Source of the DNA: Methylomagnum ishizawai
Lineage (GTDB): Bacteria; Pseudomonadota; Gammaproteobacteria; Methylococcales; Methylococcaceae
Length of the DNA: 64,000 nt
Reading direction: 5' to 3'
Assembly (NCBI RefSeq): GCF_019670005.1
Contig: NZ_AP019783.1
Location: forward strand, 578,501 to 642,500
Part shown: positions 1 to 64,000 of the stretch, in pieces
Layout of the letters: each line of letters starts with the position of its first letter
How positions within the stretch are numbered: position 1 is the first letter of the stretch
Program-made: the position numbers and the translations under genes
Notes under the pieces: model-generated
The model's database searches: none
The model's input: only the letters and a program-made list of their open reading frames with translations
Told to the model about the DNA's origin: nothing

Positions 1-167
1 GGCCGCTTTACCCCTTCGCCGGTCAAAACCCGCCGTCCCGCCCCCGCCGGTTCCCGAAATTCAACCGGTGTTGACAGATTGCTCCGTGGCAATAAGCGAT
101 TCCCTTATGCCGGGCCGCCCCACGGACCGCTATCATTGCCCGACCCTGGACATCCGCCATTCCCACT

Positions 168-650
168 ATGCGCCGCCCGCCCAACCGATCCCCAAAACCT
201 GTAAAGCCCAGCGCCCCGCTGCCGCGCCCGGCGGCCGAAATCTTCGCGGGGTTGTTGTTCGCCGAGGTGCCGCCCCCGGTGTTGCAACGGCTGCAAACCA
301 TGAATGCGGTGCTGGCCGATAATATGCGCGGCCTGGACGATGTGGGCCGGAACAATATGCGCGAGGCGCTGGCGCGCTGGTCCTGCCGCTTGCCGGAAGG
401 CTTGGAAAGCTGGAACCACGCCTTCGTGGCGGCCATGGCCCATGTCCACGAGGCCAAATTCGCCAAGTGGCTGAAGCAATTGCCCGATCCACCGCCGGAA
501 CCGCCCGGCCTTTGGGAAACCCTGGCGGCCCAGGCCGCCGCGCCGGACGAGACCGGGCTGGCCGCTTGCCTGATCCTGTACGACCTGGGCTGCGCCCGCG
601 CCTTCCTGGCGTTCAAGCGCTCGGCCTCGGCGGCTCCTTTTTCTCCCTAG
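168..650 (+). CDS. Hypothetical protein
   Basis: A 160-residue protein I do not recognise. The N-terminal 25 residues are Pro/Arg/Lys-rich and look disordered. The rest is Ala/Leu/Trp-rich and probably helical, and a Pro run near residues 105-110 (LPDPPPEPPG) separates two helical parts. I see no signal peptide, membrane segment or catalytic motif. No ribosome binding site stands before the ATG at 168; the ATG at 300 (MNAVLAD) is a possible alternative start. It ends 15 bases before the TauE/SafE gene on the same strand, so the two are probably co-transcribed. The only upstream promoter-like sign is a TTGACA at 71-76 with no convincing -10 box. Antisense frames here are long but have no family character. 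Confidence 0.6.
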   Translation: MRRPPNRSPKPVKPSAPLPRPAAEIFAGLLFAEVPPPVLQRLQTMNAVLADNMRGLDDVGRNNMREALARWSCRLPEGLESWNHAFVAAMAHVHEAKFAKWLKQLPDPPPEPPGLWETLAAQAAAPDETGLAACLILYDLGCARAFLAFKRSASAAPFSP

Positions 651-665
651 ATCGGAACTCCAAGC

Positions 666-1430
666 ATGAGCGGAATCGAATGGGCGCTGGTCGCCCTGGC
701 CGCGCTGGCGGCGGGCGCGGTGAACGCCCTGGCCGGTGGCGGCACCTTGATCACCTTTCCCTTGCTGACGGCGGTGGGCCTGCCCGCCATCGAGGCCAAT
801 ATCACCAATACCGTGGCGCTGTGTCCCGGCTATTTCGCCGCCACCCTGGCCCAGGCCGGGGATTTGCGTAGCCAGCGCCGCCGCTTGTGGTTGTACCTGC
901 CCACCGCCATCCTGGGCGGGATCGTCGGCGGGGCGCTGTTGCTGCATACCGGGGAACGGACTTTCCGCGCCCTGGTGCCTTATCTGATCCTGTTCGCCGC
1001 TTTGCTGCTGGCTGGCCAGGATTGGGTGCGTGCTTGGTTGCTGCGCCGCGCCAACCACCCGGATTCGGCCCGCTGGCTGGAAACCCTGGGGGTGGTGCCC
1101 GCGTTCCTGGCGGCGGTCTATGGCGGCTATTTCGGCGCGGGGGTGAGCGTGATCGTGCTGGCGGTGCTGGGCTTGGTGCTGGACGACAGCCTGACCCGGC
1201 TCAATGCCTTGAAGCAAGGCGTCGCCTTCGCCATCAACACGGCGGCGGCGCTGTTCCTGGCGCTGTCGGGGCGGGTGGATTGGCCGGTGGCGCTGGCGAT
1301 GGCGGTGGGGGCCTTGGTCGGCGGCGCCTTGGGCGGCAAGCTGGCCGGGCGGATCCAACCGGCCCTGTTGCGCGGCATCGTGGTGGGGGTCGGTGTGGTC
1401 GTGGCCGGGATTTACTGGGTCCGGGGTTGA
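666..1430 (+). CDS. TauE/SafE family sulfite/anion exporter
   Basis: A 254-residue integral membrane protein of the TauE/SafE family. It shows the typical N-terminal block [20 protein letters not shown] (residues about 12-31) and a second half with the related [11 protein letters not shown] motif (residues about 155-165). About seven or eight hydrophobic segments are visible, and the length is normal for the family. Members export sulfite, sulfoacetate or other small organosulfur anions across the inner membrane, but the substrate cannot be read from sequence. It follows the hypothetical gene by 15 bases and precedes a small cupin by 27 bases, so the three may form an operon. Confidence 0.88.
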
Positions 1431-1457
1431 GGTTCCAACCACTGGGGAGGTAGCACC

Positions 1458-1733
1458 ATGGTCGATAGGGCGGCGGTAGCGGAAGATTGGCGTCGGCGCG
1501 GTTTCGGTTGCGATCTCTGGGTGGACCCGCCCGGCCAGCGCTGGGAGGATTTCGTCCACGGCGTCGATGAACTGGTGATGGTGGTGGAGGGCCGGGTCGA
1601 GTTCGAGATCGACGGAGTGGTCCACCAGCCGGAGGCCGGGGAGGAATTATTGATCCCGGCGGGCGCGGTGCATTCGGTGCGGAACCTGGGCGGCGGCCCC
1701 GCGCGCTGGCTGTATGGCTATCACGCGGGTTGA
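1458..1733 (+). CDS. Small cupin-domain protein
   Basis: A 91-residue single-domain cupin. The core runs from DELVMVVEGRVEFEID (residues about 34-49) to the second motif PAGAVHSVRN (residues about 71-80), which carries the conserved PxGxxH pattern. Such mini-cupins bind a metal or small ligand; the specific role is unknown. The start is well supported by a GGGGAGG ribosome binding site 8-14 bases upstream. It lies just downstream of the TauE/SafE gene and probably shares its transcript. It converges with sdaA, and a small inverted repeat occupies the space between them. Confidence 0.82.
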   Translation: MVDRAAVAEDWRRRGFGCDLWVDPPGQRWEDFVHGVDELVMVVEGRVEFEIDGVVHQPEAGEELLIPAGAVHSVRNLGGGPARWLYGYHAG

Positions 1734-1736
1734 ATC

Positions 1737-1765
1737 GTGGGCATGACCCTACGTGCCCACCCTAC
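1737..1765. repeat. Short hairpin repeat, copy 1
   Basis: GTGGGCA at 1737-1743 pairs with TGCCCAC at 1754-1760. The 15 bases ACGTGCCCACCCTAC (1751-1765) recur exactly at 8901-8915. It lies between the convergent cupin and sdaA genes and could act as a weak bidirectional terminator or be a dispersed intergenic repeat. Confidence 0.55.
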
Positions 1766-1796
1766 AGTCTATCCGGCTTGAACCTGCGGCCCGGCC

Positions 1797-3212
1797 TCAG
1801 CACTCGGGCACGCTGACCGGGATGTGCATGGCGAGACCGGCCTCTGCGGTTTCCTTGTAGCGGCTGTTCATATCCTGGGCGGTTTCCCACATGGTCTTGA
1901 TGACGGCGTCGAGGCTGACGCGGGCGTCCTTGGGGTCGGTCTCCAGCGCGATATTGGCGGCGGTGATGGCTTTCATCGCGCCCATGCTGTTGCGCTCGAT
2001 GCAGGGAATCTGCACCAGCCCGCCCACCGGGTCGCAGGTCAGGCCCAGGTGGTGTTCCATGGCGATTTCGGCGGCGATCAAGACCTGTGCCGGGCAGGCG
2101 CCCAGGGCTTCGGCCAGCCCCGCCGCCGCCATGGCCGAGGACACGCCGATTTCGGCCTGGCAACCGCCCATGGCGGCGGAGATGGTGGCGTTCTTCTTGA
2201 ACAAGGTGCCGATTTCCCCGGCGATGAGCAGGAAGCGGATCACCTTGTCCTGGTCGAAACCGTCCAGGAAGCACCAGGCATACATCAAGACCGCCGGGAT
2301 CACCCCCGCCGCGCCATTGGTCGGGGCGGTGACGATCCGCCCGAACGAGGCGTTTTCCTCGTTCACCGCCAGGGCGAAGCAGGAAATCCATTTGTTGACG
2401 CGGGTGAAGTCGCGCGGCTGGCTTTGGATGAGGTCCAGCCATTGGTTGAGGCTGGCGTAGACCGCATCGCCCAGCAGCCGCCGGTTCATCTCGGCGGCGC
2501 GGCGGCGCACCCGCAAGCCGCCCGGCAAATAGCCCTCGCTGTTCACGCCGCGGAAAACGCATTCGCGGATTTCCTTCCACAGTCCCAGGGCCAGGGCGTC
2601 GATCTCGGCCCGGCTGCGCCACGCCTGCTCGTTGACATAGGTCAGCTCGGACACCGACAGCCCCAGTTTGCGGCAATTGTCCTCCAGGGCCGCGCCGGTA
2701 TGGCAAGGGTAGGGCGTGACGATCTTTTTCATGGTGGCGGGGTCGGGCTCGTGTTCGGTGGCGATGAAACCGCCGCCCAGCGAGTAATAGGTCCGCTCCA
2801 CCGTGGAGCCGTCCTTGCGGGTCGCGCCGAAGCGCATCCCGTTGGCGTGGCGGGGCAGGGTGGTGTCGTAATCGAACACGAGGTCGCTCGCATAGGCGAA
2901 GGGGAGTTCCCGGACCCCGCCCAGGTGGAGGCGGCCCCCGCGCTTGATCGCTTCGACCTTGGCCGGGATCGCGCCGGTGTCGATCCGGGTGTAGTCCTCG
3001 CCGGACAGGCCCATCAGCACGGCGATATCGGTGCCGTGCCCGGCCCCGGTCTTGGCCAAGGAGCCGTAGAGCCGGGCGTTGATTTGGGCCACGGCGTCCA
3101 GGTCGCCCAACTCGTTCACGAACTGGGCCGCCGCCCGCCAGGGTCCCATGGTGTGGGAACTGGACGGGCCGATGCCGATCTTGATGATTTCGAACGCGCT
3201 GATGGATTCCAT
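1797..3212 (-). CDS. sdaA: L-serine ammonia-lyase (L-serine dehydratase)
   Basis: A 471-residue single-chain, iron-sulfur-dependent L-serine deaminase that converts L-serine to pyruvate and ammonia in the cytosol. The N-terminal beta domain has the SSHTMGPW motif at about residues 16-23. The alpha domain carries SCFALAVNEENASFGRIVTA, GCQAEIGVSSAMAAAG and TCDPVGGLVQIPCIERNSMG, which supply the cluster cysteines. The frame is open for 50 more codons upstream, but homologues begin at MESISAFEI, so I place the start at 3212. The length is close to the usual 455-460 residues. It stands alone, convergent with the cupin gene. It may feed pyruvate from serine, which matters in C1 metabolism by the serine pathway, but that is inference. 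Confidence 0.95.
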   Translation of the reverse strand: MESISAFEIIKIGIGPSSSHTMGPWRAAAQFVNELGDLDAVAQINARLYGSLAKTGAGHGTDIAVLMGLSGEDYTRIDTGAIPAKVEAIKRGGRLHLGGVRELPFAYASDLVFDYDTTLPRHANGMRFGATRKDGSTVERTYYSLGGGFIATEHEPDPATMKKIVTPYPCHTGAALEDNCRKLGLSVSELTYVNEQAWRSRAEIDALALGLWKEIRECVFRGVNSEGYLPGGLRVRRRAAEMNRRLLGDAVYASLNQWLDLIQSQPRDFTRVNKWISCFALAVNEENASFGRIVTAPTNGAAGVIPAVLMYAWCFLDGFDQDKVIRFLLIAGEIGTLFKKNATISAAMGGCQAEIGVSSAMAAAGLAEALGACPAQVLIAAEIAMEHHLGLTCDPVGGLVQIPCIERNSMGAMKAITAANIALETDPKDARVSLDAVIKTMWETAQDMNSRYKETAEAGLAMHIPVSVPEC

Positions 3213-3368
3213 GGGGGTCGTCTCCGGTCTGGAAGGGAGGGGCTTGGGGCCGTGCCCCGCGCCACGGGGCGGGAAGGCCAGTGTCGCCGATTTCGTGGGC
3301 GGGGGGGCGGCGTTCCGGGGAAATAGAGTGGCGCGTGATCGTGGGCGGGGTGTTTGCGCCATGCCGGC

Positions 3369-5132
3369 CTAAGCGCTGCCCGCCCGCCGCGCGCCGGGCC
3401 GGGCCAGGAGCGCGGCGATCTGTTCGGCGGGCAGGGGACGGCTCAATAGGAAGCCCTGCACCTCGTGGCAACCCCGGCTCCTCAGGAACTCCAATTGGCC
3501 GGGGGTTTCCACGCCTTCGGCCACCACCTCCAGCTTCATGCTCGAAGCCATGGCGATGACGGCGACCGCGATGGCGGCGTCGTCGGCGTCGGTTTCGATA
3601 TCGCGGACGAAGCTGCGGTCGATCTTGAGCCGGTCGATGGGGAATTGCTTGAGGCGGCTCAGGCTGGAATAGCCGGTCCCGAAATCGTCGATGGCGAGCT
3701 GCACACCGATGTCCTTGAGGGTGCGCAGGGCCAGCGTCGCGCTATCGGCGTCCTGCATCAGGGCGCTTTCGGTGAGTTCCAGTTCCAAGGCCCGGGGTTC
3801 CAGGCCGGTTTCCTCCAGGATGCGGGTGACGAGGTCGGGGAAGCCCTTGTGCAGGAATTGCACGGCGGAGACGTTCACCGCCATCCGGGGCAGGGCCAAG
3901 CCCTGGCCGCGCCAAGCCTTGGCCTGGGCGCAGGCGTTGCGCAGCACCCATTCGCCGATGGGCACGATCAAGCCGGTGTCTTCCGCCAGCGGGATGAACT
4001 CGGCGGGCGACACCATGCCCAGTTCCGGGTTGGTCCAGCGCAGCAGGGTTTCCGCGCCCGCGACCGTCCCGTCGTTGATGTTGAACTGGGGCTGGTAGTG
4101 CAGGCGTAGCTCGCCGCGCTCGACGGCCTTGCGGAGCAGGTTTTCCAGGGTCATGCGCTTCAGCACCGCCGCCGCCATCTGCCCCGAGAAGCGGCGGTGG
4201 GCGTTGCCGCCGTCGCGCTTGGCGTAATACATGGCGAGGTCGGCGTTGCGCAGCAGTTCGTCGGCGTTGCCGCCGTCTTCCGGGAACACCGCGATGCCGA
4301 TGCTGACGGTGGTGTAAAGCTCCTGCCCGCCGATCTTGAGCGCTTGGCCCAGCGCGGTGCGGATGCGCTCCGCGGCCAGGGAGGCGTCCTCCGCCCGTTC
4401 GATCCGGGACAACAGCACGGTGAATTCGTCGCCGCCCAGCCGGGCCAGGGCGTCGCCTTCCCGGAAGCGTTCCGACCAGCCCACCGCCGCGCCGGCCCTG
4501 AGGCTCTGGCGCAGGCGTTCGGCGGCGGCCCTGAGCACCTTGTCGCCCAGGGGATGGCCCAGGGTGTCGTTGATGCGTTTGAAGCCGTCGAGGTCCAGGA
4601 ACAACACCGCCAACAGGCTGTTTTTCGCCGCCGCCAGCGACACCATGTAGTGCAGGTGCTCTTTGAAGAACTCGCGGTTGGGCAATTCGGTGAGGCTGTC
4701 GAAATAGGCGAGGCGGTGCAGGCGGCGTTCGCTGTCGGCGAAGCGGCGGGTGGTGTCGCTGGCTTTCAGCGCATAGCGCACGCGGTGGCCGAGCAGGGGG
4801 AAGTTGATGGGTTTGGTGATGAAATCGGTGGCCCCGGCCTCGAAGGCGCGGGTGATGGATTCCAAATCGTCCAGCCCGGTCATGATGAGTATGGGGGTAT
4901 GCCGGCCCTGGGGAAGTTTCCGCAGTTCGGCGCAGGCGGTGAAGCCGTCCATGCCGGGCATCATCACATCCAGCAACACCGCGTCTACCGGCTCGGACCC
5001 GAACAGGGCGAGGCATTCCAGGCCATCGCCGGCCTCGGCGATATCGAATCCCATGGTTTTGAGCGTGCCGCCGATGAGGGTCCGGGTGAGCGGGTCGTCA
5101 TCGACGATCAGGAGGCGGGTGGCTTGTGGCAT
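3369..5132 (-). CDS. Response regulator with GGDEF and EAL domains
   Basis: A 587-residue c-di-GMP enzyme. The REC domain (residues 1-125) has the acidic pair VDDD near residue 10 and phospho-acceptor [10 protein letters not shown] near residue 55. The GGDEF domain (about 150-315) has an intact GGDEF signature, with an inhibitory-site RxxD (REGD) five residues before it. The EAL domain (about 325-580) keeps the expected residues: ETLLRW, VNVSA, LELTES, IDDFGTG, LKIDRSF and AEGVE. Both synthesis and hydrolysis of c-di-GMP are therefore chemically possible, presumably switched by phosphorylation. The frame runs 76 codons further upstream, but the REC domain begins at MPQATRLL, which sets the start. 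It is divergent from the HDOD gene, and no partner kinase is adjacent. Confidence 0.92.
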
Positions 5133-5291
5133 CGGGCGCGGTCGTGTCGGTGGGGGCTGGGCCGGGTGTCGGTGCGGCGGGCGGGCACGCTCCACGCGGC
5201 GGGTTTGGCTCGAATCAGGTCCATTCATTATAGACGGGGCGAAAACCGGGCTTGGCAATGGGCGGGGCCGGGCGGTCCTGGAGGTCCGCCT

Positions 5292-5320
5292 TTGCCGAAT
5301 AATGGCCCGCTGGTTATGAT
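5292..5320 (+). promoter_or_regulatory. Sigma70-like promoter for the HDOD gene
   Basis: TTGCCG at 5292-5297 and TATGAT at 5315-5320 are separated by 17 bases. The start codon of the HDOD gene is 61 bases after the -10 box. The prediction rests on sequence pattern alone. Confidence 0.45.
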
Positions 5321-5380
5321 GGGACGCGCCATAGCCTGTGCTGCCACCCCTTCCGACCACCGTGCATAGGGCCTAAACCC

Positions 5381-6733
5381 ATGGGATTCCTCAGCCGCCT
5401 GTTCGGGGCGAAACATCGAGAACCCGATTCCGAAATCTCCGAACTGGTGGAAGCCAGCCCGGAGCGCCGGGTGATCCTGCCCTCCGCACGGCCCCCCCTG
5501 CCCATCACCTTGGACATCCTCAAGCGGCTGTTCCCCATCCGCAACCTGGACGACGACGAATTGGGCGCCTACGCCCTGGAACGCAAGGCCGAGGTTTGCG
5601 GCCCCGGTTCCATCCTGTTCCGGGCGGGCTATCCCATCAAATATGTGCATTACCTGCTGGAGGGCACCGTCGTCATGGACGTGGGGCAGGGCACCCGCTA
5701 CGAAATCGGCGCGGACACCGCCAAGGCCCGCTTCCCGCTGTGCTATGGCAAGCATTACACCGCCACCGCCGAAGCCAAGACCGATGTGCAAATCCTGCGG
5801 GTGTCGGCCAAGATCATGAGCCTGGGTTCGACCTTGACCCGGGAGATTCCCCATAGCCTGGACGCCGACAACCTGGATATCCCCGAAGCGGTGCGGGAAA
5901 GCTCCTTGTTCCAGGCGTTCAGCCAGCATTACCGCGACGATGAATTGCGCGTGCCCTCCCTGCCCGAGGTCGCCGCCAGGGTCGGCCAGGCGGTGCGGGA
6001 AGATGTCGGCCTGGCCGAGATCGCCCGCATCGTGCAACTCGACCCGGTGATCGCGGCGCGGCTGGTGCATATCGCCAATAGCCCCTTGTACCTGCCGTCC
6101 CGGCCCGTCGTGACCTGCTTGGACGCGGTCAGCCGCCTGGGGCTGCTCGCGACCCGCAACCTCGTCATGGCGTTCGCGCTCAAGCAGGTGTTCCGTTGCA
6201 AGGACGAAGACCTCGCCCGGATCGCGCAAAACCATTGGCGGCACAGCATCCATCTGTCGGCCCTGTGCTATGTGTTGGCGGCGGATAATCCGGGGATGAA
6301 CCGGGAGGAAGCCTTGCTGGCCGGTTTGCTGGCCGATATCGGGGCGGTGCCCTGCCTTTATTTCACCGAGAACCTGCCCAGGACGCTATGGACCCCGGAA
6401 GAGGTCGAAGCCATCCTGCCCAGGGTACGCGGGCCGGTGGGGGCTTACATCCTCAAGCGCTGGGATTTCCCTCCGGAACTCGGCATCATTCCGCAGGTGG
6501 CGGAGGATTGGTATTACGACGGCGGCGAGCGGCTGACCCTGAACGATATCGTCATCCTGTCCAAGCTGCATTCCTATATCGGCACGCCCCAGATGGCCGC
6601 GCTGCCCGCCATCAACGCCATCCCGGCCTGCACCAAACTCAAGAACCAGCAACTTTCGCCCGCGTATTCGCTGCGCGTGCTGCACGAGGCCAAGGACGCC
6701 ATCGCCCAGGCCATGAAATTTTTCGAGGGCTGA
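5381..6733 (+). CDS. Cyclic-nucleotide-binding-like / HDOD domain signalling protein
   Basis: A 450-residue cytosolic protein. Residues about 55-150 resemble a cyclic nucleotide-binding beta barrel (FPIRNLDDDELGAYA, then GSILFRAGYP). Residues about 190-390 form an HDOD domain with the IVQLDPVIAARLVHIANSPLY signature region and EALLAGLLADIGAVP. HDOD domains are non-catalytic relatives of HD phosphohydrolases and commonly act in signalling, motility and c-di-GMP-linked control. It is divergent from the REC-GGDEF-EAL gene, with a shared 248-base upstream region, which suggests but does not prove a functional link. The Shine-Dalgarno before the ATG is weak. Confidence 0.85.
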   Translation: MGFLSRLFGAKHREPDSEISELVEASPERRVILPSARPPLPITLDILKRLFPIRNLDDDELGAYALERKAEVCGPGSILFRAGYPIKYVHYLLEGTVVMDVGQGTRYEIGADTAKARFPLCYGKHYTATAEAKTDVQILRVSAKIMSLGSTLTREIPHSLDADNLDIPEAVRESSLFQAFSQHYRDDELRVPSLPEVAARVGQAVREDVGLAEIARIVQLDPVIAARLVHIANSPLYLPSRPVVTCLDAVSRLGLLATRNLVMAFALKQVFRCKDEDLARIAQNHWRHSIHLSALCYVLAADNPGMNREEALLAGLLADIGAVPCLYFTENLPRTLWTPEEVEAILPRVRGPVGAYILKRWDFPPELGIIPQVAEDWYYDGGERLTLNDIVILSKLHSYIGTPQMAALPAINAIPACTKLKNQQLSPAYSLRVLHEAKDAIAQAMKFFEG

Positions 6734-6793
6734 CGGGTCGGAATCCCTGCCCTTGTTTCCTTTGAACACCACCCATCCCGGATCGACAACCCC

Positions 6794-8839
6794 ATGAGCA
6801 ATCCCCTACTCGAATCCCACGACCTCCCGCCGTTTTCCCGCATCCTGCCCGAACAGGTGGTGCCCGCCATCACCCAGCTCCTGGCCGATAACCGCGCCGC
6901 CATCGCCGCCCTGTTGGAGCCGGGCAAGACCTACACCTGGGACAATCTGGTCGAGCCTTTGGAAGACCTGGACGATAAGCTGAACCGGGCCTGGTCGCCG
7001 GTCGGCCATATGAATTCGGTGGTCAATAGCGACGCGCTGCGCGAGGCTTATAACGCCTGCCTGCCCTTGCTCAGCGAATACGCCACCGAGGTCGGCCAGA
7101 ACGAAGCCCTGTACCGGGCCTACCGCGCCATCGCCGACGGTCCCGAGTTCGCCCGCCTGGACCCGGCCCAACGCAAGATCATCGACAACGCCCTCCGCGA
7201 TTTCCGCCTGTCCGGCGTTGATCTGCCGCCCGAGCAAAAGGACCGCTACAAGGACATCGCCCAGGAATTATCCAAGCTGACCAGCCAGTTCCAGGACAAC
7301 CTGATGGACGCCACCCAAGCCTGGACCAAGCACATCGAAGATGAAAGCCTCCTGGCCGGGCTGCCCGATTCGGCCAAGGCCATGGCCCGCCAGGCCGCCG
7401 CCGCCAAGGAGTTGCCGGGCTGGTTGTTCACCCTGGAATTCCCGTCCTATATCGCCATCCTGACCTATGCCGACCACCGGGAACTCAGGCAGGAGTTCTA
7501 TACCGCCTACGCCACGCGGGCATCCGAAACCGGGCCGAACGCGGGCCAGTTCGACAATACCGAGTTGATGGAGCGCATCCTGGCCTTGCGCCACGAGGAA
7601 GCCGGGTTGCTGGGTTTCGCCAATTTCGCCGAGCTGTCGCTGGCCACCAAGATGGCTCCTTCGACCGATGAGGTGGTGGCCTTCCTGACCGATCTGGCCG
7701 AACGTTCGCTGCCCCATGCCCGCCGCGATTTGGCCGAACTCAAAGCTTTCGCCGCCGGGCATCTGGGACTGGCCGATGCCCAATCCTGGGACTTGACCTA
7801 CGCCAGCGAAAAGCTGCGCCAGCACAAATTCGATCTATCCGAAGAAGAAGTGCGGACTTATTTCCCCGCGCCCAAGGCGGTGGGTGGGATGTTCGCCGTG
7901 GTGGAAAAGCTGTACGGACTGAGCATACAGGCCGTCGAGGGCGTGGAGGTCTGGCACCCGGAAGTCACCTTCTACGAAATCCACGACCGCGACGGCCAGA
8001 AGCGCGGCGCGTTCTACCTGGATTTATACGCCCGTCCCAAGAAGCGCGGCGGGGCCTGGATGGACGAATGCCTGACCCGCCGCCGCAAGGGCGACGCGGT
8101 ACAGACGCCGGTGGCTTTCCTGACCTGCAATTTCACCCCGCCGACCGGCGATGATCCGGCCTTGCTGCGCCACGACGAAGTGCTGACCCTGTTCCACGAA
8201 TTCGGCCATGGTTTGCAGCATATGCTGACCCAGGTGGACCATCTGGGCGTGTCGGGTATCCATGGCGTGGAATGGGACGCGGTGGAACTCCCGAGCCAGT
8301 TCATGGAGAACTTCTGTTGGGAACCGGAAGCCCTGGCCCTGATTTCCGGCCATTACCAGACCGGCGAACCCTTGCCGCAAGCCCTGCTCGACAAGATGAC
8401 CGCCGCCCGCAATTTCCAATCCGGGATGCAGATGGTGCGGCAGTTGGAATTCTCCTTGTTCGATTTCAGGATGCACCGCGAATACGATCCGGCCCAGGGC
8501 GGACGGGTCTACGCCATCCTGGACGAGGTGCGCAAGCAAGTCGCGGTGGTGGTGCCGCCCGCGTTCAACCGTTTCCCGCATAGCTTCTCGCATATCTTCG
8601 CGGGCGGTTACGCGGCGGGCTATTACAGCTACAAATGGGCGGAAGTCCTGTCCAGCGATGCCTATTCGCTGTTCGAGGAAAACGGCGTGTTCGATGCCGA
8701 CACGGGCCGCGCCTTCATGGAGAACATCCTGGAAACCGGCGGCAGCCGCAAGGCGATGGATGTGTTCGTGGCCTTCCGGGGGCGCGAGCCGAATATCGAT
8801 GCCTTGTTGCGGCATAACGGCATCGCCGAGGCGGCGTAA
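6794..8839 (+). CDS. prlC: Oligopeptidase A (M3 metallopeptidase)
   Basis: A 681-residue cytosolic zinc oligopeptidase that degrades short peptides and signal-peptide remnants. The zinc-binding HEFGHGLQH motif (HExxH) lies near residues 468-476. The downstream glutamate region is GVEWDAVELPSQFMENF, and the C-terminal substrate loop is FAGGYAAGYYSYKWAEVLSSDA. The length matches E. coli PrlC (680 residues). The start at MSNPLLESHDLPPFS agrees with family N-termini although the ribosome binding site is weak. It is 60 bases after the HDOD gene on the same strand. Confidence 0.96.
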   Translation: MSNPLLESHDLPPFSRILPEQVVPAITQLLADNRAAIAALLEPGKTYTWDNLVEPLEDLDDKLNRAWSPVGHMNSVVNSDALREAYNACLPLLSEYATEVGQNEALYRAYRAIADGPEFARLDPAQRKIIDNALRDFRLSGVDLPPEQKDRYKDIAQELSKLTSQFQDNLMDATQAWTKHIEDESLLAGLPDSAKAMARQAAAAKELPGWLFTLEFPSYIAILTYADHRELRQEFYTAYATRASETGPNAGQFDNTELMERILALRHEEAGLLGFANFAELSLATKMAPSTDEVVAFLTDLAERSLPHARRDLAELKAFAAGHLGLADAQSWDLTYASEKLRQHKFDLSEEEVRTYFPAPKAVGGMFAVVEKLYGLSIQAVEGVEVWHPEVTFYEIHDRDGQKRGAFYLDLYARPKKRGGAWMDECLTRRRKGDAVQTPVAFLTCNFTPPTGDDPALLRHDEVLTLFHEFGHGLQHMLTQVDHLGVSGIHGVEWDAVELPSQFMENFCWEPEALALISGHYQTGEPLPQALLDKMTAARNFQSGMQMVRQLEFSLFDFRMHREYDPAQGGRVYAILDEVRKQVAVVVPPAFNRFPHSFSHIFAGGYAAGYYSYKWAEVLSSDAYSLFEENGVFDADTGRAFMENILETGGSRKAMDVFVAFRGREPNIDALLRHNGIAEAA

Positions 8840-8886
8840 GGGAGTAGGGCGGGCATGTACCCATGCCCGCCATTCCCGGCCATCCC

Positions 8887-8915
8887 GGTGGGTACGGAAT
8901 ACGTGCCCACCCTAC
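8887..8915. repeat. Short hairpin repeat, copy 2
   Basis: GGTGGGTACG (8887-8896) pairs with CGTGCCCACC (8902-8911) around a five-base loop, with one G-T wobble. The segment 8901-8915 is identical to 1751-1765. A further run of GGGCATG/CATGCCC pairs lies just upstream at about 8852-8872. It separates prlC from mazG. Confidence 0.55.
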
Positions 8916-8934
8916 CATGCCATCCATACCCACC

Positions 8935-9732
8935 ATGCAAAACACCCTCCGCCTACTCGACATCATGGCCCGATTGCGCGACCCGGAAACCGGCTGCCCC
9001 TGGGATGTACAACAGGATTTCGCCAGCCTGGTCCCCTACACCCTGGAAGAAGCCTACGAAGTGGCCGATGCCGCCGAGCGTGGCGACCCCGAGGATTTGC
9101 GCGAGGAACTGGGCGATTTGCTGCTGCAAGTGGTCTTCCATGCCCGCATCGCCGAGGAACGCGGCCTGTTCGGCTTCGACGACGTGGCCGGGGCCATCGC
9201 CGATAAGCTGGTGCGCCGCCATCCCCATGTGTTCGGCGGTGTGGTGTTCGACAGCGACGAGGCGCGGCAGCGGTCTTGGGAGGCATCGAAACAGGCCGAG
9301 CGCCAGGAAAAGGGCAAGGCCGCGCCCGCCCCCAGCGTGCTGGACGGCCTGACCGATAGTCTCCCCGCCCTGATGGCGGCGCAGAAACTGCAAAAACGCG
9401 CCGCCCGCCATGGCTTCGATTGGCCCGAGATCGGGCCGGTGTTCGACAAGGTGCGCGAGGAATTGCTGGAATTGGAAGAAGCCCAAGCCGCGGGCGATCC
9501 CGGCCCGATCCGCGAGGAAATCGGCGATTTGCTGTTCGTGGTGGTGAATCTGGCCCGGCATTTCGATGTCGACGCCGAATCGGCCCTGCGCGACGGCAAC
9601 CGCAAATTCAGCCAGAGGTTCCGCTATATCGAGGAGCGCGTCGCCGCCCTGGGCAAGACCCTGGACGAAACCACCCTGGCCGAGATGGACGCGCTGTGGG
9701 ACGAGGCCAAGCGCTGGGGCACCCGGTCCTGA
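8935..9732 (+). CDS. mazG: Nucleoside triphosphate pyrophosphohydrolase MazG
   Basis: A 265-residue protein with two MazG domains. It hydrolyses (d)NTPs to monophosphates and pyrophosphate for nucleotide-pool housekeeping. The first domain has CPWD and the metal-binding EEAYEVADA...EELGDLLLQVVFHA pattern (residues about 21-75). The second has EELLELEEA...EEIGDLLFVVVNLARH (about 180-215). I start at MQNTLRLLD because the upstream 24 codons overlap the hairpin repeat and are not MazG-like. The length matches E. coli MazG (263 residues). Confidence 0.94.
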   Translation: MQNTLRLLDIMARLRDPETGCPWDVQQDFASLVPYTLEEAYEVADAAERGDPEDLREELGDLLLQVVFHARIAEERGLFGFDDVAGAIADKLVRRHPHVFGGVVFDSDEARQRSWEASKQAERQEKGKAAPAPSVLDGLTDSLPALMAAQKLQKRAARHGFDWPEIGPVFDKVREELLELEEAQAAGDPGPIREEIGDLLFVVVNLARHFDVDAESALRDGNRKFSQRFRYIEERVAALGKTLDETTLAEMDALWDEAKRWGTRS

Positions 9733-9743
9733 GCGTTTGGCGG

Positions 9744-9762
9744 CTGTAAAATTTTTCGACGG
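9744..9762 (+). repeat. Direct repeat flanking the PEP-CTERM gene, left copy
   Basis: CTGTAAAATTTTTCGACGG. The near copy CTGTAAAATTTTACGATGG lies at 10617-10635 in the same orientation, with 17 of 19 bases identical. The two AT-rich copies bracket the PEP-CTERM gene. Confidence 0.5.
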
Positions 9763-9776
9763 GATTGGAGCGGAAC

Positions 9777-9800
9777 GGGCGGTCTCCGCGGAGGCCGCCC
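9777..9800. terminator. GC-rich hairpin between mazG and the PEP-CTERM gene
   Basis: GGGCGG at 9777-9782 pairs with CCGCCC at 9795-9800, and the stem continues inward through CTCC/GGAG. No T-run follows on either strand, so it is at best a weak terminator between two convergent genes. Confidence 0.35.
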
Positions 9801-9853
9801 GGTGGGATAGATGCGTGGCGCGTTGGCCGTGGCGGGCCCGCGTGGCTTGGGTT

Positions 9854-10441
9854 TCAAGCGGGTTTGCGGCGGACGGCGGCGGCGGCGAGGCCGGCGGCGA
9901 AGAGCGCGAGGGAGGTGGGTTCTGGAACCGCCGCCGCCGAGAGCGTGACGTCCACGTAGACCAGGTCGCCCGTGGTGGTGTCATTGGTCGGAGAGTTTAG
10001 CGGCGTCGGCGATGTGCCTACTTGCCAATTGCTGGGGGCGAAATCCGAATGCACTTGGGATCCGACGACAAACGGTGTGCCAGAACCGAATGGGAAACCG
10101 ATGCCGACGGGTATCAGGATTGAGCTACCCGATCCTGTTCCGGTCAGCCCGTAAACCTGTGCCCGCGTGGTGGGACCGGCGAGCAGGACGTTTGCGATGG
10201 CGGAAGCTATAGCGTTCGCCAAGGTGTCGTTTCCTTGGGTCAGTCCGAAATGGGTGGAAGACAGCGAATCATAGGCGCCTTCTATGAAGGTCACGTCGTA
10301 GCTGGTGCCCGAGATGTCGATACCGGATATTCCAGTATATGGCCCGGATCCGACGAGTATGGGGGCCGCGTCCACGCTAGGTGCGAGGGCGGAGAATGCA
10401 AGGAAGGGGGCGGCGAAGAGGAGGGTTCTGAGTTTTTTCAT
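9854..10441 (-). CDS. PEP-CTERM sorting-signal protein
   Basis: A 195-residue secreted protein. A signal peptide covers residues about 1-26 (MKKLRTLLFAAPFLAFSALA, cleavage near VDAA). The C-terminus has the PEP-CTERM signal VPEPTSLALFAAGLAAAAVRRKP: a VPEP motif, a hydrophobic helix, then a basic tail. It is presumably processed by an exosortase encoded elsewhere and tied to surface or exopolysaccharide biology. The body is rich in Gly, Thr, Ser and Asn and has no domain I recognise. I start at MKKLRT rather than the 107-codon upstream extension because that is where the signal peptide begins. The gene and its upstream region are AT-richer than the neighbours and are flanked by a near-identical 19-base direct repeat, hinting at transfer. 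Confidence 0.88.
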   Translation of the reverse strand: MKKLRTLLFAAPFLAFSALAPSVDAAPILVGSGPYTGISGIDISGTSYDVTFIEGAYDSLSSTHFGLTQGNDTLANAIASAIANVLLAGPTTRAQVYGLTGTGSGSSILIPVGIGFPFGSGTPFVVGSQVHSDFAPSNWQVGTSPTPLNSPTNDTTTGDLVYVDVTLSAAAVPEPTSLALFAAGLAAAAVRRKPA

Positions 10442-10772
10442 TGAATCCGTACCTACTGAATCAATAAGGTTATGCTTGGTGGTTGGTAGGCCAATTTTTA
10501 GGCCGACTTCGCTGGTCGGAATGCTATAGCAAAAATCAAGCCAAAATATAAAAATACCAGAGAAAACAAAAAGATGGAAATATAGCCGGATGGCGTATTT
10601 AGGGAACGGCGAGCAACTGTAAAATTTTACGATGGCGGTTTGCGTGAAACGGACCAGACCTAGATCAGCTTTCAACCAACTCCGCCCCGGCCCGCACGGA
10701 ACCAGCGGACTCCCGCGCCACCACCGACCAACCGTTTGACAATCCAACCCAGCCAGAGGCAATGGTCAGGCT
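10442..10772. other. AT-rich divergent intergenic region
   Basis: 331 bases between the divergent PEP-CTERM and endonuclease V genes. About 10470-10640 is clearly AT-richer than its surroundings and must hold both promoters, but I find no convincing -35/-10 pair. The right copy of the flanking repeat is inside it. I see no small gene. Confidence 0.5.
10617..10635 (+). repeat. Direct repeat flanking the PEP-CTERM gene, right copy
   Basis: CTGTAAAATTTTACGATGG, matching 9744-9762 at 17 of 19 positions. Confidence 0.5.
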
Positions 10773-11435
10773 ATGCGAATCCACCATGAACACCCCTGGA
10801 ACCTCGATCCCAAAGCCGCGATAGCCCTGCAAAACCAACTGCGTAGGTTGGTGAAGATCGAGGACGAACTGCCCGCCGATATCCGGCGCGTGGCGGGTGT
10901 GGATGTGGGGTTCGAGGACGGGGGCAAAGTGACGCGGGCGGCGGTGGCGGTGCTGGACTATCCCGGACTCGGCTTGATCGAAAGCAGCATCGCCCGCTTG
11001 CCGACCGCGTTCCCCTATGTGCCGGGCCTCCTGTCCTTCCGCGAGGTGCCCGCCATCCTCAAGGCGCTGGCGGGCTTGGCGGTGTTGCCGGATTTATTGC
11101 TGGTGGATGGCCAGGGCTACGCCCATCCGCGCCGCTTGGGGATCGCCTGCCACCTCGGGCTATTGACCGACCTGCCCAGCATCGGCGCCGGCAAGACCCG
11201 GCTTTGTGGCAGGCATGAGGAAGTCCCGGATGTGAAAGGGGCTTGGGTGCCGCTGCGGGATAAAGAGGAAACCCTCGGCGCGGTGTTGCGTACCCGGCGG
11301 GGGGTACAGCCGATCTATGTCTCGGCGGGGCATAGGATAGGTTTGGCAACGGCGGTGGAATGGGTGCTGCGTTGCACCGGGCGGTTCCGCCTGCCCGAGA
11401 CGACGCGGCAGGCGCACCGCCTCGCCTCGGGCTGA
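10773..11435 (+). CDS. nfi: Endonuclease V (deoxyinosine 3' endonuclease)
   Basis: A 220-residue repair nuclease that cuts the second phosphodiester bond 3' of deoxyinosine. The expected active-site residues are visible: Asp in AGVDVGF (about residue 46), the [11 protein letters not shown] wedge and glutamate (about 84-94), and Asp in [18 protein letters not shown] (about 110-127). Length is normal for the family (about 220). It is a single gene reading away from the PEP-CTERM gene. The convergent small gene at 11472 follows after 36 bases. Confidence 0.95.
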
Positions 11436-11471
11436 ATATCGGGGGCCGGGGCAGCGCCCGGCCCGTAGTGG

Positions 11472-11693
11472 CTAGCGGTGCAACTCCTGATCGCGGTAAT
11501 GCACATCCATCCAGCATTGGGGCAGCGCCTCGCCGGACGGGAATATCAGCTCGGTTTTGGGGAATTTATCGGGTTCCTGCATTTCTTCGCCGTAATGCAG
11601 GCGGCCGATGACCTGGGTGTGGATCGGGTTGACGAGGTCGTTGAGGCCCAGCACTTCAACCAGATGTCCGTCTTTCTTCTGCTTGAGGTACAT
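11472..11693 (-). CDS. Small uncharacterised protein (73 aa)
   Basis: A short protein, MYLKQKKDGHLVEVLGLNDL at its N-terminus, with GRLHYGEEMQEPDKFPKTEL and FPSGEALPQCWMDVHYRD further on. It looks like a conserved small soluble protein, and similar sequences have sometimes been labelled acetyltransferase-like without evidence. I assign no function. It has no signal peptide or membrane segment and one cysteine. I set the start at MYLKQKK because the 41 upstream codons fall in an inverted-repeat-rich spacer and look non-coding. It is divergent from hoxH, and no co-transcribed partner is visible. Confidence 0.65.
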   Translation of the reverse strand: MYLKQKKDGHLVEVLGLNDLVNPIHTQVIGRLHYGEEMQEPDKFPKTELIFPSGEALPQCWMDVHYRDQELHR

Positions 11694-11984
11694 AACGCGC
11701 TCCTGGGTGGGGTCCACCCATGTTGGAAGCGAACTCCACCGCGCTTGGGATGGCGGCGGAGACCGGCGGGACCGTTTTCCCCGCTGGGGGAAACCAGCGC
11801 CGGACGGCGGAACCACCGCCGGCGGGAGTCTCTGGCTTCAAACATACGCCAATATCGGCGATTTGCAACGGGTTTCGTCGGATCGGCGACGGGTGATTTC
11901 CCTGGACATAAACAGTCGTTTCCGGAGCCTGTGTTATGCTTCGGGAAGCCGCCGGCTGGGCGGCTCACCCGTGGGGAATAGGTT
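11694..11984. other. Structured intergenic region upstream of hoxH
   Basis: 291 bases with several inverted repeats: GGGTGG/CCACCC around 11704-11718, TTTCCCC/GGGGAAA around 11775-11795, and AGCCGCC (11947-11953) with GGCGGCT (11959-11965) between the likely promoter and the hoxH start. It must contain the hoxH promoter and 5' leader; TTATGCT at about 11934-11940 is a possible -10. No HoxF, HoxU or HoxY coding sequence is present. Confidence 0.45.
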
Positions 11985-13451
11985 ATGTACGAACATTTGG
12001 AAACCGCCGCCAACCCGGAAAACCTCAAGCGGATCGTGATCGATCCCGTCACCCGGGTCGAGGGACACGGCAAAGTCACCCTGCTCTTGGACGAGGACAA
12101 CCGCGTCAAACAGGCCCGCCTCCATATCGTCGAATTCCGCGGCTTCGAGCGCTTCATCCAGGGCCGTCCCTATTGGGAACTGCCGATCATGGTGCAGCGC
12201 CTGTGCGGAATCTGCCCGGTCAGCCACCACCTCGCCGCCGCCAAGGCCGTGGACCAACTGGTCGGCGTCGATCAACTGACCCCGACCGCCGACAAGCTGC
12301 GCCGCCTGCTGCATTTCGGCCAGATGCTGCAATCCCACGCCCTGCATTTCTTCCACCTCGCCTCGCCCGATTTGTTGTTCGGCTTCGGCAGCGATTTGGC
12401 CAAGCGCAATATCGTCGGCGTGATCCAGGATTATCCCGACGTGGGGCTCAAGGGCGTGAAGCTCAGGAAATACGGCCAGGAAGTCATCCGTATGATCTGT
12501 GGGAAGCGCGTCCATGGCACCGGGGCCATCGCCGGCGGCATGAACAAGGCGCTCTCGGCGGAAGAACGCGATTATCTGCTGGAAGGCATCGCCGAGGCCG
12601 TCCAATGGAGCCAGGAAGCGGTGGAACTGGCCAAGCGCCTGCATCTCGCCGATCTGGAACATAACGGCCAGTTCGCCTATATCCGTTCCAATTTCCTCAG
12701 CCTGATCCGCGCGGATGGCGCGATGGACCTTTACCACGGGGGACTCCGCGCCCGCGACGACCTGGGACAGGACATCTTCGACCATGTCGATTACCGCCAA
12801 TACACCGATTACCTGCGCGAGGAGGTGCGGCCCTGGTCCTATATGAAATTCCCTTACATCGTGTCCAAGGGCAAGGAAAACGGCTGGTACCGGGTCGGTC
12901 CCCTGGCCCGCGTCAACAACTGCGATTTCATCGACACCCCCTTGGCGGAAGCCGCCCGCCAGGATTTCATGGCCCATGGCGCGGGCGGGCCGGTGCAGGG
13001 TTCCCTGGCCTTCCATTGGGCACGGATGATCGAGGCCTTGCATTCCGCCGAAGGCATCCAGCGCTACCTGCTCGACCCGGAAATCCTGGGCACCGACCTC
13101 GTGGTCAAGGGCCAGAAGCGCTACGCGGGCGTGGGCGTGATCGAAGCCCCGCGCGGCACCTTGTTCCACCATTACCAGATCGACGACCAGGATCTGGTGG
13201 TGAAGGCCAATCTCATCGTTTCGACCACCAGCAATAACCAGGCGATGAACGAATCCATCCGCCAGGTGGCCGCGACCTATCTCGACGGGGTGGAACCGAC
13301 CGAAGGCTTGCTCAACCATCTGGAAGTCGCCATCCGCGCCTACGATCCCTGCCTGTCCTGCGCCACCCACGCCCTGGGCAAGATGCCTTTGGAACTGGAA
13401 ATCCTCGATGCCGAGGAGAGGGTCGTCTCCCGCCTGCAACGCCACGCCTGA
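11985..13451 (+). CDS. hoxH: NAD-reducing-type [NiFe] hydrogenase large subunit
   Basis: A 488-residue catalytic subunit that binds the NiFe(CN)2CO centre. The N-terminal ligand motif RLCGICPVSHH gives Cys74 and Cys77. The C-terminal motif DPCLSCATH gives Cys456 and Cys459, followed by a 26-residue extension after His462 that must be removed for maturation. The N-terminus (IVIDPVTRVEGHGK) and EFRGFERFIQGRPYWE resemble HoxH of bidirectional group 3d enzymes. The ribosome binding site is GGGGAATAGG. The usual partners (HoxF and HoxU diaphorase, HoxY small subunit) are absent from this window, so this subunit is unlinked from them here. A matching maturation protease lies 1.5 kb downstream. Confidence 0.93.
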   Translation: MYEHLETAANPENLKRIVIDPVTRVEGHGKVTLLLDEDNRVKQARLHIVEFRGFERFIQGRPYWELPIMVQRLCGICPVSHHLAAAKAVDQLVGVDQLTPTADKLRRLLHFGQMLQSHALHFFHLASPDLLFGFGSDLAKRNIVGVIQDYPDVGLKGVKLRKYGQEVIRMICGKRVHGTGAIAGGMNKALSAEERDYLLEGIAEAVQWSQEAVELAKRLHLADLEHNGQFAYIRSNFLSLIRADGAMDLYHGGLRARDDLGQDIFDHVDYRQYTDYLREEVRPWSYMKFPYIVSKGKENGWYRVGPLARVNNCDFIDTPLAEAARQDFMAHGAGGPVQGSLAFHWARMIEALHSAEGIQRYLLDPEILGTDLVVKGQKRYAGVGVIEAPRGTLFHHYQIDDQDLVVKANLIVSTTSNNQAMNESIRQVAATYLDGVEPTEGLLNHLEVAIRAYDPCLSCATHALGKMPLELEILDAEERVVSRLQRHA

Positions 13452-13459
13452 GCGCTATC

Positions 13460-13487
13460 CCCTGGCCGGAACGCTGTCCGGCCAGGG
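13460..13487 (+). terminator. Strong hairpin after hoxH
   Basis: CCCTGGCCGGA (13460-13470) and TCCGGCCAGGG (13477-13487) form a perfect 11-bp stem with a six-base loop, nine bases after the hoxH stop. There is no T-run, so it may terminate poorly or mainly stabilise the 3' end of the message. Confidence 0.55.
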
Positions 13488-13585
13488 TGAATCCCCTGTC
13501 CCATCATATAATGGACAATGAACCGGGGCGCGGTCCCGCGTTCTTCCTCTTCTTCGCCCATGAATCCAGCCCTGGAGAGCGCTCC

Positions 13586-14869
13586 ATGAAATTCCAAGCC
13601 TATCTCAAGCTCCTGGTCTACAAGGATGGTTCCGATCTTTACCTGACCGCCAACGCCCCGCCCGCCGCCAAGTTCCAGGGCAAGCTCACGCCCATCGACA
13701 ATCTGATGATGACCGACGAGAGCATCCGCGAAATCGCCCATTCGATCATGGACGCCGAGCAGCGCCGCGAATTCGAGCATCGGCCCGAGATGAACCTCGC
13801 CATCACCGAGCCGGGCGTGGGGCGGTTCCGGGTCAATATCTTCAAGCAGCGCAACGCCTATGCCATGGTGGTGCGCAACATCAAGGTCAAGATTCCCAGC
13901 CTGGAGGAATTGGGCCTCCCCGAGACCCTCAAGAGCGTCATCATGGAGAAGCGCGGGCTGGTGCTGTTCGTCGGCGGCACGGGGTCGGGCAAATCGACCT
14001 CGCTGGCGGCCTTGATCGATTACCGCAACACCCATAGCGCCGGCCATATCATCACCATCGAAGACCCCATCGAGTTCATCCATCCGCACAAGAAGAGCCT
14101 GGTGAACCAGCGCGAGGTGGGGGTCGATACCCAGTCCTACGAGGACGCGCTCAAGAACACCCTCAGGCAAGCCCCGGACGTGATCCTGATCGGCGAAATC
14201 CGCTCCCAGGACACCATGGAATACGCCCTGGCCTTCGCCGAGACCGGGCATCTCTGCCTCTCGACCCTGCACGCCAACAACGCCAACCAAGCCCTGGACC
14301 GCATCATCAATTTCTTCCCCGAAGAGCGGCGCAACCAGTTGTTGATGGATTTGTCGCTGAACCTCAGGGCCTTCATTTCCCAGCGCCTGGTGCCGACGGT
14401 GGACGGCAAGCGCGCCGCCGCCATCGAAATCCTGCTGGGCACGCCCTTGGTGTCCGATTTGATCCGCAAGGGCGAGGTCCATACCATCCGCGAGGTGATG
14501 GAGAAGTCCGAGGGCGTGGGGATGCAGACCTTCGACAACCATCTGGTCCGCATGTACCGGCAGGGCTTGATCGGCGAGGAAACCGCGATCAAGAACGCCG
14601 ATTCGGCCAACAATGTGCGGCTCAAGATCAACCTGGGCCAACCGCGGATGGTCGAGCCGGAGGAGGAAGCCCCGCCCGAGGCCGCGCCCGCGCCGGGCAA
14701 CAAGGCCGAAACCCCGCCGCCCGAAAGACCCAAGCCCGCGCCGGGCCGTTCGGGCCTGAGTTTGGAACCCATCGCCAGCGAGGAGGAAACGCCCGCCGCC
14801 GCCGCCGCCCTCGACGAGCCCAGTTTTGAATGGAAGCCCGCCAAGCCCCTCAACCGGCCCGGCGGTTAG
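13586..14869 (+). CDS. pilU: PilT/PilU-type twitching-motility ATPase
   Basis: A 427-residue hexameric AAA-like motor of the type IV pilus retraction family, acting at the inner-membrane base of the pilus. The Walker A motif GGTGSGKST is near residue 130. The Asp box (ITIEDPIEFIH), Walker B (DVILIGEIRSQDTME) and His box (CLSTLHANNANQAL) follow. The region FHVNAFxQR-like FRVNIFKQRNAYAMVVR and overall order favour PilU over PilT. A Pro/Glu-rich tail of about 70 residues from residue 355 is unusual and probably disordered. I chose MKFQAYLKLL as start; 33 upstream codons are poorly conserved in character. It sits between hoxH and its protease without obvious functional relation. Confidence 0.9.
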   Translation: MKFQAYLKLLVYKDGSDLYLTANAPPAAKFQGKLTPIDNLMMTDESIREIAHSIMDAEQRREFEHRPEMNLAITEPGVGRFRVNIFKQRNAYAMVVRNIKVKIPSLEELGLPETLKSVIMEKRGLVLFVGGTGSGKSTSLAALIDYRNTHSAGHIITIEDPIEFIHPHKKSLVNQREVGVDTQSYEDALKNTLRQAPDVILIGEIRSQDTMEYALAFAETGHLCLSTLHANNANQALDRIINFFPEERRNQLLMDLSLNLRAFISQRLVPTVDGKRAAAIEILLGTPLVSDLIRKGEVHTIREVMEKSEGVGMQTFDNHLVRMYRQGLIGEETAIKNADSANNVRLKINLGQPRMVEPEEEAPPEAAPAPGNKAETPPPERPKPAPGRSGLSLEPIASEEETPAAAAALDEPSFEWKPAKPLNRPGG

Positions 14870-14890
14870 CGCGTTTTCCGGCGGATTTCA

Positions 14891-14917
14891 GGGTTCCCAA
14901 ACCGGGCATGGGAACCC
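14891..14917. terminator. Hairpin after the pilU-like gene
   Basis: GGGTTCCCA (14891-14899) and TGGGAACCC (14909-14917) form a perfect 9-bp stem with a nine-base loop between the pilU-like gene and the hydrogenase protease gene. No T-run follows. It may terminate or process the upstream message. Confidence 0.45.
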
Positions 14918-14953
14918 GCCCCAGCCCCATTCCCATCCCCTATAGGCGACCTC

Positions 14954-15451
14954 ATGGCTGACCTCCTGATTTTCGGTTACGGCAATCCCGGCCGCGGCGA
15001 CGACGCCCTGGGTCCGGCCTTGCTGGACCTTTTGGAATCCCATCTCGACCCGGACACCCGCCAGGCGGCGGGCGGCATCGAGTGCTTGACCGACTTCCAA
15101 TTGCAGGTCGAACACGCCCTGGACCTCGCGGGCCGGAAACTGGTGCTGTTCGCCGATGCCCATGCCCGCTGCGACCCGCCCTACCGTTTCGAGCGCTTGG
15201 CACCCGCCGGGGCCATGGCCTACACCACCCACGCCCTCAGCCCCGCCGCCGTGCTGGGTGTCTACCAAAGGATCAATGGTGTCGCGCCGCCACCTTGTTT
15301 CCTGCTGGGCATCCGGGGCGATGATTTCGAACTGGGCGCGGCCCTATCCCAGGCTGCCCAGGGTCATCTCCAGGCCGCGCTACGCTTGGTTTTGGACTTG
15401 TGCCGCCATCCCCACCCAGACCACTGGCAAGCCTATGTGTCAAATGGCTGA
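14954..15451 (+). CDS. hoxW: Hydrogenase maturation protease (HoxW-like)
   Basis: A 165-residue endopeptidase of the HyaD/HoxW family that clips the C-terminal extension of the large subunit once nickel is inserted. It opens with the family pattern FGYGNPGRGDDALGP (residues about 6-20), holding the first metal-binding acidic residue. DFQLQVEHALDL (about 50-61) and VLFADAHARC (about 68-77) follow, and YTTHALSPAAVLGVYQR holds the conserved histidine. Length is normal. It is the natural partner of HoxH but is separated from it by the pilU-like gene and two hairpins, so co-transcription is doubtful. Confidence 0.88.
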   Translation: MADLLIFGYGNPGRGDDALGPALLDLLESHLDPDTRQAAGGIECLTDFQLQVEHALDLAGRKLVLFADAHARCDPPYRFERLAPAGAMAYTTHALSPAAVLGVYQRINGVAPPPCFLLGIRGDDFELGAALSQAAQGHLQAALRLVLDLCRHPHPDHWQAYVSNG

Positions 15452-15521
15452 CATTTGAAGCCTGGGTGGGGCTTGTTTCTTTTTGGTGATAAAGCTGTCA
15501 CCCTTTGGGAGAGCGATTTAA

Positions 15522-15549
15522 TTGAAATGTAATACGGCTTTCCTATACT
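15522..15549 (+). promoter_or_regulatory. Sigma70-like promoter of the SpoIIE/STAS unit
   Basis: TTGAAA at 15522-15527 and TATACT at 15544-15549, with 16 bases between them. The start codon at 15580 lies 30 bases after the -10 box. This is the best match to the consensus that I found in the window. Confidence 0.6.
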
Positions 15550-15579
15550 CGGGCCGGTCGCTTTTCGAGTCCCCCCGGT

Positions 15580-17706
15580 ATGTCCGATACGCCTTCCGCC
15601 TTGTACCTCGCCACCGATGGGTTCTCCACGCCCCAAATGGGCGATCTGGCCCGTGCCGTCGAATCGATTTCACCCGAGGCCCAGGTGCCGCAACTCCTGG
15701 CCTTATTCCATAAGCGCGAAGACCTCCTCGCCGTCCCCTTGCTGGACGAACAGCGGCGCTATCACGGCATTGTGTCGCGGCGGGCCTTCATGAGCTTTAT
15801 GAGCCGCTCCTATGCCCGCGATATCTACGCCCGCCGCTCGGTGGCCGATCTCATCCAGGCCATGCCGGAACTCGCCGCCGCCCCCGCCAATCCCGGACCC
15901 GAGGAGCGTATCGACCGGGTGCTGATCGATTATCTGGCCCGCGACCCTGGGATGCTCTACGACGCCTTGCCGGTGGTGGCGGACGAGGGCATCGTCGGCG
16001 TGGTCGCCATCGCCGATATGATGCTCAGCCTGTCGGAATCGCAGGGCAAGCTGCTGACCGCGGTGCGCTCGCTCAGCGACCGGCTCAAGCAGGAAGTAGC
16101 CCTGGCCGCCCAGGTGCAGCGCCAGTTGTTGCCGCCCGCCGAGATCGACCTGCCCGGCGTCAAGGGACTCGCCACCTTGCTGACTTCCAGCGAGGTGGGC
16201 GGCGATTATTACGATTGCTACACGGTGGAAGGGCGTTACATCCTGTTGATGATCGGCGATGTCAGCGGCCACGGGGTGGCGGCGGGCACCCTGGTCAGCG
16301 CGGTCAAGGCCGGTGTCAATATGCTGGCCACCGCGGGCGAGCGCTCTCCCGCCCAAATCCTGGGGCGCCTCAACGCCACCCTGTTGGAAACCGCCCGGCA
16401 GACGCTCTATATGACCTTCTTCGCGGCCTGCCTCGACACCCTCACCGGCCAGTTGACCTATGCCAACGCCGGGCACCAGTTCCCCTATCTCTACCGCGCC
16501 ATGCTCGGCACCCTGGAAATGCTGGAAGCGGCGGGCTTGCCGCTGGGGAAGTCGGAACAGGCCGAATACCCGGAAGTCCGGGTCGAACTGGACCTCGGGG
16601 ACCGCTTGTTCCTCTATACCGACGGCCTGTTGGAAGAACCCAACGCGGCGGACGAGCCTTTCGGCTACGAGCGCCTGGAAAGCCTCCTGCACGAGCAGGG
16701 CGGCACCGCCTTGGAGGGGTTGCGCGATGGCTTGCTGGAAGCCCTGGCACAGCACGCGGGCCATCCCTACTTCGAGGACGATGTCACATTCTTTTCCGCC
16801 GAATATCACGAGCGGCCCCTGCGGGTGGCCGCGACGCCCACCCAGGAGATCCCCGATTTGAACGAACCCGGCTTGGTGCGCTTGTTGGAGGCTTGGTATC
16901 GGGCCAATGCGGAACCGTTGTCGCCCTATATCTCGCGGCAGAACCTGGTGTTTTTGGCCGAGGGCCGGTTCGCCGACCTATTGCCGCGCTTCGCCCAAGA
17001 GGGCATCCGCCGGGTGTTGCCGCGCCACCAGCCCATCGTGCAGCGCCTGGGCTGGGACGCCCTCATCAACCAGCACCTGGGCCATGCCGCCGCCGACCTG
17101 GCCGGGCTCATCCCCGGCGCGGGCGGCGAATGGCGCGATTTCAGTGTGACCCATAGCGACGACAAGCCGTTCTTGATCGAGGAATGCGGCGCGTTCCTGG
17201 AAGAAGCCGGGGTCAAGGGCGAACACCTGGAACCGGCCCTGCTCGCCATCGACGAATTGCTGGAAAACGGCTTGTATGCCGCGCCCAAGGACGGCAAGGG
17301 CGTTCCGCTCTATGCCAAGGGCGGACGTCGCGCCCTGGCCGACGACGAACGCCTGGGCCTGTCCGTGGCGCTCAAGGACAACCTCCTGGGGCTGGCCGTG
17401 GCCGATAGCTGGGGCACCTTGACCCCGGCGGTGTTCCTGGAACGGCTGGCCCGCCATGTCGAGGGCGATGGCTTGATTTCCGGGCAGGGGGGAGCCGGGT
17501 TCTACCTGCTGTGGCGTTTATCCAGCTATCTGCAACTCAGGGTGCTGCCGTACCGGCGGACCCAGATCACCGTCCTCTTCGACCTTGCCCGCCCGGTGGA
17601 TACCGAAGCGGACAAGGGCTTCCAATTCCTCTTCCATAGCGAAGTCCACGAGACCACCCACCATGTCTCCAACCATCCTGCATATCCAGCCGGTCGATTC
17701 GGCTGA
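15580..17706 (+). CDS. CBS - SpoIIE phosphatase - GHKL ATPase signalling protein
   Basis: A 708-residue cytosolic regulator. Residues about 15-165 form a CBS-like pair (LAVPLLDEQ...GIVSRRAFM, ALPVVADEGIVGVVAIADMM). Residues about 195-405 form a PP2C/SpoIIE serine phosphatase with metal-binding motifs EVGGDYYDC, IGDVSGHGVAAG, LYTDGLLEE and EDDVTFF, so it looks active. Residues about 535-690 resemble a GHKL/RsbW-type ATPase: AIDELLENGLYAAP is an N-box, then VADSWG and GGAGFYLLWRL. The protein would thus combine a phosphatase and an anti-sigma-kinase-like fold. Its last 44 bases overlap the STAS gene, implying translational coupling. In RsbU/RsbW systems such domains set the phosphorylation state of STAS proteins; that this one acts on its neighbour is inference. 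Confidence 0.85.
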   Translation: MSDTPSALYLATDGFSTPQMGDLARAVESISPEAQVPQLLALFHKREDLLAVPLLDEQRRYHGIVSRRAFMSFMSRSYARDIYARRSVADLIQAMPELAAAPANPGPEERIDRVLIDYLARDPGMLYDALPVVADEGIVGVVAIADMMLSLSESQGKLLTAVRSLSDRLKQEVALAAQVQRQLLPPAEIDLPGVKGLATLLTSSEVGGDYYDCYTVEGRYILLMIGDVSGHGVAAGTLVSAVKAGVNMLATAGERSPAQILGRLNATLLETARQTLYMTFFAACLDTLTGQLTYANAGHQFPYLYRAMLGTLEMLEAAGLPLGKSEQAEYPEVRVELDLGDRLFLYTDGLLEEPNAADEPFGYERLESLLHEQGGTALEGLRDGLLEALAQHAGHPYFEDDVTFFSAEYHERPLRVAATPTQEIPDLNEPGLVRLLEAWYRANAEPLSPYISRQNLVFLAEGRFADLLPRFAQEGIRRVLPRHQPIVQRLGWDALINQHLGHAAADLAGLIPGAGGEWRDFSVTHSDDKPFLIEECGAFLEEAGVKGEHLEPALLAIDELLENGLYAAPKDGKGVPLYAKGGRRALADDERLGLSVALKDNLLGLAVADSWGTLTPAVFLERLARHVEGDGLISGQGGAGFYLLWRLSSYLQLRVLPYRRTQITVLFDLARPVDTEADKGFQFLFHSEVHETTHHVSNHPAYPAGRFG

Positions 17707-19186
17707 TCCCAAGCTGCGCCGCTACGCGCTCGGCGGCGTCATCGACGTGGACGCCATCCCCGCCCTGGAACCGCTCTACGGGCTCCCGGCCGGCATCCGG
17801 GTCGAACTGGACTTCGCGGCGGTACAGCGGGTCAATTCCATGGGGCTGGCGCAATTGCTCAAGCTGTTCGAGCATTGGCAGGCTTGCGGAATCGATATCC
17901 GGGTCGAGAACGCCAACCGCATGACCGCGATGCTGTTCAAGATGACCGGGTTGGATCGTTTCCTGGGCACCGGGGGCGCGAAGCCGGCCCCCGCCGCCGC
18001 GTCCCCGGCCCAGGCCGCCGAGCGCATCCGGGTCCGTTTGCGCGGCATCCTCGATATCGACGCCATCGCCACCCTGGAACCCTTGTACAAATTGCCCGAC
18101 GGGGCCGAGGTGGAACTGGATTTCGCCGAGGTGCAGCGGGTCAATTCCATGGGTTTGGCGCAATTGCTCAAGCTGTTCGAGCATTGGCAGGCCAGGGGCA
18201 TCGCCATCCGCGCCAGCCATGTCGGGCGCATGACCGCGATGCTGTTCAAGATGACCGGACTGGAGCGCTTCCTGGTACCCGAGGCGGCGGCGCAACCCGC
18301 GTTGGCGGTCAATTCCGGGCTGAGCCTGGACGGTCCCGCCGCCCCGGCCAAGTCCCTGGCCTATGCCAAGCCGGTCGCCTCCACCGGGCCCAGGGCCATG
18401 GTGCCGCCCGCCGCCGCGCCGCTGGCCGCCGCCGGGGACCATGCCCTGAACTGGCAGGTCCATATGCAGAGCAACCAGCAACTCAACGGCTGGTATTTCC
18501 TCAACACCCATTTGCAGCGGCGCCTGGGGTTGGCGGCGCATCTCGACATCGCCGACAACCTGCTGGGCGAGCGGGGCAAGGCGGTGGCCCCGGCGGAGTT
18601 GGTCTTCACCAAGCCCTTCGACGCGGTGCGCTTGATTACCCGGCAAGGCTACCGGCCCTTGGCCCGGCCTTCCGACCAGAGCGACGAAGTCACCCTGTTG
18701 GCGCGGGCCGACGATGGCCGCGCCACCCTGGCCGAGTTCGCCGGGTGCAAGGTGGCCGCCGCCACCCCGGATACCTTCGTCTACCTGCTGGGCCGTTATC
18801 TGCTGGACGAACAGGGGCTGGATTCGGGGGCGATGAGCTACCAATTCCCCGGCCACGAGATCAAGGCGGTGCAGATGCTGCTCAAGGGCGAGGCCGATTT
18901 GCTGTTCATGCACGGGGAGAACTACCGGCGTTTGTCCGGCATGACCCGGCGCATGGTGCGGGCCTTGGACCAGAGCGAGGCCGGTTTCGCCTTCCATCTG
19001 TGGTGCTTGTCGCCGCGGCGCGTGGAATTGGCCGAACCCTTGCGCGATTTCCTCATCGGCATGAACCACGACGAGGAGGGCCGGAAGCTTTTGGCCGAAC
19101 TCGGCTATGCCGAATGGGTGGAGCCGATCCCGGAGGATATCGAGATGTTGGAGCGGATCTATACCCTGTACGGCGGCGGGGATTGA
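17663..19186 (+). CDS. Tandem STAS domains fused to a PhnD-like periplasmic-binding fold
   Basis: A 507-residue protein. Two STAS domains lie at residues about 1-103 and 104-206; their cores are nearly identical (NSMGLAQLLKLFEHW in both). After an Ala/Pro linker (about 215-280), residues about 285-505 resemble PhnD/TctC-type phosphonate-binding proteins (PAELVFTKPFDAVR, YLLGRYLLDEQGL, HEIKAVQMLLKGEADLLFMHGE). No signal peptide is present, so this binding domain would be cytosolic. At the usual STAS phosphorylation site (DSSG in classical anti-sigma antagonists) both copies read NSMG (residues 58-61 and 161-164). The start at MSPTILHIQP overlaps the SpoIIE gene by 44 bases. Function unknown; I infer a ligand-sensing partner of the SpoIIE protein. 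Confidence 0.8.
   Translation: MSPTILHIQPVDSADPKLRRYALGGVIDVDAIPALEPLYGLPAGIRVELDFAAVQRVNSMGLAQLLKLFEHWQACGIDIRVENANRMTAMLFKMTGLDRFLGTGGAKPAPAAASPAQAAERIRVRLRGILDIDAIATLEPLYKLPDGAEVELDFAEVQRVNSMGLAQLLKLFEHWQARGIAIRASHVGRMTAMLFKMTGLERFLVPEAAAQPALAVNSGLSLDGPAAPAKSLAYAKPVASTGPRAMVPPAAAPLAAAGDHALNWQVHMQSNQQLNGWYFLNTHLQRRLGLAAHLDIADNLLGERGKAVAPAELVFTKPFDAVRLITRQGYRPLARPSDQSDEVTLLARADDGRATLAEFAGCKVAAATPDTFVYLLGRYLLDEQGLDSGAMSYQFPGHEIKAVQMLLKGEADLLFMHGENYRRLSGMTRRMVRALDQSEAGFAFHLWCLSPRRVELAEPLRDFLIGMNHDEEGRKLLAELGYAEWVEPIPEDIEMLERIYTLYGGGD
17825..18192 (+). repeat. Tandem intragenic duplication, period 309 bp
   Basis: 17825-17883 and 18134-18192 match at 57 of 59 bases, and similarity continues to the shared GCATGACCGCGATGCTGTTC. 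The period of 309 bases equals 103 codons, one STAS domain. Confidence 0.8.
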
Positions 19187-19384
19187 CGCAGCCCGCACCA
19201 TGATGACCTTTGGCTACATTCCATAGCGTCCCTGTCCCACCCCGCGCGACCTGCGGCGACTCTTCCTTTTATGCGAACATAGCCTAGCCTTTAGGGCTGT
19301 GCTTGCATTTCCTGGGTGGGATGGTTTTCCGCGATCTTTCCCCCAGGCGTTTGGATACTTTTTATTCCGACGGAGGAGACGGGT

Positions 19385-21922
19385 ATGGGCGAGTCATTCA
19401 AAACAATCATCCTGGGGGTGTTGTTAACCCTGGTTTCCCTGGCCGGCGTGGCCTGGGGCGATCCTGTGGCCGGGGGCCTGCCCTTCGCCAGGACCGAAGT
19501 GCGCGAACCTTGCGCCAATTACACGCCGACCAAACAACCCTTCTTCGGCGAGACCCACCTGCATACCGCGTATTCGTTCGACGCGGTGGTGCTGGAAACC
19601 CGCAATACCCCGGAGCAAGCCTATCTCTACGCCAAGGGCGGACGGGTGGGTTTGCCGCCTTGGGCCGATACCCGTATCCAGGACGACACCCCGCCCGACC
19701 AGAAGACGCTGGTGGCTGCGTATCCCTACTGCATGCCGGGCGAACATTGCCAGTTCATGGCGACGCGGACCGTGCAATTCCCCGAGGGCCGGGCGCTGGA
19801 TTTCGCCGCGATCACCGACCATTCCGAGCAATTCGGCGAATCCAACACCTGTATGTTCGAGGCGACCCAGTCCTGCGCCGCCGACAGCGATTGCGATACC
19901 CGGAACGGGCAGAAATGCTTCACCGCGCCCGGTGCCGACACCGGAATGTGCCGGCCCAGGGGCTATAACGACCCGATCTGCGTGGCCGCCCGCGACGAAC
20001 TCTCGCGCCTGCGCCAGGGCGCGGTGCCCGGCATCATGGCGGGCTTCGAGAACGTGGCGGAAAACCCGGCCCGTCCCCCCGTCTGCGGCCCGGACGGGCG
20101 GCGCTGCGCCCAGCAGGCCAAGCTGGTCTGGGACAAGGTCCGCTCCATGGCCAACGACGCCTACGACCGCAGTTCCGCCTGCGCCTTCACTTCCTTCATC
20201 GCCTACGAATACACCGCGATGGCCGCCAACGGGCGCTGCGCGGACGCCACCGCCTTGCCCTGCTGGGATCAGCGCCAAAACAACAAGGTGGTCGACAAGC
20301 CCGACGACAACACGCCTTCCGCCGATTGTCCGAGCGGTGCCGCCTGCCTCATGAATTTCACCGGCAATTCCGGGGCCGACAACCTGCACCGCAACGTGAT
20401 TTTCCGCAACGATCAAGTGATCGACCAACCGCTCAGCAATGTCGAAGCGCCCTTGGGCTGCGGCGCGGGGGCCGATTGCACCTCGGCCCCCGGCTGGCCG
20501 GTGGCGTCCCCGGTGCCGATGTTGCAAAAACTGAAGGAAGCCTGTACCGACAATCCAAGCAAGCCGGATTGCGACGTGCTGACCATCCCCCACAATCCCA
20601 ATATGAGCCGGGGCAGCATGTTCATTCCCCCGGCCAACACCCCCGCTGGCTTGGCCGAGGCGGCGCTGCGCCAGGAATTCGAGCCGCTGGTGGAAATCAC
20701 CCAGATCAAAGGGCAGTCGGAATGCCGCTATAACGCCAAGACGGGCATGGCCTGGACCAATCCCCCGGACGAGTTGTGCGGTTTCGAGAACGAGGGCTGG
20801 GCGCGGCTCGGCGGGGTGGCCGATGGCTACCTGACCGACGAGTTGCAAACCACCGATACCATCCCGGCCCGCAGCTATGTCCGCAACACCCTCGAAAACG
20901 GCCTCGCCTATGCCGCCAAGCACGGCGTCAATCCGTTCCAACTCGGTTTCGCCGGGGCCTTGGACAACCACAACGGCACGCCGGGGCAGACCGACGCGGC
21001 GCAGTACGCCAAGAGCGGTGCCCACGGCATCCAGAGTTTCGCCACGTCTTCCGGGGCTTTGAACGAGCGCTTTTTCCTGGGGCTCGAAACCAATGCCGGC
21101 GGCTTGACCGTGGCCTGGGCGGAGGAGAATTCCCGCGACGCGATCTTCACCGCGCTCAAAAACCGCGAGACCTACGCCACCAGCGGCACCCGGCCCATCG
21201 TGCGCGTCTTCGGCGGCTTCGGCTTGCCCAAGAACCTGTGCGACAAGGGCGATTTCGCGGAGCGTGGCTACGCCGGCGGCGTGCCCATGGGCGGCACGCT
21301 GGCGGGATCGCCCGGCGGGCAGGCACCGAGCTTCGCTGTCAGCGCCCTGATGGACGCAGGTTGGCCGGGCCATGCCGGCACACCCCTGGAACGGGCGCAG
21401 ATCGTGAAGGGCTGGGTGGATGCGGGCGGCGCGACCCATGAGAAGGTCTACGACGTGGTCGGCAAGGCTTCCGGCAAGGCACCGGAAGACTTGGTGAACC
21501 TGCGTACCTGCAAGCCGGCCTCCTGGGAAGGGGCGAAGGAGCTTTGCACGGTCTGGACCGATCCGGCATTCAATCCGGCCCAGCACGCTTTCTATTACGT
21601 GCGGGTGCTGGAAAACCCCAGTTGCCGCTGGACCCAATATTACTGCAACGCCCGTGGCGTCGATTGCAGCAAGCCGATGGGCACCTGCCGCACCAAGGAC
21701 CGCTCCTTTAACAAGAAGGGCTGCAATAGCAACGCCGAGTGCGGGGGCGGGGTCTGCACCTTGCCGCAAAGCTACGAGGAGTACGAATACACCCAATGCT
21801 GTAGCGGCATCGTGCCCCAGACCGTGCAGCAACGCGCTTGGACCTCGCCGATTTGGTATAAGCCGGCCGCGTCGCCCCTCGCCGATCTGTTGAAGGACGC
21901 TCCCGCCTTGGCGGGCCGTTGA
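19385..21922 (+). CDS. DUF3604 family secreted protein
   Basis: An 845-residue exported protein. The signal peptide is residues about 1-25 (MGESFKTIILGVLLTLVSLA, cleavage near AWG). The DUF3604 core has PHP-like metal-binding signatures: FFGETHLHTAYSFDA (residues about 55-69) and DFAAITDHSEQFGE. It also carries cysteine-rich inserts, CMFEATQSCAADSDCDT with following cysteines, and near the C-terminus CNSNAECGGGVC and TQCCSG; these probably form disulfides in the periplasm. Family members resemble metal-dependent hydrolases, but no substrate is known to me. The start follows GGAGGAGACGG. It heads a three-gene operon, 22 bases before the PpiC gene. It is longer than many relatives (600-700 residues) because of the cysteine-rich segments. 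Confidence 0.88.
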   Translation: MGESFKTIILGVLLTLVSLAGVAWGDPVAGGLPFARTEVREPCANYTPTKQPFFGETHLHTAYSFDAVVLETRNTPEQAYLYAKGGRVGLPPWADTRIQDDTPPDQKTLVAAYPYCMPGEHCQFMATRTVQFPEGRALDFAAITDHSEQFGESNTCMFEATQSCAADSDCDTRNGQKCFTAPGADTGMCRPRGYNDPICVAARDELSRLRQGAVPGIMAGFENVAENPARPPVCGPDGRRCAQQAKLVWDKVRSMANDAYDRSSACAFTSFIAYEYTAMAANGRCADATALPCWDQRQNNKVVDKPDDNTPSADCPSGAACLMNFTGNSGADNLHRNVIFRNDQVIDQPLSNVEAPLGCGAGADCTSAPGWPVASPVPMLQKLKEACTDNPSKPDCDVLTIPHNPNMSRGSMFIPPANTPAGLAEAALRQEFEPLVEITQIKGQSECRYNAKTGMAWTNPPDELCGFENEGWARLGGVADGYLTDELQTTDTIPARSYVRNTLENGLAYAAKHGVNPFQLGFAGALDNHNGTPGQTDAAQYAKSGAHGIQSFATSSGALNERFFLGLETNAGGLTVAWAEENSRDAIFTALKNRETYATSGTRPIVRVFGGFGLPKNLCDKGDFAERGYAGGVPMGGTLAGSPGGQAPSFAVSALMDAGWPGHAGTPLERAQIVKGWVDAGGATHEKVYDVVGKASGKAPEDLVNLRTCKPASWEGAKELCTVWTDPAFNPAQHAFYYVRVLENPSCRWTQYYCNARGVDCSKPMGTCRTKDRSFNKKGCNSNAECGGGVCTLPQSYEEYEYTQCCSGIVPQTVQQRAWTSPIWYKPAASPLADLLKDAPALAGR

Positions 21923-21944
21923 AACAGGAGGGTGGAGGCATTCC

Positions 21945-22940
21945 ATGGTTCGGCGCTGGCTTCGGCATCCGCTGCTGCATTTCGTGGTGATCGGGGCGGC
22001 CCTGTTCGCGTTGCGGGCGTTCTGGCCTGGGGCCGAACCCGATCGGCCCCAGGCGCAACGGGAGCCGCTGGTCGTCACCGCGGCCCGTATCGAGACGCTG
22101 CGGGCCGATTTCACGCGGCGCTGGGGTAAGCCGCCCACCGCGCAGGAGCTATCGGCCCTGATCGTCCAGACCCTCGATGAGGAACTGCTGTACCGGGAGG
22201 CGCGGCTGCTCGCGCTCGACTATGAAGACCCCAGCGTGCGCCGCCGCTTGATCGAAAAAATGCGGGCGGTGGGCAGCCACCCCGGACGGGACCCGGACGA
22301 ATTGGCCCGCGAGGCGCGGGCGCTCGGGCTCGACGACGACGCGGTCATCCGCCGGCTGTTGGTGGAGAAAATGCGTATCCTCCTCGCGCAAGACCCACAG
22401 GCTCCGGCATTCACTGAAGAGCAACTGCGGGATTATCTCCAGCGGCACCGCGAGCGTTTCGAGTTGCCGCCCGCGATCACCTTCACCCAGGTCTTCCTGA
22501 GCGAGGCCCGGCATGGAGCCGGCCTGAAGCGGGCCGCCCAGACCTTGCTCCGCCGGATACGCGCCTTGTCGCCGCCGGACGCGGCGGGGCTGTCGGACCC
22601 GTTCCTGCTGGGCTTGCGGCTACAAGCCTGGACTTGGAACCGTGTCACGGCGCGTTTCGGCAAGCCGTTCGCCGAACAGGTGTTCGCCCTAAGGCCGGGC
22701 GCTTGGTCCGGCCCCATCGAATCGCCCTATGGGCTGCACCTGGTTTGGGTGGAGGAGGTATCCGTCCGGCACCTGCCGGAACCCGAGTCGATCCGGCAGC
22801 AACTGGTCGAGGGCCTACAGGCGGAACAGGCGGAGGCGCAATTGGCGCGGGGCATGGAACGGCTGCGCGGACTCTACGGTATCCAGGTCGAGGGGCACGG
22901 GGAATTGTCCAGCCCCCGCACCCTGGCGGCGCGGCCCTGA
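21945..22940 (+). CDS. Membrane-anchored PpiC-type peptidyl-prolyl isomerase
   Basis: A 331-residue protein with one N-terminal transmembrane anchor (residues about 8-27, LLHFVVIGAALFALRAF), a SurA/PrsA-like helical chaperone region (about 45-180) and a parvulin-like domain (about 185-300, ITFTQVFLSEARHG ... VFALRPGAWSGPIESPYGLHLVWVEE). It presumably folds exported proteins in the periplasm. Second gene of the operon; it ends one base before the HupE-like gene. A dedicated foldase beside a large disulfide-rich secreted protein suggests the DUF3604 protein as its client, which is inference. Confidence 0.86.
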   Translation: MVRRWLRHPLLHFVVIGAALFALRAFWPGAEPDRPQAQREPLVVTAARIETLRADFTRRWGKPPTAQELSALIVQTLDEELLYREARLLALDYEDPSVRRRLIEKMRAVGSHPGRDPDELAREARALGLDDDAVIRRLLVEKMRILLAQDPQAPAFTEEQLRDYLQRHRERFELPPAITFTQVFLSEARHGAGLKRAAQTLLRRIRALSPPDAAGLSDPFLLGLRLQAWTWNRVTARFGKPFAEQVFALRPGAWSGPIESPYGLHLVWVEEVSVRHLPEPESIRQQLVEGLQAEQAEAQLARGMERLRGLYGIQVEGHGELSSPRTLAARP

Positions 22941-22941
22941 C

Positions 22942-23946
22942 ATGGCCGGTCCGTGGCGCGGGAGCCTGTGGGCGCTGGCCTTGTGGATGGCGGGGGCGCT
23001 GCCGGTCGGGATGGCGCATCCGCTCGACCCGGCGTTGCTGGAAATCCACGAATCCACCGCGGGGGCCCTCGATATTTTGTGGCGCTTGCCGTCCGCCCAG
23101 GAGGCCGAGCCGCCGCTGCGGGCGGTCCTGCCGGACGCCTGCAAGCCGGTGTCCACCACCAGCATCGACCGCTCCGGCCCGCTGGTCACCCAGCGCTGGC
23201 GCGCCGTGTGCGATCCCGCTGACTTGGTCGGCCGGCCCATCGCCGTCACCGGCCTGCGCGAGCGCCAGACCGACGCCTTGCTGCGGGTCCATTTGGCGGA
23301 TGGGCGCTTGATCCAACACGTCCTGCGCGGCGACGCCCCCTTGCTGCTCATTCCCGAACGGGCCGGTCGGTTCGATGTATTACGGGATTATCTGCGCCTC
23401 GGCTTCGAGCATATCCTGGGCGGGCCGGACCATTTGCTCTTCGTCCTCGGGCTGGTGTTGCTGATCCTGGGCTGGAAGCGGCTGTTGTGGACCATCACGG
23501 CTTTCACCGTTGGCCATAGCGCCACTCTTTCCCTCGCCGTGCTGGGCGTGGTCCGGGTGCCGCCCCAACCGGTCGAGGTCTTGATCGCGTTGACCCTCGT
23601 CGTCGTCGCCGTGGAACTGGCCCGGCGGGGTCCGGGGGGGGGAACCTGGGCGCGGCGGTTCCCCTGGGCCATGGCGTCCGCGTTCGGTTTGCTGCATGGG
23701 CTGGGTTTCGCGGGGGCGCTGGCCCAGGTCGGGCTACCGGCGGAGGAGATACCGCTGGCCTTGTTCGCGTTCAATCTGGGGATCGAGACCGGGCAGGTGC
23801 TATGGGTCGCGGTGATTTTGGCGGGTCGCGCCGGGTTGGAGGCCATGCCGTTGCGCTGGCCGTGGCCGGTCGGCTGGGTTCCCGCCTATGCGATTGGGTC
23901 GCTGGGGATTTATTGGGTGATCGAGCGGGCGGCGTCTTGGCTCTAG
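22942..23946 (+). CDS. HupE/UreJ family membrane protein
   Basis: A 334-residue protein with a signal peptide (residues 1-24, ending near GMAHP), a periplasmic domain (about 25-140) and a C-terminal six- or seven-helix HupE/UreJ-like domain. Family signatures are GGPDHLLFVLGLVLL, FTVGHSATLSLAVLG, HGLGFAGALAQVG and FNLGIETGQVLWV. Relatives move or sense divalent metals such as nickel or cobalt, but the substrate of this subgroup is not established. It is coupled to the PpiC gene with a one-base gap. A hydrogenase gene lies 9 kb upstream, but linkage to nickel use is only suggestive. Confidence 0.87.
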   Translation: MAGPWRGSLWALALWMAGALPVGMAHPLDPALLEIHESTAGALDILWRLPSAQEAEPPLRAVLPDACKPVSTTSIDRSGPLVTQRWRAVCDPADLVGRPIAVTGLRERQTDALLRVHLADGRLIQHVLRGDAPLLLIPERAGRFDVLRDYLRLGFEHILGGPDHLLFVLGLVLLILGWKRLLWTITAFTVGHSATLSLAVLGVVRVPPQPVEVLIALTLVVVAVELARRGPGGGTWARRFPWAMASAFGLLHGLGFAGALAQVGLPAEEIPLALFAFNLGIETGQVLWVAVILAGRAGLEAMPLRWPWPVGWVPAYAIGSLGIYWVIERAASWL

Positions 23947-24036
23947 GCGGCTCGCCGCCGGGCGCGGGCTGCGGCCCCGTCCGCCATCCCAGCGCTTGAG
24001 CTTGCCTTTCTGGACGGCGGAAGCCATCCGTCCCGC

Positions 24037-24696
24037 CTAATGTTGCCTGCCGTCGCCGACCATCGCCCCCACCACGTCGAATTCCAGCAGGTTGATGAGC
24101 TTGGCGACGATATCCTCGGGCGCGGCGGTTTCGACCAGCGCCTGCCGTTCCGGCGGGTTGAAGGGCAGTTGCCCGGCCAGCACGTTGGCCAGCAAGGGCA
24201 CCGGCACCTGTTCCAGGTTGGTCCAATTGGTCTCGAAGCCCTTGCGCTGGAAATATTCCCGCAGCAAGGCCATCAGCCGCAGCCGGTCGTAGCCCACGCT
24301 TTCGTTGGGGGTTTCATAATCCCGTTGGAACCGCGTCCAATCCGCCAGCACCCGGCGGTAGGCCCGCTCGGTGGGGATTTCCTCCACGATATCGAAACGG
24401 CACACCCCGGTCAGCACGATCAGGAGCCGCCCGTCGGAGGTTTCGTTGAAGGAGACGATGCGCCCCGCCGTGCCGGTCCGGTAAACCGCGTCCTCGTTCC
24501 CGGAAGAGGAATCGGGCTGCACCATGCCGATCAAGCGTTCCGAACCCAGGGCGTCCAGCACCATGTCGAGATAGCGTTGCTCGAAGATGTTGAGCGGCAA
24601 CTGGCAACGCGGCATGACAATCGCGTCGGGCAGGGGGAAGATCGGCAGGCTGGAGGGCAGCCGCTCGAAGGGCAGGGTGAAGGGATTGGACGCCAT
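24037..24696 (-). CDS. LON substrate-binding domain protein
   Basis: A 219-residue cytosolic protein consisting of the LON N-terminal (substrate-binding) domain without the AAA or protease domains. The typical opening SSLPIFPLPDAIVMPRCQLP and NIFEQRYLDMV (residues about 15-47) is followed by GTAGRIVSFNETSDGRLLI. Small relatives occur widely in proteobacteria and their function is unclear. I start at MASNPFTLPF; ten upstream codons are possible. It lies 26 bases downstream of the histidine-rich gene on the same strand and converges with the HupE-like gene. Confidence 0.88.
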   Translation of the reverse strand: MASNPFTLPFERLPSSLPIFPLPDAIVMPRCQLPLNIFEQRYLDMVLDALGSERLIGMVQPDSSSGNEDAVYRTGTAGRIVSFNETSDGRLLIVLTGVCRFDIVEEIPTERAYRRVLADWTRFQRDYETPNESVGYDRLRLMALLREYFQRKGFETNWTNLEQVPVPLLANVLAGQLPFNPPERQALVETAAPEDIVAKLINLLEFDVVGAMVGDGRQH

Positions 24697-24722
24697 GGGA
24701 TGACTCCGTAGCTCGGTGGTCC

Positions 24723-25511
24723 TCAACGGCGGGACTTGTGTCCGCCGCGCTTGAAGGTCTTGGCGGGCGTGTGGGCCGCCGGGCGGTGTTTGACCGGGGC
24801 GGCATGGGTCCGGCGTTTGGCTGCGAAACCCGCCTGGGTCGCGTGTGGCCGGGCTTGGCGTAGCGTTTTGGACGGCCCGCGTTTCGGCAGGGCATGGCTC
24901 CGGTGCGCGGGGCCGGCATGGCCGCGGTGGCCGTGTCCTGGATGGCCCAACGGGCGGTGGCTGGCGTGGTGGTGGCCGTGCCTTGGATAGCCCAGCGGGC
25001 GGTGGCTGGCATGGGTGGCGTAGTGGTGGTGGCCGTGTCCGCGTCCATGATGGACGGCCACATGCCGGTACCCATGCCGCGCCGCGCGGTGGCGATGGCC
25101 ATGATAGCTGTGGTGGCCGTGGCGATGCCCGCGTCGATAGTGGCGGTGGCCGTGGCGATGGCCCCGGCCCTGGTGGCGGTACGCGCGATAATGGGCGCGG
25201 CTATAGCGGGGCCGCTCCCAATCGCTGTCGTTGTAATAGCTATGGGCCGGGGCCGAATCATCCCCGGCGGGGGCGTCGGACTCCGTGCCCTGCCGTTCCT
25301 GGTTGCGTTGCCGGAGCCAGCCGCGCAATTGGTCCAAGCGCTGTTGCGGGTTCGCGCTGGAATCTTCCTCGTCCTCGTCCTCGCTATCGGCCTCGTCGAC
25401 TGCGGCGATGACCAGCCCGAAGGATTGCGCCTGGGCGCAGGCTTCCCCGGACAGCGCCAGCCAAGCGCCCAAAGCGTAAAAAAATCCCGCCCGCCTGAAT
25501 TTCACGATCAA
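24723..25511 (-). CDS. Histidine-rich secreted protein
   Basis: A 262-residue protein with a signal peptide (residues about 1-27, ending ACAQA), an acidic stretch (DEADSEDEDEEDSS, about 39-52), a short helical segment, then a region with about 40 histidines from residue 88 to the end. Histidines alternate with Gly and Arg (GHRHGHRHYRRGHRHGHH), and there are repeated ASHRPLG units. No cysteine is seen in this region. The composition suggests Ni, Zn or Cu binding in the periplasm or outside the cell. No domain family recognised. It is divergent from the methionine-rich secreted protein and upstream of the LON-domain gene. The DNA shows matching tandem repeats of about 50 bases at 24940-25040. 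Confidence 0.72.
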   Translation of the reverse strand: MIVKFRRAGFFYALGAWLALSGEACAQAQSFGLVIAAVDEADSEDEDEEDSSANPQQRLDQLRGWLRQRNQERQGTESDAPAGDDSAPAHSYYNDSDWERPRYSRAHYRAYRHQGRGHRHGHRHYRRGHRHGHHSYHGHRHRAARHGYRHVAVHHGRGHGHHHYATHASHRPLGYPRHGHHHASHRPLGHPGHGHRGHAGPAHRSHALPKRGPSKTLRQARPHATQAGFAAKRRTHAAPVKHRPAAHTPAKTFKRGGHKSRR

Positions 25512-25762
25512 TACCTCGAGATTCTACCCAACAAGATACGGGCTTCCCCCACAGGGAAGCGCCGACCCGCCATTCTTGCAGATTGCGGCGGGAGCGGGAA
25601 CGGGAAAATCATACGGGTTCCTGGGGGCGCTGTGTTTTTCCCCGGCGCGGCGGGATTTGGATATCGCTCAAATCGTTGCGTGGTGATTCTGCTAAGCTGG
25701 CCGTACCGCCCGGATCGAGGCGGAGCGATAAGAACCCTTTTCAACCAAGCGAGGACAACGCC

Positions 25763-26206
25763 ATGAAATTCGCAACCGGATTCGCCGCCACCTTGTTGGC
25801 GGCCGCGCTCAGCCTGCCGGTCCTGGCCGAAACCCAACCCGCCGCACCCGCCGCCGCCCCGCCGTCGCCCGCGCCCGGCCAGCCCGCCATGGGGGGCGGT
25901 ATGATGGGTGGCATGGGCGACGAGGCCCACCTCAAGCAGAAGCAGGAATTCTTCCTGAAGATGTATGAAACCTCCGGCAAAATCCTGAGCGCCAAGGACG
26001 ACAAGGAGCGCGACCGCCTCAAGGCCGAGCAGCTCGAAATGATGCGCGAGAACGAGAAAGCCATGCACCAGATGATGCAGCAGCACATGCAGATGATGCG
26101 GCAGGGTGGGGGTATGGGCGGCATGGGCGGGATGCAGCACGGCGGGGGCCAGGGCGGTATGGGCGGGATGCAGCATGGCGACCCGGCGGCGGCACCGGCG
26201 CATTGA
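25763..26206 (+). CDS. Methionine/glycine-rich secreted protein
   Basis: A 147-residue protein with a signal peptide (residues 1-22, ending VLAET), a Pro/Ala linker, a GGGMMGGMG patch (about 45-53), a charged helix (about 55-112) with MHQMMQQHMQMM, and a C-terminal repeat GGMGGMQHG occurring twice. About 19 methionines and several His give MxxM/MxxxM-like patterns typical of copper(I)-binding periplasmic proteins; metal binding is inference. The start is set by the signal peptide, since the frame stays open 60 codons upstream without sense. Divergent from the His-rich gene with a 251-base shared upstream region, so the pair may share control. Confidence 0.78.
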   Translation: MKFATGFAATLLAAALSLPVLAETQPAAPAAAPPSPAPGQPAMGGGMMGGMGDEAHLKQKQEFFLKMYETSGKILSAKDDKERDRLKAEQLEMMRENEKAMHQMMQQHMQMMRQGGGMGGMGGMQHGGGQGGMGGMQHGDPAAAPAH

Positions 26207-26307
26207 TCCCACCGAACCGGCATCCATGGCGGCTCCGCTCCCGGCCCCACGCCCAGCGGAGCTTGCCAGGGGTGGGTTCCCAGGCGGACCGGCCTGAAGC
26301 CTATGGC

Positions 26308-26691
26308 CTACGGCCTGGCCGCAAGCCCCGCTTCGCCATCCAGCCACTTGAGATGGCTCGAACAACCCGCCCGGCAGTCGCCGGACCCGAACCGGGGCAC
26401 CAGGATGCGGCCCCCGGTCATTTGGTTGACCACGCACTCGGGTTCGCCGAAGCGCAGGGTGCCGGTGACGGCGACGCCGGGCGCGCCCAGCAGATAATCG
26501 ATATGCCAGTGCAGCCGCTTGAGCGCCCTGAGATGCCGGGCGATGCGGGCCTCGGGATTGCGCTTGGCGCTGCCGGTGTAGATATAGCGTCCCGCCGGGA
26601 AATCGAACTCGCCCAACCGCCCGACCCGGACCCGCACCGGCTCCGCGACCCGGATCAGCAATTGATAAGTAATCGGTGCCGCGTCGTTCAT
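26308..26691 (-). CDS. DUF123 / GIY-YIG-like domain protein
   Basis: A 127-residue protein of the DUF123 family, found alone or fused to endonuclease III in some archaea. Recognisable parts are YQLLIRVAEPVRVRVGRLG, GRYIYTGSAKRNPEARIARHLR and LHWHIDYLL, and a closing GSGDCRAGCSSHL. The fold is related to GIY-YIG nucleases, but activity is unproven. The start codon overlaps the nif3-like stop by four bases (TCAT at 26688-26691), so it is translationally coupled to that gene. Confidence 0.88.
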   Translation of the reverse strand: MNDAAPITYQLLIRVAEPVRVRVGRLGEFDFPAGRYIYTGSAKRNPEARIARHLRALKRLHWHIDYLLGAPGVAVTGTLRFGEPECVVNQMTGGRILVPRFGSGDCRAGCSSHLKWLDGEAGLAARP

Positions 26692-27455
26692 GCCGGGTTC
26701 CCGCTGGGGATGAAAAAGCAATCCACCGCGAAGGTTGCCTCCACCTTCGCCATCAAGGCCAGGATGCCGAAGCGCTCGGTGGCGTTGTGGCCCCCGGCGT
26801 ACATATGCAGCCCCGCCTCCTGGCTTTCGTGCCAATCATGCTCGCTCATCTCGCCGGTGACATAGGCGTCCAGCCGTTCCCGCACGGCCCTGGGCCAATC
26901 GCGGTTGGCCCCGCCGGTGATGATGCCCGCCGAACGCACCGGGGCCTCCGGGTCCGGGCTCGCCATCATCACCGGATGCTCCAACACCGCGCCCAAGCGC
27001 CCGCGCCAGGCTTCCGCCGCCATGGGTTCGGCCAGGCGGCCCTTGATCCCGGTGGGACGCCCCTCGTGGTCGCCGAAGGGTTCGAGTTCCACCATCCCCA
27101 AGGCCCGCGCCAAGCTGGCGGCGTTGCCGACTTCCGGGTGGGCGTCCAAGGGCAGATGGTAGGCGAACAGGTTCACCCCGTGCCGCACCAATGGGAACAC
27201 CCGCCGGGCGAAGGGGCCGGTCAGGGGCTTGGGGCCGTGGAATTTCCAGAACAGGCCATGGTGGACGATCAGCGCCTGCGCCCCGCCCTCGACGGCGAGC
27301 CGGGCCGAATCGGCGGTGGCCGAAACCGCGAAGGCGATGCGTCCGAGGGTCTCGGTGCCTTCGATTTGCAGGCCGTTGGGACCATAATCTGCATAATCCG
27401 AGGGCTGGAGCAACTCGGTCAGGAAGCTTTGCAGGTCGGCGCGGGCGATGGGCAT
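26688..27455 (-). CDS. Nif3-like dinuclear metal centre protein
   Basis: A 255-residue protein of the Nif3/YbgI family, a hexameric toroid with a dinuclear metal site. Signatures: DYADYGPNGLQIEG (residues about 21-34), ALIVHHGLFWKF (about 60-71), FAYHLPLDAHPEVGN and, near the C-terminus, YAGGHNATERFGI. The cellular role of the family is not settled. I start at MPIARADL. It is first in a two-gene unit with the DUF123 gene, and divergent from the OpgD-like gene. Confidence 0.92.
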   Translation of the reverse strand: MPIARADLQSFLTELLQPSDYADYGPNGLQIEGTETLGRIAFAVSATADSARLAVEGGAQALIVHHGLFWKFHGPKPLTGPFARRVFPLVRHGVNLFAYHLPLDAHPEVGNAASLARALGMVELEPFGDHEGRPTGIKGRLAEPMAAEAWRGRLGAVLEHPVMMASPDPEAPVRSAGIITGGANRDWPRAVRERLDAYVTGEMSEHDWHESQEAGLHMYAGGHNATERFGILALMAKVEATFAVDCFFIPSGNPA

Positions 27456-27569
27456 GGCGGGTTCCTCCAGGGGGGCGTGGGACGCGCCATCATACCCCGC
27501 CACATGGACGGACGCCCCGGATCGGGCTAGATTTCGGGATATATCACCTTATGATGCGGGGGGTTCAGC

Positions 27570-29129
27570 ATGATCCGCAGGGAAGTTTTGCTTAGGTTGA
27601 TGGCTTTGGCGGCCTGGGGGGCGTGGACGCCCGGACGGTTGCTGGCGGCGCGGCGCGAACCCAACCGGTCCGCGCCGGAAGGCAAGCCTTTCAGCCGGGA
27701 CTGGTTGCGGCAGGAGGCCAGGGATTTGGCGCAACAGCCGTTCGTGCCGGCACCCGACGAGGCGCTGCCGGATTGGGTCGCCGATCTGGATTGGGACGCC
27801 TATCAAGCCATCCGTTTCCGGCCCGAACAGGCGCTCTGGGCCGGGCTGGGCTTGCCGTTCCAGGCCCGCATGTTCCATCTGGGGCTGTTCTTCAAGCATC
27901 CGGTGGCGCTCTACGAGGTCGTGCATGGCGTGGCCGAGCCGGTCCATTATTGCCCGGAGTTGTTCGATTTCGGCAAAACCGCCGCGCCGGACGCCGCCGA
28001 GGATTTGGGCTTCGCCGGTTTCGGGATCTACGCCCCGCCCGATCTCGACCACGATCTGTTTTCCTTCCTCGGGGCCAGCTATTTCCGCGCCGTGGGCGCG
28101 ACCCGGCAATACGGCCTTTCGGCGCGTGGCCTCGCGCTGGATACCGGCCTGCCCCGGCCCGAGGAATTCCCCGAATTCCGCGCTTTCTGGCTGGAACGGC
28201 CTTCGGCGCGGGCCGACCATCTCAGGCTCCATGCCTTGCTCGACAGCCCCAGCGTGGCCGGGGCCTATACCTTCGAGGTCCGCACCGGCACCCACACGGT
28301 GATGGAGATCGAGGCCCGTCTCTTCCCGCGCCGGCCCATCGAGCGGGTCGGCATCGCGCCCTTGACCTCCATGTACCAGTTCGGCGAGAACGACCGCCGG
28401 GTCGCCGACGATTTCCGCCCGGAAATCCACGATTCCGACGGGCTGTGCCTCCATACCGGCGCGGACGAATGGATTTGGCGGCCTTTGGTCAATTCGCCGG
28501 TGGTGCGGGTCAATTCCTTCTTCGACCACAACCCCAAGGGCTTCGGACTCCTGCAACGCGACCGCGATTTCGACCATTATCTCGACGATGGCGCCCGCTA
28601 CCATCTGCGGCCCTCGGCCTGGGTCGAGCCCGTGGGCGATTGGGGCCGGGGCGCGGTGCAGTTGGTGGAAATCCCCACGGCGGACGAGACCTTCGACAAT
28701 ATCGTGGCGTTTTGGAATCCCGCCGAGGCTTTGGGTCCGGGCCAGGAGCGGGTGTTCCGCTACCGGCTGTCCTGGGGCGAAGTCCCGGTGGACCGTCCGG
28801 GCATCGCCGCGGCGGTGGCGACCCGCATCGGGGCGGGCGGGGTGCCGGGTCAGCGCGGGCGGGTGCCCTCGCGCAAGTTCGTGATCGATTTCGCGGGTGG
28901 CCGGTTGGCTGGTTTGGCGGGGAACGCCCGCGTCGAGCCGGTGGTGTGGTCCTCGCGGGGCATCGTCAAGGAACCCGCCGCCCGTCCGCTCCAGGGCACG
29001 CCGCTGTGGCGCTGCAACTTCGACCTGATGAGCGAGGGCGGGGAGCCGGTGGATTTGCGCTGCTATCTGCGCGACGACAAGGGGGCCTTGACCGAGACTT
29101 GGCTTTATCAATGGACCCCGCCGGGATAG
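27570..29129 (+). CDS. opgD: Periplasmic glucan biosynthesis protein (MdoG/OpgD family)
   Basis: A 519-residue periplasmic protein for synthesis or shaping of osmoregulated periplasmic glucans. The N-terminus MIRREVLLRLMALAA has a twin-arginine-like RRxxLLRL pattern, as in OpgD, which is why I prefer OpgD over OpgG. The core shows ALPDWVADLDWDAYQAIRF, FLGASYFRAVG, YGLSARGLALDTG and RLNWGE-like RYRLSWGEVPVD, in family order. No opgH glucosyltransferase is adjacent. The start at 27570 is the only one giving the export signal. Confidence 0.92.
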   Translation: MIRREVLLRLMALAAWGAWTPGRLLAARREPNRSAPEGKPFSRDWLRQEARDLAQQPFVPAPDEALPDWVADLDWDAYQAIRFRPEQALWAGLGLPFQARMFHLGLFFKHPVALYEVVHGVAEPVHYCPELFDFGKTAAPDAAEDLGFAGFGIYAPPDLDHDLFSFLGASYFRAVGATRQYGLSARGLALDTGLPRPEEFPEFRAFWLERPSARADHLRLHALLDSPSVAGAYTFEVRTGTHTVMEIEARLFPRRPIERVGIAPLTSMYQFGENDRRVADDFRPEIHDSDGLCLHTGADEWIWRPLVNSPVVRVNSFFDHNPKGFGLLQRDRDFDHYLDDGARYHLRPSAWVEPVGDWGRGAVQLVEIPTADETFDNIVAFWNPAEALGPGQERVFRYRLSWGEVPVDRPGIAAAVATRIGAGGVPGQRGRVPSRKFVIDFAGGRLAGLAGNARVEPVVWSSRGIVKEPAARPLQGTPLWRCNFDLMSEGGEPVDLRCYLRDDKGALTETWLYQWTPPG

Positions 29130-29355
29130 CGGGCCGGGCGGAAGCGATTCCCCAGCTTGTCTTTTTTGGAAGGCGCGGCACCGCTGGCGCGTATCCTGTC
29201 ATAGTCATATGGCAATCCAGGTAACGCATGGGTAGCATAGGCATCGGGCATGGTGGCGTCTCTGCCATGAGGCGTCTTTTCCTGAGGACCGCGGGCTGCG
29301 CGCTGGCGGCGGGGCCAGGCCCGGTGTCCAACAACCCTATCCGAGGAGCGCTCCC

Positions 29356-30288
29356 ATGCCTGGACTTGATTTGCTCGACGTGGCGATAAGCCTGGTTTTC
29401 CTATACCTCCTGATCAGCCTGATCGCCACCACCTTGATCGAATTGGTGGAAAACTTCCTGAACAAACGCAGCGCCTTCCTGTTGGAGGGCATGAAGGAAA
29501 TGCTGGGGTCCGATGGCCAGGGCCTGGTCGCCCAGGTGTATAACCATCCCATGATCTTTTCGCTGTTCCGGGGCGAATTCAAGGACGGCGGGAGCAACCT
29601 GCCGTCCTATATCCCGTCCCGCAAATTCGCCACGGCCTTGCTGGATATCGTGGTCCAGCGCACCGACGGCGTGGGCACCGCCCCGCTGGGCATCCAGAAA
29701 ATCCGGGAATCGGTGGACCAATTGCCGGACGGCCAACTCAAGTCCGCCTTGACCGCCATCCTCAACAAGGCCGGGGACGATGTGGATCAGGTGCGGGCGG
29801 AATTGGCGGCCTGGTACGACGACAGCATGCAGCGGGTGTCGGGCTGGTATCAGCGCCATACCAGGATGGTGGCCTTGGTGGTGGGATTCTTGGTGGCGGC
29901 GTCCTTGAACGCCGATACCGTCGGCATCAGCGCCAACCTATCCCGCGACCGGGCGATGCGGGAAGCGTTCGTGGCGGTGGCGCAGGGCTATGCCCAGCGG
30001 CCCGCGCCGGCCACGGCCAACGCGGACCAGGATTTCAGCGCGTTCCTGGACGAGGTCCAGAAGAAGACCCCCAGCGCCGGGGTGCCGTTGGGCTGGAACG
30101 AAATGAATCCCCTCCCGACCGGTATTTGGGCCATCCTGTCCAAGCTGGCGGGGCTGTTCCTGACCGCCGCCGCCACCACGCTGGGCGCGAGCTTTTGGTT
30201 CGACCTGCTGAAGAAGCTGATTAACGTGCGTTCGACGGTGAAGCCGGAGCCGGTTCCGGCGGCGACCCCGGCCACGACCGGGCAGTAG
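29356..30288 (+). CDS. Uncharacterised membrane protein (310 aa)
   Basis: Three hydrophobic segments: residues about 8-33 (VAISLVFLYLLISLIATTLI), about 172-190 (MVALVVGFLVAASL) and about 258-285 (ILSKLAGLFLTAAATTLGAS). The segment between the first two (about 35-165) is soluble and contains FSLFRGEFKDGG and LPSYIPSRKFATALLDIV. I recall this as a conserved but unnamed family and assign no function. It is monocistronic and ends at a good intrinsic terminator. The 226 bases upstream show no convincing second gene. Confidence 0.8.
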   Translation: MPGLDLLDVAISLVFLYLLISLIATTLIELVENFLNKRSAFLLEGMKEMLGSDGQGLVAQVYNHPMIFSLFRGEFKDGGSNLPSYIPSRKFATALLDIVVQRTDGVGTAPLGIQKIRESVDQLPDGQLKSALTAILNKAGDDVDQVRAELAAWYDDSMQRVSGWYQRHTRMVALVVGFLVAASLNADTVGISANLSRDRAMREAFVAVAQGYAQRPAPATANADQDFSAFLDEVQKKTPSAGVPLGWNEMNPLPTGIWAILSKLAGLFLTAAATTLGASFWFDLLKKLINVRSTVKPEPVPAATPATTGQ

Positions 30289-30310
30289 TCGGCGGGTGGG
30301 GTTGGAGAAG

Positions 30311-30342
30311 GCCGGGCGGCGGGGGAGCCGCCTGGCTTTTTT
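30311..30342 (+). terminator. Rho-independent terminator
   Basis: GCCGGGCGGC (30311-30320) pairs with GCCGCCTGGC (30327-30336) around GGGGGA, followed directly by six T's. It ends the gene at 29356-30288. Confidence 0.85.
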
Positions 30343-30356
30343 GCGGGGGATATCGT

Positions 30357-30617
30357 TGAGAAGCTGTCTGGCAAAGATTCAGACGCATTGATCCTCTGGG
30401 GAATGTTCAGGACCCAGCCCAGCTTTTCGTCCACGTACTGGACCGCCGTGCCGCGATAGCCCGCGTCGCCGGAGAACGCCTCGGTCCGGGGGTGCTTCTC
30501 CGCCGCCCGGCGCAGCGCCTCGCAGGCTCCCACCGTATCTATCGTGCAGGTTGGCGGCGTGGACCTCGATAGGCGGCAGGTGGCCCAGGGTGCCCACGCC
30601 GCCCCAACCCACGGGAG
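30357..30617 (-). mobile_element. IS5-like transposase remnant with one terminal repeat
   Basis: On the minus strand the translation shows an IS5-family-like DDE transposase fragment: TLGHLPPIEVHAANLHD in one frame, then after a frameshift near 30533-30545 GACEALRRAAEKHPRTEAFS, GDAGYRGTAVQYVDEK and LGWVLNIPQRI in another. The sequence then jumps straight into GAAGCTGTCTGGCAAAG (30360-30376, plus strand), which matches the terminal inverted repeat of the MITE at 57601. The N-terminal half and the extreme C-terminus of the transposase are missing, so this is an internally deleted, frameshifted relic. It abuts the stop codon of the MFS/spermidine synthase gene. Confidence 0.78.
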
Positions 30618-30625
30618 TTTCCGCT

Positions 30626-33511
30626 TTACTTCGCCGCGACGGGTTCCGCCAAGCGCCTGCGGGCCTCCTCGACCACCGCCGGATCGGCATGCCGGGTTTG
30701 GATAATCTCCCGATATAACGCCATGGCCTCGTCGCGCCGTCCCAAGCCATCCAGCGCCCTGGCCCGATATAAAACGGCTTTGATTCCATCGAACGAGCGC
30801 TTGGGAATGGTCAGATAAAACCAGGCTTTTTCATAATCGCCGAGTTCCACATAACTCCGGCCCATCCGGTACAGCGCCTCTTGATCGCCGCCATCCACCG
30901 CCAATTCGCGCTGATAATTCTCCAAGGCGGCGGCGCGATTACCCATCGCCTCATAAGCCGAGCCGATATTGAAGTAAGCATTATCGTAACGCCCGTCCAG
31001 CGCCAAGGCTTGGCGGAATTGGGCGATGGCTTCTTCGTAGCGCCCGTTTTCCAACAAGCGATAGCCATATTTATGATGGGCCTTGGCGGTCGGGGTTTGA
31101 TCCACCAGGGCTTGCCAATAATCAAAATCCGCCACGGCATAATCCCGCCGATAATCCTGGGCGGCGGCCCGCACCAAGGCGCTCCAGCGGCGGGTGAGAT
31201 AAGCTTCCTTGTCCAATCTTTGCCCGGCTTCGACCACCAATCTTGCCGGTTTCCATTCCCCCAGCGCCGTCAGATAATCCCGTACATGATCCAATTGCAC
31301 CCGGCTTTCCAGCACCGCCTTGAAGCGGGGAATGCCCTTGTGTTTCAAGCGGGCGATCTCGAATTCCAAGGCCGGGAAATCCAGGGTATTGACCGGCACC
31401 GCTTCCGGGTTTTCGATCAGCGTCAAGGCCCGCCCGGATAAGAGGTTGTAGGGAATCCAATCCGGCAAGGTCAGATATTGTCCACCCAACTCCCGCCAGA
31501 CCTCGGGCGCTTTGCTGGCAAGGCCGGTTTGCCGCAAAGCCACCGGCTGGTCGCCGCAGAGGATCAAGAAATAAGTGGCTTTGACATAGAAGATCGAACA
31601 TTCCTTGAAAGCCGCGCCCAAGGTTTTGAGGATTATATTGATGCCGACATCGCCGATGCGCGAATCCACCCAAGTCGCATAGACACCATCCGGGCGTAGA
31701 TGGGTTTTCACCGCCCGGTAGAAATCCAGGGTATAGAGCTTGGCCGAACTGAAATACAAGGGCGAGGTCACGGTATTCAAAATCAGCGAATAGGTCTTGC
31801 CGACACCGCGTACATAATGGATGGCATCGTCCAGGATCACATCGACCTTGGGGTTATTGGCGATATCGTGGTTCCAGCGTTTGAGCTTGCCGAGATTGGC
31901 CTGTACGGCGGGATTGATTTCCACGGCATCGGTATGGTCGAAGGCCATGCCCACCACCGAGGCGGTGGCACCGCTGCCCAAGCCCAACACCAGGGCCTCA
32001 TCGGTGCGCGGCGAGAACATGGCGGCCATCAGGCCGACGATTTGCTCGGAAGAAGAATTCAGCGGAAAACTCACATAGCCATTGATAAAGAAATAGGGTT
32101 TATTGCCGATCCAGGTGATCGAGAAAATATCCTGGTGGCCTTTGAAGCGATCCGTGACTTTGAAAGAAGCGCGGGTTTTGGTGAATTCGGCATGGGATTG
32201 GAAGGTCACGTAATTCATATAGAGCAAGCGCTCGTCCCACACCCAGCGCTGCACAGCGAACAACAACGCCGCCCCCGCCACGGCGAACTCGATTTCCCGG
32301 ACGCCCAGCCCCCGGTAAACCAGCCACGCCGCCCCGGAAAAACCCGCCACCACCAATAGTTGCACCCCGTAATCGAGATAGGGATGCAGGGCGAACACCA
32401 TCAGCAGGAAACCGGCGCTATTGGCCAGGGCCGCGACGAACAGGAGATAACCCGATTCCTTGGCGACCTGGGCGGAGCGGATCAACAAGGCGGGCACGGT
32501 GGCCCCGAAAGTGAGCGCGGGCACGGCCATCAAGGCCAGCAGCAGCAGCGCCTTGAGCGCGGTCACGGCCCCCCGGATTTCGCTCGCGCCCTGGTAGAGC
32601 AAGGAATAGGCGGTCACGGCGGGTTCCACAGCGGCCAGGAGCAGGGCCAAACCGGCCAGATTGACCAGCATTAGGGTGGCGAAACCGACCTTGTAGCGCT
32701 TGACCAGGGGCGTGCCCAGGGCGATGCCGAACAACACGATGCCCAACACCAGGGCGAAGGTTTCCCGGAACGGCCCGAACATGAATTCGGCCAGTTTGAC
32801 CATGAACAACTGGAAGATCGCCGAAGCCACCGAGGCCAGGGCCAGGGCGGCGACCTCGCGGACGGGGAAAGCCCGCGATTCCACCGCCACCACGGGTGCC
32901 GGGCGCGGTTCGCCATAACCCAACCGCAGCCAGGCCGCCACCCCGAAATTGATCCCCACGAAGCCCAGCATCGCCCCGGAAATCCCGAACCAGCGCAGCA
33001 CCGCGAACTCCAGCGCCACGGCGGTCACGCCCGCCCCCAGGTTGTAGATCGAATAGACCTGGGCGAAACCGGCGTCGTCGGCCTCGGTCGCCAGATAACC
33101 CGCGAACAAGGGCACGCTGCATCCCACCAGGAACGCGGGCAGCAGCAGCAAGACCACGCCCACCCCGACTTGCGCCCCGAGCCCGGAGGCGGCGGAAACC
33201 TGCCCGCTGTAAAGCAAAGTTTGCAAGTCCCCGTAACACAGCACGAAGGCCAAACCGCACGCGCCGATCCCGGCCTCGATCAACCACAGCCAGCGCCACA
33301 GCCGATGGGCGCAGGCCGAACCCAGCCCCGATCCCAGCAAGAACGTAATCAGCACCGCCGCCGACACCGCGAATTGATCGCCGATCAGATTGCCCAGCAA
33401 GCGCCCGTACAGCACTTCGTAGGAAATGCCCGCGAACCCGGACAGCAACAGCAGGAAGGGCAAGGGATTCCTGGACCAGGGCCAGGAAGGGGATGGGAAC
33501 GGCAGGTTCAT
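30626..33511 (-). CDS. Fused membrane / spermidine synthase-like / TPR protein
   Basis: A 961-residue protein. Residues about 10-445 hold about twelve or more transmembrane helices of the fused MFS/spermidine synthase type (FLLLLSGFAGISYEVLYGRLL at the start). Residues about 480-690 form a Rossmann methyltransferase/polyamine synthase-like domain with VLGLGSGATASVVG, AVEINPAVQAN and ILDDAIHYV. Residues about 830-930 contain three TPR repeats (GRYEEAIAQFRQALALDG, GNRAAALENYQREL, LGDYEKAWFYL). The catalytic identity is not proven. The TPR tail suggests a protein partner at the membrane. I start at MNLPFPSPSW. The gene ends at the insertion-sequence relic. Confidence 0.85.
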   Translation of the reverse strand: MNLPFPSPSWPWSRNPLPFLLLLSGFAGISYEVLYGRLLGNLIGDQFAVSAAVLITFLLGSGLGSACAHRLWRWLWLIEAGIGACGLAFVLCYGDLQTLLYSGQVSAASGLGAQVGVGVVLLLLPAFLVGCSVPLFAGYLATEADDAGFAQVYSIYNLGAGVTAVALEFAVLRWFGISGAMLGFVGINFGVAAWLRLGYGEPRPAPVVAVESRAFPVREVAALALASVASAIFQLFMVKLAEFMFGPFRETFALVLGIVLFGIALGTPLVKRYKVGFATLMLVNLAGLALLLAAVEPAVTAYSLLYQGASEIRGAVTALKALLLLALMAVPALTFGATVPALLIRSAQVAKESGYLLFVAALANSAGFLLMVFALHPYLDYGVQLLVVAGFSGAAWLVYRGLGVREIEFAVAGAALLFAVQRWVWDERLLYMNYVTFQSHAEFTKTRASFKVTDRFKGHQDIFSITWIGNKPYFFINGYVSFPLNSSSEQIVGLMAAMFSPRTDEALVLGLGSGATASVVGMAFDHTDAVEINPAVQANLGKLKRWNHDIANNPKVDVILDDAIHYVRGVGKTYSLILNTVTSPLYFSSAKLYTLDFYRAVKTHLRPDGVYATWVDSRIGDVGINIILKTLGAAFKECSIFYVKATYFLILCGDQPVALRQTGLASKAPEVWRELGGQYLTLPDWIPYNLLSGRALTLIENPEAVPVNTLDFPALEFEIARLKHKGIPRFKAVLESRVQLDHVRDYLTALGEWKPARLVVEAGQRLDKEAYLTRRWSALVRAAAQDYRRDYAVADFDYWQALVDQTPTAKAHHKYGYRLLENGRYEEAIAQFRQALALDGRYDNAYFNIGSAYEAMGNRAAALENYQRELAVDGGDQEALYRMGRSYVELGDYEKAWFYLTIPKRSFDGIKAVLYRARALDGLGRRDEAMALYREIIQTRHADPAVVEEARRRLAEPVAAK

Positions 33512-33904
33512 GGCTTGGGCACGCGGGTGGATGGGAAAAGGCATTGTAGCGATGAAGTACACGCCAGGGATGGCCTGGATAGGTGAAGCGGAAATGAACA
33601 AACCGGGCTGGGTTATCGATACGGATTGCTACGTATTCTTCGCGGCAAGCCGGGCTATTAGATTAATGCCCGTCCGGCAGTGGTCGATGATGCATCCCCC
33701 CCTTGTCATCGACTGCCCAGTCCGGGCGCGGGAAATGGATATTTCCGCTATCTAGGCGTGCGTCGGAAGAGGGAGACCGCACAGTTCATACTGGAATGCG
33801 CTAACGGAACAAGGATGTTCCGGATTTTTCCGACGCGCCTCGCCTCGCCGTTCCGGCGGATTCGGCGCTACACTGGCGGCTTTTCGCCGACCTGTCCAGA
33901 CGCC
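33512..33904. other. Intergenic region with nested inverted repeats
   Basis: 393 bases between two divergent genes. GCGTCGGAA near 33762-33770 pairs with TTCCGACGC near 33828-33836. Inside are the perfect hairpin GGAACA-AGGA-TGTTCC (33806-33821) and CGGATTTTTCCG (33821-33832). It must hold promoters for both neighbours. I see no credible protein, but a small structured RNA at about 33760-33840 is possible. Confidence 0.4.
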
Positions 33905-35221
33905 ATGAACATCGCCCCGGAACCCCAGCGCCACGCCCAAGACCTCCTCGACTTCATCGACCACAGCCCCAGCCCCTGGCACGCCGCCGCCACCTTGGAA
34001 ATACGGCTGCTGGCCCAGGGCTATACGCCTTTGCCCGAGGGCGCGGCCTGGTCCCTGGGCCCCGGCGGCAAGCATTATGTGATCCGGGGCGGTTCGTCCT
34101 TGATCGCCTTCCACATCGGCGACGGGGCTTTGCCCGAGCGGGGCTTCCGCATCGTCGGCGCCCATACCGATTCGCCGGGGCTGCGCCTGAAGCCCAAAGC
34201 CCCGCACAAGGCGGAGAACCTGTTGCGGCTGGGGGTCGAGGTCTACGGCGGGCCGATCCTGGCGACCTTCACCGACCGCGATCTAAGCCTCGCGGGGCGG
34301 TTGCACCTGCGCGGCCCGGCCCGGATCGAAACCCGGTTGCTGCGCTTCCCCCGAGCCCTGGCCCGGCTGCCCAACCTCGCCATACACATGAACCGCGGCG
34401 TCAACGAGGACGGCCTCAAGCTGAACAAGCAGAGCGAACTGCCCCTGCTGCTGACCGGCTTGCAGGGCGAAACCCAGCCGGAACAGCGTTTCCTGGATTT
34501 GCTGGCGGAGCAGGCGGGGTGCGCGCCCGCGGATATCCTGAGCTTCGAACTGAACGTCTACGACACCCAGCCGGGGGCGTTCTGGGGCGCGGCGGGGGAA
34601 TTCATCGCCGACGGCCAGATCGACAATCTTTCATCCTGCCATGCGGGCCTGGCGGCCTTGCTGGCGGCGGAAACCGGGGCGCATACCCAGGTGGCGGCGT
34701 TCTTCGACCACGAGGAGGTCGGCAGCGAGAGCCACAAAGGGGCGCAAGGCGGTTTCCTGGCCGATGTGCTGGAACGGATCGCCCACGGCCTGGGGCTGGG
34801 CGCGGCGGATTACAAACGGGCCTTGGCCCAGGGCTTCCTGGTCAGCGCCGACGCCGCCCACGCCTACCATCCCAATTTCCCCAACGCCTACGAACCGGCC
34901 CATGGCCTCAAGGTGAACGGCGGTCCCGCCATCAAGCTCAACGCCAACCAGCGCTACGCCACCGACGGCCTGGGCGAGGCGCGGTTCATGCGGCTGTGCG
35001 AACAGGCCGGGGTGCCCTATCAAAAATACGCCCACCGCACCGACCTCGCCTGCGGCTCCACCATCGGCCCCATGACCTCGGCCCGGCTGGGCCTTCCAGC
35101 GGTGGATTGCGGCTGCCCGATGTGGGCCATGCACAGCGCCAGGGAAAGCGCCGGGGTGTTGGACCAGGCGTGGTTCGCCCAGGTGTTGCGGCAATTCCTG
35201 GACGTGGCCGAATTGCCCTGA
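33905..35221 (+). CDS. apeB: M18 family aminopeptidase
   Basis: A 438-residue dinuclear-zinc aminopeptidase, cytosolic, probably a dodecamer. Metal and active-site motifs: GAHTDSPGLRLKPK (residues about 84-97), GQIDNLSSC (about 237-245), FDHEEVGSESHKGA (about 264-277) and the C-terminal CGSTIGPMTSARLG with MWAMHSARES. Length is normal for the family (about 430). I chose MNIAPEPQRH as the start because the 75 upstream codons are not family-like. It converges with the small DUF6524-like gene, 13 bases away. Confidence 0.95.
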   Translation: MNIAPEPQRHAQDLLDFIDHSPSPWHAAATLEIRLLAQGYTPLPEGAAWSLGPGGKHYVIRGGSSLIAFHIGDGALPERGFRIVGAHTDSPGLRLKPKAPHKAENLLRLGVEVYGGPILATFTDRDLSLAGRLHLRGPARIETRLLRFPRALARLPNLAIHMNRGVNEDGLKLNKQSELPLLLTGLQGETQPEQRFLDLLAEQAGCAPADILSFELNVYDTQPGAFWGAAGEFIADGQIDNLSSCHAGLAALLAAETGAHTQVAAFFDHEEVGSESHKGAQGGFLADVLERIAHGLGLGAADYKRALAQGFLVSADAAHAYHPNFPNAYEPAHGLKVNGGPAIKLNANQRYATDGLGEARFMRLCEQAGVPYQKYAHRTDLACGSTIGPMTSARLGLPAVDCGCPMWAMHSARESAGVLDQAWFAQVLRQFLDVAELP

Positions 35222-35234
35222 TCCGGCCCCGCGG

Positions 35235-35630
35235 CTATCCGTGGTCGTGTCCCTCGTCGACCTCGACCTGCCCCGACATGCGCCGCCAGATATGGGCCCA
35301 GGACATGCCTATCGCCAACACGGCGGCGATCAACACCAAGGCCACATAGGCCATGGCCTCGCCCTGGGCCGAGAGCCAACCCAGGTCGAACAGCAGCCAG
35401 GCCAGCGAGCCCAGGAAAGCCCCGGCCAGCGCGATGCCCAAGAACCCGAGCGATTCCAGCGTGGCGTGCAGGAACAATACCCAGCCGATCAACAACACCA
35501 CGCCCGCGAACGCTTCCGGCGCACCCCATCCGGTCGCCGTCGCCCAGCGCACATAATTCCATGGCGAGGGATTCCAGGTGGCGAACACCAGGACCAGGGC
35601 AGCGAGGAAACGAAGCGTGAAGCCGAACAT
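35235..35630 (-). CDS. Small membrane protein (DUF6524-like)
   Basis: A 131-residue protein with four hydrophobic helices: residues about 4-20, 40-58, 60-82 and 92-112. It starts MFGFTLRFLAALVLVFATWNP and includes PSPWNYVRWA and GMSWAHIWRRMSGQ, with a His/Glu/Asp-rich tail (EVDEGHDHG). I believe it belongs to the DUF6524 family; function unknown. It converges with the M18 gene and stands alone. Confidence 0.75.
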   Translation of the reverse strand: MFGFTLRFLAALVLVFATWNPSPWNYVRWATATGWGAPEAFAGVVLLIGWVLFLHATLESLGFLGIALAGAFLGSLAWLLFDLGWLSAQGEAMAYVALVLIAAVLAIGMSWAHIWRRMSGQVEVDEGHDHG

Positions 35631-35742
35631 GCGATGATCTCCGAGGCGCGAAAGCCGCGCAGTTTAGGGGGAAGGGAACGCGGCTGGCAACGCGGCGGGA
35701 CGCGCCGCCGGGGCGGCGCTTGGCGCGGGGCTTCCCAACCGC

Positions 35743-38055
35743 TCAAACCGCCCACATGCGGGCGATTTCCTCGGCGGGCGCGGGCCGGCCATAGAGGAAG
35801 CCCTGCGCCTCCCCGCAGCCCTCGGCCAGCAGTTCGTCGCGCTGCCGTTCGGTTTCCACCCCCTTGGCGATGATGCCCAGGCCCAGGGTACGGCCAACGG
35901 CGACGGCGGCGCGGGTCAGGCCGGAACCCGTCGCCCTGGCTTCGCCCAGCACGCCCCGGTCCAGTTTCAGGCATCGCACCGGCAGGCTCGCCAGCAGCAT
36001 CAGCGAGGTCTGGCCGGTGCCGAAATTGTCGATGGCGACCGCGACCCCCAACTGGCTCAAAGCGTCCAGGGCTTCGGTCAACTCCCGGTCCCGGACCGCC
36101 AACGCGGTTTCGGGGATATCGATTTCCAAACCGGCGGCGGGCAGGCCGGTTTCCTCCAGTATCCGGCGCACCGTGGTGCCGAAATCCGGGCACCGCAGAT
36201 GCGACTCCGCCACATTGACGGTGATATGCCCGAAGTTGAACCCCGAATCCAACCAGCGCCGCCCCTGGGCGCAGGCCCGGCGCAACACCCAACGGTCCAA
36301 TTCGGCCATGAAGCCGCCGCGCTCGGCGGTGGGGAGGATGCCATCGGGGGCGATCAAGCCGCGCTCGCCATGCTGCCAGCGCACCATGGCCTCGATCCCG
36401 ACCACCCGGCCCCCTTCGATTTCCACCTGGGGCTGATAGCACAGGCTCAATTCATCGCGCTCGATGGCCCGGCGCAACTGGCTTTCGAGGCCCGCCGCCG
36501 CGGCTTCGCGCTCGAACCAAGCCCCGGCCCCGTACCAAACGGACTCGGCGACGGGCATCCCCGATACCAAGGCCAGATAGCGGGCGGGCGCACCCCGCTC
36601 CGGTTCCACCGGGCCGACCCGGAGTTCGCGGGAATGCAGGCTGCCATTGCGGCCCTGGTGCAAGACCGTCCCGCGCCAGTCCCGCCCGGCGGCCACGGCT
36701 TCCCGCAAGGCGCGGAACAAGGGCGCGGCGGGACCGTGGTCCACCCAAACCGCCAAGTCGGAACCCAGCAAGGCTTGCTCGCCGCAACCGACGATCTCGC
36801 AAAACGCCCGGTTGGCCTCGGCGATTTCCCCCGCCGCCGAAATCACCAACACCCCCTCGGCGGACTGTTCCATCAACGCCCCCCACAGCCGGTCGCGCTC
36901 CTCGTGGCGCAGCGTCCCGCCCAGATCGCGGATTTTGAACAGCCTTCCGGTCGCCGCCAGCCCGTCGAGTTCGAGCGGGCCGCTGCCGAGCAGCACGGGA
37001 ATCCCGAAGGGGTTGCGCGGGTCCTGGGCGGCGAGGACCAGATCGCCGGCCCGGCGTTTCAACCAAAAACGCGGGATCGGCTGGACATTGCGCCCGTTCA
37101 GGACCGCCTCCAAGGGACGGCCCAGGATTTCCGCCCTATCGCGCCGGAGCAGGCCGGCCAAGGCCCGGTTGGCGCGGACCACCCGGCCCGCGCCATCGAG
37201 GACCGCCACGGCGTCCTCCCCGGCATCGGCGATGGCCCGCCATTCCAACCCCTCCCTGATGGCGTGGAGCGGCACGGGCCCGGCCTGTTCCCCCCCCAAG
37301 CCACGCAGGAGGTCGTGACGGCTCAGAAGGCCCGCGATCCGGCCCAGGCCGTCCACCATCACCAAGCGCCGCACGCCCGGTTCCCGCAAGGCCGCGAACG
37401 CCGCCGCCGCCGCCCCATCGACCGGGAACACCGGTACCTCCCGCCCCATGCGGACACTGGCCGGGATTGCCGCCAAGTCCACGCCGTATTGGATCAAGGG
37501 CGCGATATCCATGTCGCTCAACACACCCACCGGCTTGCCGCGCCGCTCCACCACCACGCAGCCGATGGCGTGGCGGGCCATGTGCCGGATCGCCAGCAGC
37601 AGGCTATCGGTTTCCTTGACCGTGACCACGGCGCGGCTCATGGCCTGTTCCGGTACCGGCAAGCAGCCGGGGAGCGCGTCCACCAAGCCCGCCCAGCAAT
37701 CGTCCAGGCCGATCAATCCCGCGCAACGGCCCTCGGCGTCCACCACCGCCCGATGACAGATGCCCTGCTCTACCATGGCGGCATAGGCCGTGGCCCAATC
37801 CTCCCGCGCCCCGGCGACCGGCACCGGGGCATACATCAATTCGGCGACGGCCACCTCGGGCAGGTTGCGGTAGCGCAGCGCGGCGAACACGCATTCCCGC
37901 ACCGTCACCAAGCCCAACAGCCGCCCGCCCCGCGCCACCAAGGCCGCGCCCCCGCCGCCCGCCCGCACGCTACGCAACACCTCCGCCACCGGGGTTTCCG
38001 GCTCCACCGTCAACGCCTCCGGACAGGCCGCCTGTTCCGCCGTTCTTATCATCAT
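35743..38055 (-). CDS. CBS - PAS - degenerate EAL signalling protein
   Basis: A 770-residue cytosolic protein. Residues about 1-260 hold four CBS motifs in two pairs, the second including IGCVVVERRGKPVGVLSDMDIA. Two PAS domains follow (about 270-380 and 395-510), then an EAL domain (about 535-765). No GGDEF is present. Several EAL active-site positions differ from consensus: EAM instead of EAL, IDNFGTG instead of IDDFGTG, and AKGVE instead of AEGVE. The Asn, Glu and Lys of VNVAE, LEIDIPE and LKLDRG remain. It is therefore probably a c-di-GMP or protein-binding sensor rather than an active phosphodiesterase. I start at 38055, where GCGAGG provides a ribosome binding site; a start 29 codons upstream lacks one. 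Confidence 0.85.
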   Translation of the reverse strand: MMIRTAEQAACPEALTVEPETPVAEVLRSVRAGGGGAALVARGGRLLGLVTVRECVFAALRYRNLPEVAVAELMYAPVPVAGAREDWATAYAAMVEQGICHRAVVDAEGRCAGLIGLDDCWAGLVDALPGCLPVPEQAMSRAVVTVKETDSLLLAIRHMARHAIGCVVVERRGKPVGVLSDMDIAPLIQYGVDLAAIPASVRMGREVPVFPVDGAAAAAFAALREPGVRRLVMVDGLGRIAGLLSRHDLLRGLGGEQAGPVPLHAIREGLEWRAIADAGEDAVAVLDGAGRVVRANRALAGLLRRDRAEILGRPLEAVLNGRNVQPIPRFWLKRRAGDLVLAAQDPRNPFGIPVLLGSGPLELDGLAATGRLFKIRDLGGTLRHEERDRLWGALMEQSAEGVLVISAAGEIAEANRAFCEIVGCGEQALLGSDLAVWVDHGPAAPLFRALREAVAAGRDWRGTVLHQGRNGSLHSRELRVGPVEPERGAPARYLALVSGMPVAESVWYGAGAWFEREAAAAGLESQLRRAIERDELSLCYQPQVEIEGGRVVGIEAMVRWQHGERGLIAPDGILPTAERGGFMAELDRWVLRRACAQGRRWLDSGFNFGHITVNVAESHLRCPDFGTTVRRILEETGLPAAGLEIDIPETALAVRDRELTEALDALSQLGVAVAIDNFGTGQTSLMLLASLPVRCLKLDRGVLGEARATGSGLTRAAVAVGRTLGLGIIAKGVETERQRDELLAEGCGEAQGFLYGRPAPAEEIARMWAV

Positions 38056-38345
38056 GGCCTCGCTTGGTTCACGCCATTCCTGGAATGGCCCATGCCCCAT
38101 ATCGTAAATATCGAATATCCGCGCACCATTGATTTTCATCACAGTTTCGCCGGTCCAGAGCGTAATCCAAACAATACAAGATGAAAAGCGCCGCCCGGCA
38201 CCGCCCGGTGCGCCCGGCCTTTGCGATACAAGAATTGCTTTGAAATCAAGAGGCCATGGCCGCCAGGCGAGCGGGATGGGACTGGCGACAGGTTTTGGAA
38301 CGCCGGTGGGAAAAGAGCGTATTCACAGAATCCAGCGGCGGCGGC

Positions 38346-39824
38346 TCAAGCCCGTCGCCGGGCTTCGAGCCGCCGGACGAATTCGCCGACCAGGCGGTCG
38401 TACAGTTGGTCGCCCAGGATTTGATCCTCGATCCCGGCGTCGAGGTTGGGATTGTCGTTGATCTCGATCACATAGACGCCGCGCCCGTCTTGCTTCACAT
38501 CGACGCCGTACAGGCCATCGCCGATCAATTTGGCGATGCCCAGGGCGGCGTCCAGCACGGACGCCGGCACGGATGCCACCGCCAGGGTCTTGAACCCGCC
38601 TTCCACCGCCCGGCCCGAAGCCTCGTGCCTGACCACCTGCCAATGCGCCCGCGACATGAAATATTGGCAGGCGTACAAGGGCTGCCCGTTCAAGACGCCG
38701 ATGCGCCAATCGAACTGGGTGTACAAGAATTCCTGGGCCAGGATCAAATCGGATTCCTTGAACAGCTTCTGGGTCAAGTCCTGGAACTGGCGGGGGTCGT
38801 CGGCCTTGAACACCCCGCGCGAGAACGAACCATCCGGGATTTTCAGCACCAGCGGGAAACCCAGTCCCTCGCCCAGCTTGGCGAGGTCGGGGTCGCCCTT
38901 TTGCAGGATGCGGGTTTGGGGGGCGGGGATGCGGTGGGCCGCCATCAACTCGGCCAGATAGACCTTGTTGGTGCATTTCAGGATGGAATCGGGGTCGTCG
39001 ATCACCACCAGCCCCTCGATCTGGGCCTTGCGGGCGAAACGGTAGGTGTGGTGGTCGATGGCGGTGGTTTCGCGGATGAACAAGGCGTCGTATTCGGCCA
39101 GGCGCTCGTAATCGCGCTTCTCGATCAGTTCCACGTCCACCCCCTGCCTCTTGCCGGCCTTGGCGAATTTTTGCAGGGCCAGGGCGTTGGAAGGCGGCAT
39201 CTTCTCGGCGGGATTGCGCAGGATCGCCAAATCCCAGCGGCAAGCGTTGCGGGGACGCAAGGCCCGCCATGGCTTGGCGAGATAGCCGTTCAGCGCGTCG
39301 ATGAAGAAGGGGCGGTGCGGGCCGGAGGCCATGCCGTTCAAGGGCAGCGCCTTCACGGTGTCGATCGCCCATTTGCCGTGGTAGCGGAATTCCACCTTGA
39401 GCAGCGGACAGGGGAAGAGATCGAAAATCTGCCGCGCCAAATCCTGCAAGGCCGGGTCCGCGCCGCGCCCGAAGAAGATGGGCAGCTCGAACTCGTCGCC
39501 CGGCCCCGCCGACCGCTTCTTGAGGCTGCGCTGGATCAAGCCATCCAGGTCTTCGGCGTTGAGGCTGTAGATCGATTTGCTGCTGAGGCTGGTCAAGGTC
39601 CGCACCGAGGGCAACACCCGGTGGCTGCGGGCCTCGGCCAGCAGCGAACAGTGATAGCCGGTGCTGAGATAGCGGTAGCTCCGGCACAGGTTGATGACCC
39701 GCAAGTCCTTGGCCTTGAGATATTCCGGCTTGGACAGGTAATCCCGCGCCGTCACCACCCGGACCTTGGGATAATCGGGCTGCCAATCCTTGAGGCTTTC
39801 GACGACGACGAGGTGTAGGGCCAT
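38346..39824 (-). CDS. RLAN-RimK family ATP-grasp ligase
   Basis: A 492-residue protein. The N-terminal RLAN-type domain (about 1-200) begins LHLVVVESLKDWQPDYP. The C-terminal ATP-grasp domain (about 285-480) has FPLVLKIPDGSFSRGVFKA (ATP-binding lysines), LILAQEFLYTQFDWRIGVLNG and the Mg-binding VYVIEINDNPNLDAG. RimK-like enzymes join amino acids to protein or peptide carboxylates. This subfamily's substrate is unknown to me. It is the third gene of an operon, one base after the GNAT-C39 fusion gene. That recurrent pairing suggests a joint peptide-modifying pathway. Confidence 0.9.
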   Translation of the reverse strand: MALHLVVVESLKDWQPDYPKVRVVTARDYLSKPEYLKAKDLRVINLCRSYRYLSTGYHCSLLAEARSHRVLPSVRTLTSLSSKSIYSLNAEDLDGLIQRSLKKRSAGPGDEFELPIFFGRGADPALQDLARQIFDLFPCPLLKVEFRYHGKWAIDTVKALPLNGMASGPHRPFFIDALNGYLAKPWRALRPRNACRWDLAILRNPAEKMPPSNALALQKFAKAGKRQGVDVELIEKRDYERLAEYDALFIRETTAIDHHTYRFARKAQIEGLVVIDDPDSILKCTNKVYLAELMAAHRIPAPQTRILQKGDPDLAKLGEGLGFPLVLKIPDGSFSRGVFKADDPRQFQDLTQKLFKESDLILAQEFLYTQFDWRIGVLNGQPLYACQYFMSRAHWQVVRHEASGRAVEGGFKTLAVASVPASVLDAALGIAKLIGDGLYGVDVKQDGRGVYVIEINDNPNLDAGIEDQILGDQLYDRLVGEFVRRLEARRRA

Positions 39825-39825
39825 G

Positions 39826-40935
39826 CTAATGGCGGCGGCGCTTGCCCGGTTTTTTCAAGATCAACACCGCCTTCTGCCCGGTCTTGCCATAGCGGGCCAT
39901 GCGCTGGAAATCCTTTTTCAGGATGGGCAGGTTCACGCAGTCGGTCAGGGTCTTGCCCGCCTCGGTATCGACATAGGGATCGTGCAGATAGAAATAGAGT
40001 TCGTCGTAGCCTGTGACCACGATCCAGTGTGGGAATTTTTCTTGGTAAAGACGATAAGAACTAATCAGTACCACCGGGATGCCGCCCCGCTCCATCTGCT
40101 CCTGCAATTCCATGACGTTCAGGGCGCTGTGGACGATCCGCACCGGCAGGGTCCGCAATTCCTCCAGGAAATCCTCCTGCACCACCTGCATCACCTCGCG
40201 CTTCTCCGGGTCGCGCACCGAGGTGATGAACAAGGCGCCGTCGTCGTTGACATAGACCTCGACCTCGAAACCGCGGTGGTAGGCCGACAGCGCCATGCCA
40301 TACGGCCCGCAGCCGCCGTGCCCCGAAGTCATGAACACCGTGGTGGCCTCGCGCCAGATGCGCAGTTCCAGCTTGCGGCTCAGTTCCAACTCGGGCTGCA
40401 AGGCTTTCATGCCCATCATCAACGAAGCGGGGCCGCAGGTGAAATCCAGGGTCTGCTGGTAATACGGCACGCGGGCCAGTTCCGGGTTGAGGTGCGGGGC
40501 CAGGGTTTTCTCGAAGCGCAAGGCCGAGGCGTGGTCCTCGTAATAATCCGGCACGATTTCCAGATAACGGTAGCCGAGTTTTTCGAACAGCTTGAGCGAG
40601 GCCGGATTATCGCGCCGCACTTCCAGGCGCAGGGCGATGCATTCGCGCTCCAAGGCCAGGGCTTCGCAGCGCTGCACCAAGGCGGCCCCGATGCCGCGCC
40701 GCAACCAAGCCGGATCGACGGCATAGGAATAAAGGCGGGCCAGCGAGGTGCCGGTGTGAAACAAGGTCGTGGCATAACCGCACACCGCGCCCCCTTGCTC
40801 GTAGACCAGGGTGGCGGCATTGGCCTTGGTCAGCAGGTAGCGGAAATTGCGCCGGGAAATCCGGTCGGTCTCGAAGCTGGTGTTCTCGATGCGGACCAGG
40901 GTTTCCAGGTCTTCCAGACGGGCGGGACGGATCAT
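39826..40935 (-). CDS. GNAT acetyltransferase fused to C39-like cysteine peptidase
   Basis: A 369-residue two-domain protein. The GNAT domain (about 1-150) opens IRPARLEDLETLVRIENTSF and has the acetyl-CoA loop region DPAWLRRGIGAALVQRC. The C39-like papain-fold domain (about 155-365) shows a plausible triad: Cys in LDFTCGPASLMM, His in FPHWIVVTGYDE and Asp in YLHDPYVDTE. The start codon overlaps the rlmJ stop by four bases (TCAT at 40932-40935), and the stop is one base from the RimK-like start. No ABC transporter domain is fused, unlike bacteriocin-exporting C39 proteins, so peptide processing would be cytosolic. The substrate is unknown. Confidence 0.9.
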   Translation of the reverse strand: MIRPARLEDLETLVRIENTSFETDRISRRNFRYLLTKANAATLVYEQGGAVCGYATTLFHTGTSLARLYSYAVDPAWLRRGIGAALVQRCEALALERECIALRLEVRRDNPASLKLFEKLGYRYLEIVPDYYEDHASALRFEKTLAPHLNPELARVPYYQQTLDFTCGPASLMMGMKALQPELELSRKLELRIWREATTVFMTSGHGGCGPYGMALSAYHRGFEVEVYVNDDGALFITSVRDPEKREVMQVVQEDFLEELRTLPVRIVHSALNVMELQEQMERGGIPVVLISSYRLYQEKFPHWIVVTGYDELYFYLHDPYVDTEAGKTLTDCVNLPILKKDFQRMARYGKTGQKAVLILKKPGKRRRH

Positions 40936-41789
40936 TCGGCACCGCGCTCCCGCTCCCCGGCCAGCCATTCCACCCGCCAGCGGCCTTGCCGCCCGACCGC
41001 GAGCCGCTCCCACAGCCAGGGCAAAGCGGCCCGCAATTGCTCCTCCAATTGCCAGGGTGGATTGATGACGATCATGCCGCTGCCGTTGAGGCGGAACGGC
41101 GCGTCCGGCAACACCGAGAATTCCGCCAGCAGCACCTTGGGAATCTCCAGCTTTTTGAAGCGGCGCAGGAAATCGTCCGCCGTGGCGCGGTCCTGGATCG
41201 GATACCAAATGGCGTAGATGCCGGTGGCCCAGCGCTTGTAGCCTTCCTTCACCGCTTGCAACAAGCGCTTGCGCTCGTCCTTGAGTTCGTAGGCCGGGTC
41301 GATATGGACCAAGCCACGGCGTTCGGGTGGCGGCAGCAGGGCTTTCAAACCTTGGTAGCCGTCCAGATGCTCGACCCGGACTTGGCGGTCGCCCGCGAAT
41401 TCGGCCTCCAAGAGATGGACTTCGTTGGGATGGAGTTCGCACAGGGCCATGCGGTCCGGGTCGCGCAGCCAGGGCCGGACGATGCGCGGCGAACCCGGAT
41501 ACCAGCGCAGTTCCCGGCCCGGATTGGTGGCGCGGACGGCGTCGAGGTATTCGCGGACCCCGGCGGGCGGATTGGGCTCGTCCCATAGCCGCGAGATGCC
41601 GGTTTCGTGTTCGCGGTTCTTGCGGGCCATCTCCGCATGGAGGTTGTAGCGGCCAGCCCCGGCATGGGTGTCGAGGTAGAAAAACGGCTTGTCCTTGTGG
41701 AGCAAGGCCCGCACCAGGCAGCACAGGGCGAGGTGTTTGAAGACATCGGCGTGGTTGCCGGCATGGAAGGCGTGGCGGTAACTGAGCAT
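40932..41789 (-). CDS. rlmJ: 23S rRNA (adenine-2030-N6)-methyltransferase
   Basis: A 285-residue SAM-dependent methyltransferase for A2030 of 23S rRNA. Family signatures: MLSYRHAFHAGNHADVFKH at the N-terminus, FFYLDTHAGAGRYNL (SAM-binding motif, about 36-50), VHIDPAYELKDE, and the catalytic NPPW motif in VINPPWQLEEQL (about 245-256). Length matches E. coli RlmJ (280). First gene of a three-gene operon. The upstream region contains TATAAT on the minus strand at 41853-41858. Confidence 0.95.
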   Translation of the reverse strand: MLSYRHAFHAGNHADVFKHLALCCLVRALLHKDKPFFYLDTHAGAGRYNLHAEMARKNREHETGISRLWDEPNPPAGVREYLDAVRATNPGRELRWYPGSPRIVRPWLRDPDRMALCELHPNEVHLLEAEFAGDRQVRVEHLDGYQGLKALLPPPERRGLVHIDPAYELKDERKRLLQAVKEGYKRWATGIYAIWYPIQDRATADDFLRRFKKLEIPKVLLAEFSVLPDAPFRLNGSGMIVINPPWQLEEQLRAALPWLWERLAVGRQGRWRVEWLAGERERGAE

Positions 41790-41852
41790 GGGCGGGTGTC
41801 GGCGACAGGGGAAACACGCTTTCGACGCGGTTCCTGTGGTAAAAAACGCCGC

Positions 41853-41858
41853 ATTATA
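41853..41858 (-). promoter_or_regulatory. Possible -10 box for the rlmJ operon
   Basis: TATAAT on the minus strand, 64 bases before the rlmJ start codon. No good -35 box is seen at the right spacing. The overlapping plus-strand TATAAC could serve the divergent gene at 41918. Confidence 0.3.
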
Positions 41859-41917
41859 ACGCCGGGGCGGACGATCCGCCGTCCGGCCCCGATTCCGCTT
41901 GGACCGCGCCCATATCC

Positions 41918-42412
41918 ATGAATCCCTTCCTGTACAAAGCCCATCCCCTGCTCCACCGGCTGATTTCCCTATTGCTCGACCCCGCCGGCACCACCCCGGC
42001 GGACGCGCTGGCCCTGGCCGCCCTGATGTTCGGACTCAACCTGCTATGGGTGCCGGCCTTGCTATGGGCGGCGCTGAAAACCGACAGGCTCCGGCTGTCC
42101 CTGCCGCTGGCCTATGGTTTGGCCCTGCCCGCCTGCTCGCTGTATACGCCCATGCTGTTGACCGTGGTCGGCGACGTGGCCGCCCATGGTTTCAGGTTCC
42201 AGGAGCGCTTCCTGCTGGTGTTCGCGCTGTTCGTGGTGTCGCAGACCCTGGCGGGGCTTTATGCCTTCGCCCTGCGCCACCGGCCCAGCGGCTATCCCGC
42301 CGGCCTGATGGCGGGCGAAACCATCGCGCTGTTCATGCTGTTGTATTCGCTGGTGATGGCGGCGGGTTTGCTGGGGCTGGACGCGGTGTTCGGGATTTTC
42401 CGGGGGCTGTAG
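41918..42412 (+). CDS. Uncharacterised membrane protein (164 aa)
   Basis: Four or five hydrophobic segments: residues about 30-50 (ALAALMFGLNLLWVPALLWA), 60-78, 95-117 (FLLVFALFVVSQTLAGLYAF) and 133-158. The N-terminus HPLLHRLISLLLD may be an amphipathic helix. No family recognised; resemblance to small conserved inner-membrane proteins only. Divergent from rlmJ and convergent with the GFA gene. Confidence 0.7.
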   Translation: MNPFLYKAHPLLHRLISLLLDPAGTTPADALALAALMFGLNLLWVPALLWAALKTDRLRLSLPLAYGLALPACSLYTPMLLTVVGDVAAHGFRFQERFLLVFALFVVSQTLAGLYAFALRHRPSGYPAGLMAGETIALFMLLYSLVMAAGLLGLDAVFGIFRGL

Positions 42413-42426
42413 GGCGGAACCCGCCC
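42412..42426. terminator. Small hairpin between convergent genes
   Basis: GGGCGG (42412-42417) and CCGCCC (42421-42426) around AAC fill the short gap between the membrane protein and the GFA gene. No T-run follows, so it is weak evidence for a bidirectional terminator. Confidence 0.3.
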
Positions 42427-42428
42427 GG

Positions 42429-42857
42429 TTATGCGGATTGGCGGGGTGGCGGCGGTGTAGGCTGCTGTTCCACCCGCTCCAGCGCCGGGTCGAGGCAAGC
42501 CCAGCCAGGGGCGCTCGCGGCCCAAATATTCATGCCGGGACGGAGCGACGACGGATCGTCCAGGTTGCCGATACGCACCACCCGGAATTGGGGCCGGCCT
42601 GAGGATTGCGCGAAGAGCTGCGTACCGCAAGCCGGGCAAAACTGGCGTGTGACCGTGTTGCCGCTATCGGCCTGCTTGGTATATGCCGAGAGCGTCCCCG
42701 CGACCACCAGCGCCTCGGCGGGCACCATGGCGTTCACGCTGCCATTCGCGGCGAGGTGCTGGCAATCGCGGCACCAGCAAACCCGGACCGCCAGGGGTTC
42801 GCCCACCAGCGTGAAGGTGACGGCACCGCATAGGCAGCGCCCGGTTCTTTCGATCAT
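42429..42857 (-). CDS. GFA family zinc protein (glutathione-dependent formaldehyde-activating-like)
   Basis: A 142-residue GFA/Mss4-fold protein. Zinc ligands are visible in CLCGAV (residues about 8-13), CWCRDCQHL (about 31-39) and CPACGTQLF (about 87-95). The named family activity, formation of S-hydroxymethylglutathione, is disputed, and many members are simply uncharacterised zinc proteins. It has a very strong ribosome binding site, AAAGGAGG, ahead of ATG 42857. Convergent with the 41918 gene. Confidence 0.9.
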   Translation of the reverse strand: MIERTGRCLCGAVTFTLVGEPLAVRVCWCRDCQHLAANGSVNAMVPAEALVVAGTLSAYTKQADSGNTVTRQFCPACGTQLFAQSSGRPQFRVVRIGNLDDPSSLRPGMNIWAASAPGWACLDPALERVEQQPTPPPPRQSA

Positions 42858-42980
42858 TCAAAACCTCCTTTCGGTTAAACCAGACATCGACCCAACCCGG
42901 ATGGATGGCGGCGGAATCCGGGGCATTGGGGTTTTCCAGCGGCCTATCTTCTCCCATCCCAAGGGTTTTATCTTAACCCC

Positions 42981-43373
42981 TCACAAAACGTGCTTTAGAA
43001 AAGCGATGCCAACCCCCAAAAAACCCAAGGTCGTAATCACAAAACTGGCTGCCGTATAAATCTTCCAGTGGGTCTTGTTCCAAAAATCCGGGTCAAACGC
43101 GGCGATGACAAAAACCGTGGGGTTGGCGAAACCGCCAATCGCCACACACCAGCACGCGAACACGGGCAAATCGACGCCCGCGCCGTAAAAGGCCAAATTA
43201 AACAGCGCCATCAGGGCATAATCGACGTGCGCCCTAATCATGGTTTTATAATCGACCAAGAATTTTTTATCTATGCCCTCTATCGGAAACCACCGGGCAA
43301 AGGTCATCAGCCACGCCGACGTGATTAATGCGGCCATACACAGCACCGCGCCCACCAATAAAATTGCCATCAA
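42981..43373 (-). CDS. Uncharacterised small membrane protein (130 aa)
   Basis: Four hydrophobic segments: residues about 2-22 (AILLVGAVLCMAALITSAWL), 52-68 (ALMALFNLAFYGAGV), 71-92 and 104-128. No family recognised. Its DNA has a visibly lower GC content and different codon choice (many AAA, ATT, AAT) than its neighbours, suggesting acquisition. No clear ribosome binding site. Same strand as the DUF3124 gene, 57 bases downstream of it. Confidence 0.68.
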   Translation of the reverse strand: MMAILLVGAVLCMAALITSAWLMTFARWFPIEGIDKKFLVDYKTMIRAHVDYALMALFNLAFYGAGVDLPVFACWCVAIGGFANPTVFVIAAFDPDFWNKTHWKIYTAASFVITTLGFLGVGIAFLKHVL

Positions 43374-43430
43374 TCCGCCCTTTTAATTAGAGTTTATCCA
43401 AACCATGAACCACCGACCGATTCGGCAAGA

Positions 43431-43907
43431 TCACCGCCGCTCTTCCAACACCCGCGCCGGACTATTGAACGCCAAGCCCTGGTTATAGGTGCTGTTCACC
43501 ATCAAGGCTTCGACCACCGGCGCGGACACCGGCGCGTCGCTTTCCCATTCCACCAGGAAGCTGGCGCTGATGCCACCGCTCCGGTCCGATTCCTTGACGA
43601 TGGCCTCGGTGGACGCCATCGGCCTGAGGGTCTCGGCCTGCCGGAGATAGGCGCGCACCAAACTCCCGGTGGCACCGTAATAATCGATGCGCTTCAAGCG
43701 GATGGCATGGCCGCGGTCGGTGTTGCGCAGGCTCAAGGTGGCGGTCAAATTCAAATTCAAGCCCTTGTCGCCATAGGGCACTTCGGAATACACCGGCACA
43801 TACAGCAACTGCCCCCGCACCATGGCCGGAGCCTCGGCCCCCGCCGACAGCGGCGCGGCCAATACCACCCAGGCCACGGCGGGCCGGAACCAGCTAGGCA
43901 TCTTCAT
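43431..43907 (-). CDS. DUF3124 secreted protein
   Basis: A 158-residue protein with a signal peptide (residues about 1-25, FRPAVAWVVLAAPLSAGAEA). The DUF3124 core includes GQLLYVPVYSEVPYGDKG, NLTATLSLRNTDR, IDYYGATGSLVRAYL and GGISASFLVEWESD. It is a predicted periplasmic beta-sandwich of unknown function. I start at MKMPSWF because the long upstream extension lies within the LytTR regulator gene. It sits 32 bases downstream of that regulator and may be co-transcribed with the two-component pair. Confidence 0.85.
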   Translation of the reverse strand: MKMPSWFRPAVAWVVLAAPLSAGAEAPAMVRGQLLYVPVYSEVPYGDKGLNLNLTATLSLRNTDRGHAIRLKRIDYYGATGSLVRAYLRQAETLRPMASTEAIVKESDRSGGISASFLVEWESDAPVSAPVVEALMVNSTYNQGLAFNSPARVLEERR

Positions 43908-43939
43908 CGCGACCTCCAAAACCGGGAAAACCCGCACCA

Positions 43940-44698
43940 TCACGGCACCAAACCGCCGATTTGCCGGAAGCGCTCGCGCACGCCGGGCAAATGGCGGCGG
44001 CTGACCTCCAACAATTCCGCCACGCCGACCAAACGCATCCCCATGCCGCCCTCGGGCAGCTTGTGCAAACCCTCGACCCGGTCCACCGCCACCAGGGCGT
44101 TGCGGTGGATGCGGATGAAACTCTCGCCGAACTCCCGTTCCAAGGACACCAGCGAATCGTCCAGCAAAGCCTCGCCCTCGTCGAAGCGCACCGTGGTGTA
44201 TTTGTTGTCGGCCCGGAAATAGGCCACCGCCGCCAAGGGCACCAAGCGCAATTCGCCATGGCGGTAGACGCACAAATGCCTGCGGGCGGGCCGGCGCTCG
44301 GGCGGCAGGGCTTCGGCCAGCTTGCTCCAGGCTTCGCCGGTGAAGCGCTTGGCCTTGGACAGGGCGGCTTCCAGGCGCTGTTTGCGCACCGGCTTCAACA
44401 AATAATCGATGGCGCTCAGCTCGAAGGCGTCCACCGCGTAATCGTCGTGGGCGGTGGCGAACACCACGGCGGGCGGCTCGGCCAGCTTGGAGATTTCCCG
44501 CGCCGTGGCGATGCCGTCGAGCCGGGGCATCAGGATATCCAGGAACACCAGGTCGGGCGCGGCCTTGGCGATCAAGCGCAATGCCTCGCCGCCATCGCCG
44601 GCCTCGCCGACGATTTCGGTGGCGGGGTCGATTTCCGCGAGCAGGCCGCGCAGCCGGTCGCGGGCCGAGGGTTCGTCGTCAACGAGGAGGATTTTCAT
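43940..44698 (-). CDS. LytTR-type response regulator (AlgR-like)
   Basis: A 252-residue regulator. The REC domain (1-120) has VDDEPSARDR and phospho-acceptor FLDILMPRLD (about residue 54). The LytTR DNA-binding domain (about 150-245) has VAYFRADNKYTTVRF and FIRIHRNALVAVDRVEGL. Domain order matches AlgR of pseudomonads. Its first 20 bases overlap the sensor gene's end, so the pair is co-translated. Target genes are not visible; DUF3124 downstream is a candidate. Confidence 0.92.
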   Translation of the reverse strand: MKILLVDDEPSARDRLRGLLAEIDPATEIVGEAGDGGEALRLIAKAAPDLVFLDILMPRLDGIATAREISKLAEPPAVVFATAHDDYAVDAFELSAIDYLLKPVRKQRLEAALSKAKRFTGEAWSKLAEALPPERRPARRHLCVYRHGELRLVPLAAVAYFRADNKYTTVRFDEGEALLDDSLVSLEREFGESFIRIHRNALVAVDRVEGLHKLPEGGMGMRLVGVAELLEVSRRHLPGVRERFRQIGGLVP

Positions 44699-45764
44699 GT
44701 CCCGCACCTTGGTAGGGAATGACGATGCGCACTTGATACCGGCCATCGGCTTGGCTGGTATACAAACGGGCGCGGTTGGGGAAACAGCTTTCCAAACGGG
44801 CCTGTAGGTTCTCCAGGGCCACGCCGTTGCCGGGCCGGGAGCGGCGGACCACCTCTTCCGGCAAGCTGTTGAGGATGCTCAGCACCAAGCTGCCACGGGC
44901 CAAACGGCCCTGGATTTCGATTTTGCCGCCATTCAGGGCGGGTTCGATACCGTAGCGGATGGCGTTCTCGACCAAGGGTTGCAGGCTCAGGGGCGGCAGC
45001 AAGGCGTCGCCCGGCGCCTGCCGCATATCCCAGGCGACCTTGAGCCTCGGTCCCAGCCGGTATTGTTCTATCCCTAGATACTGGCGGGTCAGGGCGATTT
45101 CCTCCGACAGCGGCACCAGCTTGCCGGTTTTCTTGAGGATGGCCCGGAACACCTCGGCCAAATCCAACAGCAATTCCTCGGCGGTGGCCGGTTCCTTGCG
45201 GATCAGGCTGGCGATGGTATTGAGGCTGTTGAACAAAAAATGCGGCTGGACCCGCGCTTGCAGGGCGTCGAGCCGGGCGATGGATTCGGCCCGGATTTGC
45301 GAGCGCCAGCGCGATTGCACATATTGGTGGCGCAACCAAGCCAGGGTGACCAGGGCGCTGATGGCGAGGATGCGCCCATAGAACGCCCAGGGTTCCAGCC
45401 CGGTGCCCTCGGGATAGCCGATCCGCGCCAGCCCGGCCTGGGCCACGCCGCCGACCGCCAGCGTCACCAGCAATACCGTGGCGAAGGCCGCGGCCCCCGC
45501 CCGGAACGCCCGCCACGCCCCCAGCCAGCGCCGCATCGCGCACAACAAGGCCGCGCTCAGCCAGGCGATCCAGGCGATGAACAAACCGCGCAGCCCCACC
45601 TCGGTGAGGAAATCGTAGCGCGGCGAAAAATCGGCCAGGGCCAGCACGAAGGCCAGCAACAAACTGCCCAGGATCAGCATGAAGGCCGTGGTCAGGGAAC
45701 AGAAATCGGGCAGGAACGCTTCGGGGGTTTTCATCTCCGCCGCCTTGGGCCTCGGGGTGGACAC
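44679..45764 (-). CDS. LytS/AlgZ-type sensor histidine kinase
   Basis: A 361-residue inner-membrane kinase. Four or five transmembrane helices lie at residues about 22-145, including FMLILGSLLLAFVLALADFS. The His_kinase domain has QPHFLFNSLNTIASLI (phospho-His about 184) and the HATPase LQPLVENAIRYGIEP with GNGVALENLQARL. No periplasmic sensor domain of size. Overlaps the response regulator gene by 20 bases. ATG at 45764 or a second Met ten codons later could be the start. Confidence 0.92.
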   Translation of the reverse strand: MSTPRPKAAEMKTPEAFLPDFCSLTTAFMLILGSLLLAFVLALADFSPRYDFLTEVGLRGLFIAWIAWLSAALLCAMRRWLGAWRAFRAGAAAFATVLLVTLAVGGVAQAGLARIGYPEGTGLEPWAFYGRILAISALVTLAWLRHQYVQSRWRSQIRAESIARLDALQARVQPHFLFNSLNTIASLIRKEPATAEELLLDLAEVFRAILKKTGKLVPLSEEIALTRQYLGIEQYRLGPRLKVAWDMRQAPGDALLPPLSLQPLVENAIRYGIEPALNGGKIEIQGRLARGSLVLSILNSLPEEVVRRSRPGNGVALENLQARLESCFPNRARLYTSQADGRYQVRIVIPYQGAGHENPPR

Positions 45765-45837
45765 AGACAGCGGGAGGCTCCAACAAATATGGGCCGGCTG
45801 TCAATCAATATGAACGGTCCCGTTCCGGGACACAGCC

Positions 45838-46497
45838 TCAACCGGGGGCGCGCAGGCGCCATGCGGTCTCGCCCAGGGCGGTCAAGCCCCGCGCCCGGAG
45901 CGCCGGACTATCGGCCAGGGCATCGAGGACTTCGAGCGCGTCGATGGCGCGGCGCGGACCGTACAGGCGTTCGACCTGCGCCGCCGGGGTGGAGAATGGC
46001 GGTCCCTGCATTTCCCCGGCGGGATAGTCCAAGGCGATCAGCAGGATGGGCGCGGCCGCCGGGACCAGGGCCAGTAGATGCTCGGCGTAGGCGGGCTGGC
46101 GCTCGGGCGGCAGGGCGATCAGCGAGGCGCGGTCGTACACCGCGCCGATGGCGGGCAGGTCGGCGGGGGTGAGCGCGAACAAATCGCCCTGGTACAAAGT
46201 GATGCCCCCGGCCTCGAACACCCGCAGCGGGCCGCGCTCGGCGACGCGGGGTTCCAGGCCGTTCTCGGCGAAGAACTGCCCGACCGCCAGGGCGCTGAGT
46301 TCCACCCCCACCACGGGATGGCCCAAGCGCCGCAGATACACGAGGTCCAGGCTCTTGCCGCACAGGGGCACGAACACGGCACACCCCGCCGGGGCGTCCA
46401 GGGCGGACCAATGGCGTTCCAACAAGGGGTTGACGCCGTCGAGATGGAAGCCGATTTCCTGGTTTTGCCAGCGGTCTAGCCAGAATTGTGGGTCCAT
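45838..46497 (-). CDS. tpm: Thiopurine S-methyltransferase
   Basis: A 219-residue SAM-dependent methyltransferase of the bacterial TPMT family, linked in other bacteria to selenium/tellurium methylation and detoxification. Signatures: FWLDRWQNQEIGFHLDGVNP, VFVPLCGKSLDLVYL, VVGVELSALAVGQFF and VYDRASLIALPPERQPAYAEH. Length as in the family. I start at MDPQFWL, where homologues begin. Divergent from the giant hybrid kinase. Confidence 0.93.
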   Translation of the reverse strand: MDPQFWLDRWQNQEIGFHLDGVNPLLERHWSALDAPAGCAVFVPLCGKSLDLVYLRRLGHPVVGVELSALAVGQFFAENGLEPRVAERGPLRVFEAGGITLYQGDLFALTPADLPAIGAVYDRASLIALPPERQPAYAEHLLALVPAAAPILLIALDYPAGEMQGPPFSTPAAQVERLYGPRRAIDALEVLDALADSPALRARGLTALGETAWRLRAPG

Positions 46498-46764
46498 GGG
46501 GTTGATCTCCAAAGTTCGGGGGACGGACGGGGCGTATCGGCAGCAAGTTTCAGCTTACTGTGCCGAGCAATAATACAAAACCCCCGTGGGAACTGTTTCA
46601 TATTCAAAACTTCCAAAACCAGTGCCGCGCTTCGATCCGAGGAATATCAAAAGCCAAATCCGCTTAAACCGCTAATATATATAAAACCGACCCCTTTGGT
46701 TATAAGCTCGCGGCTACCGGCCCAGGCCGATGGCCGTTCCGCCGCGCAGGTCCACCCGCTTCCC

Positions 46765-49700
46765 ATGCCAATAGCCCGCTCACCCGCCATGCCACCCCCA
46801 CCCCATCCCCCAACCTTGGAGACTTGCCGCCCGACCCTGGGCATCGCCCTGGTCATCGCGCTGGCCTTCGCCGTCTTCGCCCTGCTGAGCCACACCTGGG
46901 TTTCCCGGCTCGGCCAGGATTGGTACGACTATCACCACAACGCCCTGCGCGCCGCCCGGCAGTTGGAGAAAATCCGCACCGCCTGGGATTACGGGGGGTT
47001 CGTCCACCACTTCAAGGAGTGGATCCTCCACCGCGATCCCGGCGATTACGACCGGGCCGGGGCCGCCTTGCAAGCGCTCTACGCCGCCATCGACGGCTAC
47101 GACCGGCTCAAGCCCGATGCGGAGGAACGCGCCGACCTGGACCAACTCCGCATCGGCGTGGACCAGTACGCCGCCCGCCACCGCCGCTCGGGCCTGCCGG
47201 AAAACCGCGGACTCCCGCCGCCCGAACTCGCCCAGCGGGTGGGCGTGCCGGACCGGGACCCGCTCGGCGCGGCCATCGCCCGGCTCCAAACCCACATGGA
47301 CGACCAAGCCACCCGCCAGGATGCCAAGCTGGCCCACAGCCTGGACCGCCTGGGCACCTTGATCGCGGCGGGACTCGGCTTCCTGCCCGCCTTCCTCCTG
47401 GGGGGCTTCTCGCTGGCGCGGTCCCAGCAACGCTCGGCGCAACTGGCCGAGAACCTGCGGAATTCCGCCCAGCGCCTCGCCGAGAGCGCGCGCACCTTCC
47501 GCCACCTGGCCCAATTCTCCCCGGTCGGCATTTTCCGTTGCGATGCCGGAGGGGATTGCGTCTATGTCAACGAGCGGCTGGCGCAGATGACGGGCCGGGC
47601 CGGCGACACCCCGCCCGCGGGGCTGGATTGGCTGGGCGACCCCCACCCCGAGGACTGCGGGCGGGTGCTGGCGAATTGGGCCGGGGCGTTGGCGGCGGAC
47701 GGCGAGTTCCGGGAGGAATACCGCTTGCTGCGGGCCGATGGCGGCATCGCCTGGGTCATCGCCGAGGCCCGCCCCGAGCGCGACGACACCGGCGCGGTGG
47801 CCGGCTATATCGGCACCTGCACCGAAATCACCGAATCCCGCCACATGCAAATCTGGCACGAACATTTCTTCGCGCTATCGCCCGATCTCCTTTGCATCGC
47901 CGGCCTGGACGGCTATTTCCGCGAACTCAGCGCCTCCTGGAACAGCACCCTGGGCTGGACGGCGGAGGACCTCCGCGCCCGGCCCTGGCTGGACTTCGTC
48001 CACCCGGACGACCGCGCCGCCTCCGAGAACGCCCGGCTGCGCCTGGTGAAAGGGCGACGGGTACACGCCTTCGAGAACCGCTACCGCACCCGCGAGGGCG
48101 GCTACCGCTGGCTCAGCTGGCATTCGCTGCCGCTGCCTGAAGAAGGCATCTGCTACGCCGTGGCCCGCGATATCACCGAGCAAAAGCGGGCGGAGGACGA
48201 TATCCGCCGCCTCAACGAGAACCTGGAACGGCGCGTGGTGAAACGCACCGCCGAACTGGCGGCGGTCAACGCCGCCCTGCGCGTCAGCGAGGCCCGCTTG
48301 CAGGCCATCCTCGACAACACCCGCACCGTGGTCTTCCTCAAGGATTTGAATGGGCGCTACCTGCTCGCCAACCGGCGCTACCTGAAGCTGTTCCAACTGG
48401 CCCCGGACCAAGTGCTGGGCAAAACCGACCAAGATTTGTTCCCCACGGCCACCACCGCCCATGTCCAGGCCAACGACCTGGCGGTGGCGCGGAACGGGGT
48501 GCCGATGGAATTCGAGGAGACCGTGCCCACCCCGGACGGCGTGCCGCGCATCTACATCAGCATCAAATTCCCCTTGCGGGACGAGCAAGGCCAAATCTAC
48601 GCCGTGGGTGGCCTCGCCACCGATATCACCGAGCGCAAAATGGCCGAGGCGGCGCTCCAGGCCAGCGAGGCACGGTTGCGGCTGTTCCTCGAACACGCGC
48701 CCGCTTCCATCGCCATGTTCGACCGCAAGATGCGCTATCTGGCGACCAGCCGCCGCTGGATGACCGACTACGGCCTGGGCGACCGCGATATTACCGGACT
48801 CTCCTACTACGAGGTCTTCCCCGACATCCCCGAGCGCTGGAAGGATATCCACCGCCGCGGCCTGGCGGGCGAGGTGCTGCGTTCGGAGGAGGACCGCTTC
48901 GAGCGTTGGAACGGGGAGGTGCTGTGGTTGCGCTGGGAAATCCAGCCCTGGTACGACGGCGGCGACACCCCGGCCGGCCTCGTGGTTTCCAGCGAGGATA
49001 TCAGCGGGCGCAAACGCGCCGAGCGCGAACTGCGCCTGAGCGAGGAACGGCTGAAACTCGGCATGGAAGTGGCGGGCGTGGCGCTGGCCGAGATCGACTA
49101 CGCCACCGGCCTGTGCCATCTCTCCGCCGAGGCCGCGCACCTGTTCGGCCTGGGCCTGGAACCCACCATCCTGTCGCGTGCGGCGCTACACACGGTGTTC
49201 CATTCCGACGACCAGGCCGAACTGATGGACCATATCGCGGCCTGCCTCGATCCCGGCGGACCGGGCTGGTTCGCCATGGAACACCGGGTGGTCTGGCCCG
49301 ATGGCTCGGTGCGCTGGCTCAGGGTGCGCAAGCAGGTGTTCTTCGCGGACGAGGGCGCGGCCCGCAAGCCGGTCCGGGCCATGTTGGCGGTGCTGGACGT
49401 GACGGTGGAAAAAGCCGCCACCGCCGCCGTGGCCGCGAGCGAGGCTTTTGTGCGCGGCGTGCTGGACTCCCTGCCGCAACAGGTGGTGGTGCTGGACGAA
49501 ACCGGCGAGGTCCGCGCCGTCAACGAACCTTGGCTCGATTTCGCCAATGCCCATGGTACCCCGGAAAGCGCCGTGTCGACGGGCGTGAACTACCTCGAGG
49601 TATGCCGCCGCGCCGCCGCCGAGGGCGACGCCTACGCCCAGGAAGCCCTGGACGCCCTGCAAGACCTGCTGGCCGGGCGGCGCGAACGCTGCGTGCTGGA

Positions 49701-52038
49701 ATATCCCTGCGTCGGACCGGAGCGCGAGCAATGGTTCCTGCTGCAAGCCCGGCGGCTGCTGTATGGCCGTCCCGGACTCATCCTCAGCCATATCGACATC
49801 TCCGAGCGCAAACAGGCCGAGGAAGCGCTCCGCAACCAGGAGGAACGCATCCGCACCGTGTTCGAGCATGTGGTGGACGCCATCATCACCATCGATTCGC
49901 ATGGCCTGATCCATTCCTTCAACCCCGCCGCCGAGCGGATTTTCGGCTACCGCGCCGGGGAAGTCCTGGGCCGCAACGTCGGCCTGTTGATGCCGGAAGC
50001 ACAGGCCGACGCCCATGATGGCTATCTCAAGCGCTACCTGGACACCGGCGAGGCCCGCATCATCGGCCTGGGCCGCGAGGTGCTGGCCCGGCACCGGGAC
50101 GGCCACGAACTGCCCTGCGACCTCGCGATCAGCGAGTTCCACATGGGCGGCGAGCGCTATTTCACCGGCGTCCTGCGCGATATCACCGAGCGCAAGGCCA
50201 TGCTGGCCGCCCTGGCCCAGGCCAAGGAGGAAGCCGAGCAGGCCAACCGGGCCAAGTCGCTGTTCCTCGCCAACATGAGCCACGAAATCCGCACCCCCAT
50301 GAACGCCATCATGGGCATGACGGCGCTCTGCCTCGCGGCCAATCCCAGCGAGCAACAGCGCAACTACCTCACCAAGATCGGCAGCGCCTCCGAATCCCTG
50401 CTGCATGTCATCAACGACATCCTGGATTTCTCGAAGATCGAGGCGGGCAAGCTGGACATGGTGGAGGAACCTTTCATCCTCGCCGCCGTATTCGAGGGGC
50501 TGGCCTCGATGCTGGGGGCCAAGGCCCAGGAACGGGGCTTGGAATTGGTGTTCCACATCGCCCCCGGATTCGATCAAACCCTGGTCGGCGATGCCCACCG
50601 GCTCAACCAAGTGCTGGTCAACCTGGTGGGCAACGCCATCAAATTCTCCCGCCAGGGCCAGGTGCGGGTGGATGTGGACGAGGTGGCCCGCGGGGACGGG
50701 CGTATCACCCTGGCCTTCGCGGTGCGCGACCAGGGCATCGGCATTGCCGCCGCAACCCAGGCCCGGCTGTTCCAGCCGTTCAGCCAGGCCGACGCCTCGA
50801 CCACCCGCGGCTTCGGCGGCACCGGGCTGGGGCTGGCCATCAGCAAGCGGCTGGTGGAGATGATGGGCGGCGGGATCGAGGTCGAAAGCGCACCGCGCCG
50901 GGGCAGCCTGTTCCGCTTCACCGCCTGTTTCCTGCTGGGTGGCCCGGTCCCCGCCCGCCTCCCGCCGCCCTTGTTCGCCCAAACCCCGGAAGGCGCGGCC
51001 CTGGATCAAAGACGCGGCGCGGACATCCTGGTGGTGGAGGACGCCGAACTGAACCAGGAAGTCATGCGCGAGCTCTTGGAGCGGGCCGGTTTCAAGGTGC
51101 GGCTGGCCGTCAACGGCAAGGAAGCCTTGCGGGCCGTGGCGGAAGCGGTGCCGGATTGCGTGCTGATGGATTGCCAGATGCCGGTGATGGACGGCTTCGA
51201 GGCCACCCGGCGGCTGCGGGCGGAAGGCTACGCGGACCTGCCCATCGTCGCGCTGACCGCCAACGCCATGGCGGGCGACCGCGAGCGCTGCATCGCCGCC
51301 GGGATGAATGGCTTCGTGACCAAGCCGGTCAACCTGGCCGAACTGCTGGACACCCTGGTCCGCTGGGTGAAACCGCGCGCCGCGCCGCCGCCCGCCCAGT
51401 CTCCCGCCGCGCCGGGGGGGCCACCCCTGCCGGAGTTGCCGGGCATCGACACCGGGCGGGGCTTGGCGCGGATAGCGGGCCGCCTGGTGGTCTACGTCAA
51501 GCTGTTGCGGCGCTTCCGCGACCAGCACGGCCCGGAATTCCGCGCCGACTTCCAGGCGGCGCGGCGGCGGGGCGATTGGACGGAACTGGGCCGTTTGGCC
51601 CACACCCTCAAGGGCGCGGCCCTGACCCTGGGCATCACGGAACTGGGCGGCTGGGCGGCCCGCCTGGAGAAAGCCATCCGGGCCGGCCAGGCGGAACTGG
51701 CCGCGCAATGCCTGGACCCGTTGGAACAGAGCCTGGAAACCGCGCTGGCCGGGCTGGCCCGGCTCGAAGACTGGAAAGAGGCCGGGCCGCCCCCTCCCGC
51801 CACCACCAACCCGGCGGAATGGGCGGGGCTCTGCCGGGAATTGGAACACCTGCTGGAAGAGCATGACACGGCGGCCCTCGAAACCGTGGCCGCGCTCGAA
51901 CAAGCCATGCGCGGCAGCGGCTTCCAAACCGAGATCGCCGCCATCGCCCACTTGATCGCACGCTATGCTTTCATGGAGGCACGGGAACGGCTGACGCGCC
52001 TCATCCCCCTCCTCCCCGGTCCTGGAAACATCCTATGA
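46765..52038 (+). CDS. Giant seven-PAS hybrid histidine kinase
   Basis: A 1757-residue inner-membrane sensor. Two transmembrane helices (about 26-45 and 197-217) enclose a helical periplasmic domain of about 150 residues. Seven PAS/PAC units follow, at roughly 245-362, 362-480, 509-627, 629-753, 756-889, 892-1019 and 1022-1149, with a coiled coil at 480-508 (NLERRVVKRTAELAAVNAAL). HisKA has phospho-His1173 (NMSHEIRTPMN). HATPase is about 1275-1390 (GTGLGLAISKRL). The receiver has Asp1469 (LMDCQMPVMDGF). HPt has His1613 (LAHTLKGAAL). The complete relay sits in one chain. The start could be 46765 or 46789. ATGA overlap couples it to the HD-GYP gene, its probable output. The 267 bases upstream include an AT-rich tract at about 46645-46710. 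Confidence 0.92.
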   Translation: MPIARSPAMPPPPHPPTLETCRPTLGIALVIALAFAVFALLSHTWVSRLGQDWYDYHHNALRAARQLEKIRTAWDYGGFVHHFKEWILHRDPGDYDRAGAALQALYAAIDGYDRLKPDAEERADLDQLRIGVDQYAARHRRSGLPENRGLPPPELAQRVGVPDRDPLGAAIARLQTHMDDQATRQDAKLAHSLDRLGTLIAAGLGFLPAFLLGGFSLARSQQRSAQLAENLRNSAQRLAESARTFRHLAQFSPVGIFRCDAGGDCVYVNERLAQMTGRAGDTPPAGLDWLGDPHPEDCGRVLANWAGALAADGEFREEYRLLRADGGIAWVIAEARPERDDTGAVAGYIGTCTEITESRHMQIWHEHFFALSPDLLCIAGLDGYFRELSASWNSTLGWTAEDLRARPWLDFVHPDDRAASENARLRLVKGRRVHAFENRYRTREGGYRWLSWHSLPLPEEGICYAVARDITEQKRAEDDIRRLNENLERRVVKRTAELAAVNAALRVSEARLQAILDNTRTVVFLKDLNGRYLLANRRYLKLFQLAPDQVLGKTDQDLFPTATTAHVQANDLAVARNGVPMEFEETVPTPDGVPRIYISIKFPLRDEQGQIYAVGGLATDITERKMAEAALQASEARLRLFLEHAPASIAMFDRKMRYLATSRRWMTDYGLGDRDITGLSYYEVFPDIPERWKDIHRRGLAGEVLRSEEDRFERWNGEVLWLRWEIQPWYDGGDTPAGLVVSSEDISGRKRAERELRLSEERLKLGMEVAGVALAEIDYATGLCHLSAEAAHLFGLGLEPTILSRAALHTVFHSDDQAELMDHIAACLDPGGPGWFAMEHRVVWPDGSVRWLRVRKQVFFADEGAARKPVRAMLAVLDVTVEKAATAAVAASEAFVRGVLDSLPQQVVVLDETGEVRAVNEPWLDFANAHGTPESAVSTGVNYLEVCRRAAAEGDAYAQEALDALQDLLAGRRERCVLEYPCVGPEREQWFLLQARRLLYGRPGLILSHIDISERKQAEEALRNQEERIRTVFEHVVDAIITIDSHGLIHSFNPAAERIFGYRAGEVLGRNVGLLMPEAQADAHDGYLKRYLDTGEARIIGLGREVLARHRDGHELPCDLAISEFHMGGERYFTGVLRDITERKAMLAALAQAKEEAEQANRAKSLFLANMSHEIRTPMNAIMGMTALCLAANPSEQQRNYLTKIGSASESLLHVINDILDFSKIEAGKLDMVEEPFILAAVFEGLASMLGAKAQERGLELVFHIAPGFDQTLVGDAHRLNQVLVNLVGNAIKFSRQGQVRVDVDEVARGDGRITLAFAVRDQGIGIAAATQARLFQPFSQADASTTRGFGGTGLGLAISKRLVEMMGGGIEVESAPRRGSLFRFTACFLLGGPVPARLPPPLFAQTPEGAALDQRRGADILVVEDAELNQEVMRELLERAGFKVRLAVNGKEALRAVAEAVPDCVLMDCQMPVMDGFEATRRLRAEGYADLPIVALTANAMAGDRERCIAAGMNGFVTKPVNLAELLDTLVRWVKPRAAPPPAQSPAAPGGPPLPELPGIDTGRGLARIAGRLVVYVKLLRRFRDQHGPEFRADFQAARRRGDWTELGRLAHTLKGAALTLGITELGGWAARLEKAIRAGQAELAAQCLDPLEQSLETALAGLARLEDWKEAGPPPPATTNPAEWAGLCRELEHLLEEHDTAALETVAALEQAMRGSGFQTEIAAIAHLIARYAFMEARERLTRLIPLLPGPGNIL

Positions 52039-53069
52039 ACAAGCCCTCCCTGGAAACCTTGCTCTTGGTGGACGATTCCCCGCAAATCATCGATGTGCTG
52101 GGAGAAATCCTGCGCCCCCGCTACCGGGTCAAATTCGCCACCAACGGGCCCGACGCCCTCGCCCTGGCCCGGAAAGCCCCGCCCAGCCTGATCCTCCTCG
52201 ACGTGATGATGCAAGGCATCGGCGGCCACGAAGTCTGCCGCCGCCTCAAGGCCGACCCGCGCACCCGCGACGTGCCGGTGATCTTCATCACCGCCAGCGA
52301 CGCCGCCGCCGACGAACAACTGGGCCTGGAGCTGGGCGCGGTGGACTACCTGCACAAGCCGCTCAATCCGCCCTTGGTGCTACAGCGGGTCCGCATCCAC
52401 CTGGACCTACACAACCAAAACCTGGCGCTGGAAGCCAAGGTGCGCGAGCGGACCCGGCAGCTAGAGGAAACCCGCATCGAGATCGTGCGCCGCCTGAGCA
52501 TGGCCGGCGAATACCGCGACAACGAAACCGGGATGCACATCGTCCGTATGAGCCATACCGCGCGGCTGTTGGCCCTGGCGGCGGGCGTGCCGGAACGGCA
52601 GGCCGAGGTGCTATACCAAGCCGCGCCGATGCACGATATCGGCAAGATCGGCATTCCCGACCGCATCCTGCTCAAGCCGGGCAAGCTCGACCCGGACGAA
52701 TGGGAAATCATGAAACGCCACACCCTGATCGGGGCCGAGATCATCGGCCAGCACGATTCGCCGCTGCTGCGCACCGCCCGGCTGGTGGCCCTCACCCACC
52801 ACGAGAAATGGGATGGCTCGGGCTATCCGCACGGGCTGGCCGGGGAAGATATCCCGCTGGAAGGCCGCATCGTGGCCCTGGCCGATGTCTACGACGCCCT
52901 GACCAGCCAACGTCCCTACAAGCAGGCCTGGCCGACCGCCGAGGCGTTCGCCTTCCTCCAAGAGCAGGCGGGGCGGCATTTCGATCCCAAGCTGACCGGC
53001 TTGTTCCTGGGGCTGGAAGCGGACATCATGCGCATCAGCGCCACCTACCAAGAAACCTCCGGCCCGTAG
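52035..53069 (+). CDS. HD-GYP response regulator (c-di-GMP phosphodiesterase)
   Basis: A 344-residue cytosolic protein. REC domain (1-125) with LLVDDSPQIIDVLG and acceptor LILLDVMMQG (about Asp57). A coiled linker (VRERTRQLEETRIEIVRRL) leads to an HD-GYP domain with HDIGKIG (His199) and HHEKWDGSGYPHGL. All key metal ligands appear present, so it should hydrolyse c-di-GMP to GMP. The start overlaps the kinase stop (ATGA), so the kinase HPt is the likely phospho-donor. Confidence 0.93.
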   Translation: MNKPSLETLLLVDDSPQIIDVLGEILRPRYRVKFATNGPDALALARKAPPSLILLDVMMQGIGGHEVCRRLKADPRTRDVPVIFITASDAAADEQLGLELGAVDYLHKPLNPPLVLQRVRIHLDLHNQNLALEAKVRERTRQLEETRIEIVRRLSMAGEYRDNETGMHIVRMSHTARLLALAAGVPERQAEVLYQAAPMHDIGKIGIPDRILLKPGKLDPDEWEIMKRHTLIGAEIIGQHDSPLLRTARLVALTHHEKWDGSGYPHGLAGEDIPLEGRIVALADVYDALTSQRPYKQAWPTAEAFAFLQEQAGRHFDPKLTGLFLGLEADIMRISATYQETSGP

Positions 53070-53120
53070 CACCGGACCCTGGCGCCCCCCTCCCAACAGC
53101 GCCCCAAGGATTCCCGCCCG

Positions 53121-54455
53121 ATGTCAGCCTCCTCCTTCCCGCTCGTACTGCCCAAGGTCCAAGACACGGCGCTGGAAACCACCAAATACCAAAACCTGCT
53201 CCGCGCCCTCCGCAACCGGCGGTTGAACGCGGCCCGGCTCGACCATACACCGCTGGATATCACGGTCGATATGTGTACCGCCTGCCATTTGCGCTGTCCT
53301 TATTGCGCGACCGGCAGCGGGGTCCTGGACCGCAGGGCGCAGGTCTTGGACCTCGAAGAACACCGCCGCATCCTGGATTTCTGCGGCGAACAGCTTTTCA
53401 CCATCTGGTATTTCAGCAATGGCGAACCCTTGCTGAACAAACGCCTGCACCGAATCGTGGCCGACGCCAAGCGCTACGGTATCTTCACGGTGATTTCCAC
53501 CTCGCTGAGCGTGCCCCTATCCGATACCCGGATCGACGAAATCCTCTATTCCGGGCTGGATTTGATTTCCTGTTCCATCGACGGACCCGATGCCGCGACC
53601 TATAACCGCTACCGCATCGGCGGCGATTTCAATCTAGTGCAGCGCAACCTGGAACGGCTTATCGCCCGCAAGCGCGAACTGGGTTTGCAATACCCCTTGA
53701 TCGAATGGCGCTATCTGGTATTCCGGCACAACCAAGACCTGCAAGCGGAAACCCGGCGCATGGCCCATAGCAAGGGCGTCGATATCCTGGAATTATTCCA
53801 AGGCTCCGCCCCCGCCCAAGCTCCCGAGGGCGCGGTCGCGGCCATGACCGGCGCGCTGCTCAGTCCGGCCATTTCCGGCCCGGCGGTCGAGGCGGGATTG
53901 CGGCGGCGCGATACCCTATTACGGCGGCATCTCCCGGAGTTATCGATCAATCCGGGCGAGCCGGGACCGGGCTTATTGGGCCGGAAATGCGATTGGCTGT
54001 ATTTCGGCTCGATGTTCTATCCCGACGGCAGCGTCGGGCCGTGTTGCGTCTTGGGGAATTCCGACACCGATTTTGGCCAGCGCGGCCCCGGCCTGGATTA
54101 TCGGGCGCTCTGGAACAACCCCAAATACCTGGACGCCCGCGCCAGTTTCCCCACGCCGCCCAAACCCTCCCACTCGATCTGCGCCCATTGCCCCGCCCCG
54201 CAGGTACAGGATTGGTTTTTCCGGCAATCGCTGCGGGCTTATCTCCTCAACGCGCCGGAATGGTTCATCCAAGCCGTGCTGGCCGAGCCCGAACAATTAT
54301 TCTATCCGGTGGATTTATATATGATGCCGGATGAATTCATGGCCTTGAAACGCTATCAGCAAGCCAAGCCATCGGTTCGACAAGCGGGTGAGCCGGGCCT
54401 AGATTGCCCGCTCTCTGAAAGAGATTCCCAGCCACAACCCAGCGAGGGAGAATAA
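53121..54455 (+). CDS. Radical SAM / SPASM-like protein
   Basis: A 444-residue enzyme. The [4Fe-4S]-SAM motif CxxxCxxC is CHLRCPYC (Cys55, Cys59, Cys62), with an extra Cys52. The barrel contains WYFSNGEPLLNKRL (GGE-like motif) and ISCSIDGPDAATYNRYR. Further cysteines near residues 289, 306-307 (GPCCVLGNS) and 353-356 (ICAHCP) look like a SPASM-type auxiliary cluster domain. Such enzymes modify peptides or proteins, but no precursor peptide is obvious nearby. Its TAA stop overlaps the RelE-like ATG by one base. It follows the HD-GYP gene by 51 bases on the same strand. Confidence 0.9.
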   Translation: MSASSFPLVLPKVQDTALETTKYQNLLRALRNRRLNAARLDHTPLDITVDMCTACHLRCPYCATGSGVLDRRAQVLDLEEHRRILDFCGEQLFTIWYFSNGEPLLNKRLHRIVADAKRYGIFTVISTSLSVPLSDTRIDEILYSGLDLISCSIDGPDAATYNRYRIGGDFNLVQRNLERLIARKRELGLQYPLIEWRYLVFRHNQDLQAETRRMAHSKGVDILELFQGSAPAQAPEGAVAAMTGALLSPAISGPAVEAGLRRRDTLLRRHLPELSINPGEPGPGLLGRKCDWLYFGSMFYPDGSVGPCCVLGNSDTDFGQRGPGLDYRALWNNPKYLDARASFPTPPKPSHSICAHCPAPQVQDWFFRQSLRAYLLNAPEWFIQAVLAEPEQLFYPVDLYMMPDEFMALKRYQQAKPSVRQAGEPGLDCPLSERDSQPQPSEGE

Positions 54456-54748
54456 TGCAATTGGTATTAGAACGCCGGGCGGAAATCGCATTGCGGTCAT
54501 TAAGCCCCACCGAGCAGAAGCAGCTTTCCCGTGCCATGGATGAAATCAGGGCGACCGATCCACAGGAGTTTTATAGAAGCCCTAAAGTGCATAGATTTAT
54601 CGCGGCTTCCGGCGATGCGCTTTATTCATACAAAGGCAATCGCGGCCTAAGGCTGATACTCAGTGTAAATGCCGATACCTGCACAGTCGAGGAAGTGGCG
54701 CACCATGATCGAATCATGCCGCTTTTGAAGCAGCCCAGGCCACAATGA
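54455..54748 (+). CDS. RelE/ParE-like toxin-fold protein
   Basis: A 97-residue protein with the RelE/ParE pattern: a first strand MQLVLERRAEIALRSL, helices LSPTEQKQLSRAMDEIR, then strands ALYSYKGNRGLRLILSVNADT and a closing VEEVAHHDRI. RelE-type proteins cleave ribosome-bound mRNA and ParE-type proteins poison gyrase. Catalytic residues cannot be assigned with certainty. No antitoxin with a DNA-binding fold is adjacent. The start overlaps the radical SAM stop (TAATG), and the stop overlaps the Shedu-like start (ATGA). GC content is visibly lower than in the surrounding genes. Confidence 0.72.
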   Translation: MQLVLERRAEIALRSLSPTEQKQLSRAMDEIRATDPQEFYRSPKVHRFIAASGDALYSYKGNRGLRLILSVNADTCTVEEVAHHDRIMPLLKQPRPQ

Positions 54749-55368
54749 AAAATTTGGTGAAACATCGCTTCGACGCCGCGAAATGCAGAACCGAATGGCA
54801 GGATTTCATCCAACTCCTCGCCTCGAAACCCAAGCTCTCCGAAACAGGAGATATCCTGCCATTTTTCAAACAGTGCCCGGACCTATCCTTGCTGATCTGC
54901 AAATATTTCCCCAAAGCCAAAAATCCCGATGTTCTTGCCCATGAATATGAAATCTATGGAGATTTCGTCGCCGACCTAGTGGTCGGCGATTCGGCAGCCC
55001 ATCAGTATCTCCTGGTGGAATTCGAGGACGCGACACCGGACAGCATTTTCAAATACAAAGGCAAGAAATCCACCCCGGATTGGTCGCCCAGGATCGAGTG
55101 CGCTTATTCGCAGCTGGTAGATTGGCTATGGAAGCTGGAAGATATGAGGAGCACCAACGATTTCTTTTGTGAATTCGGTAGCCACCGCGCCAGATTCCAG
55201 GGGTTGATTGTCATCGGCAAAGATATGAAGCTCGCTCAGCGCGAAATAGACCGGCTCCGCTGGCGGATGGACCGCACCTTGATCGACTCGAACGCCATCT
55301 CGGTGGTTTCCTTCGACGAGTTGGCCGAAGAGTTCGATTATTGGCTTAAAACCCATCACGGGGTTTAG
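54745..55368 (+). CDS. Shedu-like (DUF4263) putative defence nuclease
   Basis: A 207-residue protein resembling the C-terminal nuclease domain of Shedu (SduA). PD-(D/E)xK-like residues: Gly72 and Asp77 in YGDFVADLVVGD, the VEFED strand (91-95), Lys103/Lys105 in IFKYKGKK, and Gln123 in the helix AYSQLVDWLWKLED. Shedu proteins are single-protein anti-phage systems in several bacteria. This one is short, lacking a long N-terminal sensor domain, so the partners in the operon may supply that role (inference). Four-base overlap with the RelE-like gene. It is convergent with flhB, 12 bases away. GC content is lower than in flanking genes. Confidence 0.8.
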   Translation: MKNLVKHRFDAAKCRTEWQDFIQLLASKPKLSETGDILPFFKQCPDLSLLICKYFPKAKNPDVLAHEYEIYGDFVADLVVGDSAAHQYLLVEFEDATPDSIFKYKGKKSTPDWSPRIECAYSQLVDWLWKLEDMRSTNDFFCEFGSHRARFQGLIVIGKDMKLAQREIDRLRWRMDRTLIDSNAISVVSFDELAEEFDYWLKTHHGV

Positions 55369-55380
55369 CATAACCCCTTC

Positions 55381-56511
55381 CTAACTCCGAGCATACTCCT
55401 CCGGCACCTCGATATCCCCCAAAGGTCCGGGCATCTTCCCCCCATGGTGCCGGGCATCGCGTAATTGGTAGACATAGGCCAAGACCTGCGCCACGGCGAG
55501 ATAAAGCGCCTGCGGAATCTCCTGGTCCAGTTCGGTGCTGGCGTGGAGGGCGCGGGCCAGTGGCGGCGCGGCCACCAAGGGTACTTCCGCGCCCAGGGCC
55601 AGGTTGCGGATTTGCGCCGCGATCAAATCCACGCCCTTGGCGACCACCTTGGGCGCGCCCATGCCCGCCGCGTCGTACTTGAGGGCCACGGCGTAATGGC
55701 TCGGGTTGGTGATGACCACATCGGCCTTGGGCACCTCCTCCATCATGCGCCGCCGCGCCATCTCCATCTGCAAGCCACGGATGCGGCTCTTGACCTCGGG
55801 CTTGCCCTCGGCGTCGCGCATCTCGTCCTTGATCTCTTGCAGGGTCATCCGCAGCTTGCGCTTCCACGACCACAGTTGGAACGGCACATCCACCGCCGCG
55901 ATCAACACCAGCGAGGCGCACAGCCACAACAGGCAAGTCAAGACCAAATCCATGGCCCGGCTGGCGGCGGGCAGGAAATCCAGCCGCCCCAGCCCGACGA
56001 AATCGTCCAGGTGGTGCATGAACAAACCGGCGGTCACAAACCCCACCAGTAGGAATTTAATGACCGCCTTGATCGCCTCCACCGCCGCCTGCGCCGAGAA
56101 CATGCGGGCGATGCCGGGCAGCGGATTGAGCTTGTCCAGCTTCACCCCCAGGTTTTCGGAGGTGAAGTTCCAGCCGCCCAGGGCCAGGGGACCGAGCAAG
56201 GCCGCCAACACCGCCAGCGCCAGCAAGGGCCACAGCATCTCCAGCATCAGCCCCAGGTCGTAGGCCAAATGGGCCAAAGGCGCTTCCGGGTCGAAGGCGT
56301 CGCGCTGGGTCAGGCGGATATCGTGCAGCATCACCTCGCGCAGATCGTGCAATAGCCCGGACCCGAACATCAGCATCCCCGCCGCCCCGGCCATCAGCAC
56401 GGCGAGGGTGTTGAGTTCGCGGGAACGGGGAATCTGGCCTTGCTTGCGCGAATCTTCCAGCCGTTTGGCGGTGGGTTCCTCGGTGCGTTCCTGGTCGTTG
56501 TCTTCGGCCAT
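55381..56511 (-). CDS. flhB: Flagellar export gate protein FlhB
   Basis: A 376-residue inner-membrane protein of the flagellar type III export apparatus that controls the switch from hook to filament export. Starts MAEDNDQERTEEPTAKRLEDSRKQGQ-like, has four transmembrane helices, and a cytosolic domain with the autocleavage site. The usual NPTH motif reads NPSH here (VITNPSHYAVALKYD). The substitution keeps the Asn-Pro pair needed for cleavage. Three bases after fliR. flhA, often next, is absent; the convergent Shedu gene follows instead. Confidence 0.96.
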   Translation of the reverse strand: MAEDNDQERTEEPTAKRLEDSRKQGQIPRSRELNTLAVLMAGAAGMLMFGSGLLHDLREVMLHDIRLTQRDAFDPEAPLAHLAYDLGLMLEMLWPLLALAVLAALLGPLALGGWNFTSENLGVKLDKLNPLPGIARMFSAQAAVEAIKAVIKFLLVGFVTAGLFMHHLDDFVGLGRLDFLPAASRAMDLVLTCLLWLCASLVLIAAVDVPFQLWSWKRKLRMTLQEIKDEMRDAEGKPEVKSRIRGLQMEMARRRMMEEVPKADVVITNPSHYAVALKYDAAGMGAPKVVAKGVDLIAAQIRNLALGAEVPLVAAPPLARALHASTELDQEIPQALYLAVAQVLAYVYQLRDARHHGGKMPGPLGDIEVPEEYARS

Positions 56512-56514
56512 GGC

Positions 56515-57285
56515 TCAGCCCAGGAGATGGTCGATCAAACGGTAGCCCTCGTCGAGGAAACCGGCGAACAAGGCCAACACATCGGGCAGGGTTAGCCGCA
56601 TCAGTATCAAACCCAACAGCAGGCTGATCGGGAAGCCCACCGAGAAGATATTGAGCTGCGGCGCGGCCCGGCTCGCCACGCCGAACCCCAGGTTGATGAG
56701 CAGCAACGCCGCCACCATGGGCAGGGAAAACAGCAAACCCGCCGCCATCAGCTTGCCGGTCCAGCGCGACAGTTCCCACAGGGCGTTGCGGCCGAGCCCC
56801 TCGAAACCCACCGGCACCTCCTGGAAGCTGTCCGCCAGCAGCCTAATCATCACCAAATGCCCATCCATCGACAGGAACAACAGGGTCGCCAGCAGTTGGT
56901 AGACCTGGGCGATGGCGGGCACCTGCACCCCGGTCAGGGGATCGACCAGGGAGGCGAAGCCCAGCCCCATGCTATAGGCCACGCTCTGCCCGCCGAACAC
57001 GATGGCGGCGAACACCATATGCAGCACGAAACCCATGGCCGCGCCGATCAGGCATTGCTGGACGGAAACGAAGAGGCCGGGCAGGCTGAACAGCTCGACC
57101 TCGGGCATGGGCGGCAGGTTGGGCAGGACGGCGAAGGCCACGCCCGTGGCGAGCATGACCCGCACCGGCATGGGCACGGTATGGCCGATGAACAGCGGCA
57201 TGGACACGAACATCGCCGCCGAGCGCAGCAAGACCCAGGCGAATCCGGCGATGGAAGCCAGGATTTGGGCTTCGTCGAAGCGCAT
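56515..57285 (-). CDS. fliR: Flagellar export protein FliR
   Basis: A 256-residue inner-membrane component of the export gate. Signatures: MSMPLFIGHTVPMPVRVML-like segment (residues about 28-46), IGAAMGFVLHMVFAAIVFGGQ and the C-terminal LLLGLILMRLTLPDVL. Six or so transmembrane helices; normal length. Three bases separate it from both fliQ and flhB, so the three are one operon. Confidence 0.95.
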   Translation of the reverse strand: MRFDEAQILASIAGFAWVLLRSAAMFVSMPLFIGHTVPMPVRVMLATGVAFAVLPNLPPMPEVELFSLPGLFVSVQQCLIGAAMGFVLHMVFAAIVFGGQSVAYSMGLGFASLVDPLTGVQVPAIAQVYQLLATLLFLSMDGHLVMIRLLADSFQEVPVGFEGLGRNALWELSRWTGKLMAAGLLFSLPMVAALLLINLGFGVASRAAPQLNIFSVGFPISLLLGLILMRLTLPDVLALFAGFLDEGYRLIDHLLG

Positions 57286-57288
57286 GGA

Positions 57289-57558
57289 TTAGCCGATGAG
57301 GTGGGGAATGGCGCGGATGAGGCCGCGGGTATAGTCGATCAGCAATTGCAGCATCCACGTCCCGGCGAACATGAGGATGAGGGCCATGACGATGAGCTTG
57401 GGCACGAAGGAGAGGGTCATTTCGTTGATCTGGGTGGCGGCCTGGAACACCGCGATGACGAGGCCCACGGCCAGGGTGGCGATCAGCAGGGGAGCGCTGA
57501 TTTCGACGGTGACGGTCATGGCTTGGCGGCCGAGTTCGGCGATCATGTCGGGGTTCAT
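57289..57558 (-). CDS. fliQ: Flagellar export protein FliQ
   Basis: An 89-residue two-helix membrane protein of the export gate. It reads MNPDMIAELGRQAMTVTVEI, then LLIATLAVGLVIAVFQAATQ and INEMTLSFVPKLIVMALILM. Normal length. fliP normally lies just upstream, but here a MITE-like element begins 42 bases before the start codon, so the operon's promoter must be within or beyond that element. Confidence 0.95.
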   Translation of the reverse strand: MNPDMIAELGRQAMTVTVEISAPLLIATLAVGLVIAVFQAATQINEMTLSFVPKLIVMALILMFAGTWMLQLLIDYTRGLIRAIPHLIG

Positions 57559-57600
57559 GGGGTGCCTCGTGGGGTGGGGCGGAGGGATTCGTAGAGTTTA

Positions 57601-57711
57601 GAAGCTGTTTGGCAAAAAGGACTTGTGTGGAGTCAAGCCCCCGTTGGTTTCCAGGGTTCCCCGACAGGACCGGGGGCGGCAAGTGCGTCCGCGCTTTTAC
57701 CAAACAGCTTC
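57601..57711. mobile_element. 111-bp MITE-like element with 17-bp terminal inverted repeats
   Basis: Left end GAAGCTGTTTGGCAAAA (57601-57617) and right end TTTTACCAAACAGCTTC (57695-57711) are inverted repeats with one mismatch. TA flanks both sides as a possible target duplication (57599-57600 and 57712-57713). The interior has no ORF of note. The ends match the terminal repeat of the transposase relic at 30360. It lies between fliQ and the PAS kinase gene, whose stop codon is formed at the right boundary. Confidence 0.8.
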
Positions 57712-59663
57712 TAAGCTGCGGCTTCCCTGGGGGTGGGCGGGAACAACAGGCGGAACACGGCCCCGGCATCGGGCGGCGATTCCACCAGGATATGCCCCCC
57801 CGCGTGGTGGACGATGCCCAGCACCACCGGCAGCCCCATCCCCGTGCCCTTGCCCAGGGGCTTGGTGGTGAAGAACGGCTCGAAGATGCGCGATAACACC
57901 TCGTCCGGAATCCCCGCGCCGCTGTCGGCCACGCTCAGTTCCACGAAGCCGCCCCGCACCCGCCGGTGGCAGGCGGCGCAACCGGCGTCCACCCAGGCCC
58001 GCCGCAGGACGATATCGATCCGCCCGGCCTTCCCGATGGCATCGCGGGCGTTGAGCGCCAAGTTGGTCAGCACCTGATGGAAATCCACCGGCTCGATCAG
58101 GATATCCGGTACCGTCGGGTCCAGGTCGGCATGGACCTCGACCCCTGGCGGCATGACCGATTCCAACATCCCGATCACCTCGGCCACCAAGGGTCCGGGC
58201 GCGAGCGGCGGCAAGGCCCGCGCCTCGCCATCGCGGGAATACGCCAGCATCTTGGCGACGAGGTCGCGGGCGCGTTCGCCGGCGGTCTTGATCTGCCGCA
58301 GGTAGTCGGCCAGCTTGCCGTGGGGATCGGGGACGTGGCGGTCCAGCGCCAGCCCGGTATAGCCCAGGATGCTGGCGAGGATGTTGTTGAAATCGTGGGC
58401 GATGCCGCCGGTGAGCCGGCCAATGGCCTCCATATGCTGGGCCTGCTGCAACTGGCGCTGCAAGCTTTCCCGCTCGGCCTCGGCCTCCTTGCGCCGGGTG
58501 ATATCCTGGACGGTGCCGACCATGCGTAGGGGCCGCCCTTCCGGGTCGCGGCCGATCTGGGCGCGTTTGGACAGCCAAACCACCCGGCCATCGGGGCGGA
58601 TGGCGCGGAACTCCACCGCATAGCCGTCGATGCCGGCCAAGGCCCGCTCGACCGCCCGCCACACCGCCCCGGCATCGTCCGGGTGCAACAGGCGGCCGAA
58701 GGCGGCGGCCGTCCCGTCGAATTCGGGGTATCCATAAATCCGGAAGCACTCCGGCGACCAGTACACGGCGTCGGTCAACACGTCCCAGGACCACACCCCC
58801 ATTTCCGCCGCCTCCAGGGCCAGGGTGAGCCGCTCCTGGCTTTCGCGCAACTCGGCCTCGGCCTGTTTGAGCCCGGTGATATCCCGCCCCACGCATTGCA
58901 CCCCCAACAACCCCCCCTCCGCGTCGAACAAGCCCCGGTTGATGAACTGCATCCAATGGATCCGCCCCGCGCCCGAATAGACCCGGTTTTCGAGGGACAC
59001 CACCGGCTGGGCGGTCGAAAGGGTGGCCAGTTTGGCCTCGATCAGCGGCACATCCTCCGCCACCGCCCTGGGATGCCATTTGTGGCCGACCAATTCGCCA
59101 TAGGATTTGCCGAAGAAGCGGCAATAGACCTCGTTGACGAAGGTCAGCGTGCCATCGGGGGTGAAGCGGGCGATGACCTCGGTCTGGTCCTCGACCACCG
59201 CCCGGTAGCGTTCCTCGCTCTGGCTCAGGGCTTCCGCCACCCGCCCACGTTCGGCCAATTCCCGTTCCAGCCGCCGCGCCTGCCGCAGGCTCAGGGCCAA
59301 GGCCCGCCGCTCCGCCATCCGCAAGTGCGCGATGGCCCGGCTCAACGCGCCCCCCATGACCAGGAGCATCAGGATGCGCGGCCCTTCGTAGGCGTCGAGG
59401 ATTGCGGGAAACCGGCCCGGTGGGTGGAAGAACAGCCAATGCGCCAGGACGCTCAGCAAGGTGGCGAACAGGCCGACACGGAATCCGCCTTGCCAGGCGG
59501 CGAACATCACTCCGAGCAGGAAGGGGCTGACCGGCGGGATATCGCCGAAAAAAGGCTCGACCAGGCCCAGGACCGCCGCCAATCCCAGCGTCACCCAGGC
59601 CGCCTGGATATAACGGCGCGCCCGCCAACGCCAGAGCGTCCCCTTCTGCTTCAAACCACCCAC
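57711..59663 (-). CDS. Membrane PAS sensor histidine kinase
   Basis: A 650-residue kinase. Three or four helices at residues about 18-115 (DUF4118/KdpD-like) anchor it, then a coiled coil (about 115-155), two PAS domains (about 160-275 and 285-400), a HisKA with GGIAHDFNNILASILGY (phospho-His about 430) and a HATPase ending GKGTGMGLPVVLGIVHHAGG. A CAACH motif precedes the last catalytic part. No receiver domain. The TAG stop is built from the last base of the MITE right end plus flanking TA, so the C-terminus may have been reset by the insertion. It is 21 bases downstream of the HTH-REC gene and probably co-transcribed. Confidence 0.9.
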   Translation of the reverse strand: MGGLKQKGTLWRWRARRYIQAAWVTLGLAAVLGLVEPFFGDIPPVSPFLLGVMFAAWQGGFRVGLFATLLSVLAHWLFFHPPGRFPAILDAYEGPRILMLLVMGGALSRAIAHLRMAERRALALSLRQARRLERELAERGRVAEALSQSEERYRAVVEDQTEVIARFTPDGTLTFVNEVYCRFFGKSYGELVGHKWHPRAVAEDVPLIEAKLATLSTAQPVVSLENRVYSGAGRIHWMQFINRGLFDAEGGLLGVQCVGRDITGLKQAEAELRESQERLTLALEAAEMGVWSWDVLTDAVYWSPECFRIYGYPEFDGTAAAFGRLLHPDDAGAVWRAVERALAGIDGYAVEFRAIRPDGRVVWLSKRAQIGRDPEGRPLRMVGTVQDITRRKEAEAERESLQRQLQQAQHMEAIGRLTGGIAHDFNNILASILGYTGLALDRHVPDPHGKLADYLRQIKTAGERARDLVAKMLAYSRDGEARALPPLAPGPLVAEVIGMLESVMPPGVEVHADLDPTVPDILIEPVDFHQVLTNLALNARDAIGKAGRIDIVLRRAWVDAGCAACHRRVRGGFVELSVADSGAGIPDEVLSRIFEPFFTTKPLGKGTGMGLPVVLGIVHHAGGHILVESPPDAGAVFRLLFPPTPREAAA

Positions 59664-59684
59664 CCCGGCGGGACGCGCCCCGGA

Positions 59685-60266
59685 CTAGCCGGACACCGCC
59701 GGGAGTCCCAACGCGGACAGCAATTCGGCGGTGTCCACGGGTTTGCGCAGGCAATGCACCGCGCCCTCGTCCAAGCTGCGGCGGAAGTTTTCCGGGGTGG
59801 GATAGCCGGTGATGGCGACCACCCGGATCGCGGCGGTGGCCGGGTCTTGCTTGATCTGGCGGCAGACCTTGAAGCCATCGAGGTCGGGCATCATCAAATC
59901 CAACAGGATCACGTCCGGCCTGAAGGTGTGGACCTTGCAGCCGGCCTCGAAGCCATCGTTCGCCACCGCCACCGCCACCGGCTCCGGCAAACCCTCCAGG
60001 AATTCGTTGAGATAGCCCGCGAACTGGCGGTCGTCGTCCACCACCAGCACACGCAAGCCGCGGACCTGCCGGGACTCCAGGTTCACGCCGTTCTCGCGGG
60101 CGAAGCGTTCCACTTCCTCGCGGAGGAAGCGTCGGTGCCCGCCGGGCGTGGTCATGGAATGCAACAACCCTTTTTGCGCCCAGGCCCGCACCGTCACCGG
60201 AGCAACCATCAACAACTCGGCCACTTCGTAGGGCGTCAAATAATTTCTTTCGTTATCAGCGCTCAT
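59685..60266 (-). CDS. MerR/excisionase-type HTH - REC regulator
   Basis: A 193-residue protein. The N-terminal helix-turn-helix (about 8-60, LTPYEVAELLMVAPVTVRAW ... TPGGHRRFLREEV) is of the MerR/excisionase type. A receiver domain follows (about 70-190) with LVVDDDRQFAGYL and acceptor ILLDLMMPDLDGF. Having the HTH before REC reverses the usual response-regulator order. Start at MSADNERNYLTP is supported by AAGAAGGGG. Upstream of the PAS kinase, its likely partner. Confidence 0.9.
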   Translation of the reverse strand: MSADNERNYLTPYEVAELLMVAPVTVRAWAQKGLLHSMTTPGGHRRFLREEVERFARENGVNLESRQVRGLRVLVVDDDRQFAGYLNEFLEGLPEPVAVAVANDGFEAGCKVHTFRPDVILLDLMMPDLDGFKVCRQIKQDPATAAIRVVAITGYPTPENFRRSLDEGAVHCLRKPVDTAELLSALGLPAVSG

Positions 60267-60847
60267 TTGCCCCTTCTTTATTAAACCTTTTAAGCTGCCT
60301 CCCAGGCCATACGCAAACATCGGGACCCCCCGGAAATCCGGGACATGTTTCACTCCAGATGCGCCCGACGCCGCGGCGGTCAGTCATGGATGGGTTTTCG
60401 TCCTATCCTCCGACCGCATCGGTACCCACCCCACCGCGGTGGAAATATCCAAAGTAACCATAGCGCTATAAGCGTTCCATAGGTGCAGTCTACACCTCTA
60501 TCGCATCCATACAAACGGGGCCTTTTATCTTGGTGTGCCGTTCAAGATAGGTTCATATTTTTCTTAATTTTATTCAAAACGGCCCGCAACCTTCCCTCCG
60601 TCTGCCCAGCACCACCGCCCGGAGAGGGTCGGCCAAGTCCACGGATGCCGGAACCCGGTCCCTCCCATTCCCCTCCAAGTTATCGAGCCCGGTCTTCCCT
60701 GGCGGGTGGATGTTGCAAAATGGTCTCACCGTCGTGTCAGCCCCATGATTTTCACCCTGGGATACCCGGAATTTAGAGCCGACATAATGGACACCGCAAA
60801 CCCTGGGCGGGATTCACCGGCGGACGGTCAAGTAAAAGGAGTTAGTC
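60267..60847. other. Long intergenic region
   Basis: 581 bases between the divergent HTH-REC and crystallin-like genes. It includes an AT-rich run around 60535-60585. The segment 60780-60835 (GGGCGGGATTCACCGGCGG) could fold and sits just before an AAAAGGAG ribosome binding site. I recognise no tRNA, known riboswitch or convincing small gene, and the 97-codon frame at 60483 looks random. Confidence 0.4.
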
Positions 60848-61291
60848 ATGTATCAGTGTTATCTTCGCGAATCCGGCCATTTCGCCACGCTGATGGCCGG
60901 TATGTTATGGGTTTTTTCCGGCGCGGCGGTGGGCGGGGAATGTTGGCTGGATATCTACGACCAGGGCGATTACCAGGGGGCGCACCGGCGCATCGAGGGG
61001 CCGGTGGAACTGCCCAGCCTCAAGGACTTGGGCGGGGAGGATTGGGGCCACCGGATCGAGAGCCTGAAGGTGGGCAAGGCCGCCGAAGTCACCGCGTTCC
61101 GCCAGGAAAACTTCCGCGAGGAGCCGAAAGGGCCGGTCAACCATCCCGAAGCCTTCGCCCGCTGGGGCAAGCAGGAAATCCCGGCCTACCAGGAATTGGA
61201 AATCTCGTTCGGTCCGGGCAAGCAGGCGCATCATCTCGGCGAACTGGATTTCCACCGCAACATCAATTCGCTGAAAATCCGCTGTAAATGA
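60848..61291 (+). CDS. Beta/gamma-crystallin-like secreted protein
   Basis: A 147-residue protein with an N-terminal hydrophobic export signal (residues about 13-31, ATLMAGMLWVFSGAAVGGE). The mature part resembles beta/gamma-crystallin Greek-key motifs: CWLDIYDQGDYQGAHRRIEG, LGGEDWGHRIESLKVGKAAEVTAFRQENF. A short C-terminal segment (HRNINSLKIRCK) closes the domain, perhaps with a disulfide between the two cysteines. Bacterial relatives often bind calcium; I cannot confirm the D/N-N/D-X-S/T-S site. AAAAGGAG precedes the start. Confidence 0.75.
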   Translation: MYQCYLRESGHFATLMAGMLWVFSGAAVGGECWLDIYDQGDYQGAHRRIEGPVELPSLKDLGGEDWGHRIESLKVGKAAEVTAFRQENFREEPKGPVNHPEAFARWGKQEIPAYQELEISFGPGKQAHHLGELDFHRNINSLKIRCK

Positions 61292-61301
61292 GGGCGGCGT
61301 T

Positions 61302-61322
61302 GCCCCGGCCGCGGGCCGGGGC
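61302..61322. terminator. GC hairpin between convergent genes
   Basis: GCCCCGGCC (61302-61310) and GGCCGGGGC (61314-61322) form a perfect 9-bp stem with a three-base loop between the crystallin-like gene and the convergent cyclotransferase gene. No T-run follows. Confidence 0.45.
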
Positions 61323-61328
61323 AGCCTC

Positions 61329-61745
61329 TCAAGCGCCCGCGTGGCAACGGGCCATGAAACCGTCCAGCGCGGTGGCCTGGAACGCCTCCATATCCCAAGC
61401 TGCGGGCAGCAGCAAGCCATAATGCTCGGGTGGCACCACGTAAACTTCGGCGCGGGTCCAAGCCCCGGAGGCCAGCCGGACCCGCAAATTTTCGCGCCGG
61501 TAGAACCCGTCCTCGAAATCATCCAGACGCCGGAGCGCCGCGGCGTCGATACCGCCATAGAGGATGCCGTCGGTGGCGGTCCCGGCCTGGGCGCGCAGGC
61601 CGGGATAGGCCAGCCCGCGCAGGGCGTAGCGGGCGTAACCCGGCAGGGTGGCGGGCTGGGCCGGGAATACGGCGCGGGTCACGGCTTGCATGACTTCGGG
61701 GAGTTGCAGGGTGCCGTAGGCGAAGACGTTGCCAATACCGCCCAT
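61329..61745 (-). CDS. Gamma-glutamylcyclotransferase-like protein
   Basis: A 138-residue AIG2/GGCT-fold protein. The substrate-binding loop FAYGTLQLPEVM is at residues about 8-19. YALRGLAYPGLR, GILYGGIDAAALRRLDDFED and YRRENLRVRL follow, the ED pair marking the usual catalytic glutamate region. Probable role in gamma-glutamyl peptide or glutathione turnover, not proven. Two bases downstream of nadE on the same strand, so the pair is co-transcribed. Confidence 0.88.
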   Translation of the reverse strand: MGGIGNVFAYGTLQLPEVMQAVTRAVFPAQPATLPGYARYALRGLAYPGLRAQAGTATDGILYGGIDAAALRRLDDFEDGFYRRENLRVRLASGAWTRAEVYVVPPEHYGLLLPAAWDMEAFQATALDGFMARCHAGA

Positions 61746-61747
61746 GA

Positions 61748-63364
61748 TTACCGCCCAAACCCACAGGTCATCGGATAGCGCCGGTCCCGCCCGAACGCCC
61801 GCTTGCTGATCTTGACGCCGGGCGGGGCTTGGCGGCGCTTGTATTCGTTGCGGTCCACCATACCCGCCACCCGGAGCACGATGGGTTCCGGGAAACCCAG
61901 GGCGACGATCTCGGCCACCGATTTATCCTGCTCCACATAAAGCTCCAGGATGGCATCCAGCACCGGATAGGGCGGCAGGGAATCCTCGTCCTTCTGGTCG
62001 GGCCGGAGTTCCGCCGAGGGCGGCCGGTCGATCACCCGTTGCGGAATCACCGGCGACAGGGTGTTGCGGTATTCGCACAGGCGGTAGACCAGCATCTTGG
62101 GCACATCCTTCAAGGGCGCGAAGCCCCCGGCCATATCGCCGTACAAGGTGGCATAGCCCACGCTCATTTCGCTCTTGTTGCCGGTGGTCAGGAGGATTTT
62201 GCCGGTCTTGTTGGAGAAGGCCATCAGCAGGATGCCGCGGCAACGGGCCTGGATATTTTCCTCGGTGGTGTCGGGCGGCAACCCGGCGAAGCTCGGGGCC
62301 AGCATCTCCAGGAAGGTGTTGAAAGCCGGTTCGATGGGGATGGTGTGGAAGCGGCAGCCCAGCGCCTCGGCTTCCAAGCGGGCGTCCTCGTTGCTCATGT
62401 CGGCGGTGTAGCGCGAGGGCATGGCGACCGCTTCCACCCGTTCCGCGCCCAGGGCATCGGCGGCCAGGGCCAGGGTCAGCGCCGAGTCGATCCCGCCCGA
62501 CAAACCCAGCACCGCGCCCTTGAAGCGGTTTTTGTCCACATAGTCGCGGATGCCCAGCACCAGGGCTTGGTAAACGCTGGCCTCCTCCGACAAAGGCTCG
62601 GCGATGGCGGCGGGCAAGGGTTCCACCGTGTCGCGGCAGACGAAATCCACCGCCGCCAACGCCTCCGCGAATTCCGGTGCCCGGTAGGTCACGTTCCCCG
62701 CCGCGTCCATCACGAAGGAAGCCCCATCGAACACCAGTTCGTCCTGCCCGCCCACCAGGTTGGCGTAGACCAGCGGCACCTGGGCCACGGCCAAACGCTC
62801 CCGCACCACGGCCTCGCGCTGATGGGTCTTGCCGGCCTGATAGGGCGAGGCGTTGATGTTCAACACCAGCTTGGCCCCCGCCGCCGCCGCGCGCTCCACC
62901 GCGCCGGGTACCCACACGTCCTCGCAGATGGTGACGCCGACCGGCACGCCTTCCAGGTCGAATACACAAGGCTCGTGCCCGGCCAGGAAATAGCGCTTCT
63001 CGTCGAACACCCCGTAATTGGGCAAGGCCTGCTTGCGGTAGACGGCGTGGACCGCGCCATCGCGCAGCACGGCGGCGCTGTTGTAGGGCATCCCGATCCT
63101 TTGTTCGGGAAAGCCGACGAGGGCGGTGATACCGTGGATTTGCCCGGCCAGGGCTTGCAACTCGCGCCCGGCGGCGGCGAGGAAATCGGGCCTCAAGATC
63201 AAATCCTCGGGCGGATAGCCGGACAGGGTGAGTTCGGGGAACACGACGGCGTGGGCCTTGAGGCGGTCGCGGGCGTCGAGCGCGGTGGCGAGGACGCGGC
63301 GGGCGTTGCCCTGCACGTCGCCGACCAGGAAGTCGAGTTGGGCGATGGCGATACGGAGTTTCAC
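61748..63364 (-). CDS. nadE: Glutamine-dependent NAD+ synthetase
   Basis: A 538-residue two-domain enzyme that makes NAD+ from deamido-NAD+, ATP and glutamine. The N-terminal nitrilase-like amidotransferase domain (about 1-260) has FPELTLSGYPPEDL (Glu), RKQALPNYGVFDEKRYF (Lys) and VTICEDVW (Cys). The synthetase domain (about 270-538) has the pyrophosphate loop LGLSGGIDSALTLALAADAL and TTGNKSEMSVGYATLYGDMAGGFAPLKDVPK. Homologues begin at the residue encoded by GTG 63364 (KLRIAIAQLDFLVGD), so I use this GTG start; no clear ribosome binding site precedes it. Confidence 0.95.
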   Translation of the reverse strand: MKLRIAIAQLDFLVGDVQGNARRVLATALDARDRLKAHAVVFPELTLSGYPPEDLILRPDFLAAAGRELQALAGQIHGITALVGFPEQRIGMPYNSAAVLRDGAVHAVYRKQALPNYGVFDEKRYFLAGHEPCVFDLEGVPVGVTICEDVWVPGAVERAAAAGAKLVLNINASPYQAGKTHQREAVVRERLAVAQVPLVYANLVGGQDELVFDGASFVMDAAGNVTYRAPEFAEALAAVDFVCRDTVEPLPAAIAEPLSEEASVYQALVLGIRDYVDKNRFKGAVLGLSGGIDSALTLALAADALGAERVEAVAMPSRYTADMSNEDARLEAEALGCRFHTIPIEPAFNTFLEMLAPSFAGLPPDTTEENIQARCRGILLMAFSNKTGKILLTTGNKSEMSVGYATLYGDMAGGFAPLKDVPKMLVYRLCEYRNTLSPVIPQRVIDRPPSAELRPDQKDEDSLPPYPVLDAILELYVEQDKSVAEIVALGFPEPIVLRVAGMVDRNEYKRRQAPPGVKISKRAFGRDRRYPMTCGFGR

Positions 63365-63555
63365 GGCTAGGCACCTGTGGGGCTGGGGGAGACGCCGGGC
63401 TATTTTCCCCGGATCGGCCCAGCGGGGATAGGGCCGGATATTCGCCCCGTCCGCCATCGGCTAGACTGGCGGCCCCACCCCGGACGCCCATGATCCGCGC
63501 CATCCAGCGGATCGGGTGGCCCGGTCCCATCCAGCTTCAACGGGAGGAACACGCG

Positions 63556-64000
63556 ATGTCGCGCAAAACGGTTTTGAACAGCCTGCATCTCGAATATGGC
63601 GGACGCATGGTGGACTTCGCGGGCTGGGCACTGCCCCTGCATTTCGGCTCGCAGGTCGAGGAGCATCACCGGGTGCGCCGGGAGGCCGGGATGTTCGATG
63701 TGTCGCATATGGGCTTGTTCGACCTCGACGGCGCGGAAGCCCCGGCCTTCCTGCGGCGGCTGTGCGCCAACGACACCGGACGGCTGGCCCGGCCCGGACT
63801 GGGGCTTTATACCTGTTTGTTGAACGAGGCGGGCGGCATCCTCGACGACGCCATTGTCTACCGCACCGGGAACACGCGGTTCCGTCTGGTCGCCAATGCC
63901 GCCACGCGGGACAAGATCGCGGCTTGGCTGGAACGGCAAGCCACGGCCCATCCGGCGCTGCGCATCGCGGCCCGGCCCGACCTCGCCATGATCGCCGCGC
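63556..64000 (+). CDS. gcvT: Aminomethyltransferase GcvT, 5' part
   Basis: The first 148 residues of the glycine cleavage T protein, cut by the window end. It transfers the aminomethyl carbon from the H protein to tetrahydrofolate. Recognisable are LNSLHLEYGGRMVDFAGWALPLHFGSQ, HHRVRREAGMFDVSHMG and LGLYTCLLNEAGGILDDAIVY. The ribosome binding site GGGAGGAA lies well placed before ATG 63556. Divergent from nadE. In C1-using bacteria this enzyme links glycine to folate carbon. Confidence 0.95.
   Translation, partial: MSRKTVLNSLHLEYGGRMVDFAGWALPLHFGSQVEEHHRVRREAGMFDVSHMGLFDLDGAEAPAFLRRLCANDTGRLARPGLGLYTCLLNEAGGILDDAIVYRTGNTRFRLVANAATRDKIAAWLERQATAHPALRIAARPDLAMIAA

What the first reader, a model, noticed from the sequence alone, without database searches (positions are those of the whole stretch)
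53121..55368. Radical SAM/SPASM - RelE-like - Shedu-like operon with both junctions overlapping
The sequence shows three genes joined by TAATG and ATGA overlaps, so they are co-translated. Shedu (DUF4263) nucleases are known as single-protein phage defence. This one is short and seems to lack a sensor domain. Pairing it with a RelE-fold protein and a radical SAM enzyme is not an arrangement I know. The last two genes have lower GC than their surroundings, as expected of acquired defence genes. Possibilities: the RelE-like protein is a second effector, or the radical SAM enzyme modifies one of them. The radical SAM gene may instead be an older neighbour.
Basis: partly seen in the sequence, partly recalled or inferred. 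Interest (0 to 1): 0.75.

Follow-up and report, generated by a model that had tools for sequence, protein, structure and literature searches.

The report
RelE-partnered short Shedu nuclease pair
Next to an unrelated radical SAM gene lies a widely scattered two-gene unit, a small RelE-fold protein always placed directly before a short Shedu-type DNA-cutting enzyme, which looks like a two-part version of a bacterial anti-virus nuclease normally described as a single protein.

Summary
In detail: three same-strand genes with TAATG (54453-54457) and ATGA (54745-54748) junctions; the last two have the lowest GC in the window. Protein 2 has a RelE/YoeB fold (AlphaFold pLDDT 90.7; profile match to YoeB 5.6e-6). 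Protein 3 is a short Shedu nuclease (SduA_C 9e-31, PADLOC SduA 5.6e-88) without the N-terminal sensor domain.

The unit is two genes, not three. In 38 of 38 loci with a full-length relative of this SduA (Proteobacteria, Cyanobacteria, Campylobacterota, Planctomycetes, Kapabacteria, a Vibrio phage, P1-like phage-plasmids) a RelE-like gene lies directly upstream, often with the same 4-base overlap. None has the radical SAM gene. In the sister species the radical SAM gene is present, the pair is absent, and homology stops exactly at the junction. Seventeen other Shedu genes lack the RelE partner.

Best reading (about 0.45): the RelE-fold protein is a sensor/regulatory subunit in trans for a sensorless Shedu nuclease. 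RelE as second effector or toxin is not excluded. Peculiarities: an invariant ExE in place of ExK, and a genus paralog that lost its active site yet is under purifying selection. New variant of a known kind; two key Shedu papers could not be read.

The parts
53121..54455 (+). Radical SAM/SPASM gene (444 aa): neighbour, not part of the unit
   Evidence: ortholog at 95% identity in the sister species without the pair; no relative of it in any other RelE-SduA locus.
54453..54457 (+). TAATG junction; left end of the acquired segment (homology with the sister species ends at 54457)
   Evidence: GAGAATAATG is shared with the sister species, then the sequences diverge completely.
54455..54748 (+). 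RelE-fold partner gene (97 aa); conserved Arg66 at 54650-54652
54745..54748 (+). ATGA start/stop overlap between the partner and sduA, kept in 23 of 43 measurable loci
54745..55368 (+). Short Shedu nuclease gene, SduA-type (207 aa), nuclease domain only
   Evidence: fold shown on the ortholog L024.
54973..55026 (+). Active-site core of SduA: Asp77, then Glu92-x-Glu94 (ExE instead of ExK)
   Evidence: invariant in 36 of 38 full-length relatives; the two exceptions are the genus paralogs. IEVK at this place in E. coli SduA.
55111..55113 (+). Gln123 of SduA (SQ..DW helix), invariant with the active-site residues
55377..55381 (.). Right end of the acquired segment: homology with the sister species resumes at the 3' end of flhB

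Best explanation
The two genes at 54455-55368 are a mobile two-component Shedu unit. SduA is a PD-(D/E)xK-fold DNA nuclease without its own sensor domain. The RelE-fold protein made immediately before it binds SduA and does in trans what the fused N-terminal domain does in single-chain Shedu proteins: it holds the nuclease inactive and releases or directs it when it meets a sign of phage infection (a nucleic-acid structure or a phage protein). The phage DNA is then cut. Shown here: the folds of the two proteins, the missing N-terminal domain, the obligate pairing and gene order, the invariant D..ExE..Q active site, and the transfer between distant bacteria, a phage and phage-plasmids. Inferred: physical binding, the sensing role and defence itself.
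For: Pairing: of 46 loci gathered through SduA similarity or the partner profile, all 38 with full-length SduA have a RelE-like domain ending -4 to +37 bases from the SduA start (one frameshifted), 23 of 43 measurable ones with the exact 4-base overlap. Reciprocal test: a search with the RelE profile alone in a planctomycete genome returned further copies, and the three additional ones fetched all adjoin sduA. Control: of 17 other SduA_C loci in the same class, most with long N-terminal parts, none has a match to the partner profile. Missing sensor: the SduA ortholog model aligns to E. coli SduA residues 202-408 and B. cereus Shedu 183-379, Z 13.7 and 13.9, the nuclease part only. Partner behaves like a variable sensor: mean identity 24% against 41% for SduA over the same loci, with matching distance matrices (Mantel r 0.76, p 1e-4), and it gains N-terminal domains in some lineages (AHJR-like nuclease domain in Nostocales, about 100 extra residues in planctomycetes). 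Defence-like carriers: a Vibrio phage next to a Gabija-type gene and P1-like phage-plasmids next to darA and ssb.
Against: No complex could be modelled; the read-through model gives no confident interface (pTM 0.63, about what the nuclease domain alone would give). Co-variation of the two proteins weakens to r 0.29 once close relatives are left out. Neighbouring genes elsewhere are mostly not defence genes (PADLOC hits are few among 65 neighbours). The genus paralog has lost the SduA active site but is under purifying selection in both genes (dN/dS 0.13 and 0.11), which a pure nuclease-plus-sensor model does not predict. No infection data.
Confidence: 0.45

Rival explanations
1. The RelE-like protein is a second effector: on infection it cleaves mRNA or blocks gyrase while SduA cuts DNA, so the pair is a two-effector abortive defence in which SduA also restrains it.
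For: RelE fold with R66 conserved in 20 of 23. Precedent: the CARF-RelE protein Cami1 is among the structural matches; the ptuXYZ operon pairs a YoeB-like domain with a nuclease and an ATPase (PMC11980606). Selection keeps the genus paralog pair although its SduA active site is gone.
Against: The residues that aligned with the YoeB active site, other than R66, are not conserved; instead D80 (E in the window) is nearly invariant. Fast divergence is unusual for a catalytic effector.
Confidence: 0.25
2. It is a toxin-antitoxin module in which the RelE-like protein is a constitutive toxin and SduA has taken the place of the antitoxin, serving maintenance of the carrier.
For: Gene order and 4-base overlap resemble higBA-type modules (own knowledge); found on plasmids and phage-plasmids.
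Against: In 7 loci SduA is truncated or frameshifted while the RelE-like domain is intact (L018, L027, L061, L076, L077, L078, L080), which a potent toxin would not permit. Some are MAGs or drafts and could hold sequencing errors. No DNA-binding antitoxin domain is seen in SduA.
Confidence: 0.12
3. SduA works alone and the RelE-like protein only tunes expression of the operon or the stability of SduA.
For: An Enterobacter plasmid keeps intact SduA with a frameshifted partner (L010); RelE-fold proteins commonly act in autoregulation (own knowledge).
Against: Pairing across phyla is without exception; a mere expression tuner would be expected to be lost or replaced more often.
Confidence: 0.13
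4. All three genes form one functional unit, with the radical SAM enzyme modifying one of the other two proteins.
For: Same strand and TAATG junction in the window.
Against: No radical SAM relative in any other pair locus; the sister species keeps the radical SAM gene without the pair and the TAATG sequence precedes the junction there too.
Confidence: 0.02

Closest known systems
Shedu (SduA; E. coli SduA 8ps4, B. cereus Shedu 8ti8/8ti9)
   Same: Nuclease domain of the same family and fold.
   Different: No N-terminal sensor domain; always preceded by a RelE-fold gene; ExE in place of ExK; described in the sources read here as a single-protein system.
V. cholerae VcSduA (type I-D Shedu with GHKL ATPase domain; PMC12137116)
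   Same: Shares the DUF4263 nuclease domain under the control of another domain.
   Different: Its regulatory domain is an ATPase in the same chain, and the Lys of its PD-(D/E)xK motif is essential (K557A), whereas this clade has Glu at that place.
RelE/YoeB/HigB/ParE toxins of type II toxin-antitoxin modules
   Same: Fold of the partner (Z about 10-11).
   Different: No antitoxin gene next to it; active-site residues poorly kept; survives loss of SduA in seven loci.
ptuXYZ (PMC11980606)
   Same: A YoeB-like domain in one operon with a restriction-type nuclease, proposed for phage defence.
   Different: Three genes with an ATPase and a DUF262 protein; no Shedu nuclease (one search finds neither Shedu nor DUF4263 in that paper).
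Cami1 (CARF-RelE, CRISPR-associated)
   Same: A RelE-fold domain used inside an immune protein.
   Different: Fused to a cyclic-oligoadenylate sensor and acting on the ribosome; no nuclease partner of the Shedu kind.

Membership tests
Shedu (SduA) | DUF4263 / SduA_C nuclease domain by profile | tested here: met
   Pfam 107.6 bits against cut-off 27; PADLOC PDLC00379 5.6e-88; all 23 relatives match it.
Shedu (SduA) | PD-(D/E)xK fold like the solved Shedu nucleases | tested here: met
   Model of the ortholog L024 (about 40% identical to the window protein) matches 8ti9_B Z 13.9 and 8ps4_A Z 13.7. The window protein itself was not folded.
Shedu (SduA) | Catalytic D..ExK motif | tested here: inconclusive
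   D77 and E92 are kept, but the Lys is Glu94 in 36 of 36 active-type members; E. coli SduA has IEVK. ExE occurs in BamHI (own knowledge), so activity is possible.
Shedu (SduA) | N-terminal regulatory domain in the same chain (type I) | tested here: not met
   207 aa; aligned part corresponds to residues 202-408 of E. coli SduA. It is therefore not filed as type I Shedu.
Shedu (SduA) | Single-gene system | tested here: not met
   RelE-like gene directly upstream in 38 of 38 full-length loci.
Shedu (SduA) | Protection against phage | not testable with these tools
   Needs plating assays.
RelE/ParE superfamily (fold) | RelE (BECR) fold | tested here: met
   pLDDT 90.7; RelE, YoeB, HigB and ParE structures fill the list, Z up to 11.4; profile to YoeB 5.6e-6.
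Type II toxin-antitoxin toxin (RelE/YoeB) | RNase active-site residues of YoeB/RelE | tested here: inconclusive
   R66 kept in 20 of 23; other aligned positions vary. Alignment at the C-terminal end is uncertain.
Type II toxin-antitoxin toxin (RelE/YoeB) | Adjacent cognate antitoxin gene | tested here: not met
   The only constant neighbour is sduA.
Type II toxin-antitoxin toxin (RelE/YoeB) | Toxicity when freed from the partner | not testable with these tools
   Indirect evidence against: intact RelE-like domain beside broken SduA in 7 loci.
Prokaryotic viperin (radical SAM gene) | Viperin family score above cut-off | tested here: not met
   NCBIfam viperin 22.5 bits against cut-off 180; PADLOC pVip 4.9e-8 covers only the generic radical SAM part.

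The most novel reading that the evidence does not exclude
The RelE/ParE fold, known as a toxin, has been taken over as the obligate regulatory or co-effector subunit of a DNA nuclease: a two-component Shedu in which a RelE-fold protein replaces the built-in sensor, able in one lineage to work even after the nuclease active site is lost.
Probability: 0.4. Interest if true: 0.75.

Novelty: new variant of a known kind. Interest (0 to 1): 0.57.

Why it matters
Shedu is treated as a one-protein system whose specificity lies in its fused N-terminal domain. A clade that has no such domain and is tied instead to a RelE-fold protein gives a ready test of what activates Shedu nucleases, and of whether RelE folds can serve as sensors rather than toxins. 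Defence-annotation tools flag only sduA here and leave the partner as a hypothetical protein, so tests of such sduA genes alone may fail for want of the partner.

Tried and rejected
Three-gene unit with the radical SAM enzyme: rejected by comparison. Viperin reading of the radical SAM gene: below cut-off. Plain toxin-antitoxin module: disfavoured by seven loci with broken SduA and intact RelE-like gene. Defence-island context: few defence genes among 65 neighbouring proteins. Interface test: a stop codon in L024 was read as Gln to join the two in-frame genes into one chain for AlphaFold; both domains fold but their relative placement is not supported. A similar alignment with RelE-only rows misaligned and was not used. 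Viral-contig scans with four queries gave only two contigs, both of the Enterobacter-plasmid type. The two main Shedu papers (Gu et al. 2025, Loeff et al. 2025) are not held, and word searches for Shedu with RelE found no description of the pair.

Full report
What is there. Three same-strand genes lie at 53121-55368: radical SAM/SPASM (444 aa), a 97-aa protein and a 207-aa protein, joined by TAATG and ATGA. The last two have 51% GC in a 65% window, the lowest 0.2% of equal-sized stretches. Upstream stands a two-component system (a very large PAS-rich hybrid kinase and an HD-domain response regulator); downstream, on the other strand, are the flagellar export genes flhB and fliR (flhB and fliR named from their sequences, own knowledge).

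The third protein. It carries the Shedu nuclease domain (SduA_C 9.2e-31; PADLOC SduA 5.6e-88). A model of its ortholog L024 matches the nuclease parts of the solved Shedu proteins (8ti9_B Z 13.9 over 174 residues, 8ps4_A Z 13.7 over residues 202-408). The N-terminal half of the single-chain proteins is simply absent. Across 38 full-length relatives, E67, D77, E92, E94 and Q123 are kept in 36; the two exceptions are the genus paralogs, which keep only D77. E. coli SduA has E-V-K at the place of E92-F-E94, and the Lys of that motif is essential in VcSduA (K557A; PMC12137116). This clade therefore has an invariant Glu where the best-studied members have the Lys. An ExE site is known from BamHI (own knowledge), so the enzyme may still cut, but this was not tested.

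The second protein. No meaningful single-sequence Pfam match, but its family profile finds YoeB (5.6e-6) and archaeal RelE (2.2e-4) among solved structures, PHROGs calls it RelE-like (8.4e-7), and its model (pLDDT 90.7) is a RelE fold (best rows RelE, HigB, ParE-type, YoeB; Z 10-11). One arginine (R66) is well kept; the other aligned positions of the YoeB active site are not, and an Asp at position 80 (Glu in the window) is nearly invariant.

The pair is real. SduA relatives were collected almost entirely without reference to the neighbour: own genome and sister species, plasmids and phages, 84,980 species genomes, viral contigs, Proteobacteria and Cyanobacteria samples, E. coli genomes (by DNA of the whole pair). 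Every full-length one, 38 of 38, has a RelE-like domain ending between 4 bases inside and 37 bases before the SduA start; 23 of 43 measurable loci have the same 4-base overlap as the window. In one of the 38 (an Enterobacter plasmid) the partner is frameshifted. Many of these loci were not in the profile used to score them (L009-L014, L069-L080, L100). Searching a planctomycete genome with the RelE profile alone gave five hits; the four fetched lie beside sduA. Weak RelE hits (2e-7 or worse) elsewhere were not next to sduA, so this is a subfamily and not any RelE gene. As a control, 17 other SduA_C loci from Gammaproteobacteria, mostly with open frames of 340-480 codons, have no match to the partner profile; a few of these lie at contig ends.

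The radical SAM gene is a bystander. It is found in none of the other loci. In the sister species it is 95% identical, the match runs to GAGAATAATG and stops there, and no RelE gene follows. The match to the flhB side resumes at 55377, at a different place of that genome, next to an IS66-like element and a fragment of a type I restriction gene. The pair thus fills exactly a synteny breakpoint, and the TAATG junction belongs to the radical SAM side. The sister's radical SAM gene ends 18 codons early, so its last residues are not essential.

How it may work. The partner diverges faster than SduA (24% against 41% mean identity) and tracks it (Mantel r 0.76; 0.29 without close relatives). In Nostocales it is the C-terminal domain of a protein of about 400 aa that begins with an AHJR-like nuclease domain (PF18743), and in planctomycetes it has about 100 extra N-terminal residues. 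A fast-changing partner with interchangeable extra domains in front of a constant nuclease is the pattern described for the fused sensor domains of single-chain Shedu. This is why the partner is read as a sensor or regulatory subunit in trans. The alternative that it is a second effector is supported by its fold, by Cami1 and ptuXYZ as precedents, and by the paralog pair below. A constitutive toxin held by SduA is unlikely, since seven loci have a broken SduA beside an intact RelE-like domain.

An unexplained point. The genome and its sister species share a second pair (G000:C1:3497617-3498174, minus strand) in which SduA has lost E92, E94, Q123 and 14 residues between them. Between the two species dN/dS is 0.13 for this SduA and 0.11 for its partner, like flhB (0.10). 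A dead nuclease and its RelE partner are thus being kept, which speaks for some role not needing DNA cutting.

Limits. No complex was modelled; the joined-chain model has no supported interface. Defence is inferred from the family and from carriage on a Vibrio phage and P1-like phage-plasmids; the neighbours in bacterial chromosomes are mostly ordinary genes. The two key Shedu papers were not readable; one review speaks of 'Type I' Shedu, which implies other types, so the pair may have been noted there.

Noticed in passing
L003 / L047 (G000:C1:3497617-3498174, minus strand) and L002 / L048 in the sister species: Second RelE-SduA pair whose SduA lacks the active-site residues (E92A, E94G, Q123R, 14-residue deletion) but shows dN/dS of about 0.13; its partner 0.11. 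It lies beside an IS4-like transposase and nadB.
   Followed up: partly
L021, L023, L025, L027 (Nostoc, Dolichospermum); L022 lacks most of the N-terminal domain: The RelE-like domain is fused behind an AHJR-like restriction-endonuclease domain and a helical stretch with an RNxLAHG motif reminiscent of HEPN, with the short SduA gene directly downstream.
   Followed up: partly
G805 (planctomycete MAG): L028/L056, L058, L061, L063: At least four RelE-SduA pairs in one genome, one with a truncated SduA, suggesting local amplification.
   Followed up: no
L045 (G001:C1:530500-535500): Next to flhB the sister species has an IS66-like insertion and a fragment of a type I restriction HsdR gene at the place where the window has the RelE-SduA pair: a possible hot spot for defence genes.
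   Followed up: partly
L100 (E. coli CH468 plasmid, 46718-55648), L010, L011, L064: The pair sits between other genes and ssb/darA on P1-like phage-plasmids of Enterobacter and one E. coli strain.
   Followed up: partly
window 46486-53069: An 1850-codon open frame for a multi-PAS hybrid histidine kinase overlaps (ATGA) an HD-domain response regulator directly upstream of the radical SAM gene.
   Followed up: no
L012 2657-3004 (R. rhizogenes pRi1724): The RelE-like partner gene is not listed in the plasmid gene table although the SduA gene after it is; partners appear as hypothetical proteins or are missing in such tables.
   Followed up: no
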